Assembly (NCBI GenBank): GCA_951217055.1 | Contig: OX578282.1 | Span: 26,937,657-27,001,656, forward strand | DNA length: 64,000 nucleotides | Source: Gerris lacustris | Taxonomy: Eukaryota; Arthropoda; Insecta; Hemiptera; Gerridae | Direction: 5' to 3' | Shown here: positions 1-64,000 of the stretch, piece after piece | How positions within the stretch are numbered: the stretch's first letter is position 1 | How the letters are laid out: every line of letters starts with the position of its first letter | Program-made: the position numbers and the translations under genes | Notes under the pieces: generated by a model | Database searches by the model: none | The model's input: the letters and a program-made list of their open reading frames with translations, nothing else | What the model was told of the DNA's origin: nothing

Positions 1-1422
1 TTACCCCTCGAGATGTATTAAGCATAAATAAATAAAATTATCAAATCAAACTCTGACCGGATTGATTCAGCCGGTTTTTACGTTTGCATATACCTAACTA
101 TTAAATATATTACTTATATAAAGAAATTATTGGGAAGTCGCAAATATTCGATTTAGATAATTATTCACGTTTTAAGGTTGCTGTCTGACATCTTTGTCAG
201 TGCAACGTAATCTACTGGATCTACTTCGATTAAATTTGGTATACATGTTCTAAAGAATCATACCTCAAGGCGAAAGTTTAATCGAGAAATAAATTTAAGT
301 TCTTAATTTGTGAGCCCCCAAAAAATTGAATAATATAGTGAGAAAAGAATCTTTTTAATGTTCGGATGATTTTGATTCAAAATTCTTAAATGTATATTCG
401 ATTTAACCATGTAAGATGTTTTCCCAATAAAAATCTAGTTTTTTTGAGATATTGATAAAAATAAATATTATTTAGCTGAATATCGAATGTAAAACGTAAA
501 CAATCACCTTTTAAAATAATAATAATTAATTAATTGATTGATTAATAATAAATTAATTAAATTAAATATTATAGTCTCAGTATCACTAAGTTTAAAATAA
601 AAAAGTTTTGTTCGAGTTTGTCTGATCGGTTTAATTATTGAATGATAATTATAAGCAGTCCAACCATATCATATTTCATATTTATTAAGTGTAATTTACC
701 TGTATTAATTCGGAATACAATGTTTTAGTTTTACTAAGTTATAATAATTTACATGAAAACTATTATTTATTACTACTGACTACTGACATTTATGATTATA
801 CCATATTTTATTTTCTTATGCATAATTTCAAGTTATATTTTAAATTTTCTCTATGTATTACCTTAAGTAGTTATAAGATTCGTTATTTTTAAGTATCGGT
901 GAATTGAGTTTGATTTAATTCGTTTATTTTTATGAATGTCAAAATTTGACGCCCTGGACTTAATTGACTAATTGATTGCTTACTTACTCTGCATAATCAA
1001 TTTTCCCATCCAGTAGCTTTAAACAATACTTGAGGTTTGAGGTCTGGAAATGGGGAGCTTATAACCCCTTTACTTATTTACAAATACTTTTAACTATGGC
1101 ATCGCCTTTGTTCTTTCTTAATTACTCCTGGAGTCTTCTTTGTCATTCCGAATAACGCAACATTGGGGAGTATTGGATGAAGATACCACTTAAATAACAT
1201 CTTCAATCTGCATATTATTGTAAGACAATATCCTTACCTTTCTGAGAACCTAACCTGGTGTGTTTATGTTTCTTCGGTCTTTTAACGAATTTGATACCAC
1301 TCAGATACAGAGTACGAAATATTTGATTGAAATGAACTGTAGTACAGCATTCATCAATAATTGCTCTAAAATGTATTATTATTGCATCTATTTACTCCCC
1401 CAGAGGCCTGCGCAGACAAACT
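1..1422. other. AT-rich DNA, no gene seen
   Basis: No coding sequence could be supported. The only recognisable piece is at about 300-330, which matches in reverse orientation a segment near 44,232-44,265 (shared GGGGGCTCACAAATTAAG-like stretch), so both belong to an old dispersed repeat. The rest is AT-rich filler with short A and T runs. Confidence 0.6.
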
Positions 1423-1475
1423 TTTTTACTTTCTCATATAAAGAGAAAGATATGCGATGGCGCGAAAATTTGATT
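1423..1475 (-). repeat. Fragment of dispersed repeat M
   Basis: About 50 bases match, in reverse, the end of the M repeats at 28,990-29,245 and 58,300-58,500. The shared parts are the TTTACTTTCTCATA stretch, the AAAGAGAAAG stretch and the GATGGCGCGAAAA stretch. Only this end of the repeat is left. Confidence 0.55.
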
Positions 1476-1502
1476 TTGAGATTTTGATGGATTTACACTT
1501 TT

Positions 1503-1840
1503 TAAGGTCTCGTGAGTCCAAAAGAGTGGTTACTTTTGCACTCTGCAACCAATTAGATGTACACCTTGGTCCTTGGTGCATCTAGCTTGATCATTGCCTG
1601 GCTGTCAAAGCAGATTTTAATTTGTCTGTTATAGATATTCTCACTCAGGATAATTTGAGAACAGGCCAGAATTGCATACACCTTATCCTGAAATGCAGTG
1701 ACATGTTTGCCTAAGATTAGACTAAGATCATATTGGAGTTCTGAACAGAATACCCCAGTCCCTCATAATTCCTCAGTTCCTGTCCCATCGGTAAACCACA
1801 TATTTGTTCCTATTGGCATTCGAGGATCATCTCCAGGTTA
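1503..1840 (-). pseudogene. Decayed non-LTR retrotransposon RNase H domain
   Basis: On the minus strand one frame can be followed for about 100 codons with two in-frame stops. It starts near MWFTDGTGTEEL (the FTDG motif holding the first catalytic Asp of RNase H), continues through FQDKVYAILACSQ (the family normally has a Glu in this helix; here the position reads Asp-Lys) and SFDSQ-like CFDSQAMIK (second catalytic Asp), and ends near LVAECK. It is clearly related to the LINE fragment at 5274-5970: both have a QIIL..N..NRQI(K/R)I stretch followed by the DSQA motif and LVAECKS. The matching C-terminal half (His-rich helix and zinc knuckle) is absent. This is a dead relic of an arthropod LINE whose ORF2 carries RNase H (the I, R1 and LOA type clades do). 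Clade not determined. Confidence 0.8.
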
Positions 1841-3624
1841 ACAGTTCTGTCTTGAAGGAAGGAGACTAGTTTAAATTTACTTCCAGCTAAAGTCAAACAA
1901 ATTCTACTTTAGTATCATGCAGTCCTGTAACATGACTACTTCTGGGAAAATTTCTGTGATAGAATTCCATATTATTCTGTCATGTTAAATTGGAGTATAT
2001 CATATCCTAACCAGCTATAAACCAGCTCAGTGGAGGCGATATGAACCTAGCATAGCTTTGTGCTAAGCTAAGGTATAACAAGATCTTGTAACTCTTGTGA
2101 CTAAAAAATCACCTAAGTCTGTATTTTATGTTTATTTAAAACAAGAACTTTATATTCTTTAAATAAATATATTAACAACATAGCTTTCACACTGAAATTT
2201 GTGAACCCAAAAGCATAAACCAATTTAACATAACTTTTATCATCGGTGTACACTCCTTGTGAAATTGTTTATTATTTATTTATTTTAGGGAACCTTATTT
2301 TAGATAATAGGAGACATAAAAAGATATTTTATTCTTAGGGTGTTATGAAGAGGAAAAATACAACCTTGTAGTTTAACTTTTTCTTCCAATAAATTTCATT
2401 TTCTCTCCAAGATGAGTTTCTCGCTAGAGAACTACAATTTTTTTTTTTGATAGACGAGTGTTTCGGAGGTTGTATAGAGTTGGGGTAGGAAGACCGCTTT
2501 AGGTGGACTGATATTGGGTTTACCCTGGTTACCTGAATTCTCCTTAGAGCCATTACACGCTTGGATTGGCACAATGAAACCATGAGAAGCTTAGCTCGCC
2601 CTATACATCCCAGATTGAAGCACCCTCCCCCCCCTTGCTGCATCCCGTAGAATATTGTGCATACCTGTGTGCATTCTCGGTCCACTGGTCATCCAACCCT
2701 CTGGACCAAAACCCGTCATTCTCAAGGCTTCCTACGACATAAAAACCCTTTAAAAATAAATCTTGGCTTACACACTACCTAGTATGAATTACGCGGAACG
2801 TGACAAGAAGTTATTTTTTGTTATAAATTGATATATCATTTTTTTCTAAATTACTTAAAAAAAAAATTTTTAAACCTTTAAGTAACAAAATATAATCTAA
2901 ATTATAAAAAAAAACTGAAAAGGGTATGAAGCTTAACAGGTTGTAAATTGATATAAAGTATAAAAAGTTGAGGGAAAAAAAATCACCGTTTGATCGACTC
3001 GACCACCCATTATTTGATTCTATACCAAAAAAGATTAATGGCTTAAATATTTTGAAAGTGTCTTTAACAATCCATTCATTTTTTTTTAATTAAGTAATTT
3101 GTAATTTCATTCGAAATTTTATGCAACTCGTTCTGGTCACTCAACCTATAATAAATTTAAAAAAAAAAAAAATCAGAGAGTAATAGTTAATAAGTTCATT
3201 AACAAATCTCCAAATAACTTTAATAAAAATTACCAAGAGAATTACTGCTACAATGTTAATATTCAAAGTCTAAATATTTTTATTTTTTCATTAAAAGACT
3301 TTAGGACGTCAGTATTCATTTATTAGATTATTCAAAGATAGTTATTAAAAATGTATTCATCGTGTTTTTTTTATTTTTAAATAGAAATAAATTAAAGATA
3401 ATAAAATAAAGATAATTTCTTATACTAATGTCAAAGGAAATATTTATAAAATAAATTACCTCAAAAATCTTTTAGGTTTTATTTATACCTTTATATTTTT
3501 TTCTTCAGAAGTTCTTTTTGCTTCAGAATTTGGATAAAAAGAAAATTATAGATCTTTAAAGACCTTTTCTTTTTTTAAAAAAAAAGAAACATTCTATCTA
3601 AATAGAGATTGGTAAATCTTCTTT
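1841..3624. other. Unassigned DNA with one less AT-rich block
   Basis: No gene was supported. The stretch about 2385-2720 is less AT-rich, contains a C8 run near 2626-2634, and gives a 116-codon open frame on the minus strand with no recognisable motif. It could be a fragment of a mobile element, but I cannot name it. The remainder is AT-rich with short A and T runs. Confidence 0.5.
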
Positions 3625-3635
3625 TATATATATAT

Positions 3636-3704
<69 letters not shown>
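3625..3704. repeat. (TA)n microsatellite
   Basis: About 80 bases of TA dinucleotides with one GATA interruption near 3637. It directly abuts the ribozyme-bearing tandem repeat. Open frames of Tyr-Ile repeats here are artefacts. Confidence 0.97.
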
Positions 3705-3705
<1 letters not shown>

Positions 3706-3706
<1 letters not shown>

Positions 3707-4097
3707 TTGTGTAGTGAGAGACACAGGGATGTGCCACGCAAGCGTGACACATAGGAACTGTTCCAACATTAGACTATACGTCACAAAGATGTTGGCTCGG
3801 CATTACGCCATGTCCTGCATCGTTTCGTCGCGTCCGACTCATCAGGGGCCCGACGATGCCCACCCAACTCTGGACCTATACCAACTCAAGAAGATCAGGT
3901 ATAGGGCTTTATCAGAGACGAGCATGCTCTCACACCGCCATTCTTGCTTGGCTGGCAAAACAAATCAGCAATGTAATACAGTGTTTTTGCACACTGCAAC
4001 AAGACACACAAATTGTGTAGTGAGAGACATCAAGGGATGTGCCACGCAAGCGTGACACATAGGAACTGTTCCAACATTAGACTATACGTCACAAAGA
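3706..4097 (-). repeat. 306-bp tandem repeat, retrozyme-like, 1.3 copies
   Basis: The stretch at 3706-3789 recurs at 4012-4097 with near identity (one 2-base indel after GAGAGACA), giving a period of 306-308 bp and about 1.3 copies. The unit is clearly less AT-rich than its surroundings. Between the two repeated stretches lies a complete hammerhead ribozyme core on the minus strand (3817-3859); the second copy stops before reaching the equivalent position. Each copy also carries the small hairpin CCACGCAAGCGTG. Tandem units of a few hundred bases with a hammerhead are the known form of retrozymes, non-autonomous elements whose RNA self-cleaves and circularises. No protein is encoded; the 148-codon frame on the plus strand runs from the (TA)n array into the repeat and has no motif. 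The left edge abuts (TA)n. The right edge is followed by a 10-bp-arm palindrome (about 4089-4110). Confidence 0.75.
3817..3859 (-). ncRNA. Hammerhead self-cleaving ribozyme (type III order)
   Basis: Read on the minus strand, all conserved hammerhead parts occur in order. The 5' strand of helix III is GCATCGT, followed by C17 so that the cleavage triplet is GTC. Then come GGG and CCC (helix I), CTGATGA (conserved core, plus-strand 3839-3845), helix II GTCG with loop GACG and CGAC, then GAAA (plus-strand 3823-3826) and CGATGC closing helix III. Helix III is 7 bp including the U16.1-A15.1 pair; helix II is 4 bp with a 4-base loop. The expected cut lies between plus-strand bases 3852 and 3851. 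Helix III is the open helix, so this is type III. The oddity is helix I: GGG is followed directly by CCC with no loop, so one molecule alone could not fold it. The palindrome GGGCCC could pair between two copies. Activity is inferred, not shown. Confidence 0.85.
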
Positions 4098-4297
4098 CAT
4101 CTTTGTGACTGAGAAAGTTTGTCTGAGTTGTCTCGGACCGATTTTAATTATAAAAATTCAAAGAGAACTATTAGTTGTAGTTATCTTATTGCTTATTTTT
4201 AGAAAACAAACTAAAATTTAATATTTCAGAAAATGAACTAAAATTTAATAATTCATCAAATAAATTAATAATTAATATTAATATTTAATATCCATAG

Positions 4298-4643
<346 letters not shown>

Positions 4644-4869
4644 AATATAATAATAATAAGTATACACATAAAACAGACATATTATTCGGATTACATAATA
4701 AGATAAAACGATAGTTTATTTTTATATTTAGTGCAAATTTTTATGTTTCACCCTGTAAGATTTAAGGTAAGAAAACCCTATTCTCGACATAAGCCATACA
4801 AATTATTGTATTAGTTTTAATTTTTATTTCATCCTCAGTGAATGAATACTGGTCATGTAAAGATCTTGA

Positions 4870-5150
4870 TAGACTGAATATGGTCACATTCCTAGATAAA
4901 ATTAATAGCATTTATTTTCTAAAAAAAAAAAAAAAAATAGCGACTAGTACAAATGTGAAAAGAATTTTAGATATTTAATGATATGTCAAGATGAAGATCA
5001 CAATGTTAATACTTTTACTTAGATAATAGTAGAACATTCTATACCATGTGATTTTAAAGCGATCTTATTTGTCTTTGTTCTTGTTACATGTAAGATTCAA
5101 TGAATTGTTTCTGTACGAGGTCTTGTTACCAGCTGACCTCGTATGCTTTT
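4870..5150 (+). repeat. Dispersed repeat Q, left part, split by a LINE
   Basis: Matches 18,960-19,233 along its length: CATTCCTAGATAA, TTGTACAAATGTGAA, ATTTTAAAGCGATCT, TTTGTCTTTGTTCTTGTTAC, then ACCAGCTGACCTCGTA. The last eight bases (ATGCTTTT, 5143-5150) are the left target duplication of the LINE insertion. The right part of the repeat resumes at 5971. An A17 tract at 4921-4937 is an expansion absent from the other copy. Confidence 0.8.
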
Positions 5151-5978
5151 TTTTTTTTTTTTTTTTTTTCCGGGGGACTTTTTTTATAAAAAAAAAAAAA
5201 AAGTCCGAAGCAATAAGACCTCATGAGTGGATCCAAGGTGCAAACCCGGTTTAATAGTCCATCCTATAGCACCCTATCCTCTAAGCAAGCTGACAGACCC
5301 ACAGAAAGTGAGCACCTTGTTTAGGGGAAGTAACCTTAGTTCTTCAATTGGCAGGATGGCTGAGCCAAAGATTCTCCACCTCAAGCGTGTTAATGCAGGA
5401 CAGCTGCTAATAAGATGAGAAGGTGTTTCATCCTCTTCCTCGCACAACCTGCACACTGGGCTTTCTGCTAGGCCAAGCAGATGTAGATGTCGATTTAGCA
5501 TACAGTGTCCAGTAAGAAATCCTGTCAAAAGGTGACAGGATTGCTTTTTGAGCGAGAGCAGCGATCTGGTAAGATGCTGAGATGGTTCCCGGATCATCAT
5601 TTTTGATTGTCGCATACCTGAAGCAGTGTTCCATATTCTGTTCATATCTAGCCTCATGAATGTCCTTATGGAATGTTTCACTCCACAACGTGGCACGCCA
5701 ACAACTGGTTCTGGTGTAATTGGGGTCGAATTGGAACCCGTTTTAGCTAACTGGTCAGCAATCTCATTCCCCTCAATGCCACAATGTCCAGGAACCCATA
5801 TCAGTTGTACCTTGTTAAGTTGTCCAAGAGTGTTAAGATGGCTTTTGCACTCAGCAACCAGCTTAGATGTATACCTTGGTGCAACCAGTGCTTTGATCGC
5901 TGCCTGGCTGTCAGAGTAGATTCTGATTTGTCTGTTAAGCATATTTTTATTCAGGATAATTTGAATAAAAATGCTTTT
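5143..5978 (-). mobile_element. 5'-truncated LINE insertion with ATGCTTTT target duplication
   Basis: The inserted DNA is 5151-5970, flanked on both sides by ATGCTTTT (5143-5150 and 5971-5978). On the minus strand it holds the end of an ORF2 (RNase H plus zinc knuckle) and a short 3' region, and it ends in a T-rich tract at 5147-5170 that is the poly(A) tail read from the other strand. The 5' part is missing, as expected from incomplete reverse transcription. Next to the tail is a small hairpin of GGACTTTTTTT and AAAAAAAGTCC type. The copy of repeat Q at 18,960-19,290 shows the uninterrupted state of the host repeat. These are the hallmarks of target-primed reverse transcription. Confidence 0.85.
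5274..5970 (-). pseudogene. LINE ORF2 C-terminus: RNase H and zinc knuckle, 5' truncated
   Basis: The open frame ends with a stop at 5274-5276. Residues matching the family begin near the LINE 5' break: an IYSDSQAAIKAL stretch with a catalytic Asp, then LVAECKSHL, then QLIWVPGHCGIEGNEIAD, where the His and final Asp are RNase H active-site residues, and LAKTGS. Downstream is a Cys/His cluster CRLCEEEDETPSHLISSCP (a CCHC knuckle) followed by LTRLRWRIFG, the usual ORF2 tail in RNase H-bearing LINEs. The first RNase H Asp (FTDG) and the Glu are lost with the truncation, as are endonuclease and reverse transcriptase, so the protein cannot act. The open frame extends to 6020, but its first 17 or so residues come from the flanking repeat. 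It has no internal stops, so the insertion is fairly young. The relic at 1503-1840 is a relative. Confidence 0.9.
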
Positions 5979-6015
5979 GTTTAGTTTGGTTTCTATTGCC
6001 ACGTTTATAAATGTT
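5971..6015 (+). repeat. Dispersed repeat Q, right part
   Basis: Bases from 5979 (TTTAG..GGTTTCTATTGCC) match 19,255-19,290 (GGTTTAGTTTCTATTGTCG) and so continue repeat Q on the other side of the LINE. Confidence 0.6.
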
Positions 6016-6169
6016 ATCATTATTTTAAAATGTTGATTAGTTTTAAAGCTGTTTGTTAAAATTAATTATATAAAGTGGGAGGAAAGTTGTTTCTAATGTT
6101 GTATTTATATCTATGTATCTGTATTAATGAAAGTGATATTATAGTTAGATGGTGAGGATAAACCACTTG

Positions 6170-6430
6170 TTCAAACCTAGCAATTAGGCCCTTATTGGTC
6201 CCTTTTTTACTGTCCCCGTGGTAGAGTTGTAGCTACTTCATACATCATACTACTGTAGAATGTACCTTCCAAGCAAGTATGGTGTGATCATTAGTGAGCC
6301 GTGTAAATCAGAGCATCGGGGCCCAGGATCGAACCCATGACCTCGTGCTGCCTTTGATTGATTGATGGCCGTGTAGACTTGTCAAGTGACTTAAGGCCTC
6401 ACTGTCACACTGTCTCCCATCTATGTATAT
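6170..6430 (-). repeat. Possible tRNA-derived SINE (box B only)
   Basis: On the minus strand GGTTCGATCCTGG at about 6324-6336 fits an RNA polymerase III B box, preceded by a run GGCAGCACGAGGTCAT. No convincing A box was found, no poly(A) tail was seen, and there is no second copy in the window. It could equally be another kind of repeat. Confidence 0.3.
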
Positions 6431-6439
6431 TAAATCTTG

Positions 6440-7020
6440 ATTCCACTGATTGACTGACGACTCATCACGATATTTTTAATCCCACTGGACCTATGAACAT
6501 GAAATTTTGTAAATAGGTTCCTATTAGCCTCTAGGTAATCGCTTAGACATATTTTTAAAATCTTCCATTTTGATTCAAGATGGCGATAATTAACAATCAA
6601 ATTACAAATTCATAGGAGGAGAATACCTCTGCGTTTTCTTATTATATTGTGTTTGGTACATGCAGGAAGGGAGTATAAAAATAAGAGGGGAGGAGGGAGG
6701 ATTTGTAGGAGTCTCTTTGGCATTTACAATAGGATTACAATTAGAGTTCATTCTGACAGCTCAGGTTAGGCAACCTATGTAAAGGAAATAATAATGGTGG
6801 TGGTTTCTCCAGTGACATTTATGTTTGCCAAGTTGGCTCGACCTTCTGAATGTCAAAATCTCTCAAGCTTTCCTCCTCGTTTTTTCTTCACGCTGTCACA
6901 AATAACTCTAATTGTAATCCTACTGTAGATATATTCTCGCTAAGCAAAATAGTTGTATGGTTTATTGCAAACCTATCAAATTAAAAAAAACCAATCTCTA
7001 GCGAAGCAAAGCAATCCAGC
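6440..7020 (-). repeat. Dispersed repeat S, copy 1, with nested MITE
   Basis: Reverse copy of the repeat at 20,645-21,345. The minus strand starts with CTAGCTGGATTGCTTTGCTTC (copy 2: CTAACTGGGTTCTCGTGCTTT) and ends with TTCATAGGTCCAGTGG...GATGAGT..GTCAGTCAATCAGTG (copy 2: TCATATAGGTCCAGTGGTT...GATGAGTTAGTCAGCCACTCAGTG). The middle is poorly conserved. A MITE (6727-6925) is inserted here and is absent from the other copy. Confidence 0.6.
6727..6925. mobile_element. 199-bp MITE with TA target duplication
   Basis: The terminal inverted repeats are about 34 bp and nearly perfect: left CAATAGGATTACAATTAGAG continuing TTCATTCTGACAGC, right the reverse complement with CAGT in place of CAAT at the tip and a few other changes. 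TA lies immediately outside each end (6725-6726 and 6926-6927), which fits the Tc1/mariner superfamily. It has no coding capacity and would need a transposase supplied in trans. Confidence 0.7.
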
Positions 7021-9960
7021 TAGTAAATTCTAAAATCAATTATAAAAAAATTATTGTTCTAAAATAAAATAATTTTTTAAACGTGAACTAGATTAAGACT
7101 TATTAGAGTAAATTATTTGTGTTACAATAGCCTTCAAGAGGATTGGGCCTATCAAACGGCTTTTTAGAGTAGAGTAGATGTCTTGGGGTCAGTATCTGCT
7201 TGGATTCCTGGTTGTAAATTCCCTGAATTCCACTGTTCATCTGAGCAATATGTGTAAAACTTTAAGGAATAATTGTAACTACAGGACATTAAGCCAGTTG
7301 CCAGCTGCATTAATTAGATTGAAAACAACTAACATTTAACTAGTTTGGTGAAGTGAGCTGGTCTATAGTGTTAACTTGATCCATAATAATTTTGTTAGCT
7401 CATGTTGCTTGATTGCATGGAAAACACATCGGATGTCCTTATATGATATGATATTAACTTTTGGCTTGAAAAAAGTTAAACCCTATTCGACTAATTTAGC
7501 ACAAGAATTCCTTTTATTTATTTCCTATGTATGGTTGTCCGGCATCGTATGCAGCAAATTAACATAACTTATAATCTCTTTCTTTATTTATTACTGTACG
7601 AGCATAATAAGTTTAATATGAGCATTAATTTTAATAGTTAGACAGAGTCTGTGTTAGATAAATAGAGTTTACTAAAAGTTAGTATTTTTTTTTTATATAA
7701 TTTCACTAGTGCAAGCCATGGCCATGAATTTACAAGTGGGGGGAAGGAAGACTGTCCAAACACTAATTTCTCACGTAAAAGTATAATTAAAATGAATATT
7801 TATATAAATAATAATAAAAATAAGAATAAACTACTCCGTGAACAGGTCTCCTGGGCATTGCTGGCCGAAGTCCATTATGAGGAAGAAATGTCATCATGCG
7901 ATAGACTTTGGACATAAGGAATTGTATAAGGAGTAAAAGTATTGGGTACGATTTAATATTGGGAAGTGGCACGAAAAAAGTTATTTCTTGATATGATTGG
8001 GTGTATGTTGTAAATATAAAGTTTAAAATATAAAACTATTTTTTTTATAAATATAATTGTATTACCTATGTAGGTTACCTTTAGTCTTTAAGATGGTTTT
8101 GGTTTTAATGTGTAATAAGAATAATATAAGAAAATGAACTTGTGAATATTCTTTTGAATAATTCGACCGATATTGTGAGTAACTTAATTATACTAAAAGA
8201 AACTCAAACTGTATATTATTAAACCGCAATAAGTAACATTTTATTGGATTCGATTACTCTAATTAGTTACACCAGGACACCAGTAAACCTCAGTTTGCTC
8301 AGCCTTTGAGTTTTCTTCAGTACAAATAATCTGCTATGCAAAACTAAATTACTAGTTCAAATAAAAGAAAAGATATTCCACATTTTAATTTATCCATTAT
8401 ATTGATCTCGGCATTATAAATTAGAGCATCCTTCTCCAGAATTCATTAAATTGTTTAAATAGCTTTTTGTGTAAAGGCATTTTTTTTTTGTCATTTGCCA
8501 AAAGCTATAAAAAAATGTTTTTCAAAGTAAAGGCTGTCAGTAGCAGAGATGAGCAGTGTTGCCAATGCCAGGGGGAGAGGTGATTGTAGCTGGAAGCTAG
8601 TTTTATCTGGGTCAGGTGCTCGGGGGGCCACGCATTGTTTACGCCTAATGAAAGAGTCAAAGATCCCTCCCCCCGGCTCTATTGTTTTCCATTACAAAAG
8701 ACCCAGGGGGGTTCAAACAGACCCTCCTTTATTTTTTTCGTTCTTGTTTCTTTTTTGAGTTCAAAAACCGCTTAATAACTTTTCCTCTTTCTATTTTCTT
8801 TGTTTTTTTACTCCTACCCACTTTTACCTAAAGTAGAATTTTCTTTACTTTACTGCTGACTCGTTTCTTTATCGAAGATGCCTCTATTTTCCTTTGAGGA
8901 AAGTATAAACGAAAACGGGTGTTTTGCCTGTTTTACCTTTCCTCCTCTCTTGCCCAGTCTTATTAGATTCATTGTAATTTTCTTGTCTTTTTTAGGGGGT
9001 TGGGGGGTTGGGGGGGGGGGGGGGGGCCTCATGCCTCCCTCTTCTCTGTGCTATTTACATAATAAGGAAGTAAACTTTAAGAAACCCTCCCCCTGCTAGT
9101 AATATCCTCCATCTTGTTTTACCTTCATCTGCCTTATTATAGTGTAAGTAGGAAACCCTCTGTTACCTTTTCTACATCAAACAGCCCTAAACTTATATCT
9201 ACAGCCCTTAACTTGGACCTTCTTGTCAACAAAACTCTGACAAAAAGTATTTTAACTCTTCTCTGCATACCTTGCATTCTTTAAAACTACAAAGTACCTA
9301 TATTAAATTCCTTCCTTTTTTTTAAACGTCTCAATTTTTATTTTCTTCTTGAAAAATATAATAATATTTACTTCTTAATTTTTAAAAATGAAAGATGTGA
9401 ATAGAAAAATTATTAAGATAATAACTCCATAAACTGCAGCAATTATTATTTAAGTTTACACGGAAAAGTTTAATTGTTTTATATTTTTTTATACTTTAAT
9501 CTATACATTTAGTAATTTCTGTATTTTCATTTCTAATTTTTTATACCTTTAAAATAAGATCGTTAGTTACATTTTAATTATACTTGACATTTCTCCATAC
9601 TGTTAATATACATTAACCAATTTTCGTGATTTTTGTTTTGTTATTAGTTCGGTATTCCAATTTATAGTAATACGTCAACATTGATAACTTTACGTTAGCT
9701 ATTGAAATTAACAATAGCTATTGTTTTACTGTCCATCTTTTTTCACTATGTGTGTACTCTCTGCAATATCTCTTTCTCTGAGCAATTCAGTTTGTTACAA
9801 TTTTCACATCCGGGAAAGCCACAGTTCTTCCCCGTGTTCTATAAGTCTTTGTACCCTTTTTGCTTCAAAAATCGTTTGCCTTTAAATAGTACAGTGGTAA
9901 ATTGATTATAACTAAATTTGTGAATTATAAAGAAGATTCTGTGTACTGTGAATGCCCTTG
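7021..9960. other. Unassigned DNA with homopolymer and pyrimidine-rich blocks
   Basis: No gene supported. Notable are a G-rich patch around 8560-8740 with GGGGGG and CCCCCC runs, a pyrimidine-rich stretch 8740-9000, and a near-continuous G run at about 8995-9026. Open frames here have no motifs. Nothing recognisable in 7021-8540 or 9130-9960 apart from short A and T runs. Confidence 0.5.
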
Positions 9961-9967
9961 TAAGAGG

Positions 9968-10690
9968 CTATTTTTTACTATGTTTTTATTAGCTTGCTTT
10001 CTTGTTTGTCCAGTACAAATCTTGCAATCGATTTTTAACTAACTTCCCAAATAGCTAGGCATTTGAAACTTTTAGAATAGCTCAGAACACGATGACAATG
10101 CATTACTTTAATACTTTTAGCCATCTTTCAGCAGAATTTAAATTTAGTTTTCAGCAAATTTTGCTGTATGGAAAGTTAGTTCGGAAAAAATCCGCAAGTT
10201 ATTTTATTTGTTTTGACATGTCCCATATTTACGATCTTCATTTAGACGGGTTTCAAATTTGTGATTTTTTAGAGATAAATATTGAATGACATCGAAACAG
10301 GAAAAGTAAACAAAGAAATCAATTATTTGGCGTGTGAGAACCAGGTTTGTTTACATTTGTGTCCTAGGTGTCGGTTTAATTTTTCTGCATCTTTACTTCT
10401 TTACTCGTACTAATTTTTCTTCTCTTACCGTCCCCTAGATTGGGGCATATCGATGGCACGGTTTAGGTTCGGTGTGGCGTGATCAGTTGTACAAAGATTT
10501 GTCCTTTTATAGGTTTAAGATCAGCTCTCCAGATGGTTGTAATTTATGTGAAGTAAATATATTCGGAACTTTTTTTTCCCTAACATTATATATAAAAATA
10601 ACAATTATATTATCAACATTACGTATGATTCAACAGAAAATTTAAAAACGTAGTATATAAAAAGTTCTTTTTATCTTGTAATTATTACTA
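9968..10690 (+). repeat. Repeat T, full unit of a tandem pair
   Basis: The unit starts TTTTTATTAGCTTGCTTTCT, passes through CTTGCAATCGATTTTTAACT, AGCCATCTTTCAGCAGAATT and TTTATTTGTTTTGACAT, and ends AGTATATAAAAAGTTCTTTT. The next unit at 10,690-11,036 repeats the first third and the last 50 bp, with the middle deleted. A third copy lies at 53,130-54,590, split by a Y element. No coding capacity. The T8 run at about 10,569-10,576 is the uninterrupted version of the site where Y sits in the third copy. Confidence 0.8.
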
Positions 10691-11036
10691 CGTTTTTATT
10701 AGCTTTCTTTCTTGTTTGTTTTGTCCAGTACAAGTCTTGCAATCGATTTTTAACTAACTTCCCGAGTAGCTAGACATTTGAAACTTTTAGAATAGCTAAG
10801 ATGACAATGCATTATTTCAATACTTTCAGCCATCTTTCAGCAGAATTTAATTCGTTCTCAGCAAATTTTGCTGTAAGGAAAGTTAGTTCGGAAAAAATGC
10901 GCAAGTTATTTTATTTGTTTTGACGTACTTATCCCATATTTACGTCTGGATCTTCATTTTGACAGGTTTCAAATTTATGATTTATGACAGAGAATTTAAT
11001 AACTTAGTATATAAAAAGTTCTTTTTATCTTGTAAT
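10690..11036 (+). repeat. Repeat T, second unit with internal deletion
   Basis: Direct tandem copy of the preceding unit. It starts CGTTTTTATTAGCTTTCTTT, keeps the CAATCGATTTTTAACTAACT and CTTTCAGCAGAATT parts, then jumps from the ATTTATGATTTATGACAG region to the terminal AGTATATAAAAAGTTCTTTT. About 370 bp of the unit's middle is missing. Confidence 0.75.
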
Positions 11037-12420
11037 TAAACGATTCAGTTATATAAATAATTCTATGAGTACTAAGTTTAATTAAGTACTTACTATATCA
11101 TTTTTAAGTAAAACAATTCAAAATGCAGCAAATGCTTGTTATGTTCTTTTGAATTTCAGAGGAATACTCTTTTTTGAAGTGTAGAAGTACTTTTTTTTTA
11201 AGCTTTACTTTCTTCATATTTAGTAAAGGGAAAGCATGAGAACGTACTCTTCTTATAATGGCCCTTTGTAACTTGTTACACTACTACTTAAAAAAATTTC
11301 CTTGAGTACTTATATGTTGGACACTTATATGTATATTATCTACCTCTTTTTATTTTTACGTGTGTGCTTCTCAAACACTTATGTCTTCAACTTTTGAGAG
11401 GGTAATTTCTTTCTGTAAAGTTAGTTAAAAAACAAAGTAAAAATATTTTAGATTTTTTAGTAAATTGTTTAAAACTTCTTGCTTGTATGAAATATTATAT
11501 TTTATGCAATGTGGATGATAGAAAACTTATTTTCTTTAGATTGTGTGCGTAAGATGCTTATGGCCTATTTTTGTTATCCTTTGTAAGTTTCTTTTTTTTA
11601 TTATACACTTATCATGCACTTGTAGGTGTGTAGTAGATGTTCTTTGGATGGTTTCCTGAAGATAGTGTGTTCCTTATTGTCTTGCTCTATCTACTTTAGA
11701 AGAAAGAGAAATTTTCGGCACTCAAAAGAAGGCACTCTTACATCTTTTAAAAAAACCTTTTCCAGTGTCTTACCAAAGAGAGTGTTATCTGGCAGTTTGG
11801 ATCTGTTGGGCTTGGGGATGAGGTCTATCTATAAAGAAACGGTTGAGTTGACTCGAAGCTAGAGTCCTTTGTATGGTCGGTAGTTTCAGATATGGATGGA
11901 GTGTCCTGGGCCAGATATACTGGTCTGCCATCTCGTGATTCCGTTGACTGTACTCTCACTGGTCCGTGACCCATACAGTACGTTTCCTCTATCACAGACA
12001 CTGACCGCCCCCAACTTACCTACAATAACCCCTTCCATTACATCCCTTTCTCCTTTATGCTTCTTTATCGACATATATTTCAAGTCAATTTCAGTTCACA
12101 ACTATATAGTATCAGCCCAACTAAGTATCCGATTTCTTTGAGAAGTTTTACGTTAATGCTGTTAAGATCAAATTAAACAAATGAAATATCTAATCATTTA
12201 TTACTTTTCCTTTTTTAAAGGAAAAGTATTGTTTACAGCCAAAAAATCCGAAACCAAGATTTTAACAGAATTATCCGTTATGTGTGTTATTTAAGATTAT
12301 TTGAATTTTTTTTTTTAGCTCGATGTCAATCAGTCTGCCTCTGTGTGTGTGAGTCTGTCTGTGTCACGCATAACTCCCACAGTTATCATGTTTGAGAGCA
12401 AATAATCAGTACTTGCTTGT
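11037..12420. other. Unassigned AT-rich DNA
   Basis: No gene or repeat boundary recognised. Open frames at 11,626-11,862 and 11,896-12,141 have no motif or homologue I recognise. A TGTGTGTGTGAGTCTGTCTGTGTC low-complexity patch lies near 12,340-12,365. Confidence 0.5.
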
Positions 12421-12424
12421 AGTT

Positions 12425-12685
12425 GTGCCGACCGGAAAATCATAAATTTCGTTAACCCATTTCGCTGTCAGCAAAAAAAAAAAAAAAAAAATCCGATAGC
12501 GCTAATATTTGCCGCGGCAACTGGCTTAATTTTATATTTAAAAAAAAAAGTAAGTAGAAAAGTAAGTAAAAAGTAATTATATCTATTTGAAGAGCAACAA
12601 ATCAAAAGAAACATTTTTTATTGGAATAAATGTGGTTGTCTTAGCTTAGCAATAATAAATAATAATTTCGAGGTGAGTCATCACA
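12425..12685 (-). repeat. Dispersed repeat V, copy 1
   Basis: Reverse relative of 15,140-15,362 and 57,600-57,748. Shared parts, read on the minus strand, include CCACATTTATTCCAATA, TGATTTGTTG, AATAGATATAATT, AATTTACTTA and a T tract followed by TTAAGCC and TTAACG. An A19 tract is included. The flank facing the V start carries TTCGAGGT-like sequence, as in copy 2. Confidence 0.6.
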
Positions 12686-12734
12686 GATACTCGATTATAT
12701 AAATGATAGGGTAGTGGTAACAAAATTAATTAAA

Positions 12735-13298
12735 AAATAGTCTGTCAGTGTGGCACATAGATCATCGCATCCTATCACGTACTTTATTGATTTGATGCTT
12801 TTACAAGCCATTATTGTCTAATTTGTTTAATTGTTTACCCCGTATTTTTAATCTTTCAAAATAGTTTTGATTTTTTACATGAGTTAAAGTATCAATTTAG
12901 CAAAAGTTAAAGAGTGTATACGGTTCAAATTAATCTGGGACTATCTGCGGGTTACTTTCGATTAAATTATAAAAGTTTCAAACAAATCAGAAGTACTTTT
13001 AAAGCTATAGGTGTAAATAAATGTATGTTTGTGCGCATCTGGAAGAGAAACATATGAGCGCAGAAGGTTGAAACATATATGGGACCAACAATGAGCTAAT
13101 TCTGACCTAACATACAAATTTCATTAAAATCGGACGTGTAGTTTTTAAAATATGTTGGTTCGCAAAAATTGAACGACAGACCGACCGACAGACAGACGCG
13201 GAACCAAAAATGTTCCCTGATGTCTGAAACGGATTTCTGTCTTGGAAAAATAGGACGCGAGGAAGCTATATGTGCCACACTAATTGTCAGACTATTTT
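12735..13298. mobile_element. W element, copy 1, with inverted ends
   Basis: Left end AAAATAGTCTG..TCAGTGTGGCACATAG, right end the inverted form ATGTGCCACACTAATTGTCAGACTATTTT, so about 35 bp of imperfect terminal inverted repeat bounds 564 bp. Inside are TTTTGATTTTTTACATGA, a GACCGACAGACAGACG tract, and TGTTCCCTGATGTCTGAAAC. Relatives lie at 49,625-50,600 and 55,381-56,084. The tip is also one end of family Z. No coding capacity. Confidence 0.7.
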
Positions 13299-13924
13299 AT
13301 AATTATTGAAATTGTGTTGTTAAATAAAAACATAAATAAAATGAAATATTCCGCTTCCTTAGAACACAAAAGAGGATAAACTTTTCACCCTCCCACTGTT
13401 TAACCATGAATATAATATATCCCCTTTACCGGTATTGTAAAGCAATGGAATAAGGAAAACTGGTCTGCATACTTGTAAATCAAACTCGGGGCACTTGCAG
13501 CTAAGGGATCCGGCCTAGCAACTTCCTGTATCCCCTTCTTCTTCATAACTTGCCAGCAGGACTAAGCCACAATAATTAATGGTCTGCAGAATTCAAAAAA
13601 ATACTTCCGCACCCTCATCCTTCTTTAAATTCTCCTTGCTTTATTTCCCCTATCCAGATAAGAGAGTAACAAAAGAATTGATACTAAGTGCTTTTCTTTT
13701 GGCAGGTTATTCAGCTAACGCAAATAGTGTCAGGCGGCGAATAACCGTCACTACTTACCTACGTTAATCTGATTATAATATAAGTAGTGTCCTTAAAAGT
13801 TTATTTGACATCGTCCTTCTGTCTCCTCTAATATACCATTATACCCCAATCATCTAACTTCTATTATTTAAGCCCGAAGCCCCAGATTATTTCCACCGTT
13901 TGCGCTCTTTAAATTATGCTGGAT
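13299..13924. other. Unassigned DNA, no gene seen
   Basis: Slightly less AT-rich than average. The 62-codon open frame at 13,579 has no recognisable motif. No repeat match was noticed within the window. Confidence 0.45.
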
Positions 13925-13927
13925 TAA

Positions 13928-14887
13928 GGCCTCTTTCACACGAGGCAACTTAGTTGATTCAACTTCTCTTCCCAACGGGAGGTTAGTACGATTTTAGGAC
14001 CCAAGGAAGCAGGAGTACCTACTTCTTGTGCTTGCTCTTCTGCAAGAAGAGAAAAAAAATTGGTTGTGTGTGAAGTCTCACGTAAAAGGGTTTCGTTGGT
14101 TTTATGAATAGAAAATTAGTTAGTATAAGGGTATAAAGGTACTCAAAAGGTTGATGTTTTTTTACAAAATGACAAGAAAAATGAACAAATTTCCACAAGT
14201 GTTATATATTTTTGTAATCTACTCTTCAATGCCTTTCATTTGATACCCCACTCAAAATTTAAAGAAAAAAAAAAAAATCGCGTGACATGAATTATCCGTC
14301 ATTTTAAATTTGAACAGCGGATAATTTTGAGTTCGCTATATTTTTCCTGTGTGCGCATCAAAGCGATCTTTAATACTGGAAAGTTTCAAGTATTTATCTC
14401 TTTTAATTCAAAAGTTATTGGAACCGTACAGAGTACAGAGTGACAGACGAAACTATATAAGGGTTTCTTTTCTTTGGTTTTACCAACGAAACCATAAAAA
14501 GGAGGAAATCTAGTCGAAGAATGTGGGTTCATCCCTTGTTTGAGTCGGGAAACGGACGCTTTCTCACAATTATACTAAACCACGAGGATAGATTATTCAA
14601 TTTAATTGGAAGAGAAAGTAGAATCCATATCAAACAAGTACATTTGACTCAACTAAGTTGACTGGTGTGAAGGGCCTAATGCCTTGTAGTGTCTTATTAG
14701 TTGAATCAACTAGTTAGGATGAGAACGTGAGCGGCACATTTGCCTGGCTCCCTAGTTGCCTGGGCGGACGAGTTGACTCGTGTGAAGGGGTTCGGGCGAT
14801 TCCTTAACATTTGCTACCCCGCTACACTCCTTTTCAACCGCCAGTCAACTAGTTGAATCAACTAAGTTGCCTCGTGTGAAAGAGGCC
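13928..14887. mobile_element. 960-bp MITE of PIF/Harbinger type
   Basis: Perfect 36-bp terminal inverted repeats (13,928-13,963 and 14,852-14,887) begin GGCCTCTTTCACACGAGGCA. The flanking bases are TAA on both sides (13,925-13,927 and 14,888-14,890). A 3-bp TWA duplication with ends starting GG is the PIF/Harbinger signature. Degenerate copies of the end motif (GTGTGAAGGGCCTAA, GAGTTGACTCGTGTGAAGGG, GTTGAATCAACTAGTT) recur near 14,650-14,790. An inner inverted pair, GGGTTTCGTTGGTTTT near 14,085 and TTTTACCAACGAAACC near 14,480, with a GTGACAGACGAAAC tract suggests a second old element nested inside. No transposase remains. Confidence 0.75.
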
Positions 14888-14934
14888 TAATACTTCAATT
14901 CGTGTAAAAAATAAAAAAAAATGTTGACAGTTTG

Positions 14935-15048
14935 AAAAGCGGAAGAAAAATTAATTTTGAATAAATAAATTTGACAATAATAGGTTATAAAATCATAAAA
15001 TAATTAAATTATACGAAATAAGACGCGAGGAAGCTTGTGCCACACTAT
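14935..15048 (+). repeat. Partial W/Z tip
   Basis: ATTTGACAATAATAGGT... followed by GACGCGAGGAAGCTTGTGCCACACTA matches the right end of the W copy at 55,980-56,080. The rest of the element is missing. Confidence 0.55.
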
Positions 15049-15139
15049 TTTTCGAACTTTCTCTCTTTCTATAAATTTTTCCCTTTATTTTAATCGTCAT
15101 ATTAGATTATTTATTGTGGGAAAAATATTTATTTTAATA

Positions 15140-15362
15140 TGGTAGCTTCGAGGTACGTCGACGGCGTACCTCGAAATAATTTGTTATTGCTAAGTTAAGT
15201 CCACCACATTTATTCCAATATAATTAAATGTATGTATTGATTTGTTGGTCTGCAAATAGATATAATTCCTTGTCTAAATTAATTTACTTAATTTTGATTT
15301 TTTTTTTTTTTTTTTTTTTTTTGTAAATATAAAATTAAGCCCGCTTCCACGGGGTTAACGGC
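15140..15362 (+). repeat. Dispersed repeat V, copy 2, with palindrome
   Basis: Contains CCACATTTATTCCAATATAA, TGATTTGTTGGTCTGCAAAT, AATTTACTTAATTTT, a T23 tract and a TTAAGCCCGCTTCCACGGGG end, matching 57,600-57,748 and, reversed, 12,425-12,685. At its left is an 11-bp-arm perfect hairpin, TTCGAGGTACG, loop TCGACGG, then CGTACCTCGAA. Confidence 0.65.
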
Positions 15363-15623
15363 TTGTATTATATTATATATAAACAAAGTATAATTTTTTA
15401 TAAAAAGTTAGAATGTTTTTTAATATCTTAAAAACATAGTTGGTTTTGCCTTAACAATTCTATAATGTATTTAAGTTTATTTGCCATTTTGTTTATGTTA
15501 TAGACACATTTATCTGAAAAAGTGCGTTTTTTCCAAATAATGCCCTGGCTGTCGTATGTAGCCTATGGAGACGTGATTGACTTGTATGAGAATGTTTTGT
15601 TGAAGTTTTTCGGACCGATTTTT

Positions 15624-16512
15624 GGTACGAAGTTCCTTATGGCACGTTCTGGAGGGCTCCAGAACGGGCGGGAGTGAATCCGAATCACAAAATCACCGTA
15701 ACAAACCAAGCGTCACGAAATCTATCGATGACGATAACTTGAGTAAAAGATGACCGAGCTAGTTGAAATTTGGTGTTTATTTTACCAATGCCCAGGCTGA
15801 GTTCGTTGGACTACGTTATCCTTCCAAGCTTTCACTCCCAACGCTCAAAGCTTCAAATTTAAAATTGGTCTTTTAGGACGGGAAAAAATTCTAACTTCTA
15901 TCTATTTAATGAGACAAACAACTTTTCTAAATAAATGTTTTTAGTTAAATGACCACCGACACTGCTATGATGTGATAAAGATCGCTAAATTTATTAAAGC
16001 GGAACTAAACCTTTAAAATAAAGAAAACAACATTTTTACCGATATCATACGCTCTAATGTAACGATTTTAATAAAACTTCTTACCCATCGTCTAAAGTAC
16101 AATTAGAACAGACATGTAAAATTTCAACTTAATACAAGCTGATGTTTTTGAGTAGGGAAGAGATATATTTTATAATATTTTAAATTAGTAGGCCGGGTAG
16201 ATAGAAGGCAGATCTATTTCCTACCAACTACAAACATACCCTTAAACTATAAACTCATCATGATTAACTTTTTTCTCAATATTCAATACATATTTATTGT
16301 AAGACGCTTGCTTTAATGATACAAATAATGATTTTCTTTTAATTTTGTCTTAACTCCGCTAGGTACAAACAGTTAGTTACTTTTAATTTTGTCTCTTTTC
16401 TAACTCCGCCATGTATAAGAAGTTAGCAACGTATACGTACTTAGCAGTGTGATTTTATAATTTATATTTAATGAAAAATGTAAGGAACTTCGTGTCCCGC
16501 GACACCACACGG
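15624..16512. mobile_element. Y element, copy 1
   Basis: Starts GGTACGAAGTTCCTTATGGC after a short T run, and near its right end has the inverted motif TAAGGAACTTCG followed by GTCCCGCGACACCACAC and a T23 run. Copies at 33,492-34,384 and 53,640-54,438 align along the whole length; this one has lost about 14 bases at the right end motif. A core of about 270 bp (15,730-16,000) is shared with family Z. No coding capacity. Confidence 0.8.
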
Positions 16513-18130
16513 ATTTTTTTTTTTTTTTTTTTTTTTAAGGAAAGTGTGAGAGCGAACTCTTCTTATAATTTTGCTTTGTAATTTAAAAACTGAAATAACT
16601 ATAATTTGGACTGAGATATTATAGAATTATCAGAAGAAAGGATACAAAAAAGTAAAAAAAAAAATGGTTGTAGAAAACTTGGTCACAAAAGCGCTCAAAG
16701 ATGAAACTTGAAAGATACAAAAATACCTTTAAGATACGAGTTTCAATTAAAAACTTTGCCACATAAAACCCTCACGATAACACAAAATCTTGACTTATCT
16801 AAACAACCTTTGTATTTCTCTGCTTTTTCTTCCAAGGGGGGGGGGGGGGGAGGGGGATTTGCTCCGATTCTTGATAGAACAAAAGAGACACAAGTTAAAA
16901 TGTGGGGGGCAGAAAGATCTGGCCGAGATTTCCGCACTAAATATCCACTGATAAGATTCATAAAATTACTGAAATTTTCTGGAAAGCAGTTCTTTCCTTT
17001 TTAGTTTAATAAATTTTAACCAAATACAATAAAAGATTCCGAAATAAAGATAAAAAAAAGTCACCATAATTTCACCTTAATAATTGAGAATTCGTAAAAT
17101 GACCACCAAATTGTTATAATTACTTTTTTCATTAAGTTTTGACCATTATATTTGATAATCAGCCAAATTAAGTAATAAAGTATTCTTTAATAATTATGAA
17201 TTAGAAACATTTTTTTAAGTTGTACCTCTTCAATTAATGCCTGATTTTACAATTGCTAAATAACAAGCTGCAATAATTGATTAACTCCTGTTTTTTTGTT
17301 TGAGTATCTACGATTTAAATATTACATTACAAATTTAAATTTAGATTCAGAATGTACATTAGGATAAACTAAATAATTAAGTTTTAAATGAATAAATAAA
17401 GTTATAATTTCCTTGATAAAGGGTTGAGTCAATTTTTTTATCTACAGAATCACTGGGAAACTTAAACTTGACTGAAAAATATTATGATTAATCCTTTTAG
17501 AGCAAGTTTTATTAATTAAATAATCATTACTAATACTAAGAAAAACAATTTAAAAATTATTTTGATATTATTACAAAAATGTTACTTTTATCTGACAAAT
17601 AAATTAGTATGTATAGAAAAAGTAACTCGCACGTGAAAAGTTGACATTGACGAGTCTAAATATATTTAAATAATACAAAATAAGTAGAAAGTACAATAAT
17701 TAACATAAAGTTATGTAGAAAAAGTGCCTCGTTTGTGAAAAGTTGACATTGATGAGTTTAAATTAAGTGAAATTATTCAATGGAAAAGAAAATAATAATA
17801 ATGTTTGAATTTATTGTTACGATTTTAAAAAAATTGTCCCAGACAACTCTTGTGCTTTTTTCCGCTAATATTGCGTTTATAGCGTCAAAATTACACCCAA
17901 AAAATGTCCCCCCCCCCACAACCACCGTATATTGGCTAGTCCTAAAATTATGAAATAATTTATGCAAATTCCTTATGGTAGGGCGATGAAAATTGCCAGA
18001 GAAAAATTAATTTAACTTTTTGTTATTACCGATCAAAATAATTAATACCCCCCCAGGGAATCGAGCCATAGGGACATCTACTCTACTCTCCTTACTTTAT
18101 ACAATTTTTTTTATTTTTTTGGGGTCATCC
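16513..18130. other. Unassigned AT-rich DNA, one G run, one tandem duplication
   Basis: A run of about 14 G at 16,838-16,851 lies inside a chance frame. At 17,611-17,665 and 17,714-17,765 a stretch of about 50 bp is repeated with a 103-bp period (AGAAAAAGT..CTCG, GTGAAAAGTTGACATTGA, GAGT..AAAT). A C9 run lies near 17,911. No gene seen. Confidence 0.5.
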
Positions 18131-18141
18131 ATTTAAATTTG

Positions 18142-18690
18142 TTTTGCTTCCGAGCTTACCGAAGGTAACGGAAGCATTGTGTTCACTTTTGAGAACGAAA
18201 AACTTTTATGTCTCCGATTTTAAAAATTCCAAGACAGAAATCCGTTCCACACAGGGAACTTTTTTGGTCTCGTGTCAGTATTTCTGTCTGTCGGTCTTTG
18301 TGTCCGCGAATTATGAAACTTGAGACAATAACTTGAGTAAATGTCGACCGATTTGGATGAAATTTGGTAGGCATGTTCATTTTACAAATGCCCCGGACGA
18401 GTTCGTTGAACAACGTTATCCAACTAAACGTTCACGAGCAACGCTCGCGTAAACCTGAACTTCAAATTTAAAATTGAAATTTTAGATCGGGAAAAAAATC
18501 TAACTTCATCTATTCAATGAGAAAACCATTTTTTCAAATACAATTTTATTAGTATAACCAACAGCGAACCATTTATTTATAGTTTTTACTCAATAAACAA
18601 TAGAACAATCATTTTAATGGTAATATAACAATAAAGTACATGACAGGGTGTGAGGAAGCTATGTGCCACACTAATTGGCAGTCCATTTTT
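18142..18690 (+). mobile_element. Z element, copy 1
   Basis: One end is the bulged hairpin GCTTCCGAGCTTACC-GAA-GGTAACGGAAGC; the other is GAGGAAGCTATGTGCCACAC followed by TAATTGGCAGTCC, the W-type tip. Copies in reverse orientation lie at 39,884-40,445 and 56,748-57,307. Inside are CCAAGACAGAAATCCGTT, a Tyr-free CTGTCTGTCGG tract, and the core ACTTGAGTAAATGTCGACCG ... CAACGCTCGCGTAAAC shared with Y. No coding capacity; the 76-codon frame on the minus strand is a frame through the repeat. Confidence 0.75.
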
Positions 18691-18959
18691 TTTACATTCG
18701 TTTTGGGGGGAAATGAAAAATAAAAAATTTATGGCTTAAAATTATAATGTTTTTTCTGATAAACATAAATCTAGTTCCAGAGAATACCATGGCCGGATGG
18801 GGAAATAATAAAATTTTATTTCAGCATATAATAAGCTATATGCCAAATAACCTACACTAACCCCTTTAAAGAGTAGGTATACTTGGATGCAAGTATTTTC
18901 CCCGTGATTTTTATTTCGTATTCACTATCTTATTATGTTTACCTAATGTAAATTATGTT

Positions 18960-19290
18960 AATAGAACAAACACAGTCGCATTCCTAGATAACAGAAATAG
19001 CAATTTATTCATTTGTAAAAAATAAAAGTGACTTGTACAAATGTGAATAGAATTGTAGATATTTAATCTATGTCTAGATGAAGATCTCAAGGTTAATACT
19101 TTTACTTTGATAATAAAAACATTCTTAACATGTAATTTTAAAGCGATCTAATTTGTCTTTGTTCTTGTTACAGGTAAGATTCAGTGTATTGTTCTTACGA
19201 GGCCTCGTTACCAGCTGACCTCGTACTTTCCAACTATGTAAGTTATTTTCTATGTAATGGTTTAGTTTCTATTGTCGTGCTCACGAATTA
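18960..19290 (+). repeat. Dispersed repeat Q, uninterrupted copy
   Basis: Matches 4870-5142 and then 5979-6015, bridging the LINE insertion there. It therefore shows what the target looked like before the LINE arrived, apart from about 20 bases near 19,233-19,254 that the other copy lacks. Confidence 0.75.
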
Positions 19291-20640
19291 GACCATTAGT
19301 TGAAAAATCGAACTGTTATTCTATTTTTGGAGGTAATTTGTTATCCCGTAGAGTTAAGGATATGATGATATTATTCCGAGTGGCTCTCACGACTCTTTCT
19401 GAAACTTAACTACCAACAATGAAGATCTATATGTCTGATTTCCGAATAGATGACACTTGATCCTCACTAACGTCTTATTGAGGAGCCTAAGAGTTCTTCA
19501 TTTTAGACACTAGGGATTTTAATAGTTTGTCTCACGAGTGTTTGTCTCCAAATTGACCGAATTCGGACGAAATTCTGCACACAGGAGTGTCTCAGCAGTT
19601 TTTGGAAATTTAACCCTTTATATTTTAAAGATGCCAGCTAATATGGTGGACGACTAAACATAAAGGTTTTATTCATTATGACATGTTATACATCAATTTA
19701 AAGGTTTTGAACGTTATACATCAATTTGAAAATGTTCAAAAGAATATTTGGCTATTATTAAAAAATTTGTTTGCCTGCATTTTGAAAAGTTGGTTTATCT
19801 TCCTTAAATTCTATTACATTTGTTTAGTATCCCTCCAGTAATTACTCGCACTTCTTTTATATTGTTTTATATTATTCCCTCCAGTAATTACTCGCAATTC
19901 TTTTATATTTCTTTTATATGTTTTTTTGCAAATAAAAAATAACACTATTTCAGATCCATGAATAGATATGAACAAAGTATACAATTCCCGTTAGATCATT
20001 CTATTCCTTATTTAAAATTCTATTTCCTGAGTCTGTCAAAAATTTAGTTTTGGTTTTAAACCATCATTTTCCTAAATTTATATCCTCTAAAAAGAAAAGT
20101 TGTAGGGAACTAAAGTGGGACAAAAACAAATTGTGTATTTTTCATAATCATTATTGTAGATTATTTTGTATTAATATATTTAATATAACTAAAAAGAATA
20201 TATAAATATATATATATATTTTTTTTTTTTTTTTACTTGTAAACGAGTGCTCATAAATTCAACTGGATTTGTAGAAGAATATTAACTGATTTAATTTATT
20301 TTCATAAATCAACTACATATTGTAATGTAAAAATATTTTTTTCTTATTCCACATTCAATATATATTTTGCTCTCGCAGCATTCAATTGCATGTGTATTTA
20401 TTCATGTCATTTTTCATTGTTTATTTTCTTTTCTATTGAGAAAGTTTTAAAATGTTACAATACTGATTTGTTCATTATAAATTTCATTACATTGTAGTTT
20501 TCTCTTACAGACATTATTAAATAATTTTAAAATATAATTTATAAAACGTCCGTGTTTTGAGTATTTCAATATAAAATCTATTAATAAAAGGAAATTATTC
20601 TCTATGAGTAGAAAAAAAGTGTTTTGTCAAAGTTTATATA
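19291..20640. other. AT-rich DNA with short tandem repeats
   Basis: Two tandem copies of a 46-bp unit, CCCTCCAGTAATTACTCGCA..., occupy 19,831-19,916. GTTATACATCAATTT is also repeated near 19,685-19,728. A TA/T-rich block lies at 20,205-20,235. No gene seen. Confidence 0.55.
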
Positions 20641-20644
20641 TTAT

Positions 20645-21345
20645 ATTCTAACTGGGTTCTCGTGCTTTGCTACGGAATGCGTTATTTTTAATGGATATAT
20701 ATTTTTGTTAAATTTAATAAATACCGCCAAATAGAGTGGCAATATTTTGTCACTAATATCTATATACCCTCCATATAACAAATATAATTATAAAATTACC
20801 TTTCTTAGTTTTTAATTATGTAGCTACTAGAAATAATTTCCAGTAGCCATTCAATTTTTAAGTTTTTGGTAGTATTCATACTACGGAAAGTTTAAATTTT
20901 AATTTAAATCATATTATAATGATTATTTCCCTTCTTATTTTTGATTATGTGGCGACTAGAAATAATTTTCAGGAAAAGAAAAGGTCTTACTCTAAAAGTG
21001 TGTTTTAAATACTCATATGGTCGCTGTCATAAATCAAAATGGCCGATTGGAAAACTATTTCACTAGAGTTGTTTCTGTCATAAAAGGAAGCTAACATCCA
21101 AATTTAAAGGTTCTTGAAAAATTGGAACCGGATATGTCATGGCAAATTTTGCTTATAAATTGGTCGCTTGAATGAACTGTTATATTGAATCAAGTGCGTA
21201 GTTTCTAAAACTTTTTCTTAGCGAGTACCTATGCGCAAAGAGGAACACATCTACTACATTTTATTCATATAGGTCCAGTGGTTCCAGAGGTATCTTGATG
21301 AGTTAGTCAGCCACTCAGTGTGTTATTTAATTTTGTGGATTTTAA
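20645..21345 (+). repeat. Dispersed repeat S, copy 2
   Basis: Starts CTAACTGGGTTCTCGTGCTT and TGCTACGGAATGCG, ends TAGGTCCAGTGGTTCCAGAG...GTCAGCCACTCAGTGTG, matching 6440-7020 reversed. Inside, a block with GATTATGT..C.ACTAGAAATAATTT occurs twice (about 20,812-20,850 and 20,940-20,975). Ends of this style (CTAGCTGG..CGTGCTTCGCTACGG) are common at insect retroelement and MITE termini; I cannot name the family. Confidence 0.55.
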
Positions 21346-23089
21346 TAATGCTTAGTATTCAGTAGAGACCACTTATTATCTGCCTACTTAGCCGGTCACT
21401 TTTGTTAACATCTGTGTCATAATATGCTTGTGAGAGGAATAATACTCTTTGAAAATTCATTCACTGAAATTAGAATAAAAATTGAAATATACTTAATTTA
21501 TTAAAATTAAATTATTCTTCAGAACTTATATAATCAGGTTATTTAAATTCAATAGTATTCTAGTATATCTATAAAGTTTGGGAGAAGTATGAGGTATTCA
21601 TGTAGTTTGAAGGTCTCTTTGAAGCAGAAGACATAAAGTATATGAAGTAGTTTCAAGTTCTAGTGCATTTGTAGAATATATTTGCTCTCTCTCTCTCTCT
21701 CTGAATGGTAAGATTTAATCAAAAAGCAAGACCCCTCTCGACCAACATACAAATATTATATTTAGACAATAAAATTGCTTGTGGGCAGATGGCGGACCCA
21801 ATAAAGGGCGGCAGTGTCGTGCCCGGAATCCCTAAAACCTTTCCAGCCTTGAACAAGTTTCCTCTTCTCTCTGTGGAATTGCTTGGGTCCTATCCGTGAA
21901 CTTAAATATTGTCTCTTAGGCACATGTGGATTTTCATTTAAACCTGAAAAGTTTTAAAAGGGTGTAATATCATACAATTAGTCTTATTTGACTTTTAGGA
22001 ACTTGATCATTATAAGGAAGATAAAACGTTGTTGGAATTGTTTGTAACTTCTTTCTTATTTTATTTAATTCCTTTTATGGTTTTAAGTTACTTATTAAAT
22101 TTAATCAAACCTTCTTAAGGAATCATTTTTATTTTATGCATTTAAATTTATTTTTAACGATTTTGATTAAAGCATTTCTAATTGTAATCTATTTATTTAA
22201 AAAAGAAAGTATCTCCAAGTTTGTGTTCATGAGAAGTTATCTTTAATAAACTTCTTTTTTTAGATAAAACAATGAGTCCTCAGTTGATGTGTTGTCTATT
22301 TCAATAGGAAAAAATAAATTGTTTAAACGATTTCTTATCGTTTAACTGACTCAAGATGTGATTTCATTTCTAGAAGAGAGAAAAGTGCTCCTTTTTAAAA
22401 AAAAAATTAAAAAAATAATAAATAAATATATAAACCGCTATATCTCGAAAACAAAACGTCCTTTTTTTACTCCATTTTGGGGCGTAAATCGATAAAATCC
22501 TGATGCATCCCTCACAAGCATACATCGTAAATTTCAATCCTACTTCAGAATAAAATTTTGTTGAAAACATAGATAAAATCTCCTTGACCCATAGATTTCA
22601 CAATAAGATAAATGAATGGATATAATCTCAACAAATGAACCACAATAAACTTTAGTTGGCATGGCTTAAAGCGACATCAATTATAATTAATTATATCGGC
22701 TTAGGAAGACCAAATAATTGAATCCAGAGTGAAAAAGTGGTCGGCTAAAAGGACTAGTGGTCTAGAATCCTCTAATAGCCTTCCACGATGCTCTCTTGAT
22801 TAGTATCTCTAAGCGTTCCTATATCTCACTTGCCATAATTTCACCTCAAAATTTGACAAATAAATAATGCTCATTAATGGGACGTCTCCGACAAAATACA
22901 GCTTGTTAGTTACAGGCTGTAAGCCTGAATACAGTTGTTACCTTTTTAATTTAGTATGCAATTCATTATATCTAATTGCAAGTTCTACTACTTTAATTTG
23001 TTGTTTTATTTTTATTATTCTAAACATTTTATTTTAATATGATATATATATACACATATTATATAAATATATATATATATATATAATAA
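21346..23089. other. Unassigned AT-rich DNA
   Basis: A (CT)n patch lies near 21,686-21,702 and a TA-rich block at 23,040-23,085. Open frames show no motif. No gene seen. Confidence 0.5.
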
Positions 23090-23480
23090 CACTAATAAAG
23101 AATGCTCTATAAAAGGAAATACATATGCTTTTAACAGCCACTGTACTACGAGCAATTACAGTATATGCGCATATACTGTAAGCGCATATATCATTAAAAA
23201 TATAAGCGTGGAAGCGATATCAACATTTTCGGTAATTTCTTAGAGTTTTGTATTCCAAGAATTTACATTTAATCTTTTATAGAGAAGTAAGTTCTAGGAT
23301 TGATTAAAAGAAGTAGATATAATGCAAGCGTTCGTTGAAGTTTTGATATAAAGATGTCCCATCCTTTTTTTTTCAGTGATATACGCGTATATATTTACTG
23401 TGATAGCTCGTATTGTTAAGACGGTTACTAGAAAGTAGTTTCTCCTTTTAGTACATTCTTTATAAAAGCATGTTTTTTTT
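23090..23480. repeat. Imperfect foldback with 24-bp perfect palindrome
   Basis: The left part (ATAAAGAATG, TAAAAGGAAATAC, ACTACGAGCAATTACAGTATA) reappears inverted at about 23,380-23,475 (TACATTCTTTATAAAAG, CTCCTTTTAGT, GATAGCTCGTATT). Arms are about 80-90 bp and diverged. At 23,157-23,180 lies a perfect 24-bp palindrome with half-site TACAGTATATGC. It looks like an old inverted-repeat element; family unknown. Confidence 0.5.
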
Positions 23481-25250
<1,770 letters not shown>

Positions 25251-25252
25251 AT

Positions 25253-25360
<108 letters not shown>

Positions 25361-25592
25361 AAGATAGTTTTAAAATGATTAAATATTGTTTATTGATTTA
25401 CATATAACATACATTAGAACATATTAACTCTCCACAATGTATTACATTCTTTAAAATATCTAACTACCATTTATTTCCTCTGGGTTATTTATTGTTCTAA
25501 AATACCTTTTAAAATAGACTAGTGAGTTGTTTTGGCTGATTCCTGACGGATTTTTGTTTTATTAGTTTGATTTTTCTATTTTTCCATGTCCT

Positions 25593-25622
25593 TTACTTGT
25601 TTGTTATCAAACAAACAAGTAA
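25593..25622. repeat. Perfect 13-bp-arm hairpin
   Basis: TTACTTGTTTGTT, loop ATCA, AACAAACAAGTAA. GTCCTTTACTTGTT is then repeated directly a few bases downstream. Confidence 0.85.
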
Positions 25623-27087
25623 CTTGTCCTTTACTTGTTGTTTATTTATAGTTATAGTTACATATAAAACTCCATAATATGCAAGTACTAATAATAATAT
25701 ATAGTTTTCTATTACGTGAATTCTATACTGTGTACTTATTATTATTTGTTTTCGACACGAATGTGAACTTTTTATTTTCAAATGAAGACGTGAGTAAAAG
25801 TTTATTATTTATATATTCAGTTCTTTTTCCTTGCTTGTCGTTAGAAATATGATAAGTTTTTACCTCCAATTTGATTTTTTAACATGTTTATTTATTTTAT
25901 TTTTCTTCGATATCTGAATGCATGAATTATTGTTTTCCTTTGCATATATTAAAAGTTCAGAAAATAAATATATTATTAAAGTTTTCATGTGAACGACTTG
26001 TTAATGTTCATGTTCGACTTTGTTTACTTAATTATTATTAATTTTTTAAAAATAATTTTCTCTCCCACTGGTCGCACGCCAACAACCTTCACGTTAACGT
26101 CGCTTTCTATTTTCGTTGGCCATAAATGTATTTTTATCTGACCATAGTTATAGCTGAAACTTTGCAGAAAATGCTAAAATAGTTTTTTTCTTTGTGTGTG
26201 TGGATTTTAATTTAATTTTAATTAGTAGTTTTTTTTTTCATTTTTTTATAACTGAAATGACGAATCAAGTGTACTTGATTTTTATTAACAATAATTTTCA
26301 CTATATGCGATTCACTAAGTTATTTATACTAACACCACTTTTATCCAAATTCGATGTACCTTTTCGTATAGTTCATATTTATTTTGTTATTGACCATTAT
26401 TTGGTTTTGTTGATACCATTCTATTTACAGTTTTTCTCTTTACAAAAAATTTATTTTGTATACCTTTTTATTCTGTTCAAATTTATTTTATAAACTTACA
26501 ACTTACGCATTATTTATTTGGGTTGTTAACAGTGTAGTTTAAGTTTATCTCTTCGTTATTTTCTGTTTCCAAAATATATTGGTGGAATCCCATACCTTAG
26601 TTGATTAGACGATCCTCAGGTACTTCATTTATAATTATAAATTATAAGTAACTATGTATCAATATTTTGATTTGTATCCCAGTTCCCATTTTTCGTGTTG
26701 ACATAGTTTAACTTTAATTAACCAAAGTCAATTTTATGTTTAATTGTTAAAAACTAAGTTTTCATGAACAACCCGTTTTAACTTCTAGAAGAATGTTTGA
26801 CTTTTGTTCTAAAGTTATCTCTTACAATCTGCTTTATCACGCAAATTGCAGCTTAAGTTTACTGTTTTCCAGGGATTTGTTTAACTTATAACCACGGTGT
26901 ATAAAACTTTAAAATTATGTTAAGTTGTCGAACTACAATAGTTAATGTTCAATATCTATATATAATATATACTTCCGAACACTTTGGAAGTGTTTTAACT
27001 GCAGTAAGTAATTTGGAATTGCTAGAACTTCCCTGTCAAATTGGACGTAGGTTCTTATCCTACCACTATTAATTCATTTTTCCTTAT
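25623..27087. other. AT-rich DNA, no gene seen
   Basis: The 99-codon frame at 26,194-26,493 is dominated by Phe, Ile, Leu and Tyr from AT-rich codons, with no motif, and is most likely chance. Confidence 0.5.
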
Positions 27088-27455
27088 AGTCCAGGAGATA
27101 ACGTGCATAAAAGTAGTTGTCTAACATCAAGCTAGAATTTTGTGTATAACTTAATCTTTTGTTGCCTTTAAGAATATATGTTTGACTAAGTTCGTCTATG
27201 GGACACAGCTTGCCCATAGGCTGTTAAAAAAACTGACTGGTGGAGACCGGACATGTCCCATCCATTCTGGTGGACAATGTGGTTTTCATGATCCTGAGTT
27301 AAAAACTAGTTGGTAGATCAAAAGTCAAGTGGAAGTTAGTTACTCAAATCATAGAGGTCATATTATAGTAAGTGACAAACTAACATCAACTTGAGTTCTA
27401 CTGACTAATTTTGTACTCAGAATAATGAAAATCACATTAGACGGGAAAGAGCCGC
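27088..27455. repeat. Foldback family F, copy 1, right arm broken
   Basis: Left arm begins AGTCCAGGAGATAACGTGCA, then ACTAACATCAAGCTAGAATT-like sequence, GTTCGTCT, GGTGGACAATGTGGTTTTCA, CCTGAG. The right arm returns from about 27,385 (ACATCAACTTGAGT, TTTTGTACTCAG, GAAAATCACATT) and then stops near 27,450, so only its inner part is kept. Relatives: 28,376-28,587 and 62,871-63,446. Confidence 0.75.
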
Positions 27456-27632
27456 TCCCCGTCTTTTCTTTTATAAACTGCCTACAACCCTCTAGACTGG
27501 ACAATACTATGCCACCTCGGAGGTAGGCAGTTGCATACCTCCTGCAACTGCCTACCTTCCTGGTTGCAGTGTAACGCTTTTTGTTGCCTTTTTTTGGTAA
27601 ATGTCAAAAAAAAAATACGTGAAGAATTTTGG

Positions 27633-27800
27633 ATGGTTTGTTGTAAAGTACTCTACGCAGATGGTCCCATAATAATTTCAATCACCTATGCTCATTTAAT
27701 ATTGCTTAAAAATAAGATTTTCCGCACTGGGTATTCAAACAGATTCAAATATCAAAACCATTTGCTCAATAATAGGACAAGAGAAAGCTGTGTACTATGA
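27633..27800. repeat. Dispersed repeat fragment with W-like tip
   Basis: GATGGTTTGTTG.AAAGTA, CAGATGG.CCCATA, CTGGG.ATCAAA and AATAGGAC.AGAG are shared with 46,860-47,015, and more weakly with 51,330-51,500. In the 46.9-kb copy the end is GAGAGGAAATATATGTGCCA, a W-type tip. Confidence 0.45.
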
Positions 27801-28375
27801 TATTTTATTAATATGTACTTAAAAAATCCGTTATTTGTCACGTTATATAACATAAAGCTATAAGTCCTAAATTAATCGAAAAGTTAAGAAGAAAAAACTA
27901 AATATGAAAGAGCTGAAGTAGTTTGGCCCTGTTATCGTAATATCAATAACAACATAATGTCAACCATGAAAGGACGCTTCCTCGGCTTAGTTAGATATTC
28001 GGCTACAAACATTGCTGGCATTAATTTACAGAGTCGCTATGATATAAACCAATTTTTTTATAAATATCCTTAGCTAGATATAAAAGTCTAAGTTTTACAT
28101 GGTCATGAAATGATATAATGCTGTGTACAACAATTAAGAAAACGAAAGATTGCAAGCACAGTCACACGTGAAATTTAGCTAGATGTGATTGAAAATAAGT
28201 ACAGATGTACTGGGTTAGCTATAGAATTTCCTCCATTGTCTAGTTCTGGTTAGAATCTACTAAAATGGGTCAATTTGCTGAGAAATACAAATAAAGGCAG
28301 TCGGAGAAAATGCAGCTATTTAAATGTCGAACTTGAATGTATACAATAGATTTTACCTTATTTGAAGTACCTAAT

Positions 28376-28587
28376 AGTGCAGGAGATAACGAGCATAAAA
28401 TTGACTGACTAACATCAAGCTAGAATTTTGTGTAAAACTTATTCTTTTGGTGCCCCTTAAGAATGTGGTTGACTAAGTTCTTCTGGCACATCTTGGCCAC
28501 AGACTAACAGCCTCTATGCACAAGCTGTGTCCCGCAGACGAACTCAGCCAACCACGTATTCTTAAAGGGCAACAAAAGACTGTTATA
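28376..28587. repeat. Foldback family F, copy 2, internally deleted
   Basis: Starts AGTGCAGGAGATAACGAGCA and ACTAACATCAAGCTAGAATT, then after TTCTTAAGGGG-type sequence and a short centre returns as GTCCCGCAGACGAACTCAGC and CACGTATTCTTAAAGGGC. Outer parts of both arms are kept and the middle of the foldback is gone. Confidence 0.7.
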
Positions 28588-28989
28588 CCGAAAACTACGG
28601 TTGAAATAGAAATATAATAAAACTATCACTTGCTTTGTTTACGTTTGTACTATTAATATCGTCATAGGTATGCTGTTTATGTTTACTTTGTCTTGGGTTT
28701 TTCTTTTAATTATATAATGTTTATAACTTCTTATGTAAATCAAATCAGATGTGGACAGTGTTGAAATTTTCTTCACTTCATGGAAAATCATTAAATCGTG
28801 GTTAAATCATTTATTTTTGTCATTGAATCCAGTATAGCCAACAATCTAGCCAACCTTTACCACCCCTCATCTGAAGACGGTTGCCGTGGTGCTCTCTTAT
28901 TGGCGAAAGTTAGTACTAAAGAATGTTAATTGAGCTACCTTTGGGACTATATTTAAATACTTCAGTGCTTTTATTGGCAAAATCTAGTT

Positions 28990-29245
28990 GTAGGATTAGC
29001 GAACCCCAATTTGAAGAAAACATTCATTTCGTGATTTCGGCTCGAGGTATGATTTTGCTGAACATGCATGCCTAATTTCATCAAAATCGGCCCAGTAGTT
29101 TAGGCCCCACGCGTCTGCACAGACGACAGTCAGAATTAAAAAAAAAAAAAAACTACTTTTTTGCACACAGGGGCCCTCAAAACGTGTAAATCTGAATTTT
29201 CGCGCCATCACAATGCTTTCTCTTTGTATGAAGTATGAGAAAGTA
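28990..29245 (+). repeat. Dispersed repeat M, copy 1
   Basis: Matches 58,300-58,500: GGTATGATTTT.CTGAACATG, ATTTC.TCAAAATCGG, GTCTGCAC, an A-rich tract, CGCCATCACAAT and ATGAGAAAGTAAAAA. The CATCAAAATCGGC...GACAG motif also occurs in W and Z and is widespread in insect noncoding repeats. Confidence 0.65.
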
Positions 29246-29618
29246 AAAAGTGATAACTGAGCAATCTCCTGTTACATCCTAACTTCCTAGTACCTACTCT
29301 AAATTTAAGAGCGTAATATTTTTCATGTCTTATTTTTGAATGTCCTTTTTTGTGACGAAAAATTCATTCTTTCCCCTGGCTCAAAAACATATCCATGTTA
29401 ATTAAATGTAATAAGTGATTAAACACTCACAAACTGTAAATCCAGTATGAAGTTCTTTCAGCAGTCCTAAAATGCAAATGGAAACAAAAATGTCTGTTCT
29501 CAGTTTGGATTTTGACTTTGATTTTCGAATAGCAATGAAACTTGGTAAATTCGGATTACGGATTCGCAATTACGGATTCCAACATCACTTTTGTGTGTAT
29601 ATCAAAATTAAAATATAA

Positions 29619-30039
29619 GGTTTGTTCCAACCCCCCTATTTGTACCGTCCTTTGTATCGTCCCACGGATCGCTCGGGAATCGTTTAGGACAGATTTTATA
29701 CGCGCACGCGCTGACATTGTACTGTAATAAAATCATGTCAGGTTAGAACGGGTTTAGAACTATAATTCGCATTTATTAAAAACCTAACAGTTAGGAAACC
29801 TTCCTGTTGACATGTGTGGCGATTGACATAACTGCGCATGTCATACAAACCAGTACTTGGTATTGTCAGAGGATCGTTGGGACCGTACACTGAACGGTTC
29901 GCAAACGATCCCTGCCCGGGTTTGAACAGTTTCGTGGACGATACGAAACACTGTCACAAGTCGGCTTGGAACGGCTTTTATCCATTGCGCATGCCCGTGT
30001 CGATTCCGCGGATGGTACACTTCTTGGTTGGAACAAACC
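29619..30039. mobile_element. K element: 421-bp MITE, ends GGTTTGTTCCAACC
   Basis: Perfect 14-bp terminal inverted repeats at 29,619-29,632 and 30,026-30,039. ATAA stands immediately outside both ends (29,615-29,618 and 30,040-30,043), a likely target duplication. The interior is much less AT-rich than the surroundings, with GAGGATCGTTGGGACCGT and GCGCATGCCCGTG. A reversed copy without its tips lies at 52,372-52,752. No coding capacity. Confidence 0.75.
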
Positions 30040-30043
30040 ATAA

Positions 30044-31258
30044 ACGTTTTGTAATTAACAACTGAAGTTAATGTTTTTTGTTGATAGCCTGTGCGTGCTT
30101 CTTAACAAACTTTTTATGTATAAACACTTTTTATGGGAGAGGTTTTCAAAAGTTACAGAGTCGGCCCACAGCTAATTTTGGGGTTGCTTAGTATTATAGA
30201 TTTGACGATTGCTCGGCGTTATCATCGGTGAAAAATTGTCTCTTAATGATATATTGGTGTTAAGAAAAATGGTTTTACTAAATTTTCAATCTGTTTGCTG
30301 AGATTATAGTATGTATAATAATTAAAATCTAGCCTGCTTTGAAATGAATTTAAACCTAATTTATCTTACAGGGGCTACACTCACTTATCGACCTGACCTG
30401 CCGAAGTGATCAAAACAATAGTCAATATTAACATAAAATTAAACATTTTCAATAACAGCAAAATGTAATCAAAATATAAATTTATCCATCATTTAAGAAA
30501 TAACGTGAATAAATAAAATAAAACCACTTTTTTTTAAAAAAAATGGATGTTGTTTTCTCTTACTTATGTTTTTTTTTTCGGAAACATTGTCAATATATCC
30601 CGTTCTTAATTATGTATTGCATGATAAAAAAGTAGTTAGACATTGACCTATACATTATATTAAATTGCTTCGTTGCATCTCATGTTAAAATCTATTCGTT
30701 CTAAATGTTATCGTCGTATTCATTTGATTATATTAAAATTTCCTCGAGAAACATTTTTTTCTTCTAAATAAAAAGACATCAGTTTAATTTATCGTTATAT
30801 TTTCAATTTAATTCTATTCTGAAAGAAGATAACGGACAGGAACATTAATTTTAATACTTTAACTTGATATAATTGGCTCTCCCGCTTCGTTGCATAAGGA
30901 TTATTCACATTAACATGTAAATTACATTGTCTACACCCGCGTTTAAATTCATTACTGGCATTAAATTACTTTTAATCAAAATTAAGTTGTAAGCGTGTGA
31001 TATGTGTTGGTAATTGACTTATCGTTTAAATATTCAAATTAAATTAGGTATGTAATTATGCATAATTAGATTTGATTATCTTGTCCTATTTAGTTGTCTT
31101 TAGAGCATGATGAGATTTAGGAAAAATAAGTTAAATGAGGTGTTTATTAAATCCATTTGTCTCATATTAAATTATTATTGATTATTACAAGAGAATTTAA
31201 TCAAATTAAAGACATTTTTTATTAGTTTCCTTATTAAAAAAAAAATAAATCGACTATT
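30044..31258. other. AT-rich DNA, no gene seen
   Basis: No motif-bearing frame and no repeat match noticed. Confidence 0.5.
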
Positions 31259-31259
31259 T

Positions 31260-31703
31260 ATAGACCAATATATAGGTAACCTGAGAGGGGTCCAGCTTGC
31301 ATTAATTAGGGTAAACGATTTTTTTTTTGGATTGTTTTGTACAGTAAGAGGAGCATGAAACCAAGTTTGCAACCTCGAAAGCCGTGGGGACAACTTTTGG
31401 CAGGCGAAAATTTTTCAGAACCTCGCACTTTTTCAGTTTTTTTAATATAACTCATAAACGACGCCGAAAGCAGGAAATTGCATTCTCTCCGAAATAAAAG
31501 TAGACAAAAGCCTCTACAAAATGCACTAGTCAAACTTAATTTTATGTTATCCTAAACCATTTCTACAGGGCTTTGAAGTTTGACAAAATTATGTAAAAAA
31601 AAAAAAGTTTACTAATTTTTTTGACATTTATATAGTCGTTTATGGTACCCATTATATATTTTTATGTTATATTGATGATATGTGTATATATACCTACATA
31701 CAT

Positions 31704-31765
<62 letters not shown>

Positions 31766-32156
31766 ATAATGGGCACCATAACGACTATATAAATGTCAAA
31801 AAAATAGTAAAAGCTTGGTTTATTTATTTTTTTTTTAAACAATTTTGTCAAACTTCAAAGCCCTGTAGAAATGGTTTAGGATAACATAAAATTAAGTTTG
31901 ACTAGTGCATTTTGTAGAGACTTTTGTCTACTTTTAATTCGGAGAGAATGCAATTTCCTGATTTCGGCGTCGTTTATGAGTTATATTAAATAAACTGAAA
32001 AAGTGCGAGGTTTTTCGCCTGCCAAAAGTTGTCCCCAGGGCTTTCGAGGTTGCAAACTTGGTTTCATGCTCCTCTTACTGTACAAAACAATCCTAAAAAA
32101 AAATCGTTTACCCTAATTAATGCAAGCTCGAATGTATCACCTATATATTGGCCTAT
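31260..32156. mobile_element. G element: 0.9-kb foldback with arms of about 390 bp
   Basis: Left arm 31,260-31,658 and right arm 31,768-32,156 are inverted copies: tip ATAG(A/G)CCAATATATAGGT, then GCTTGCATTAATTAGGGTAA, CAGTAAGAGGAGCATGAAAC, GACAACTTTTGGCAGGCGAA, CTTTGAAGTTTGACAAAATT, down to ACCCATTATAT. The arms differ by scattered substitutions and small indels. The 110-bp centre holds (TA)n and (TG)n. TA flanks the GRCC tips and may be the duplication. A transcript would form a long hairpin. No protein. Confidence 0.85.
31708..31766. repeat. (TA)n then (TG)n
   Basis: About 45 bases of TA followed by TGTGTGTGTG, in the centre of foldback G. Confidence 0.95.
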
Positions 32157-32486
32157 TATGCTTCTTTAAATTAATATGTTTTAATATTATACTATGGTAA
32201 ATAACAAACACTTTATTCTGTTTAGTTATAGTCTAAGAGTAGTGCAAGTCTATCATTACTGTATAAAAAGATGAGAAGTCAATTTATATTTTAAAGAATA
32301 TAATTAACTATTAAGGGGTGCAGATAATTGTGCGTAGGTTTAGAAGAAATTGTTAGAACGTGGGAAGCCGCAATTGCTGGATAATAGAAATGAATCAAGT
32401 AGTAATAGAATATAATTCTCTAGGAGTTAGCCCTCCTCTTTAAATCAGTGTTTATCTATATCGACCTATATCTGAGTTAAGATAAT

Positions 32487-32489
<3 letters not shown>
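32157..32489. other. AT-rich DNA, no gene seen
   Basis: Spacer between foldback G and the (TA)n array of repeat H. Nothing recognised. Confidence 0.5.

Positions 32490-32560
<71 letters not shown>
32490..32560. repeat. (TA)n at the edge of repeat H
   Basis: About 70 bases of uninterrupted TA, directly followed by repeat H. Confidence 0.97.
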
Positions 32561-32561
<1 letters not shown>

Positions 32562-32765
32562 CATGGTGTGTAGGAAGGTGAAGTACTAGGCAGAATATAT
32601 GGTTCTCAATTACTTAGGAAAGGTCGAGTTAAAAGAGTTGGGGCTGCAAAAAAGGTTTAAACAGTTTAACGAGATAAAATAAACAGCTGGTCTGTCTCAG
32701 AAAACTCTTAGGGATATCACTGAGATCTAGCAAGAAGAAGTACTGTAATTTCTTAACTCTAGGGT
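32561..32765 (+). repeat. Dispersed repeat H, copy 1
   Basis: Matches 40,745-40,969 reversed: AGGTGAAGTACT, TTACTTAGGAAAGGTCGAGT, AAAAAAGGTTTAAAC, CTGTCT..GAGA, CTAG...GCAAGAAG. In both copies the same end touches a (TA)n array, so the array marks one end of the element. Confidence 0.75.
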
Positions 32766-33474
32766 CAACTAGAAGAATTATATGTTGAGATTTATTTAAC
32801 AATCTGACCCAGTCACAGGTCTACCTCTTTTTTAGGAAATTTCCCGTTTTATAACACGGATGTTATTAAAACTAAAAGCGAAATAAATCTTCTGTAACTA
32901 TAATAAATATAGTTGAGGATTTGTGATGTCGCTGGCTTCATATTAATTTATACTTTTATAAATTCTGAGGAATAGCCACATAACCACTGATGCTGTCCTT
33001 TATTTAGTTTTATAATTTTAATAAGTAGTTATGGTTGAATCTATGAATTTTATTTCTAATGAAACTATTTTTTTTTTTAATTTAAACGATTTATTTACTA
33101 GCTTTTATATTAATTTAATTTAACTTCGTTTTTTTCTCCTCCAAATTGCAATCTAAATTCGACCCACTTCCTGACCACCTAGAAAGCTGAAACTTAAATA
33201 GATTATGTATTTCCGGTGGATAATCAATTAATTAACTATTGAATACTTGACCGATGTTGATGAAATGAGGGATACATGTTAGGAAAGATCATAACCCCCA
33301 GGTGAAATTAAGAAATGAATTATAGTTCTAAATTTGGGGCGCTGCCTTGATTTTGATAAAAATGTTCAATAATTAAATTTAATATAAAAATCTTGAAACA
33401 TATAACAAACGGTAAACACTGGACGAAAAAATTATAAATATCATGAAATTTAGTTCAGTTGTATCGGATTATTA
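32766..33474. other. AT-rich DNA, no gene seen
   Basis: No frame or repeat recognised. A T17 run at 33,475-33,491 follows and adjoins the Y element. Confidence 0.5.
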
Positions 33475-33491
33475 TTTTTTTTTTTTTTTTT

Positions 33492-34384
33492 GGAACGAAG
33501 TTTCTTATGGCACGGGAGTGAATCCGAAAAATACGACCGTCACAAAATCACCGTAACAAAACCAACACGAAATCTACCGATGACGATAACTTGAGTAAAA
33601 GATGACTGAGTTAGTTGAAATTTGGTACACATTTTCATTTTACCAATGTCCAGGCTGAGTTCGTTGGACAACATTATCCACCCAAGCGTTCACGTGCAAC
33701 GCTCGCGTAAACGTAAGCTTCAAATTTAAAATTGGAATTTTAGGACGGGAGAAAATTCTAATTTCATCTATTTAATGAGACAAACAACTATTTTATATAT
33801 ATTTTTTTTTAGTAAAACGAACACCGACACTGCCACAAAGTGATAAAGATTGCTAAATTTATTAAAGTGGACCTAAACGTTTAAAACAAAGAAGACATCG
33901 TTTTTACCGATATCTTACGATCTAACGTAACGATTTTAATAAAACTTCTTAAAAATCGTCTAAAGTACAATTGAAACAGGCATGAGAAATTTCAACCTGA
34001 TTCTAGCAGATGTTTTTGTGTAGGGAAGAGATATATTTTATAATATTTTAAATTATTAGGCCGGGTAGGTAGAAACCATTTCTATTTCCTACCAACCATA
34101 AACATACTCTTTAACTATAAACTCATTATGATCAACTTTTTTCTTAATATTCAATACATATTTTTTTTAAGACGCTTGCTTTAATGATGCAAATAATGCT
34201 TTTCATTCAATTTTGCCTTAACTCTGCTAGGTACAAACAGTTAGTTACTTTTAATTTTGTCTTTTTCTAATTCCGTCATGTAGAAGTAGTTAGCAACTTA
34301 TACCTACTTAGCAATGTGATTTTATAATTTATATTTAATGCAAAATGTAAGTAACTTCGTTCCTACCGGGTGTGACATCACACT
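33492..34384. mobile_element. Y element, copy 2
   Basis: Starts GGAACGAAGTTTCTTATGGC directly after a T17 run; right motif TAAGTAACTTCGTTCC (34,348-34,363) followed by TACCGGGTGTGACATCACAC. Aligns with copies at 15,624 and 53,640 throughout (ACTTGAGTAAAAGATGA, GTTCACGTGCAACGCTCGCG, AGGCCGGGTAGGTAGAAA, TTAGCAACTTATACCTACTT). The sequence after the right end (TTATTTT) resembles that before the T run (TTATTATTTT), suggesting duplication of a T-rich target. Confidence 0.8.
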
Positions 34385-34815
34385 TATTTTCATTCTTTGG
34401 ACGTTTTAGGTAACCATTCAAGTTATTTCTTTGGAATGTATAGTAAAGAAGCAAAGTATCAATCAGTAAATTATAATTTGATTTAAAGCAAAGTATCGTT
34501 AAGTGCTCTTAAAACCCGTCTAGAGATTATATACTAAGATTTACTTACACATTAAACCTAGGAACATATTATATGCCTACTTCTTCTGATTTTTTTTTAT
34601 TACTCAGTTGATATAATATATTAAAACTAAATTACATATTTAGTAAGAATGAGTGTAATCAGAAGGCACTGAAACTAGTGTTCAATCACCAAATTAACAC
34701 GTTTTTTGTTATTTTCACTTTTGCTGGGGCACTACCTAGGAACTAAACTATTCCCTGGAAAATTATTTAATATGGTTTCGTTGGTATTTTAAATGGACTG
34801 CATTAAAAAATTGTA

Positions 34816-35592
34816 GGGTAAAGGCACCTAATATGGCCTAGTGTTTTTCGGCAATAGGTTTCACCCATCCGAATTTTGTAGCAAAAAATAATCATAGTGA
34901 TAGATTAACTACTTAAGTATAATGAGTCAACGCTACAATGACTAAATATTTAACACAAGACTTCTGAGAATTTTTATAAGGAATAAATCCTAAAACAATG
35001 ATACAAATTTTTGCCTCTTAATATGGCATACCATGGAGCCCTAATATGAACTCACGCAATGATCTGGTTTTTATCTCTGTATATTAATGTAAAGCAGTTA
35101 TCTGTTGTAATTATGAGAAATGAATATGTTTATCTATGAAATGCTGATTATTAGATCATCGTTGTAAAGGCACCCTTAATATGGCATAGGTCTTATTTGG
35201 GAATATGTCTAATGCCATATCACGTTTTTCACATCAGTTCTTCCATAAAATAAACAATGACATGAAAACATAAAACTGATGGGTGCATCTTAATCTACAC
35301 AACATATTGAATATATCTCGGATCTCTGTAAACATATATTAGTTAAGTGCTTACATTACATTAGTTTTGGCCGATCAAAAGGAAGCACTATAAACTTTTG
35401 TTGACACTAAGTTTTGGAAATAGCTGAATCTTGAGATAACGGTGAGGAGGTTAAGATATATCACTATCTCCCTAGCGGGACTACTGTATAACTACTTCGT
35501 TGAGTCATTCGCTGACAGAAATCAGCTCTTGGTTCAAGAGAAAATCCACTATGCCGTATTACCTGCCTGTGCCATATTAGGTGCCTTTACCC
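34816..35592. mobile_element. 777-bp element with 22-bp perfect inverted ends and TA flanks
   Basis: GGGTAAAGGCACCTAATATG plus GC at the left is repeated inverted at the right end, and TA flanks both (34,814-34,815 and 35,593-35,594), as in Tc1/mariner insertions. A third copy of the end motif, GTAAAGGCACCCTTAATATG, lies inside at 35,164-35,185, and TAATATG(G/A) recurs near 35,020-35,050. These could be binding sites for a transposase supplied in trans. No open frame of useful length, so it is non-autonomous or badly decayed. Confidence 0.75.
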
Positions 35593-35596
35593 TATA

Positions 35597-36059
35597 CTAA
35601 AAAGTCATGCCAGTTTTTAAGGGTTTCTCCTCTTGATTTTTCATGGTGTGTAGGAGTTACCGCGATTGAATGATCCATAGCTCGACGATGTTATTTATAC
35701 ACGATAGATAGTTTGCGTTTCTTTTTCCTTCATGCTTAATTAATTAAAATATTATTGGTTGATATTTTTGTGATTTTGTTCTGCGATATAACCAGCAGTG
35801 TAAGGCATAGATTCGTATTTATCAAATTAAAGTTGACAATAAGCGATCTGCTATTGACTTCTGACTATTAAAGCAAATAATTCTCGATCTGTCATCAGCC
35901 TGTTTAAGATAAATGACAATTACGTAGTAATCATCACTCCCCTCTATATTACTGAAGCCATTAGTAAGATTAATTTCCAATCTACTCAAATTGGCACAAC
36001 ATGTTTGACATTAAACGTAATACATAATTATCTAACAGAAGCGTATGGATGTTTCCATC
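35597..36059. other. AT-rich DNA, no gene seen
   Basis: Nothing recognised. Confidence 0.5.
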
Positions 36060-36540
36060 TACTTAATCTATAAATCAAATCTTAGGATGTTAGTTTATCT
36101 TTGTGGGTGAAAACGTCAGTTTGAAGTTTAAAACTAAAGTGGTTTTTCGATTGCTGCACAATTTTTGTGGACCGACTTATCTTAAAAACTACTCGTCCGA
36201 TTTTAATGGAATGTAGGTAATAGTTCAAAATTAGTTTATTGTTGTTACCATTTATGTTTCAACTTTCCCCATACTTTCCCTTTTACTTCTCCAAATACTT
36301 TATCTTTTACATGCGCGACTTTTATTTCTTTATTAATACCTAAATTTTTAAAAGTACTTACTTATCTTATTGTTTTTTAAAATTGAATGATTTGTCAAAT
36401 ATAGCCCTCAGATGTTCCCATGTTAATTTCAGCCTTCTGCACCCATTGATTTCTCTGCGCAAATAAATTTATGTTTTAAAAACAATTGTAACCCCACATG
36501 GAACCCAGAAAGCTGTGTACCATTCTAATTGACTATTTTT
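36060..36540 (-). repeat. Degenerate W-related repeat
   Basis: Read plus: TAAAAACTACTCGTCCGATT, TTTCAACTT..CC, CATTGATTT..TGCGC, and an end AGAAAGCTGTGTACCATTCT plus AATTGACTATTTTT, a worn W tip. Similar order to 50,825-51,060. Confidence 0.45.
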
Positions 36541-37966
36541 AATTAAATTATCATCGTACATATCTGGAGACATTTAAATTAATATTGCTATCTTAACAAC
36601 TTTTAAGTTAAATCTTAACAACTTTATAAGGCATTAAAAAAGTTTAGGATTATAGATTTATTTAGCTGAGTGAAGCGTAGCTCTTATACTACACTTTGCA
36701 TTTGGTTGGACACATACTCTCCTGAACGGCTGAACGGAACCGCACAAAATTCGGCACGGTCATAGTGACCAACCACAGGAAAGTATAAATCTGAAATGGT
36801 CCAAATTGGTACACAGGGGTACGGCATACAAAAGTTAAAATAGTATATGTCCTTCATGATGCATGTCGTTGGAAAGCTCTTTAAGAGTACAGTTATTGTT
36901 GTTATGTTCACTTTTGTCATTTCATTTAAGAGGTGGGTAAAATAGAAAAACAGGAAAAAAAATGCTTTTTAATTAAAAAAATTAGAAATATTACTATTTT
37001 TGATCCGATTTCAGCTGTTTATAAATAAAAATGTTTATTGTTTAAGATTAAAATGCACGCTCAGCTCAATATTGCAAGCAGACAACTGCATTGCACACCT
37101 AGTATATATAATAAATAAATATAAATGTAAATGACAAATTAAATAAAGTCAGAAAAACTAGCACGATATTGAAGTTAGGAACAGTGAAAGACTTGTGAAG
37201 TGAATATAAAAGTAAATAAGGTAAAGTTTGACATTTGATAACAGCGCAGTATGGGAAGAATAGGAACTAATAAAAACCAGCCAAAACAATATATTTATTC
37301 TATATATGTATTTATAAGATGCTGAGATATTTTCGTATGTTAATGCTTGTCGTATATTTCCAACATAGCAGGAAAATCACATCTAATATCAGACTTAAAT
37401 GAAATGGATTTTGTTACATGTACAAAAATTTTATTTTATTGCAAGAGTACTTGCGGTAATCATATTTCAAATCTTATACGTAACTATTTTTAAAAAGTAA
37501 ACAATAAAATTCTTAGAAGACTACTACTAAGAAGCTTAGATATTTTATTTATAAGATTTATGTACTTTGTTTTTTTTAATAATGATCATTAAGTTTTATT
37601 AAGCTACTTAAAAGAAAACAAGATTAAGTATTTTTGTACCAGATTTCCTGGCTTGTTTTCAATTATTATACCTCGTAATCTAAAGAACCAAACGAATAAG
37701 AAGTTATCTAGAGGAATATTTTACTTATAGAGCAAGGTTTAACTAAGTGCAGGGTCATAACATCAAAGTGTTAAGCTTTAGAACTTCAGTCCGCCATCTT
37801 AAGCTATAAAAAGCATAAAAATCTCTTCTGATCTTTAGGTTTTTTATGAAATTCCTTCACAACTCAAAGTGTTAAACTCCTTCAGATACTTAATTATGAT
37901 ACGGATTGTATATAAAAAATATTCAAATTCTCTGCAAAATTTTATTTTTTGTAATATACGTGTAGA
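36541..37966. other. AT-rich DNA, no gene seen
   Basis: The stretch at 36,715-36,925 (CTCCTGAACGGCTGAACGGA, AAATTCGGCACGGTCATAGT) resembles the conserved blocks of insect noncoding repeats but has no second copy here. Otherwise nothing recognised. Confidence 0.45.
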
Positions 37967-38060
37967 TCAGCGTTTACCAACCTTTTTGATGCCGCGACCC
38001 TATAAATTTCTTTATAAAATTTTCGGGACCCTACCATGAATGTAGTGTATTGCATATTGC
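37967..38060 (+). mobile_element. Possible hAT element end
   Basis: CAGCGTTTACCAACCTTTTT followed by GATGCCGCGACCC fits the typical hAT end (CAGNG, then CCAACCTTTTTGG..C.GCGACCC). No inverted partner was found nearby, so this may be a one-ended remnant. Confidence 0.4.
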
Positions 38061-38814
38061 ATACCCTAAGGATTGCAGGGATACATTATGGCTCCAAGAG
38101 CCTGAATTGTAATAAAATCATTACTGGATTAGGGAGGAGGGACTGTAGGCTGATTTATTATTAAAAATCTGAGCACACTGATCATCTTAAACCGATTAAT
38201 GGCATTACTTGATTATACCCCTCACGGTGTCGAAAAAAATTAAAAAAGTTTTTTTACCCCATTTCTTTTGAAGAATATCTTTTTTGAGTCGCTAAATTTT
38301 AAATATGTGGGTAGGTACAAACATGCCAAATTTCAAAGTGATCGGATGAATGGTGTAGCCGTGAGAACAGGCGACCGGACGGACGGACAGACACTCATAA
38401 GGGTGTCAGAAAATATAAGGGCGGACAGAAAATATAAGGGTCCTTAGTTTTGCCTACGGACCCTAAAAAAGACTCAATATGAGAAAAAATCGATTTTTTT
38501 AATTTATAATTTTTCAATTTTCTTAGAAAAGTAAGGTCAGCAGATTATTTTGGACTTCAAAAGATTCGTGTTCTTCTAGGATTTGAAGATATTTAAACGC
38601 CCAAAAATTTTTTTTACAAGTTTTTTTTGGGAGAAAAACACTTTTTTCCGAACTTTAGGCGCATTTTCCGGGAAAACGTATATGAGAAATTTTGACTTCA
38701 GATTCGGATTCAGCAACCTCGAAAAGATAAATTCAGATAAAAGTTTCTGGGGGACCGAAAGTTCGTTTCGTTTTGCAAACAGTGTAATTATTAGGAAATA
38801 AGATGGCCATTTTA
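38061..38814. other. Repeat-like DNA, not resolved
   Basis: 38,325-38,465 has CAAATTTCAAAGTGATCGGA, a GGACGGACGGACAGACAC tract and AAATATAAGGG twice, ending TTGCCTACGGACCCTAAAAA, a pattern common in insect dispersed repeats. The 72-codon frame at 38,583 is Phe/Lys-rich with no motif. Confidence 0.45.
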
Positions 38815-39330
38815 TTTAGCTTGCAAGGATTGTATGTATACATGTTTGGGGTCAAATCTTGCAACTGAATTTTAAAGCAGTTATCCTCAACTGATAGAAT
38901 TAAAATTTTGCATACACGTTTAGTTTGGATGATACTGCATGATTAGCTAAGGGACGTCATTCTAAATCCAATATGGCGGACAGCCCAACATGGTGGACTA
39001 GTTATTTTTTAAGGACGCCCGTGATGTGGGTATCAAAAAATTAAAAGGTTTGCTGAGAAGCATACAAATAAAAGCTTGTTTTTAAAAATGTTTTTTACTA
39101 TTAATTTATTACAAGCTTATATTTAACTTGCAATGTTTGTGTGTATGTTCGGCTCAAATCTAGCAACTGAATTTTAAATCTTGCAAACACGTTTAGATTG
39201 GAGGAAAATGCATGGTTAGCTAAGTAACGTCATTCTAAATCCAATATGGCGGATTAGTTATTTCGTTGACTCAGACCATAAAAGCTTGTTTTGAAAAATG
39301 CTTTTTTACTATTAATTTCTTTTGAATCAA
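38815..39330 (+). repeat. Repeat X, tandem pair
   Basis: Unit 1 (38,815-39,107): TTAGCTTGCAAGGATTGTAT, GGTCAAATCTTGCAACTGAA, AGTTATCCTCAACTGATAGA, GACGTCATTCTAAATCCAAT, AAAGGTTTGCTGAGAAG. Unit 2 (39,108-39,330) repeats it with an internal deletion. Further copies at 49,672-50,145 and 54,590-54,870. No coding capacity. Confidence 0.8.
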
Positions 39331-39883
39331 ATATGAACGTTCCACTTTAGTGGCAGAGAGTCGAATTCATATTTTATGCAGTTTGTTTTGGTTAATTTAT
39401 TTCTAGAAGTTTTTCTTTGCAAAAAGAAGAGATATCTTCTGTTTTCAGAATCAGTAACCTACTACCACTTAGTTATAATATTTATGAAGCGTTAGTGGAG
39501 GTCAACATTGTAGTGGAAGACTAGATTCTTGTATTACAACAGAGTCTTTTAAGACTAGCTGGTTTGGCATGACTCACTGGCCTCCCATCTTCCAACGTTT
39601 TAATTAACATTTTGAAATTTTCGGCACTGATGATGGCTATTGTGCTCTATAGTGGCTGAAAGCTGCTTTGCATTTTATTAAATATATTTTACTTGGAGAG
39701 ACTTTTTTCTTTTAACACTTTACTTCTACTTGTTATATAAATGTCTTATCTACATGTGACGAACTTGATATTTTAAAGTCTTGTCAGTAGTTTTAATAGG
39801 GGTACTTTTTTCATACAGTTTAATTTTCAGGTTCGAGGTTATAAACTGTGTATTATATTTGGGTCCCAAAAGAGAGTAAAAAA
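39331..39883. other. Unassigned DNA, no gene seen
   Basis: No frame or repeat recognised. Confidence 0.5.
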
Positions 39884-40445
39884 TAGACTGCCAATTAGTG
39901 TGGCACACAGCTAGCTTCCTCGCATCCTATCATGTACTTTATTGTTATATTAACATTAAAATTATTGTTATATTACTTTATTGTGTAAAAACTATTAATA
40001 GTTTTAGCGATCTTTAACACTTCATAGCGGTGTCGCTGTTGGTTTTACTAAAAAATTGTATTTGAAAAAAATGTTTGTCTCATTGAATAGATGATGCTAG
40101 ATTTTTCCCGACCTAAAATTCCAATTTTAAATTTGAAGTTCACGTTTACGCGAGCGTTGTTCGTGAACGCTTCGACAGATAACGCTGTCCAACGAACTCG
40201 TCCTGGGCATTGGTAAAATTAACATGTCTATCAAATTTCATCAAAATCGGTCGACATTTACTCAAGTTATCGTCACACGTTTCATAATTCGCGGACACAC
40301 AGACCGACAGACATACACGAGACCAAAATGTTCCCTGATGTCTGAAACGGATTTCTGTCTTGGAATTTTTAAAATCAGAGACATAAAAGTTGTTCATTCT
40401 CAAAAGTGAACAATGCTTCCGTTACCTTCGGTAAGCTCGGAAGCA
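39884..40445 (-). mobile_element. Z element, copy 2
   Basis: Begins AATAGACTGCCAATTAGTGT and GGCACACAGCTAGCTTCCTC, runs through the Y/Z core (CGCGAGCGTTGTTCGTGAAC, ATTTCATCAAAATCGGTCGA), the CACAGACCGACAGACATACA tract, TGTTCCCTGATGTCTGAAAC, and ends at the hairpin CTTCCGTTACC-TTC-GGTAAGCTCGGAAG. Reverse orientation to copy 1. Both ends present. Confidence 0.8.
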
Positions 40446-40744
40446 ATATCGTGTATTTAAAGATCAAGAGACACTTTATTTTCAAGATATTAATTTATTT
40501 TTATAATAAGAAACTTAGAACTTTTATAATATAATCAGGATGCTTATAAGTTTAGCCTTGACCACATTTATCCCCTAAATATTTATAATGGGTTTATTCT
40601 CACATATATCTAACATTTATTTTGCTTGTAGTTTCTTATAACAGTTAAGTTATAAAGATCTGCAGAATAGAGTTAGGTTTGTATCCAAGATGAAATGTTA
40701 AATAAATCTTGGTACATATTTCTCCTCGTTGATCCTGTTTTAAA
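40446..40744. other. AT-rich spacer, no gene seen
   Basis: Nothing recognised. Confidence 0.5.
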
Positions 40745-40965
40745 GTTAAGGAATTATAGTGCTACTTCTTGCTTGGTTCCCTAGCTAGATGTACTAGATA
40801 TCTCGAAAAACTTCCACTCTCAGACAGGTCCAGTAGCTTTTCATACTTCGTTATATGGTTTAAACCTTTTTTGGTGCCCAAACTCTGCTAACTCGACCTT
40901 TCCTAAGTAACTGAAAAGGATATAAATGGCTCTCAGTACTTCACCTGCATAAACCTTTGTATACT

Positions 40966-40969
<4 letters not shown>
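40745..40969 (-). repeat. Dispersed repeat H, copy 2
   Basis: Inverted match of 32,561-32,765 (AACTCGACCTTTCCTAAGTA, GTTTAAACCTTTTTT, AGTACTTCACCT). It ends directly at a (TA)n array, mirroring copy 1. Confidence 0.75.

Positions 40970-41032
<63 letters not shown>
40970..41032. repeat. (TA)n at the edge of repeat H
   Basis: About 62 bases of TA. Confidence 0.97.
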
Positions 41033-41035
<3 letters not shown>

Positions 41036-42185
41036 GTGATGTAAATTATAATTAATAACTTGGTTTTCCATTGAAATCCACGATATACTGATTATATCTA
41101 CTTGTTGCTTTGAGTTAACATCGTGATGAACCACACTCCTGAAGATAGTGAAAACGTCGAATTTACAACTCTTGGTGAGGCGGATTTCACCAGAAACTAA
41201 GTTATTCACTGCGGTGCCATCCGCGGAAGCCTACGCACTAGAAACTGTTTTGAATTGAGGATTTCTGCTTCCTAAATTAGTATATTTGCATCTTCGCTTA
41301 GATTCATTAAAAAATTCCTTATGTATTATTAATCAGTTTAAAAATATTGAGGAATTATTATTTTTCACAGGAAGATCAAATTTTACGCATAGAGTTGTAA
41401 AACAATCAGTAAAATGATAATTTGTATAAAATACTTTTATTTTAAGATTCTACTGATTTTAAAGTGAAGAATTTGTCTCTTAAATTCAAATAATTTACAT
41501 TTATATAATTAACCATAAATATCGATAAATATTGTTAATGAAGCCACCTATTTGTTGTTTATCGGCTAGGTGCAATTATTTTCTTCTAGTGAATTTCACT
41601 TCTGATATAGGCCACGAGGGTTACCCCTTGTTGGTTAGGAGAGGTTAGTGTTTTTAGAGTATTTAAGAGTGCCCACTTGAGTTCTGCCTTCCTCAGGAGA
41701 AATCGATCAACACCAGGGATCCCACTTTAAAATATAAGGAAATTTTATTTTCAGAGCTGGAAAAAATTAACTAAAATCTTCGACCACTTAACATATTTTG
41801 AACCTTAATCGAGCAAACCTAAATTTAAGTAAAAATAAATCAATAAGTAGTGACTTCATTACTTTCTTGTTTATTTATGTCATAACTAAATAAAATTTAC
41901 CTTTTGATTTATTTTATCATGGTATATAGTCTGGGAAGTCATTGAAGAATCATCTACCAATGGTGCATTAATACCAGTCTCTTCTCTCAATACTGCAGTG
42001 TCACCTGATGTAAATATATAATATATCAATAGTCAATAAAAACAAATACTCGATAATAATAATAAATACTCGATTTAAAGAGAATTTGTGTGAGGTTTAA
42101 GCACCCCAATCAAAAATTAAATCGGTCAGCAATTGCGGATGCCATAAGAGCTCAAAGTCAAAACTTTAAAAAAAAAAAAAAAAAA
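41033..42185. other. Unassigned DNA, no gene seen
   Basis: 41,095-41,215 has a CCACACTCCTGAAGATAGTG stretch of unknown origin; nothing else recognised. An A23 or so tract lies at 42,167-42,191. Confidence 0.5.
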
Positions 42186-42312
42186 AAAAAATAGCTCTAT
42201 TTTAGGTAGAACCGATGGAGATACGACAAAAGTCATGGGACCAAAGTTGTAAATCTTTTAAAATCATTTACCGCTGGTGCCTGGTGCAATCTACTTTTCG
42301 TTACGACTTTTA
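42186..42312 (+). repeat. Dispersed repeat J, copy 1
   Basis: TAGCTCTATTTTAGGTAGAA, CCGATGGAGATACGACAAAA, GTCATGGGACCAAAGTTGTA, AATCTTTT match 47,130-47,255. This block is widespread in insect intergenic repeats whose start reads CTAGCTTTCACCCG, as copy 2 does at 47,085. Confidence 0.65.
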
Positions 42313-44083
42313 TATATATAATATATATTTATTAGAATTGATTGTTAGATTTAATGCGACGAAGACTAAAAAGCAAAAATAATAAATATACATGTGTGAG
42401 TGAATCCCGTTTTTCATTGCCCATTTTATCTCAATGTATTTTCAAAATTTGTGCTCTGTTAATGATGTTCAAATTGAAATATCGTATACATTATGCGTAT
42501 GTGTTTGTACCAAGGGGTATGGAACCTGGCATGGACACACATCTAGGATATTATATAAATAAAATTACTAAGTAAATTTCATTGTATTGAATATATAATA
42601 AGATAATATATTAGTAAAGTAATTTTTTTAATGAATGCATAAGATTTAATTTGAATGTAATTTCCATTAAACATATCGAATCATATATGTTAAGTATGAA
42701 TCGAATATTTCAAGATGATAATAAATATATGAAGCAATATGTCGGTTTAATGTTATCTTCAAACATTAGTGCTCGTATAATTTCGCTATAACATTCGAAA
42801 TTCCAGAAATTAATTAAAGGCACTCTCTTGCCTTTAATTCTGTTTCGATATTACATTTACCATCAATGTTTAAGTGATTTTCACCTCTAATTTCAGATAT
42901 GATGTCCTACTTTGATGGAAAATTTGAAAATTTCCTTAACATCAATTTTGATAATTAATTTTCTAATTCGACTAGAAATTCACCATCAAACATACATTGT
43001 GATTCATACACAATGAAAATGTATATGAACACAGACACACAGGGTGTTTAAAATGTTCCGGAACTGTCAATTCTCAGTAGCATTAAGTTTTACACAAACA
43101 TGTTTTAAATAAAAGTTTAAGGGATGCATATCATAAAATCTTTTAGATGATAACAACTACGTGCTCTTAGAATGGCTCTTATAACCCTGTGAAAGGCACC
43201 TTTAAAATCTTAAATGGGACTCTTTTTGTTTAACAAGGATTATCCTCTGCTATAAGATTTTCATAAAAACAGATTCCCATTTAAGATTTAAAAATTTTCT
43301 TTAAACAGGGATTTTCAGAGAATGGCAAACTTTTCTAATCTTAATTATTGCATTTCCTGTGGTGACCTTCTTCATTATAAATTTAGTCTTTTAAAATATG
43401 CAAGTTAAACATTTTTCTTCTAAATATAATCAAATTTAACATAAAACTTTGACCTCCCCATTTGGAGAGGTCGGAGGAACTAAATCCATTTATTGATATT
43501 TCAGATTTTTTTAATTCAAATTAGTAGCCTTATCTGGGCTTATCCCACTTCTCATTAACATTAAGGTATAAGTACAAACATCCTGTTTTTTATCAACCTG
43601 TTTTATTAATCAGATCCTGTTTAATCTGATTATAGATTACTGCTATAAGTCTAATTTTCTTACAGATCCAAATCTAGTCCTTGCTTTTCTCCTTCTCCGT
43701 AGAAAATACTGGCACCTGAGTAGTTGTCCACCTGAGACTTGATGTCTGTAACCTCGGCCTTTTAGAAGAGATTTGTGATTTTTTCCGAAATGGTGGACTT
43801 ATAATAAATATAAGATAGTGGTCGACTTACTTAGTGGTCGTCATCACACATACCTAACTGAAGACTTCCGAAACAAAACCAGTGAACTTTTTTTTCATGG
43901 AGGCCATTTTGAGGTAACGGATCCAAATTTGTCTTGTATATTTTAACTCATAAAATCGATAAAGAATGCAAAATTGAAAAAACACATATTTATGTGTGTA
44001 TATATTTTTGTAACCTACTCTTCAGGAAATTGCATTTGATCTAGGAGCATATTGCATTTTTAACTTACCTATATTTTTCCTAT
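42313..44083. other. AT-rich DNA, one hairpin, no gene seen
   Basis: AAATCTTAAATGGGA (43,205-43,219) and its inverse TCCCATTTAAGATTT (43,275-43,289) form a 15-bp perfect stem with a 55-base loop. Around 43,030-43,060 an ACACAGGGTGTTTAAAATGT stretch resembles transposon or retroelement ends. No gene recognised. Confidence 0.5.
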
Positions 44084-44274
44084 ATGTGTGGGTTAAAAAG
44101 TTGTGCCAGTGTTTTAAATTTCAACATTTTACCTTTAAGGATAAGGAGATATGAAGCAAATAGACACATCACCCTAGGCATAAGGGTTTTCAAAAGTAAC
44201 TACGAAACCCTAAAATGTTTCTTTTTTAACTATAATTCAATGTTTTTGGGGGCTCACAAATTAAGAAACCCTAA

Positions 44275-44425
44275 TAAGTGTAAGGCCTTATGCCTGATTA
44301 TTAGCGTGAATGAGCTAAAGGAAAGAATTACACAATTGTTTGCCAATATTCCCTTAGAGCAAGCTCAAACTGCTTGTAGAGAATTAATAAAGAGTCAAAA
44401 TGTACACAGTAATAAGTGGCAATAA
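44275..44425 (+). pseudogene. Possible Tc1/mariner-like transposase C-terminal tail
   Basis: The end of a 113-codon frame reads NELKERITQLFANIPLEQ followed by AQTACRELIKS and a stop. The pattern LKERI..x..IP.E..xxxCR resembles the conserved last helices of mariner-type and related DDE transposases. The part of the frame before about 44,270 runs through a noncoding repeat also present near 300-330, so the frame as a whole is not a gene. No DDE motif or inverted end was seen. This is a weak call from pattern memory only. Confidence 0.3.
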
Positions 44426-44610
44426 ACTTTGTTTTAATAATATTTTATTTTATTTTTTCCCGACATTGTTGAGGTTTTTGTGATAGTTGTTTTCTAATAA
44501 GGTGTAAATATTAGAATTAATTACAACTTGTGATGCTAACCAAAAACTTTCTTTATATTAAACATTTTCTTATATTAGCTTATTATTTAATTTGTAAGAA
44601 ATATTCACAC

Positions 44611-44841
44611 TTTTTTGCAATTCTGAACCACTTTTCTAAATAATATTTTTCCACACCATCAATAATAAATAATGAGGTATGTTTACTCTTGGTATTTTTT
44701 TTAAAGCTTTCATGGATCTGAAATCCCTGTACCTAAAATAAAGAAAATATAAGTGTTTTAGAGGTTTAGGAACAATAACAGTTTTTATAAAGAATTACTT
44801 TTTTCGAATAAGTTTCCTCTCGGATACTCGTATCTTGGGAC

Positions 44842-44843
<2 letters not shown>
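44611..44843 (+). repeat. Dispersed repeat P, copy 2, ending in (TA)n
   Basis: Same-orientation match to 4298-4541 (TTGCAATTCTGAACCACTTT, GTTTACTCTTGG, TTAGAGGTTTAGGAACAA, CCTCTCGGATACTC, TTGGGACATA). Runs directly into (TA)n, as copy 1 does. Confidence 0.8.

Positions 44844-44912
<69 letters not shown>
44844..44912. repeat. (TA)n at the edge of repeat P
   Basis: About 68 bases of TA. Confidence 0.97.
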
Positions 44913-44914
<2 letters not shown>

Positions 44915-46195
44915 CACTATTTTATAAATAACTATTTTAAATATTAGCATGATACAAATTATCATATTATTTAAATAATGGAAAATAAGGAGTATTTTTA
45001 AATAAATGTATCGTATAAAGAATTCTTAATTTGATTATAATTTGAAATGTAAATTACTTGCTGTTAAACGAAGGGAAAGTTTGAAAATTAAATTATGAAA
45101 ATTTTAAGTTTTATTGGAATAATTATAGGTGGGCTTGTTTTTAGAATTAAGCTGAAATAAACTTCCTTTTATAGTTTTCCCTGTTACTAATTGGGAGTAA
45201 TTAATTCAAGGAAAAGAGGGGGAGGGACGGGGCTGCGTCCCCTAACCATATTGTGTTTAATTCTACTGCGGGGGTTGGGGGTGTGGTAATTTAATTAATA
45301 AATTAATTGTGCATACAACGGGGACCCTTGGTTTTAGTTATTTGGTTGGGTATAAATATTTGAAGAAATGTATTTACCCGGTCATTTTTATTACTAAATA
45401 TAATACTATTTTTCCTTTGATTTTGAAAGTGTTAAAAAGTAATAGAATAAATTTTGAAATGAGTAAATTATTCAAAAATTCCTTAAGGATAGATATTTTA
45501 GTTTTTAAATATACGACCGAACAGTCCAATCAGCACTGTACCAACAAGTAATAATAATACAAAAAAATAAAAAATAAAAATCCTGCCCTAGCAATATTTT
45601 ATTTCTAAATATCTGCAATAAACTGATCTATTTCGCTCTTTGACTTTTATTAACCATAATTATATACCAAAAAATCTATTAATTAAAAATATTAATTTTC
45701 CTAAAATGTATTCCAAATAATATTAGCTCCCATACTTATTAATTTGTTTGCTTTTAAAGAACTTTAAAAAAAAAAAAAAAAAAAAAAAAATATGCTGAGA
45801 TCACATAAGTTTAGTCATTATGATTTAACACTCGGTGCATTTATATTATGAATGTATTTTTTTTCTCCATTATTGTTATTTTTTACGTTATGATCTCCCA
45901 TAATATATTTATAATCCATACTCTAATACTACGTTATATCCTCGGTAATATTTTAAATAGAAATGCATTAAAAGCCCTCTTCTTTAGTTGAATGAGTATG
46001 GAGGTCTAATAGCATAATACAAGGGCAGAATATGGGACTCCACTCAGCACCATATTATTATATTAAAATGATTTATACGCCGCTTGCTTCCGTGCCAAAA
46101 AATGCTTTTTTGGAGCTGAAACCCCCAAGCGATCCTTGATATCATTATGTCAACTCGTGTCAACTTCCCCAAATTCTATTATATGATTAAACTTC
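44913..46195. other. AT-rich DNA, no gene seen
   Basis: G-rich patch near 45,210-45,290 (GGGGGAGGGACGGGG and GGGGGTTGGGGGTG) and an A24 or so tract at 45,766-45,790. The 80-codon frame at 45,309 has no motif. Confidence 0.5.
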
Positions 46196-46316
<121 letters not shown>

Positions 46317-46859
46317 GTTTAGCGAATATATCCGGGTTTTATATAACCTTCGACGTATTACACAAATTTAGGCAGATAAATATATTTTCAAAATATATGT
46401 TCTAATTGGGACGTCATTATATAGTAAAATATTAATGGCTCTTATCATATTAACAAATTTAACAATTTATAATAAACTATTTAGTTTAAAAATGGAATCA
46501 AATTCATATTTTAATGATTAAAACAGCATCTTCTTTTATACTTATAAAAAATTTAATGAGAAAAAGTGGCCAAAAATACAATTAGGTTTTTTTTAAATCG
46601 AAACTGGTTTAGAATGGGACACACGTTTATGTGGCAATTATTGTTCTATTTTTACCATGTCAAGATACGGGATGTTAAGATGGGACATTTATCATCCTGT
46701 ATAATTTTAATATTGATCTGAATTACAGGAAAATTACTAGAATAAGTAGATGCAAGTAATATGGTCATTATTAATTGAGTTCTCCACCGTAACTACCACG
46801 CATTTAAATACCATTTTACATTCCTGAGGTTTCGCCTTATGTATTAAAACTGAAATTGG

Positions 46860-47020
46860 GATGGTTTGTTGAAAGTAGCCTACAGATGGACCCATATTTC
46901 CAAGTCTGCGCAAATTCAATATCGCTTATAATAAAATGTGACCATACTGGGAATCAAAACTGATCTGTCTCTTGTGACGATTCGTAAAATAATAGGACGA
47001 GAGGAAATATATGTGCCACA
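46860..47020. repeat. Dispersed repeat fragment with W-like tip
   Basis: Shares blocks with 27,633-27,800 and ends AATAGGACGAGAGGAAATAT plus ATGTGCCACACTA, a W-type tip. Confidence 0.45.
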
Positions 47021-47084
47021 CTATGTTCAAGGGGGGTTTTTTAATATATATATTGTCGACTGAACTGTTGTTTATTAAAGACTA

Positions 47085-47265
47085 GCTTTCACCCGTTTTC
47101 AAAGTGAAATTTATGTTTTAAAAAATAAAATTTAGCTCTATTTAAGGTAGAACCGATGGAATTACGACAAAAAGTCATAGGACCGAAGTTGTAGATCTTT
47201 TAAATCAGTTATCGCTGGCGCAATTAGCTTGTCGATACAACTTTCCGTTTAGCCAGAATAAGCCT
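47085..47265 (+). repeat. Dispersed repeat J, copy 2
   Basis: Starts GACTAGCTTTCACCCG, then TAGCTCTATTTAAGGTAGAA and CCGATGGAATTACGACAAAA, matching 42,186-42,312. Related noncoding sequence may continue to about 47,700, where GTGACAGACACACATACATA occurs. Confidence 0.6.
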
Positions 47266-48431
47266 CCAAAAAATGTTAAAGAGCGTCCGCCATCATTAAT
47301 TTTTTAAGAGGGGTAAAATTATATTTTTTTACTTTTTGGATTTTTCCAGTCGGTTTGGGCCAATTTCCAACCAAATTCAAAAAACCGCAAGTCTCTAGGT
47401 GGTCTAAAAGTACCCAAACATTTTGGTTAGCGAGTCTGTGGGATTTGTTTACGGTGGGTCAACCTACTTTTTTTTAGGTTCTGTTTTATACACTTTTTTT
47501 TATAAACTTGTTAATAACTTTGGTTCTACTCAATATTTTTAGATGAAACCAAGCCTACAAATTGCGCAACATGTTTGAGCTCACCCCTGACAAAAATTAA
47601 TCGATTTCATTTAGCCAGTTTTGCGCCTATAAAGTCTGACTGGGGTGACAGACACACATACATACACGAAAAAAGTTAAGGCCGGATTCGGTTTTTGGAA
47701 TAAGTATAAAATGAAAAAGTATCAAAAAAATTTCAATTCTGACCAATGTACAGACAAAACTTTAATTTTATATGTATATAGATTATACTCCTTAGGAATG
47801 TTTTAAATAAATGCAGAAACGTTGGTACTATGGAATCTTGTTAAATTGTCTAGAATTTACTGAAAAACCCGTCTCTCTCACTCACACAAATACATGTATA
47901 TATTTTTGCAATGTTTTAGCGCTCGATTCATTAAAAAGAAAAATATAGTTTGTCATTAAACCCAAATTGATCTTAATCTCTGAAATTTAATTAAGTTAGT
48001 TTCTTTGTTAGCGTTTTTGAAACGTCTGATGTCGTGTCATGCTCTTGTATTAATTTTATAGTTATTATAGAGTTTAATTAGCTACTGCAGTTTAGTTAGA
48101 TTTTGTCATGCAATGCCCTAAGTTTCTTGTGTTATCCAAATCTAGGTCTCTGTTTTCATTTATAATAAAGGATCAAAATTATTACAACAAATTATTGTTT
48201 TTGATAAATCAATTCACATCTGTAACAATGCAATTATAATTGTTATTGGTGATGTATGTTTCTTTTATGAAATTACGGATTGTATTACTCACTTATACCA
48301 GTCAAAGCTAATATAATTTTTATTATCTATGTTAATAGACAAAGTGTTAATACCTAAAAATTCATTTTTAGCCAGTTTAGAACATCGACAAAAATTTAAT
48401 AATGTGTGTCTACACATTTTAGACTAGACTT

Positions 48432-48471
<40 letters not shown>

Positions 48472-49619
48472 TTCTTTCAATACATAATTGCTTAATATGT
48501 ATATCTATTAAGATATTACCTTACCACTAAATAATTTTAAACCTCTTTCATTCTCCCAATTCTTCGAAGTAGTCAAAGTATTCCACTAATTAATTCTACG
48601 GGTAGGTTAAAAAGAGGTTAACACCTCTAATCATCTATAGTAATTTCAGTTTAAGGAAAAAACATCTTTGGTGTTGAAGATTCTTTCCTTGTTATGGTTT
48701 CTCATAATAGTTCTTGTTGGCGAAGTTCAATACTTCGTGACCGTGACTGATATCTTAGCGTCTCTTTTTTATCGATTCTTGTATAATTAATGCGATGCTG
48801 AATGTATACACTATGCACTCGAAAGTGCTTAAGTAAACTCGTGCCACACACTTCGGAATTAGACTAGAAAACCCTTTAGTCATTTGCGATAAGAAAAGTA
48901 AATTTTGTAGTTCAAGTTTGTTGACATATTTAAACAGACAAAGAAAGATTATTTACCCTTTTGCAAATCGAGGGCTCTCACGCGGTCGTATAATGAATCA
49001 GGCCAGGTGCCTGTACTTTCACCTGTCCCAGAGACCTCGGCAGGGCGCCCCCGATCGCTGGGGGACTCTAAAGTAAATTGATTAACCTAAGATTTACATA
49101 ACTAACAGGCTCCAAGGTAAGGCCTTCTCGCGGGGTCCCACCAGTAAATTTGCATAAGGGAAGCATATCATAGCGTTAAGACCTCCAACTCTAAATACAG
49201 CCCGCCTCCTTTATTCTCTCACATCACCTTTCCACTCTTAAATTACTCTTTTAAACCCTTACTCCAAACACCCTGAAGAAACTCAAATAAAGCCCAACAT
49301 TTAAATGGGTTCGAAAATTGAATTAAATCTAAACAGATTACAAAATGTACTGCCAGTATTTTTATTTATTTGTTTGCTCTGCTGCTCAATTTATGAATAG
49401 CGTTTATTTCTTTTGATATTTTATTTATGGGTCTCCCAAAATGTTTTACATTTTTGAAATAAATTTCTGGGATTTGGTAAACAATGAGATAACTGCATAT
49501 CTGGATAATTAATATAGTTTTTAAAATATTTTGTTAGAAAGAAAATATATCTCTTGTGTCTGCCTAGGTGTTTTCTGTTCACTAAACACTTCAAAAATGG
49601 CTTTTCTCTCCCTTAAAAA
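47266..49619. other. Unassigned DNA, T40 tract and a less AT-rich block
   Basis: A T run of about 38 bases lies at 48,432-48,469. The block 48,960-49,210 is much less AT-rich (GGGCGCCCCCGATCGCTGGG, CTTCTCGCGGGGTCCCACCA) and may be a fragment of a foreign element, but nothing in it is recognisable and it has no second copy here. No gene seen. Confidence 0.5.
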
Positions 49620-49624
49620 ATAAT

Positions 49625-50600
49625 CTACCAATCAGTGTGGCACATAGCTTCCTCGAGTTCTATCATGTATATTTTAATAATTTTATGCTTTTTACAAACT
49701 TTTATTTAAATTGCAATGTTTGTATGTATGTATGTTGGGGTCAAAACTTGCAACTGAATTTTAAAGCAGTTATCCTGAACCGATTGGCACATAGCTTCCT
49801 CACGTTCTATCATGTATAATTTAATAATTTTATGCTTTTTACAAGCTTTTATTTAAATTGCAATGTTTGTATGTATGTATGTTCGGGTCAAATCTTGCAA
49901 CTGAATTTTAAAGCAGTTATCCTGAACCGATTGAATTGAAATGTTGCATACAAGTTTAGTTTGGATGACAATGCATGGTTAGCTAAGTGAAGTCATTCTA
50001 AATCCAATATGGTGGACAGCCCAAGATGGTGGATTAGTTATTTTTTAAACAAGCCGATGATATTGGTATCAAATGAAAGGGTTTGCTGAGAAGAATACGA
50101 ATAAAAGCGTGTTTTTAATAAGGTTGTTTAATAAAATTATTACAATCCAATTTTTTATTCCCCCCCCCCCTCGCCCTTTTAAATCTGTCAAAAAATAGAT
50201 TTGATTTTTTACATGAATAAATGCTTCAATTTAGCAAACTTAATTGAGTGGAGATGGTTAAAATTAATATGACACCATCTATGGGTAACATACAAAGAAC
50301 CATCCAATATCTTAAAAATCAGATTACTTTTGAAGAAACAGGTGTTGATGGAAAAACAAATTTAAGGCGCAGAAGGTTGAATCTTATTTACGACCAACAA
50401 TGGGCTTGACATACTCAAATTTCATGTAAATCAGACTTTTAATGTTATGTTGGTTTGTGTGGAATTGTGGACCAACAATAAGACACTGGACTAAAAGTTC
50501 CCAGATGTCTGAAACGGATATTATCTGCCTTAAATTTTTGAAACTAGAGATAAAAATGTGTTCTTCAGTACAGTTTCATAGCATTCGTAAAACTTAAAGT
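49625..50600 (+). repeat. Composite of W tip, two X units and W interior
   Basis: CTACCAATCAGTGTGGCACA opens the block; the tip plus the start of X (GGCACATAGCTTCCTC..., TTTTATGCTTTTTACAA, TGTATGTATGTATGTT, TTGCAACTGAATTTTAAAGC) occurs at 49,630-49,783 and again at 49,784-49,930, a tandem duplication of about 155 bp. A full X unit continues to about 50,145, then a C10 run, then a W interior (TTTGATTTTTTACATGAATA, GGCGCAGAAGGTTGAA, AGATGTCTGAAACGGAT) to about 50,600. Matches W at 12,735 and 55,381. No coding capacity. Confidence 0.65.
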
Positions 50601-50819
50601 ATTAAAAGAATTAGAATTATCTTTTAGACTAAGATATTAAAGGGGAGGTCAAAATATTTCTATGACAATTCTGATTGAAATGTAAAACACTATCGCTGAT
50701 TGCTTTTCACTTCTTTAAAATATACCTAGAAAAGTATTGTAAAGAGTATTAAAATATAAAGAGTATTTTGCTAGTGTAAAAATTAAATTTGGGCTCAAAA
50801 AGTCAAAGTGTTTTCTTTT

Positions 50820-51300
50820 TTTTGTTTTGCTTCCGAGGTTACACAAGGCAGCGAAAGCATTGTGATCATTCTGAATTGCGCATTTTTTTTGTCTCCAATT
50901 TCAAAAATTCCTGGATATAAATCCGTTTCAGACACTATGGATTTTTTTTCTCATACCTACTTGTCGATCGGTTTTCCATAAATTTATTTGCGAACGACCT
51001 TATTCTAAAAACTACTCGTCCGATTTTAATGAAATTTGGGTTGCTCATTGTTAGTCCTATATTGATTTCAACCTGCGCCTTTTGTATCCTCCCATGTTTG
51101 CACAAAATTTTTCTTACAACTATATCTTTAAAAAGTACTGAGTAAAAGTACTCATCCGATTTTGTAGGGAATTCTGATAATAATAGAAAGTAACTCACGG
51201 ATAATTTAATCCCTGTGCGCACATTTAATATTGAAAAAAAATAAGTGTGACGTCCCTGGGCATCGAAACAATAGCTTTTTATATTAACATCCATATATTT
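50820..51300 (-). repeat. W-related repeat, reverse orientation
   Basis: Starts TTGCTTCCGAGGTTACACAA and GGCAGCGAAAGC (a worn copy of the Z/W hairpin), then ATCCGTTTCAGACA, AAAAACTACTCGTCCGATTT and TTTCAACCTGCGCC. The 119-codon minus-strand frame here is a frame through the repeat. Confidence 0.55.
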
Positions 51301-52371
51301 AAAAGTTCTGATTCAATTATAAAGAAATTTGGATAGATTGTCGAAAGTAGCCCATAGATGATCCTGTGGGCTACTTTTGAGGTCCCACATTAAACAGATT
51401 CAATCCTCATGTGACCATAATAGTATGGGAGACTCATTAAATGGCAGATTATTTAAAATATCCGTTTGTCGAATAATTTAGGCGTAAAATAAGCCATGTA
51501 GCATATGTGTAAAGCCAAAACTATTCTGAAGCGATTTCGTAGAAACTTGACGTATATTGTGTTTTATGAAAAATTCTCCCCGAGGTGAAATGGATAAATG
51601 AAATTTAGCGTTTCGCTTTGAGTGCTTGTTTTTGTGCAATTTTTCGATTCAGTTTCTTTAGGTCATACATTACTTAAGAATGATCTAATTTTGAAATTTA
51701 TGATATAAATTATTTATCTATTATCAAATTAAAGTCTTCTTTCGTAATAATTTACCAGAAAAAAAAATAGTAAAATTAATTTTTTACTCTTAAATGTTTT
51801 CTTTTTTTTCTTGTATATTAACTTGTTTTTATTCTCCTTTATCCCTTTTTCTTAACAAGTTTTTAATGAGTTGAATTTTTTTCCATTATAATTTTCATCA
51901 CCTTCTTGTTATTTTTTCTGTACACTCAATTAAACATAATCTCATCAATTCACTATTGTAATTTTTTTCCCCGTTATTATATATGCGTATATATATATAT
52001 TTTTAATTTCTTCTTGTTATTTAGTTAATTAGTTTATATTTGCTAAGTTAAGGTTTTGCTTTTTAAAATGAATTATCTTTCACTAATGTATTTTATGTAA
52101 TCTTTTATTATATTTTAATTTTTATCTTTTTTATAAGGTTTAAAAAATTATTAATTCTTATAAAATCCTTCAATAAATTGGTTTTAGGAAAATCTGAGGA
52201 TCCCTGGCTCGATTTTGGGTAGAGGGGCTTTCCTTTTTATACTAAATATGTAATTTTAAAATTCAAGCCATCTATTATAACTTTCTTAATTTAACAGTAG
52301 TAGTTTTTGGTAGTAAATCGATTTTAATGACTTCGAACATTCTTGCCAAATTTGATTGCGTAACAAATAAA
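51301..52371. other. AT-rich DNA, no gene seen
   Basis: 51,330-51,500 weakly resembles the repeat at 46,860-47,020. It also has a hairpin GTAGCCCATAG..CTGTGGGCTAC near 51,345-51,372. Otherwise filler. Confidence 0.5.
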
Positions 52372-52752
52372 TCCAACCGAGCAGTGTAACGTCCGCGGGA
52401 TCCTCACGGGCATGCGCTATGGATAAAAGCCGTTCCAACCCGACTTGTGACAGTATTTCGTTTCGTCCATCAAACTGTTCCAACCCGCGCAGGAATCGTT
52501 TGCGAACCGTTTACTGCACGGTCCAAACGATCCTCTGACAATACCAAGTACTGGTTTTGGTTTGTATATGATATGCGCAGTTATGTCAACAGAAAGGTTT
52601 TCTAACTGTTAGGTTTCCTGACTGGTTTTAATACAGTGCGAATTATAGTCCTAAAGCCCGTTTCAACCTGATATGATTTTATTACAGTACAATGTTAGCG
52701 CATGCGTATAACTAAACGATTCCCGAACGATCCGTGGAACGATACAAAAAAA
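52372..52752. mobile_element. K element, copy 2, reversed and without tips
   Basis: Reverse match to 29,640-30,025: CGGGCATGCGCTATGGATAA, GCCGTTCCAACCCGACTTGT, AACGATCCTCTGACAATACC, TAACTGTTAGGTTTCCTGAC, ACGATCCGTGGAACGATAC. The GGTTTGTTCCAACC ends are not present, so it is a truncated copy. Confidence 0.75.
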
Positions 52753-53129
52753 AACAAAGTTTGTGTTCTGTGGGCCCAAAATATGTAATTAGTATGAGAC
52801 ATTTTGTTGTCTATATAATTTTGATATATTATCCAAGTTTAAAAGAGATTTAAAGATATGTTGGCCGAGAGATGAGCATGAGACCAAAGATTTTCCCTAA
52901 TGTCGGAGTTCATTCTAGGAAATTTTGATTTACATAAAAATAAGTCCACAAATGGTCACAAGGCTTCCGTGGTCTTCGATAAAATGGCAAGCAAAATCAG
53001 TAGTATGAATATAAGTTTCTCAAAAACCTTTTTCATTATACATACTGATTTATTTAACTAATCTTTATTTAAGTACGTTTCATTTTTGGAATAAATAGGA
53101 TTAGTAATTTTTACAATGAAATGTCTATT
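52753..53129. other. AT-rich DNA, no gene seen
   Basis: Spacer between K and repeat T. 52,885-53,000 has worn W-like words (GAGACCAAAGATTTTCCCTA). Confidence 0.45.
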
Positions 53130-54437
53130 TTACTACGTTTTTATTAGCTTGCTTTCTTGTTTGTTTGTTTGTCCGGTACAAATCTGGCAATCGATTTCTA
53201 ACTAACTTCCCGAATACTAGACATTTTTTTTAGCATAGCTCAGGACACGATGACAATGTATTATTTTAATACTATTAGCTATCTTTCAGCAGAATTTAAT
53301 TGGTTTTCAGCAAATGTTGCTGTATGGAAAGTGAGTTCGGAAAAACTCCGCCAGTTATTTTATTTGTTTTGCCATATCCCATATTTACAATCTTCATTTT
53401 GACGGGTTTCAAATTTGTGATTTTTATATAAATAGAGATAAACATTGAATGACAGCAAACAGGAAATAAATCGATTATATTATTTATCGATTATATTATT
53501 TCAAATATATCGATGGAACGGTTTAGATTTGGTGTTGGGGTGATCCGTTGTACAATGATTTGTCCTTTTATAGGTTTAAGATCAGCTCTCTAGATGGTTG
53601 TCATTTATATGGAGTAAATAAATTCGGAACTATTTTTTTGGAACGAAGTTCCTTATGGCACGTTCTGGAGCCCGGGAGTGAATCCAAAAAAAACGACCAA
53701 AATCACCGTCACAAAATAACCGTCACAAAATCGCCGTCACGCAAAATCCGTCACGAAATCTACATATGACGATAACTTGAGTAAAAGATCACCGAGTTAG
53801 ATGAAATTTGGTACACATGTTCTATTTACCAATGCCCAGGCTGAGTTCGTCGGAAAACGTTATCCGCCCAAGCGTTCACGCGCAACGCTCACGTAAATGT
53901 AAGCTTCAAAAGACGGGAAAAAGTGTTATTTAAGGAAGCCTGTTACTTGACTTGTTTTGATTATTTTTGTTATATATGTCAAAAATGTCACTTTGTTTTG
54001 TAAATAAATAAAATATAATCATGTAAAATTTAACCCAGATACAAGCAGAAGCTGTAAGTAGGGAAGAGATATATTTTACATATAATATTTTAAATTAATT
54101 GGACGGGTAGGTAGAAAACAGTCCTATTTCAATCCAAACTCCTTTAACTAACATACTCTTTCACTATAAACTCATCATGATCAACTTTTTTCTTATATTC
54201 AATATATATTTATAGTAAGACGCTTTTTTTAATTATACAAAAAATGATTTTCTTTTAATTTTGCCTTAACTCTGCTAGGTGCAAACAGTTCGTTACTTTT
54301 AATTTTGTCTCTTTTCTAACTTAGCCATGAATTAGTAGTTTGCAATGTATACGTACTTAGCAGTGTGATTTTATAATTTATACTTAATAAAAAATGTAAG
54401 GAACTTCGTTCCTACCCTGGTGTCCCGCGACACCACA

Positions 54438-54479
<42 letters not shown>

Positions 54480-54592
54480 CACTAACATTATATATTATAT
54501 AACAATAACAATTATATTATCAACATTACATACGATTCAACAGAAAATTTAAAAACGTAGTATATAAAAAGTTATTTTTATCTTGAAATTAT
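53130..54592 (+). repeat. Repeat T, copy 3, split by a Y element
   Basis: Left part 53,130-53,639 matches 9968-10,320 and 10,450-10,570 (TTTTTATTAGCTTGCTTTCT, CTTTCAGCAGAATTTAATTG, TTGTCCTTTTATAGGTTTAA, GATCAGCTCTCTAGATGGTT). The right part from 54,480 (CACTAACATTATATATTA, GAAAATTTAAAAACGTAGTA, TATATAAAAAGTTATTTTTA) matches 10,578-10,680. Y lies exactly between, in what is a T8 run in the uninterrupted copy. Confidence 0.85.
53640..54438. mobile_element. Y element, copy 3, inserted in repeat T
   Basis: Left end GGAACGAAGTTCCTTATGGC after a T7 run; right end motif TAAGGAACTTCGTTCC (54,397-54,412), then TACCCTGGTGTCCCGCGACA and CCACAC with the hairpin GGTGTC-CCGC-GACACC, then a T39 run (54,441-54,479). 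It has an internal deletion relative to copies 1 and 2 around 53,930. Flanking T runs on both sides of an ancestral T8 site point to insertion into, and duplication or expansion of, the T run. Confidence 0.85.
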
Positions 54593-54875
54593 TGCAAGCT
54601 ATTATTTAACTTGCAATGTTAGTATGTATGTTCAGGTCAAATCTTGCAACTGAATTTTTAAGCAGTTATCCTCAACCTATTGAATTGGAATTTCGCGTAC
54701 AGTTTTAGTTTGGATGACAATGCATGGTTAGCTAAGTGACGTCATTCTAAATCAAATATGGTGGACAGGCCAAGATGGCTGACAAGTTATTTTTTTATGG
54801 GTATCAAATGAAAGGGTTTGCTGAGAAGAATACGCAAAATAAAATGACTTCACTCTAAATCCAATGTTTGTTTTT
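54590..54875 (+). repeat. Repeat X unit
   Basis: TTGCAAGCTATTATTTAACT, GGTCAAATCTTGCAACTGAA, GACGTCATTCTAAATCAAAT, GAAAGGGTTTGCTGAGAAGA, as in 38,815-39,107 and 49,836-50,145. It directly adjoins repeat T. Confidence 0.75.
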
Positions 54876-55380
54876 TTTACTATTCATTTTTCTAAAAGTT
54901 TCTTTTAGAGAATATTTATTTACAAAAAAGGGGTTTTAATGTACTGAAGTCCTTTGGGAAATAAGTATATAATTTGTAGCGTTATTTATTTTAGGCCTGA
55001 TATGAGACTTTCTGAAATATCTGGTGGTGTGTAGAGAAATGGTCGTTTCCTGTAGCTGATTCTAATGTAATTGTAAGCAGACTAAAATGCAATTTTCCGC
55101 AAGCTGCTGTATTAAAAGGAAAAAGTGTGCGGACTTCAATTTACTGCATGGTTGAGCTACGCTATACTTGGCTTCATTCTCCTAGGGGGTCGTAGTGACA
55201 ATCCTTCCGCACTTAAACCAGAATATAACCTATTACAAACATTAATTTAATTTATATATATATATATATTAATTTAATTAGAACATTAATTTGTCACACA
55301 ATTACTTTGTCCTAACGTATCAATTATTCCTAAATTTTAATAGGAAATAATTATTTTTGTGTAGTTCAATGCTATACTTA
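54876..55380. other. Unassigned DNA, no gene seen
   Basis: Nothing recognised except a short TA run near 55,253-55,269. Confidence 0.5.
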
Positions 55381-56084
55381 TAAAATAGTATGGCACATAG
55401 CTTCATCGCGTCCTATTTCGGATTGATACTTTAATGTTTTTATGCATTTACAATTTTATTATTTTGTTAAATTTATTTAATTTTCCTGCTGTTTTTTAAA
55501 AACTGTCACAATTGTTTTAGGTTTTTACATGAATTAAAGAATAATTTAGCAAAATTTAAAGAGCGTTGACGGTTTAAATTAATCTAGGGACTATTTTTTG
55601 ACAAATTATCCAAATTTCATGAAAATCAGATGATTATACTTTGAAGATGTAGGTGTAAATTTATGTTTTTGCGCATGTGGATGAGAAACAAATGGGCGCA
55701 GAACGCTGAAACTCATATGGAACCAAGCTAATTATGAACTACCATCAAAATGTCAAGTATTTTTGAGCAGACTAAGTCAGACAAGTAGTTTTTAAGATAA
55801 GTTGGTTCGCAATAATTGAGTGACAGACAGACTGGTCCCGTGTCTGTCTGTCACTCTAAAATGTTCCCTGATATTAGAAACGGATTTCTGTCTTGTAATT
55901 TTTGAAATCGGAGACATAAATAATTTTTTTTTTTACAGAAACGATCGCATAGCTTCCGATAGCTTCGGTAAACTCGGAAGCAATAAATATATTTGACAAA
56001 AATAGGTGGTAAAAGTAAAACATCATCGTGGTACTGTGGTAGGTCGCAAGGAAGCTATGTGTTACACTAATTGGCAGTCTATTT
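55381..56084. mobile_element. W element, copy 3
   Basis: Left AAAATAGTATGGCACATAGC and TTCATCGCGTCCTAT; right GCAAGGAAGCTATGTGTTAC plus ACTAATTGGCAGTCTATTT, an inverted end pair. Interior GGTTTTTACATGAATTAAAG, GGGCGCAGAACGCTGAAACT, CTGTCTGTCTGTCACT, and the hairpin remnant CTTCCGATAGCTTCGGTAAA plus CTCGGAAG. Matches 12,735-13,298 with an extra hairpin segment. Confidence 0.7.
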
Positions 56085-56747
56085 AAATTAGATTAATTTT
56101 ACAAGTAATAAATTTCCACGAAAGATAAAACAAACTAATCACAACCCTAGAAACATTTTAAACTAACAATGTCTGAGAGAGGACCGAAAACCAAGTAAAA
56201 CTTATACTAGTTCTCAAACTAAAGTAGAATTTAAACGATCCTACATGACCAAACTCAAGTTGTTATTCCGAACATCTGGAAACCAAATAAAACCTTTACG
56301 GAAAACCCTAAAACTAATATTAAACTACCGTTTTATTTAATTGAGCCCTTCCTCCTTTAACTCCGCAACTTTAATTGGTATTAAAACTAGAATAGGGTCT
56401 AAATAGAGAGGGAGAAAATTACGGAGCTACAGTTTAGATTACTATGTCCAACTGCCAAACTAAAAAAACTCTTCTAAACTAAGATATTTTCCATGCAACA
56501 TGTATTGCTTTTCAACTAAATAACTCGAGAATCCTTATTCTGGCAAAAACAGTAACCACGTATATGATTTATTCAAGTAGATTTTTTTAAAGAAATAAAA
56601 AAAAATCATATTGAATAGAAGCTAGTATAATTTTATAATTACGTTTTCTTTTATAATCCTTTTAATTGACCATTTCTATTGCTTTAACAAAATCAAATTG
56701 TTAATATAAAAATTAAAATACAAAAATAAAAATAAAAATAATAGAAC
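56085..56747. other. AT-rich DNA, no gene seen
   Basis: Nothing recognised. Confidence 0.5.
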
Positions 56748-57307
56748 TAAAATAGACTGCCAATTAGTGTGGCACATAGCTTCCTCGCATCCTATAATGT
56801 ACTTTATTGTTATAATATTTATTGTGTAAAAACTATTAATAGCTTTAGCGATCTTTAACACTTCATAGCGGTGTCGCTGTTGGTTTTACTGAAAAATTGT
56901 ATTTGAAAAAAATGTTTGTCTCATTGAATAGATGAACTTAGATTTTTTCCCCGACCTAAAATATCAATTTTAAATTTGAAGTTCACGTTTACGCGAGCGT
57001 TACTCGTGAACGCTTGGATGGATAACGTTGTCCAACGAACTCGTCCCTGGGCATTGGTAAAATGAACATGTCTACCAAATTTCATCAAAATCGATTGACA
57101 TTTACTCAAGTTATCGTCGCACGTTTCATAATTCGCGGACACACAGACAGACAGACAGCCAGACAGACAGACAGACACGAGACCAAAAATGTTCCCTGAT
57201 GTCTGAAACGGATTTCTGTCTTGGAATTTTTAAAATCGGAGGCATAAAAGTCTTTCGTTCTCGAAAGTGAACACAATGATTCCGTTACCTTCGGTAAGCT
57301 CGGAAGC
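56748..57307 (-). mobile_element. Z element, copy 3
   Basis: AATAGACTGCCAATTAGTGT at the left, core CACGTTTACGCGAGCGTTAC and TTTCATCAAAATCGATTGAC, an expanded (CAGA)n-like tract at 57,137-57,177, TGTTCCCTGATGTCTGAAAC, and the hairpin end TTCCGTTACC-TTC-GGTAAGCTCGGAAGC. Nearly colinear with copy 2. Confidence 0.8.
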
Positions 57308-57599
57308 AAAATTAGACATTAAAGCAAGAAAGAAAGCAATGTAAATATCTAAAATTTGCTTATGTAATTATGATACTTAAAAAATATTTAATATTTATTT
57401 AAACAATAATTTATTATGGAATGAATTCATAAAATTGATAAAGAACCATAACACTAAACTAACTCTAAAAAACAATATTCGGTATTATGACTTCCCACCA
57501 CCATAAAAATCATCTTAATAATTTGCAACTTCAGCATTATTTATACAATTGAGTAGTGTCCCAACGGTGACGGCTCCCCACGAAATTTGTTTTGGTAAG

Positions 57600-57748
57600 C
57601 CAAGGCATCCACATTTATTCCAATACAAATATGTTTGTTTTGATTTGTTGGTCTTCAAATAGATATAATAACACATCTAAATTAATTTACTTAGTTTCAT
57701 TTTTTTCTATATATATAATTAACCCCTTTGCCACGGGCTTAACGTTAT
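57600..57748 (+). repeat. Dispersed repeat V, copy 3
   Basis: CCACATTTATTCCAATACAA, TGATTTGTTGGTCTTCAAAT, AATTTACTTAGTTTC and TTAACCCCTTTGCCACGGGC match 15,195-15,362. Confidence 0.65.
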
Positions 57749-57824
57749 AAATAAAACAACTATTAAAGACAAGTCTCATGTAAAATAACCGTGCAAATTG
57801 GATTAAATTTCCCAATATAATAGG

Positions 57825-57905
57825 GTTCACTTTGATTCGATATTAAAACCTTAACGGCCGGTTGAATTTGAAGTCGATATAGCTCTACCACTGAGCTAGG
57901 AATGT
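57825..57905 (-). repeat. tRNA-derived SINE head or tRNA pseudogene
   Basis: On the minus strand CCTAGCTCAGTGGTAGAGC is a textbook tRNA D-arm/A box (57,882-57,900). About 35 bases on, TTTTAATATCGAATC is a worn B box. The anticodon stem does not form, so it is not a working tRNA. The tail is unclear. Confidence 0.5.
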
Positions 57906-57909
57906 AGTT

Positions 57910-58299
57910 GACATTTTGAGCCACAATTAGATAATTTTTAATAAATTATACAATTTTATTTTAAAGAAAATCTTGTATTATTATACTTATGATTTTATTT
58001 AATTTGTCTATGACAGTACGAATTTTTATTGGATTTACTTGTATTTTTTTCCATTCGACTCACTTTTGATAGTTGTTTTAACAGATAAAAAAAATCGGTA
58101 CGAGGCATCTCAGACAAACATTCTCAAATACGATTTCATAATTACTTAGCCCAGTGTTTTCCACTTATTATTTTTCGTATGTACATTTAATTATTATTGA
58201 AAATTTCATCAAAATTTATCGTCGGAACCGTTTTCGAGAAATATTTTTTTTTTTTCAAGTATTTTTCAGAGTTTTTAGAGGGTAACGCCTTCAGATTTG
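57910..58299. other. AT-rich DNA, no gene seen
   Basis: TTTGTCTGAGATGCCTCGTA on the minus strand near 58,100-58,125 matches a short motif after the ribozyme repeat (4117-4140), so both are pieces of a common insect repeat. Confidence 0.45.
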
Positions 58300-58500
58300 G
58301 AGCTTAAATTATTTATTAGATTTCGTCTCGGGGTATGATTTTTCTGAACATGTATGCCAAATTTCGTCAAAATCGGCGCAGTCGTTAAGGTTCCATGTGT
58401 CTGCACATTCGACAGACAAGTATTTAAAAAAAAATGGATTTAAGGGACCTAAAATGTTTGCGCCATCACAATACTTCCTCTTTATATGAGAAAGTAAAAA
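58300..58500 (+). repeat. Dispersed repeat M, copy 2
   Basis: Matches 28,990-29,245 (GGTATGATTTTTCTGAACAT, AATTTCGTCAAAATCGGCGC, GTGTCTGCAC, GCGCCATCACAATAC, ATGAGAAAGTAAAAA). Confidence 0.65.
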
Positions 58501-59412
58501 ACTAATTGTCCCCGCTGACATTTTTTACAATTAAAAAAAATATTAGTGGAATAGCTCTTGAATGTGATTCTGTAGAAGAACGCGGTTGGTCTTATCTGTA
58601 AAAGCATATACATAATATGTTAGGATTGGAAGCATATGCCTTAAAAAGCTTTGAGAAGTAAACGTGAAATGTTTGAAAGAAGAACCGCTGGGAAGCCTTA
58701 GAAAGAGTGCGAGATATCCTCTTATCATTCCAACAATGAAGAGGGGAAAATCTCTAACTACTACTACTGTTAAGTTTAGTCTACTCTTCTCAAACTTTTT
58801 AATAATATAGAAAGACAGAATAAGTATTTATTTGCTTTTGTTTATCTACTTTTGGTACATTCCACATCTCAGTAGAAACAAAATTGAGCAAAAAAAACCT
58901 AAAAGTAGACAATCTAAGATGGTTTGAACCAAATATTCTGTTATATGGGTATTTCCTTATATGTATAAACTCAGAGTAAGTTTTCTAATTTTATTTTATT
59001 ATTTATAAGTTCCCGAAGAACGTAGTTCTCCCAATCCCTACTATTTCTCTTTTTCCTCCGGTTATTTCTTTTCTCCTAACATAGTGTCGAATGATGTCTT
59101 AGAAAATTGACAGGATTCTAGGAATAAGAAGACAGGGAGATTTACTGGTTACAGAGCGATCTCTATTTCAACATTGACAGTCTCGACACCCTCAGAATCC
59201 CTTTTAGACATGAGATAAATAAAATACTCTACTCAAAGGTTTAGCGACTGAAATATAACTTGGCCTTTTTTTCTAAAAGAAAATACAGCAAAAAGACTAG
59301 GGTATTGCCAAAAATACTGTAAGGACCAAAGTTAATATACTATAATGTATGATTATATACACAAGTATGTACATTATCTTAAAATAAAGGGGTACAGTGT
59401 ACGTTAAGGCTT

Positions 59413-59414
<2 letters not shown>
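58501..59414. other. Unassigned DNA, no gene seen
   Basis: No motif or repeat recognised. Confidence 0.5.

Positions 59415-59504
<90 letters not shown>
59415..59504. repeat. (TA)n microsatellite
   Basis: About 90 bases of TA. Confidence 0.97.
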
Positions 59505-59506
<2 letters not shown>

Positions 59507-61084
59507 CGTATACTTGCCAATTTTACATTTGACTGTCTTCTATTTACTAAGGTAGCCTCTTTTATTTATGCCTTTTCAAGTAAAAGAAATTTAGAAGAAT
59601 AAAATAAGATATAAAATATTTCTATTTCTATTTATTCTTATTTCTTACATACTAGAGAAAAACAAAGGAGAAAATATGGAACGAGAATAAATTTAGAAAC
59701 AGAGCTATAAGGAGGGGAAAAAATGGTTTACATTTACAAAGAACTTTGGGAAAAATCAGTTCCGTTTTTCTTGCAGTATATGTAGATGTGCTATATCTTA
59801 AATTGGACCTCGGACTTATTTTGTATTTTTAGACTTTTCCTCTTGTTTTTCTCATTCATTTATTTATTTCTTTTCAAGTTTTTCAAATTTTTCTAGGTGT
59901 CTTTTTGTCACCCCATGGTTTAACGCAAACATACTTCTTGTATCACATGGAGAACATAAAGATAAACTGGAAGATGGAGCACAGATCCGATATATATATT
60001 GTGCTCTTGGATATATTGACGTGTTAGGCTCGAGTGAATTGGAAAATGTAGATTTGATAAATTGAGCATTATTTTGTCTTGATTTTTTTACTAAAACTTT
60101 TATCATAAAAGCCTACTATACCTCCTTTCTAATATTTAGTTGGTGCATTGATTTTAATTTCCCATAATAATGTATAGCCCTTTATTCTAAAAGGATAAAT
60201 GTTAACAAAATATTGACTTAAATATAAGTAAAAATTGATATGTATATAATATTTAATGATATGAAAATTTCACAAATTAGTTCCATTCAAATAAGTTCCA
60301 CATTTTAATTTCACACTTTTGTTGAACTAATTATAATACTTAATTAAATCTGCAGGGAGTATAAACTAACGACCCAGGTATTTGAGTTAATTCAACAGGA
60401 TTAGTTTTTAAGAAAAGTATATTCTTCGTGCTTTTATTGAAATACAAGTATATGATAGGACTGACTTCAAAACTCATTGAGAAAGGTGTTTGACATGTCT
60501 ATTTTAAATACCTAATTTAAAAACGATTCAAATCCTAAATATTTTTGTAGTTTTACCTAGATACAATAGATGCATATAGAATATTACTAGGTACGCAAAT
60601 AAATAGAAAAACACTGTGGCATAGAGTTTCTAACTTAAAAAGATTTTATTTTTTGTATGTAACACAATTTGTTTTTAATATGGAAAGCAATAAATTTGAA
60701 ACGGTGGAGGGGGGATGACAGTAGGCTTGAAAAGCCTCTTTGTCCCTGCAATAAAAAAACCACTTTACTTCCGGACCAACTTCGAATGAAAAAATATGTA
60801 AAATTGTCAAGGGAACGGGTTTTTTTAAAATGCGTGGAGATGTTAACTGTGAGTGTTAACCTCTGCGGGATGACCCCTGACCCTGGTTTGTCCCCTGAGA
60901 GTAGTTTTGTGTGGAATAGAGTTGTATGTAGTATGTTAAGGGTAGAATTATTTGTGTAGAGAGATGTACTTGTGTGTAAAACCTTGAATTTCTCTTGTGA
61001 CAACTCTCTATTGAAACCATCACGACCCTTGTTAACTATATACTCAACCTACAAACCCACATACATATACTTGTTATTTCTAAG
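59505..61084. other. Unassigned DNA, no gene seen
   Basis: The block 60,690-60,960 is less AT-rich and open on both strands for about 100 codons, but neither frame has a motif I recognise. No repeat copies noticed. Confidence 0.45.
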
Positions 61085-61560
61085 CTCTATTATATTCAAA
61101 TACGTATAGGATACACTTGACTAAGGTATTAAATGTCATCCATTTTAATGCGAGACTTGCAAATGTAATTTTTCATTCAAAGGATAATCCGGGATTGAAA
61201 ATAGGAAAAACCTTGAGTAATTTGATTTTGTGTTGCCTCTTTAAGGCTCTACCGCCCTTTGAGGTTAGGAAAAACAGTAAAATTAAAATTATACTGGTTC
61301 TAAGCAAGATATCAAAAATCGAATCACAGGCTTCATTCCTAATTTTAATTCTGCACAATTTGAGCCCTATTTTAACTTCCTATGATAAATTGTACAGACG
61401 CCATTTTAATACAACAAGTTTTATCGTTGTATTGAAATTTTCAATTTAATGATTTTTCTAACCTCAAAGAGCGGTAGAGCCTTAATGTCTTCTTGTATAC
61501 AGGGATGGATGGGGGCACCTGGAAATTTTACGAAGCGCCGCTAAGCCGATGATTTTAGAT
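61085..61560 (+). repeat. Dispersed repeat N, copy 1, split by a MITE
   Basis: 61,085-61,241 and 61,485-61,560 match 63,690-63,840 and 63,835-63,925: ACACTTGACTAAGG, AAATGTCATCCATTTTAATG, GATAATCCGGGATTGAAAAT, then TCTTCTTGTATACAGGGA and GAAGCGCCGCTAAGCCGAT. A 243-bp MITE sits between. Confidence 0.8.
61242..61484. mobile_element. 243-bp MITE, probably hAT type
   Basis: Near-perfect inverted ends of about 27 bp: TAAGGCTCTACCGCCCTTTG plus AGGTTAG at the left, and CTAACCTCAAAGAGCGGTAG plus AGCCTTA at the right. The tip TAAGG fits the hAT YARNG rule. The flanks TGCCTCTT and ATGTCTTCTT resemble each other and the uninterrupted ATGCCTTCTT in repeat N copy 2, consistent with a worn 8-bp duplication. 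TTAA at both ends would also suit piggyBac, but then about 11 bases at the left are unexplained. The 110-codon frame across it is chance. Confidence 0.7.
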
Positions 61561-61801
61561 TTTCTTTTTTTTTTTATTGATATGTATACTTAATAATGTT
61601 ACAAAAATAATTTATCTCCAGTAGGGAGAAAAAGTTATGATTTTGATTAGTTTAGAGGGACTAAAACAGGTCATTTCATCCCTGAACAAAAAAAGTTGGG
61701 AGAAAAAGTAAAAGTAGGGCAAAAAAGTAAAGTAGGGCAAATAAGTAAAGATTGCAACTTAATTATTTTATAAATATGTAGTAGAAAATGAATGGCTAAT
61801 G

Positions 61802-62220
61802 CAGGGGTATCCAACTCCAGTATTCTAGAGGTGTAAGACCACTAGCGCTCGGGCAGATGGCGGTTAAAATTCTAAACTACTTATGATCTTTTGACATTCC
61901 TCGAATTCTATAATATAAACAAATACTGGTTGTCAGACATTTGTACTATTTTGTAAATAATCAAAAGAAAATAAAACAGCCTCGGTGGCTGTATGAGATG
62001 CGCGATTGCTCCGAATGCGAAAGTTCCTGGGTTCGAATCTAGGAAACTGACAAATTAATTTATAAATTTATTTCTTTGAATTAAGAAACTCAAAATATTT
62101 TGAGTGGTGTAAAAGATTTAGTTACAATATTAACCGCCAAATTCTCGAGCAGCGCTAGCAGTCTAACGCAGGTAGATAAAGAGTTGGAAATCTTTCCGTT
62201 TAAGGATTCTATGATCGCTG
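61802..62220. mobile_element. hAT element remnant with exact 8-bp target duplication
   Basis: GGCTAATG flanks both sides (61,794-61,801 and 62,221-62,228). The tips are CAGGGGTATCCAACTC and, read inward on the other strand, CAGCGATCATAG, both fitting CAGNG of hAT elements. Subterminal inverted blocks (TCCAACTC, CTAGCGCTCG, TGGCGGTTA) pair the two halves over about 60 bp. The centre contains a tRNA-derived SINE head. No transposase frame. Confidence 0.8.
61977..62060 (+). repeat. tRNA-derived SINE head inside the hAT element
   Basis: CAGCCTCGGTGGCTGTATGA is a variant A box region and GGGTTCGAATCTAGG a good B box, 45 bases apart, the layout of insect tRNA-derived SINEs (GCCTCGGTGGC...GGTTCGAATCC). 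The tail is AT-rich and no clear flanking duplication was seen. Confidence 0.6.
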
Positions 62221-62490
62221 GGCTAATGTAATGAAGTTGTTGAAATCAGGTTGGCGGCACTGCGCTTTTTAGACCATGTTTATCTTTGTGTATAACCTGC
62301 ATCTAAATAACCTTCTATTTGGGTTTAATTCCAATTCTTATTTGTTTTTAGTATTGAATCTCTTATATCTGCTATTAAAAGTGCTAATAATTATTGTTAT
62401 TTATTAAAATAATAAATAAAAACTGTACAATGGACGAAAATGTGTATTTTCTTCCTACTGGAGATAAAATATTGTATGTACCTCGTAAGT

Positions 62491-62682
62491 TAAGCGCCAT
62501 TATTCCCCTCGCGATAATTATCTCCCTCAGCTGCGCCTCGGGAGCTAATTAGAGTTATTCCCTCGGCTGCGCCTCGGGACTCAAAGTGTCTAATTCCCTC
62601 GGCTTCGCCTCGGGATTTGGGACCATGGTTCCTTCGGCTTCGCCTCAAGAACCAACTTTTTCGCTCTGGGAATAATGGCTTA
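62491..62682. mobile_element. 192-bp MITE holding an array of CCCTCGGCTTCGCCTCGGG hairpins
   Basis: Inverted ends TAAGCGCCATTATTCCC and GGGAATAATGGCTTA bound four spaced copies of TCCCTCGGCTKCGCCTCGGGA (62,523-62,543; 62,559-62,579; 62,595-62,615; 62,630-62,650), the first three on an exact 36-bp period and the last shifted by one base. Each copy is self-complementary at its ends (TCCC..GGGA). The fourth has paired changes in the two arms (TCC-TTCGG and CCTCA-AGA). Far less AT-rich than its surroundings. Family unknown. Confidence 0.7.
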
Positions 62683-62870
62683 CTTTACTCCCTAGGTGCA
62701 TAAATAACTATTATTTTACATTAACATATTCTGGCTATGGTCCAGAGGCCGTCAGCCGGCAGTAGTGGCACCTTCAACTTCAATTTGTTCTGTAATTTCA
62801 AGTAACTAATATAATCAAAATAATTCTCAGTGTCTACAAAATAAATAATTAAATTACTAAGAATAATTCT

Positions 62871-63446
62871 AGTCCAGGAGATAGCGTGCAAAAAAGTGTC
62901 TGACTAACATCAAGCTAGAAATTTGTATACCAGTAAATCTTTTAGCGCCTTTTAAGAATATGTGGTCGGCTAAGTTCGTCTGCGGGACATTGCTTGGCAA
63001 TAGGCGTTTGAAACAAACAAACCGGTGGAGAGCGACCAGGTCTCACCAATTATGGTGGACAATGTGATTTTCATGATCCTGAGTACAGAATTAGTTAGTA
63101 GACCGAAAATCAAGTTGATGTTAGTTTGTCCCTTAACAGGCGAACACGTTGATTTTTAGTAATTTTGAATAACTAACCTATCAAGTGTGAAAATAACAAC
63201 GACTTGATTTTTGGTCTACTAACTAATTCTGTACTCAGGATCATGAAAATCACATTGTCCACCATAATTGGTGAGGCATGGCCGCTATCCACCGGTTTGT
63301 TTTTTTCAAACGCCTATTGCCAAGCAATGTCCCGCAGACGAACTTAGCCGACCACATATTCTTAAAAGGCGCTAAAAGATTTACTGGTATACAAATTTCT
63401 AGCTTGATGTTAGTCAGACACTTTTTTGCACGCTATCTCCTGGACT
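62871..63446. mobile_element. F element, full 576-bp foldback
   Basis: Left arm 62,871-63,115 and right arm 63,202-63,446 are 245-bp inverted copies that differ at only a few positions by eye, with an 86-bp centre. Outer end AGTCCAGGAGATAGCGTGCA, then CTAACATCAAGCTAGAAATT, AAGTTCGTCTGCGGGACATT, GTGGACAATGTGATTTTCAT. Older copies are at 27,088 and 28,376. Such near-identity suggests recent formation, or conversion between the arms. The 61-codon frame in the right arm is incidental. Confidence 0.85.
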
Positions 63447-63689
63447 ATTCGTATTTAACTTAAAATGTATAACAAAAAATTAAATTAATTAAATATATTA
63501 ATTAAAAAAAGCAATTAGATATATAAATTATTAATTTTGACAACTAAACAGAAAACCTTTGACTAGATATAAATGTAAAAATAAAAAAAATACTATGACT
63601 AAATATGTATAAGTATAAAAATGTACTTATAAAATTAAAATATTTATAAATAATTTAAAACAATATCCTTAAAATAACTTACAAGTTCT

Positions 63690-63925
63690 CTTATATTCAA
63701 ATACAACGTATGGTACACTTGACTAAGGTTTTAAATGTCATCCATTTTAATGCGAGAATTGCGAATGTGATTTTTCATTCACAGGATAATCCGGGATTGA
63801 AAATAGGAAAAACCTTGAGTAATTTGATTTTTAATGCCTTCTTGTATACAGGGACGGATAAAAAAATAATAATGAAAAAATAATGCTTGGGGAAGCCGGG
63901 AAATTTTCCGAAGCGCCGCTAAGCC
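63690..63925 (+). repeat. Dispersed repeat N, uninterrupted copy
   Basis: Same blocks as 61,085-61,560 but without the MITE, so it shows the empty target (GATTTTTAATGCCTTCTTG at about 63,825-63,844). Ends GAAGCGCCGCTAAGCCGAT. Confidence 0.8.
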
Positions 63926-64000
63926 GATTATAAAAAAATAAATAAAAATGAATCGAACAAAAATGTCTCATATCATATTTCATCAGTGCGGCGCCAGTGA

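Follow-up and report, generated by a model that had tools for sequence, protein, structure and literature searches.

Retrozymes of metazoans are non-LTR elements built of small tandem units that carry hammerhead ribozymes, with a GC content below 50%, no LTR and target site duplications (TSDs) longer than 4 bp, and they are thought to be copied from circles by the reverse transcriptase (RT) of another element (PMC7229834). Their mover was an open question when they were described, and Penelope-like elements (PLEs) were regarded as a "strong candidate" on circumstantial grounds (PMC7229834, PMC7761336). The LTR retrozymes of plants measure 600-1000 bp and possess LTRs with PBS/PPT and a 4-bp TSD; a Gypsy-type mobilisation has been proposed for them (PMC7229834, PMC7761336). 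Among PLEs, reverse transcription of PAc starts at two adjacent internal sites that are not homologous to the cut DNA, and the stretch between these sites is the "tail" of the genomic copies; the PAc enzyme cuts and extends both DNA strands, favours AT-rich DNA and is predicted to form a dimer (PMC11167929). Penelope elements of A. vaga form head-to-head repeats with a 31-bp tail at one inverted repeat and 8- to 10-bp TSDs (PMC3846280). Dimeric hammerheads are known from newt, ASBVd and Aedes aegypti, with an elongated or palindromic helix III (PMC6155905, PMC3088659), and a double form has been proposed for pDo500, a satellite of Dolichopoda cave crickets with a hammerhead in its tandem repeat (PMC2837043). 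The described type III motifs cleave well as monomers (PMC6155905).

The window analysed here, a stretch of 64,000 nucleotides from the Gerris lacustris genome, contains an element (Table 1) that probably belongs to a family of non-autonomous retrozymes mobilised by a PLE enzyme. The first-pass annotation had claimed a tandem unit of 306 bp in 1.3 copies with one ribozyme, abutting a (TA)n array, and this description holds: the minus strand repeats with a period of 306 bp over about 1.27 units, the element holds one hammerhead, and the array adjoins its outer end. Identity to the family consensus (blastn) is 98.6% at 3707-3851 and 96.7% at 3852-4097. With a unit numbering that starts at the base following the predicted cut, the arm has its outer end at position 147 (the normal end A, see below, is 154/155) and its inner 5' end at position 63. 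The first base of the short fold-back piece is common to the minus arm, and we read the window copy as one arm together with this piece as a remnant of the opposite arm. The unit has a GC content of 49%, the only open reading frame of at least 130 aa over the element is a 148-aa frame running through the (TA)n array, and two PLE proteins searched against the window gave no match. The 35 bp beside the element (4110-4144) are 89% like the 3' region of a PLE locus (L107); this stretch could be a common repeat hit by the element's insertion.

Table 1. Features of the retrozyme-like element and its surroundings, in window coordinates
Feature	Position	Strand	Basis
Type III hammerhead ribozyme	3817..3859	-	Rfam RF00008, 42.6 bits, E 5.9e-8
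GTC cleavage triplet	3852..3854	-	motif reading
GGGCCC, loopless palindromic helix I	3846..3851	-	Rfam alignment, motif reading
CTGATGA core	3839..3845	-	
Helix II, GTCG/CGAC, 4-base loop	3827..3838 (3835-3838/3827-3830)	-	
GAAA core	3823..3826	-	
Helix III	3854-3859/3817-3822	-	
Retrozyme-like element, one arm, ~1.27 units	3707..4097	-	blastn to family consensus
One repeat period, 306 bp	3709..4014	-	period mapping
42-nt "tail" stretch between proposed RT start sites A and B, predicted stem-loop; its borders are where outer ends of other inserts fall	3964..4005	-	
ACACAATTTGTGT, near-palindromic tip; forms outer end A in other copies	4006..4018	-	
TTACATTGCTGAT, tip; forms outer end B in other copies	3964..3976	-	
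(TA)n adjoining the outer end, read as target	3625..3707	.	
13-nt fold-back piece ACATCTTTGTGAC, unit ~60-72	4097..4109	+	

All hammerhead parts that had been noticed on the minus strand (triplet, CTGATGA, helix II, GAAA and helix III) could be located in the expected order, and helix III has the claimed 7 bp if the U-A pair beside the triplet is counted. The earlier parts list lacked helix I, which here is a loopless palindrome. By the hammerhead consensus, the predicted cut lies between 3852 and 3851. A covariance-model search of 601 bases (3600-4200) recovers the fold, with the next-best Rfam match at E 0.057, but the score stays under the gathering score of RF00008 (Hammerhead_3; 48.5) because the model wants a looped helix I, while here GGG directly abuts CCC; at gathering thresholds Rfam reports nothing over the whole 64-kb window. 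We nevertheless consider the hammerhead to be far beyond chance, because the assembly holds at least 131 matches to the element and 103 of 114 full-length ribozyme rows retain the complete motif (GTC, GGGCCC, CTGANGA and GAAA). GTC together with GGGCCC is kept in 112 of the 114. These rows come from 39 fetched regions and the window (21 partial ones of 135 were left out), and units of the same array are not independent.

The loopless GGGCCC can pair only between two ribozymes, and a monomer is left without a foldable helix I. Two copies of the motif are predicted to cofold into a double hammerhead (-39.1 kcal/mol), in which GGGCCC pairs with GGGCCC, the two helices III form between the copies and helix II within one. 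The minimum of a single copy (-13.7 kcal/mol) is not a hammerhead, and a hammerhead forced upon it reaches -9.8 kcal/mol. For a tandem transcript whose two ribozymes are spaced by 307 nt, the calculation gives -156.9 kcal/mol for the double form and -152.0 for two single ones, a difference of 4.9 kcal/mol in favour of the double form. The free minimum fold of this transcript, however, lies another 2.1 kcal/mol below the double form, and that of the circle 3.0 kcal/mol below the hammerhead form, which counts against a double-hammerhead step.

Since helix III is open, helix I lies between GTC and CTGATGA, and RF00008 is the best model, the ribozyme is of type III. It therefore differs from the type I hammerheads of metazoan retrozymes and from the minimal type I hammerheads of PLEs, and the earlier reading as a retrozyme-like element stands for the dispersed, apparently non-coding hammerhead tandem unit of retrozyme size and not for the ribozyme type. 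Type III hammerheads, non-autonomy and, putatively, a circle intermediate are shared with the plant LTR retrozymes (PMC7229834, PMC7761336, PMC4918200). As in the dimeric hammerheads, the ribozyme is predicted to be weak or incomplete alone and complete as a pair on one tandem transcript; unlike those of newt, ASBVd and Aedes, which share a lengthened helix III in a type I topology, it shares helix I. PLE hammerheads that cleave as dimers have reportedly been found as well. The arthropod repeat pDo500 is likewise a hammerhead tandem repeat with helix I pairing between two copies, but there helices I and II form between the copies and III within, whereas here I and III form between and II within; moreover, helix I is loopless here, and pDo500 is described as a satellite family. 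It is an uncommon design for a type III hammerhead to be completable solely by sharing a loopless helix I, and this may explain how circles stay closed. Titles, abstract openings and selected passages of the open-licence literature yielded no report of a loopless palindromic helix I.

The earlier suggestion of further genomic copies was borne out. The 937-Mb assembly from which the window comes, in 69 contigs, contains at least 131 matches to the element, on the basis of 40 scored candidates out of 1484. An RF00008 search gives at least 63 matches at E<=10, none of them over the cut-off (68 of 102,652 candidates scored), and all 30 loci cut out from this search hold the 306-bp unit family; one of them (L063) is the same place as L022, leaving 29 model-found loci. 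The B tip followed by (AT)n has 518 exact genome-wide occurrences and the A tip 249, against 1 and 0 for the reversed-pattern controls. From these tip counts, most of them not read individually, the family is taken to comprise about 500 inserts or more. These are short arrays at many dispersed loci, as opposed to the long local arrays of a satellite.

A preference for (TA)n as target is apparent from the flanks, which are near-pure TA on at least one side in 31 of the 40 similarity-found loci and in 46 of all 69. Twelve loci were picked for informative flanks, and eight of them have exact target duplications of at least 8 bp at the outer borders, compared to 5% of mispaired flanks, a count inflated by simple-repeat flanks (e.g., L017, L040, L042, L077). 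The remaining four display border repeats of 0, 5, 6 and 6 bp. Target duplications, here of 8-11 bp, are clearest in L015, L025, L051 and L066, none of which has (TA)n flanks; in L015, L025 and L066 the element ends abut unique DNA. No poly(A) tail was seen on the inserts.

The units were mapped in 69 loci, i.e., the 39 fetched regions and the window (similarity-found) and the 29 model-found loci. The genomic form does contain tandem units, as previously claimed, but they make up two arms joined head to head, in most cases within (TA)n, and the two fixed ends are separated by 42 nt of the unit. Fifty-three of the loci are two-armed, with a minus left arm and a plus right arm, such that the RNA-sense 3' ends face outward ("tail-out"). 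Our script found no tail-in order among the 69 loci; in L021, an additional plus piece lies to the left of the minus arm. The arms range from about 0.1 to 10 units and are of unequal length. Their inner ends are variable, while the outer ends are fixed at unit positions 154/155 (A) and 196 (B): A and B account for 44 and 47 of 122 outer ends, but for 1 and 5 of 125 inner ends.

Of the 27 inserts in which both ends could be typed, 26 combine an A with a B end (binomial against one half, p 2.1e-7), the exception being L045 with two B ends. This pairing recurs in both samples (A+B vs same-end loci: 19 and 1 similarity-found, 7 and 0 model-found) and in both orientations (left A/right B 15 times, left B/right A 11 times). 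The other 42 loci, in which the two ends could not both be typed, are one-armed, decayed or end elsewhere. Our typing drops matches shorter than 18 bases and those wholly within unit positions 136-158. Two discarded typings, by short tips (32 vs 3) and by outermost match (24 vs 2), point in the same direction; both are distorted because the near-palindromic tip ACACAAWTTGTGT matches both strands. An independent test is provided by the tip patterns of one contig (C1), with complete listings of 82 B and 46 A tips, in which 19 adjacent tip pairs lie within 8 kb (0.84 expected by chance). Fifteen of these are tail-out, none of them in previously fetched loci by coordinates, and 14 of the 15 join A with B (p 1.6e-4 given the tip frequencies), the other B with B. 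The remaining four pairs comprise three of the same orientation and one A-plus/B-minus. In three of the C1 inserts the tip matches start just 60-86 bp apart, so that the tips are nearly back to back. At sequence level, two fixed ends, one of each per insert, and tail-out arms are thus established properties of this family. In many loci the A tip (unit positions 142-154) reads ACACAATTTGTGT or ACACAAATTGTGT, a near-palindrome with its middle base as if flipped; the T form tends to travel with other shared variants and may be a sub-family marker.

This architecture places the element between two described groups. With metazoan retrozymes it shares a hammerhead in each small tandem unit (306 bp, within about 150-450 bp), dispersed inserts, an apparent lack of LTRs, and TSDs longer than 4 bp (here at least 8 bp in 8 of 12 loci); mirrored arms, two start sites and (TA)n targeting are features not described in the available portions of PMC7229834. 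Two-armed inserts and the longer TSDs likewise separate it from the plant LTR retrozymes. With PLEs it shares the head-to-head inverted ends, a tail between two proposed RT starts found at one inverted repeat, short TSDs, AT-rich targets, a hammerhead nearby and, presumably, cutting and extension of both strands. PLE start sites lie about 30-40 nt apart with the tail at one end only, comparable to the 42 nt between A and B. Unlike PLEs, the 306-bp unit has no ORF, RT or endonuclease and is too small for a telomerase-like RT with GIY-YIG; the (TA)n preference and a tail unrelated to those of the sampled PLEs are further differences. For retrozymes, neither mirrored arms nor two RT start sites were found reported in the titles, abstract openings and selected passages of the open-licence literature.

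Variants among units bear on the template of the two arms. Within 28 two-armed loci (partial units included), opposite arms have 56 shared vs 142 unshared variants, compared to 452 vs 9856 for opposite arms of different loci; many of the unshared variants within loci are confined to a single unit, as expected of later mutations. Identical full units make up 39 of 42 opposite-arm pairs, 36 of these from L036 (3 of 6 without it), 48 of 80 same-arm pairs (6 of 38 without L036), and 3 of 1589 between-locus pairs. In L036, all 13 full units, four in one arm and nine in the other, are identical. The shared variants demonstrate, as far as such comparisons go, that both arms of an insert derive from one kind of template. 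Heterogeneous arms with mixed units occur in L018, L019 and L043. In the latter, the variants follow a period of three units (0, 3 and 1 differences at lag 3 vs 1, 4, 3, 4 and 5 at lag 1), as expected if the template was a trimer or a linear multimer of mixed units.

PLEs are abundant in the same genome. All 150 GIY-YIG candidates scored, out of 1680 first-look candidates, were above the cut-off, and GIY-YIG is encoded in two open frames, of 846 and 900 aa. RVT_1 is not matched by the 846-aa frame of L082 itself at E<=0.01, although homologs of this frame possess it. Named homologs of the PLE protein come from flies, lancelets, a tapeworm, crayfish, rotifers and a pseudoscorpion; a solved-structure relative of note was not found for the L082 frame. 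The L082 family provides a within-genome control. Of 39 matches ending inside a 501-base query, 28 end at 152-167, five at 122-130 and six elsewhere, and all four inserts with both arms in the two end clusters have one end of each kind. One of the family's inserts (L083) has, by eye, an 11-bp TSD, ACTACGATTAT. We conclude that the PLE enzyme class makes the two-ended, mirrored shape. The six fetched inserts of this family are not in (TA)n, which counts against a PLE as the mover of the retrozyme.

A PLE partner with the retrozyme's tail sequence was not found among 31 loci sampled from at least 150 (five full PLEs, 20 PLE 3' regions and six more). The unit has no match at E<=1 in 26 of them, and the best match to the five others, searched at E<=10, has E 0.13. 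Among tail alignments to 19 PLE regions, L107 gives p 0.027 against shuffles, with 11 of 62 sliding unit segments equally good. The string GTATTA(A)CATTG, common to the B end of the retrozyme and the A end of L082, was rejected as a link (p 0.10 against shuffles, 23 of 62 segments as good). Two PLE copies beside (TA)n, L109 and L110, were likewise dismissed as partner candidates: since these loci resemble each other to the left and right of the (TA)n alike, the array is read as part of that PLE's UTR.

The A and B ends, the tail-out arms and the target duplications are the published PLE signature. Because the retrozyme apparently codes for nothing, it must borrow its enzyme, and the shape of its inserts names the enzyme class. 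Since many non-coding ribozyme inserts show the PLE end structure, the question of the mover of animal retrozymes becomes testable. The A+B pairing also bears on PLEs themselves, whose "optional tail" would seem to reflect one side of a reaction with two unlike ends. Against a PLE mover speak the partner tail that was not found in the 31 sampled loci, the four of 12 loci lacking an 8-bp TSD, the 42 of 69 loci in which both ends could not be typed, the additional plus piece of L021, and the four C1 pairs that are not tail-out.

We infer the following course of events. In a multi-unit minus-strand transcript the hammerhead, whose fold is predicted, would cut at each unit; the loopless, palindromic helix I obliges adjacent ribozymes to pair in twos as a double hammerhead, so that multimers would be cut whereas monomers would not be reopened. 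Monomers, at times di- or trimers, would subsequently close into circles. A PLE protein acting in trans would bind the RNA around the 42-nt tail and make a double-strand cut in a (TA)n or AT-rich site, staggered by about 8-12 bp. On one strand cDNA synthesis would begin at site A, and on the opposite strand at site B, in keeping with the end structure. Each RT may then make up to several laps and stop anywhere, and the joining of the two cDNAs 5' to 5' would result in the observed tail-out, two-armed insert. This detailed scheme (one circle, two start sites for the halves of a PLE-type RT dimer, multi-lap copying of both sides of the break and cutting of multimers only) has, in our judgement, somewhat less than an even chance of being right.

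The main rival accepts a PLE-type insertion but takes the transcript of a linear, multimeric array as template, such that the tandem units would mirror the source array instead of laps round a circle, and the hammerhead would be a relic or have no role in transposition. We regard it as unlikely, albeit to be taken seriously. The period-3 variants of L043 and the mixed units of L018 and L019 fit linear multimers and count against the circle; multimeric circles, however, account for mixed unit patterns equally well. The ribozyme of PAc is dispensable for insertion in vitro, its mutants inserting equally well (PMC11167929). L036 points the other way: such uniformity across two arms requires either a source array free of unit differences or a circle of one unit. 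The retention of the ribozyme in most full-length rows also disfavours a relic, but the family is young and the units of one array are not independent.

Movement by another non-LTR retrotransposon (LINE, R2-like), with inverted arms formed by twin priming, is in our view improbable. Target-primed reverse transcription with TSDs is common to LINEs, and LINE pieces are at hand, e.g., in the window itself, where a minus-strand frame at 5274-6020 matches RNase H and, just below the cut-off, zf-RVT, and resembles a LINE fragment. Twin priming leaves one fixed outer 3' end, whereas the present inserts have two fixed outer ends, one of each kind and separated by 42 nt of the unit, which speaks against twin priming; the ends in L015, L025 and L066 abut unique DNA instead of poly(A), and a PLE family of the same genome has the same architecture. 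Least credible, to the point of being nearly negligible, is an origin of the arrays by DNA-level satellite amplification or inverted duplication, through unequal crossing-over, extrachromosomal DNA circles or palindrome formation. The tandem units would agree with it, and (TA)n is fragile and can form cruciforms. It is contradicted by the hundreds of dispersed ends, the target duplications, the fixed outer as opposed to scattered inner ends and the unequal arms, and a plain satellite was rejected in view of the short arrays at many dispersed loci. Snap-back self-priming of a single cDNA was likewise rejected: it should produce arms of equal length that both terminate at the same unit position, and the arms differ in both respects.

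The sampled PLE loci yielded several further observations. A PLE family represented by L109 (3129-3181), L106 and L110 (824-889) has a (TA)n microsatellite apparently within its own UTR. L109 (1-1307) also contains a 153-bp tandem satellite in 8.5 copies upstream of a PLE fragment, the inverted arm of which holds a minimal hammerhead. Many of the 19 PLE regions display ACCCT-(N)-GACC-(C)A, followed by AGGGAC about 25-30 nt on (near the A end in L082); this motif, of which none was seen in the retrozyme unit, is perhaps the counterpart of the AC-rich stem-loop of PAc. The PLE pLTRs of L079, L080, L082 and L089-L112 contain, as read by eye, hammerhead-like motifs that precede the PLE ends (by 60-95 nt in L082) and occur in three versions: CTGAAGA is kept in L080, L107, L108 and L111, replaced by ATGATTA in L079, L082, L101, L103, L104 and L112, and by ACGTCTA in L089, L090, L093-L095, L100, L102 and L105. 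Despite the lost catalytic letters, the helix sequences and GAAATATAGCC stay and are common to several families.
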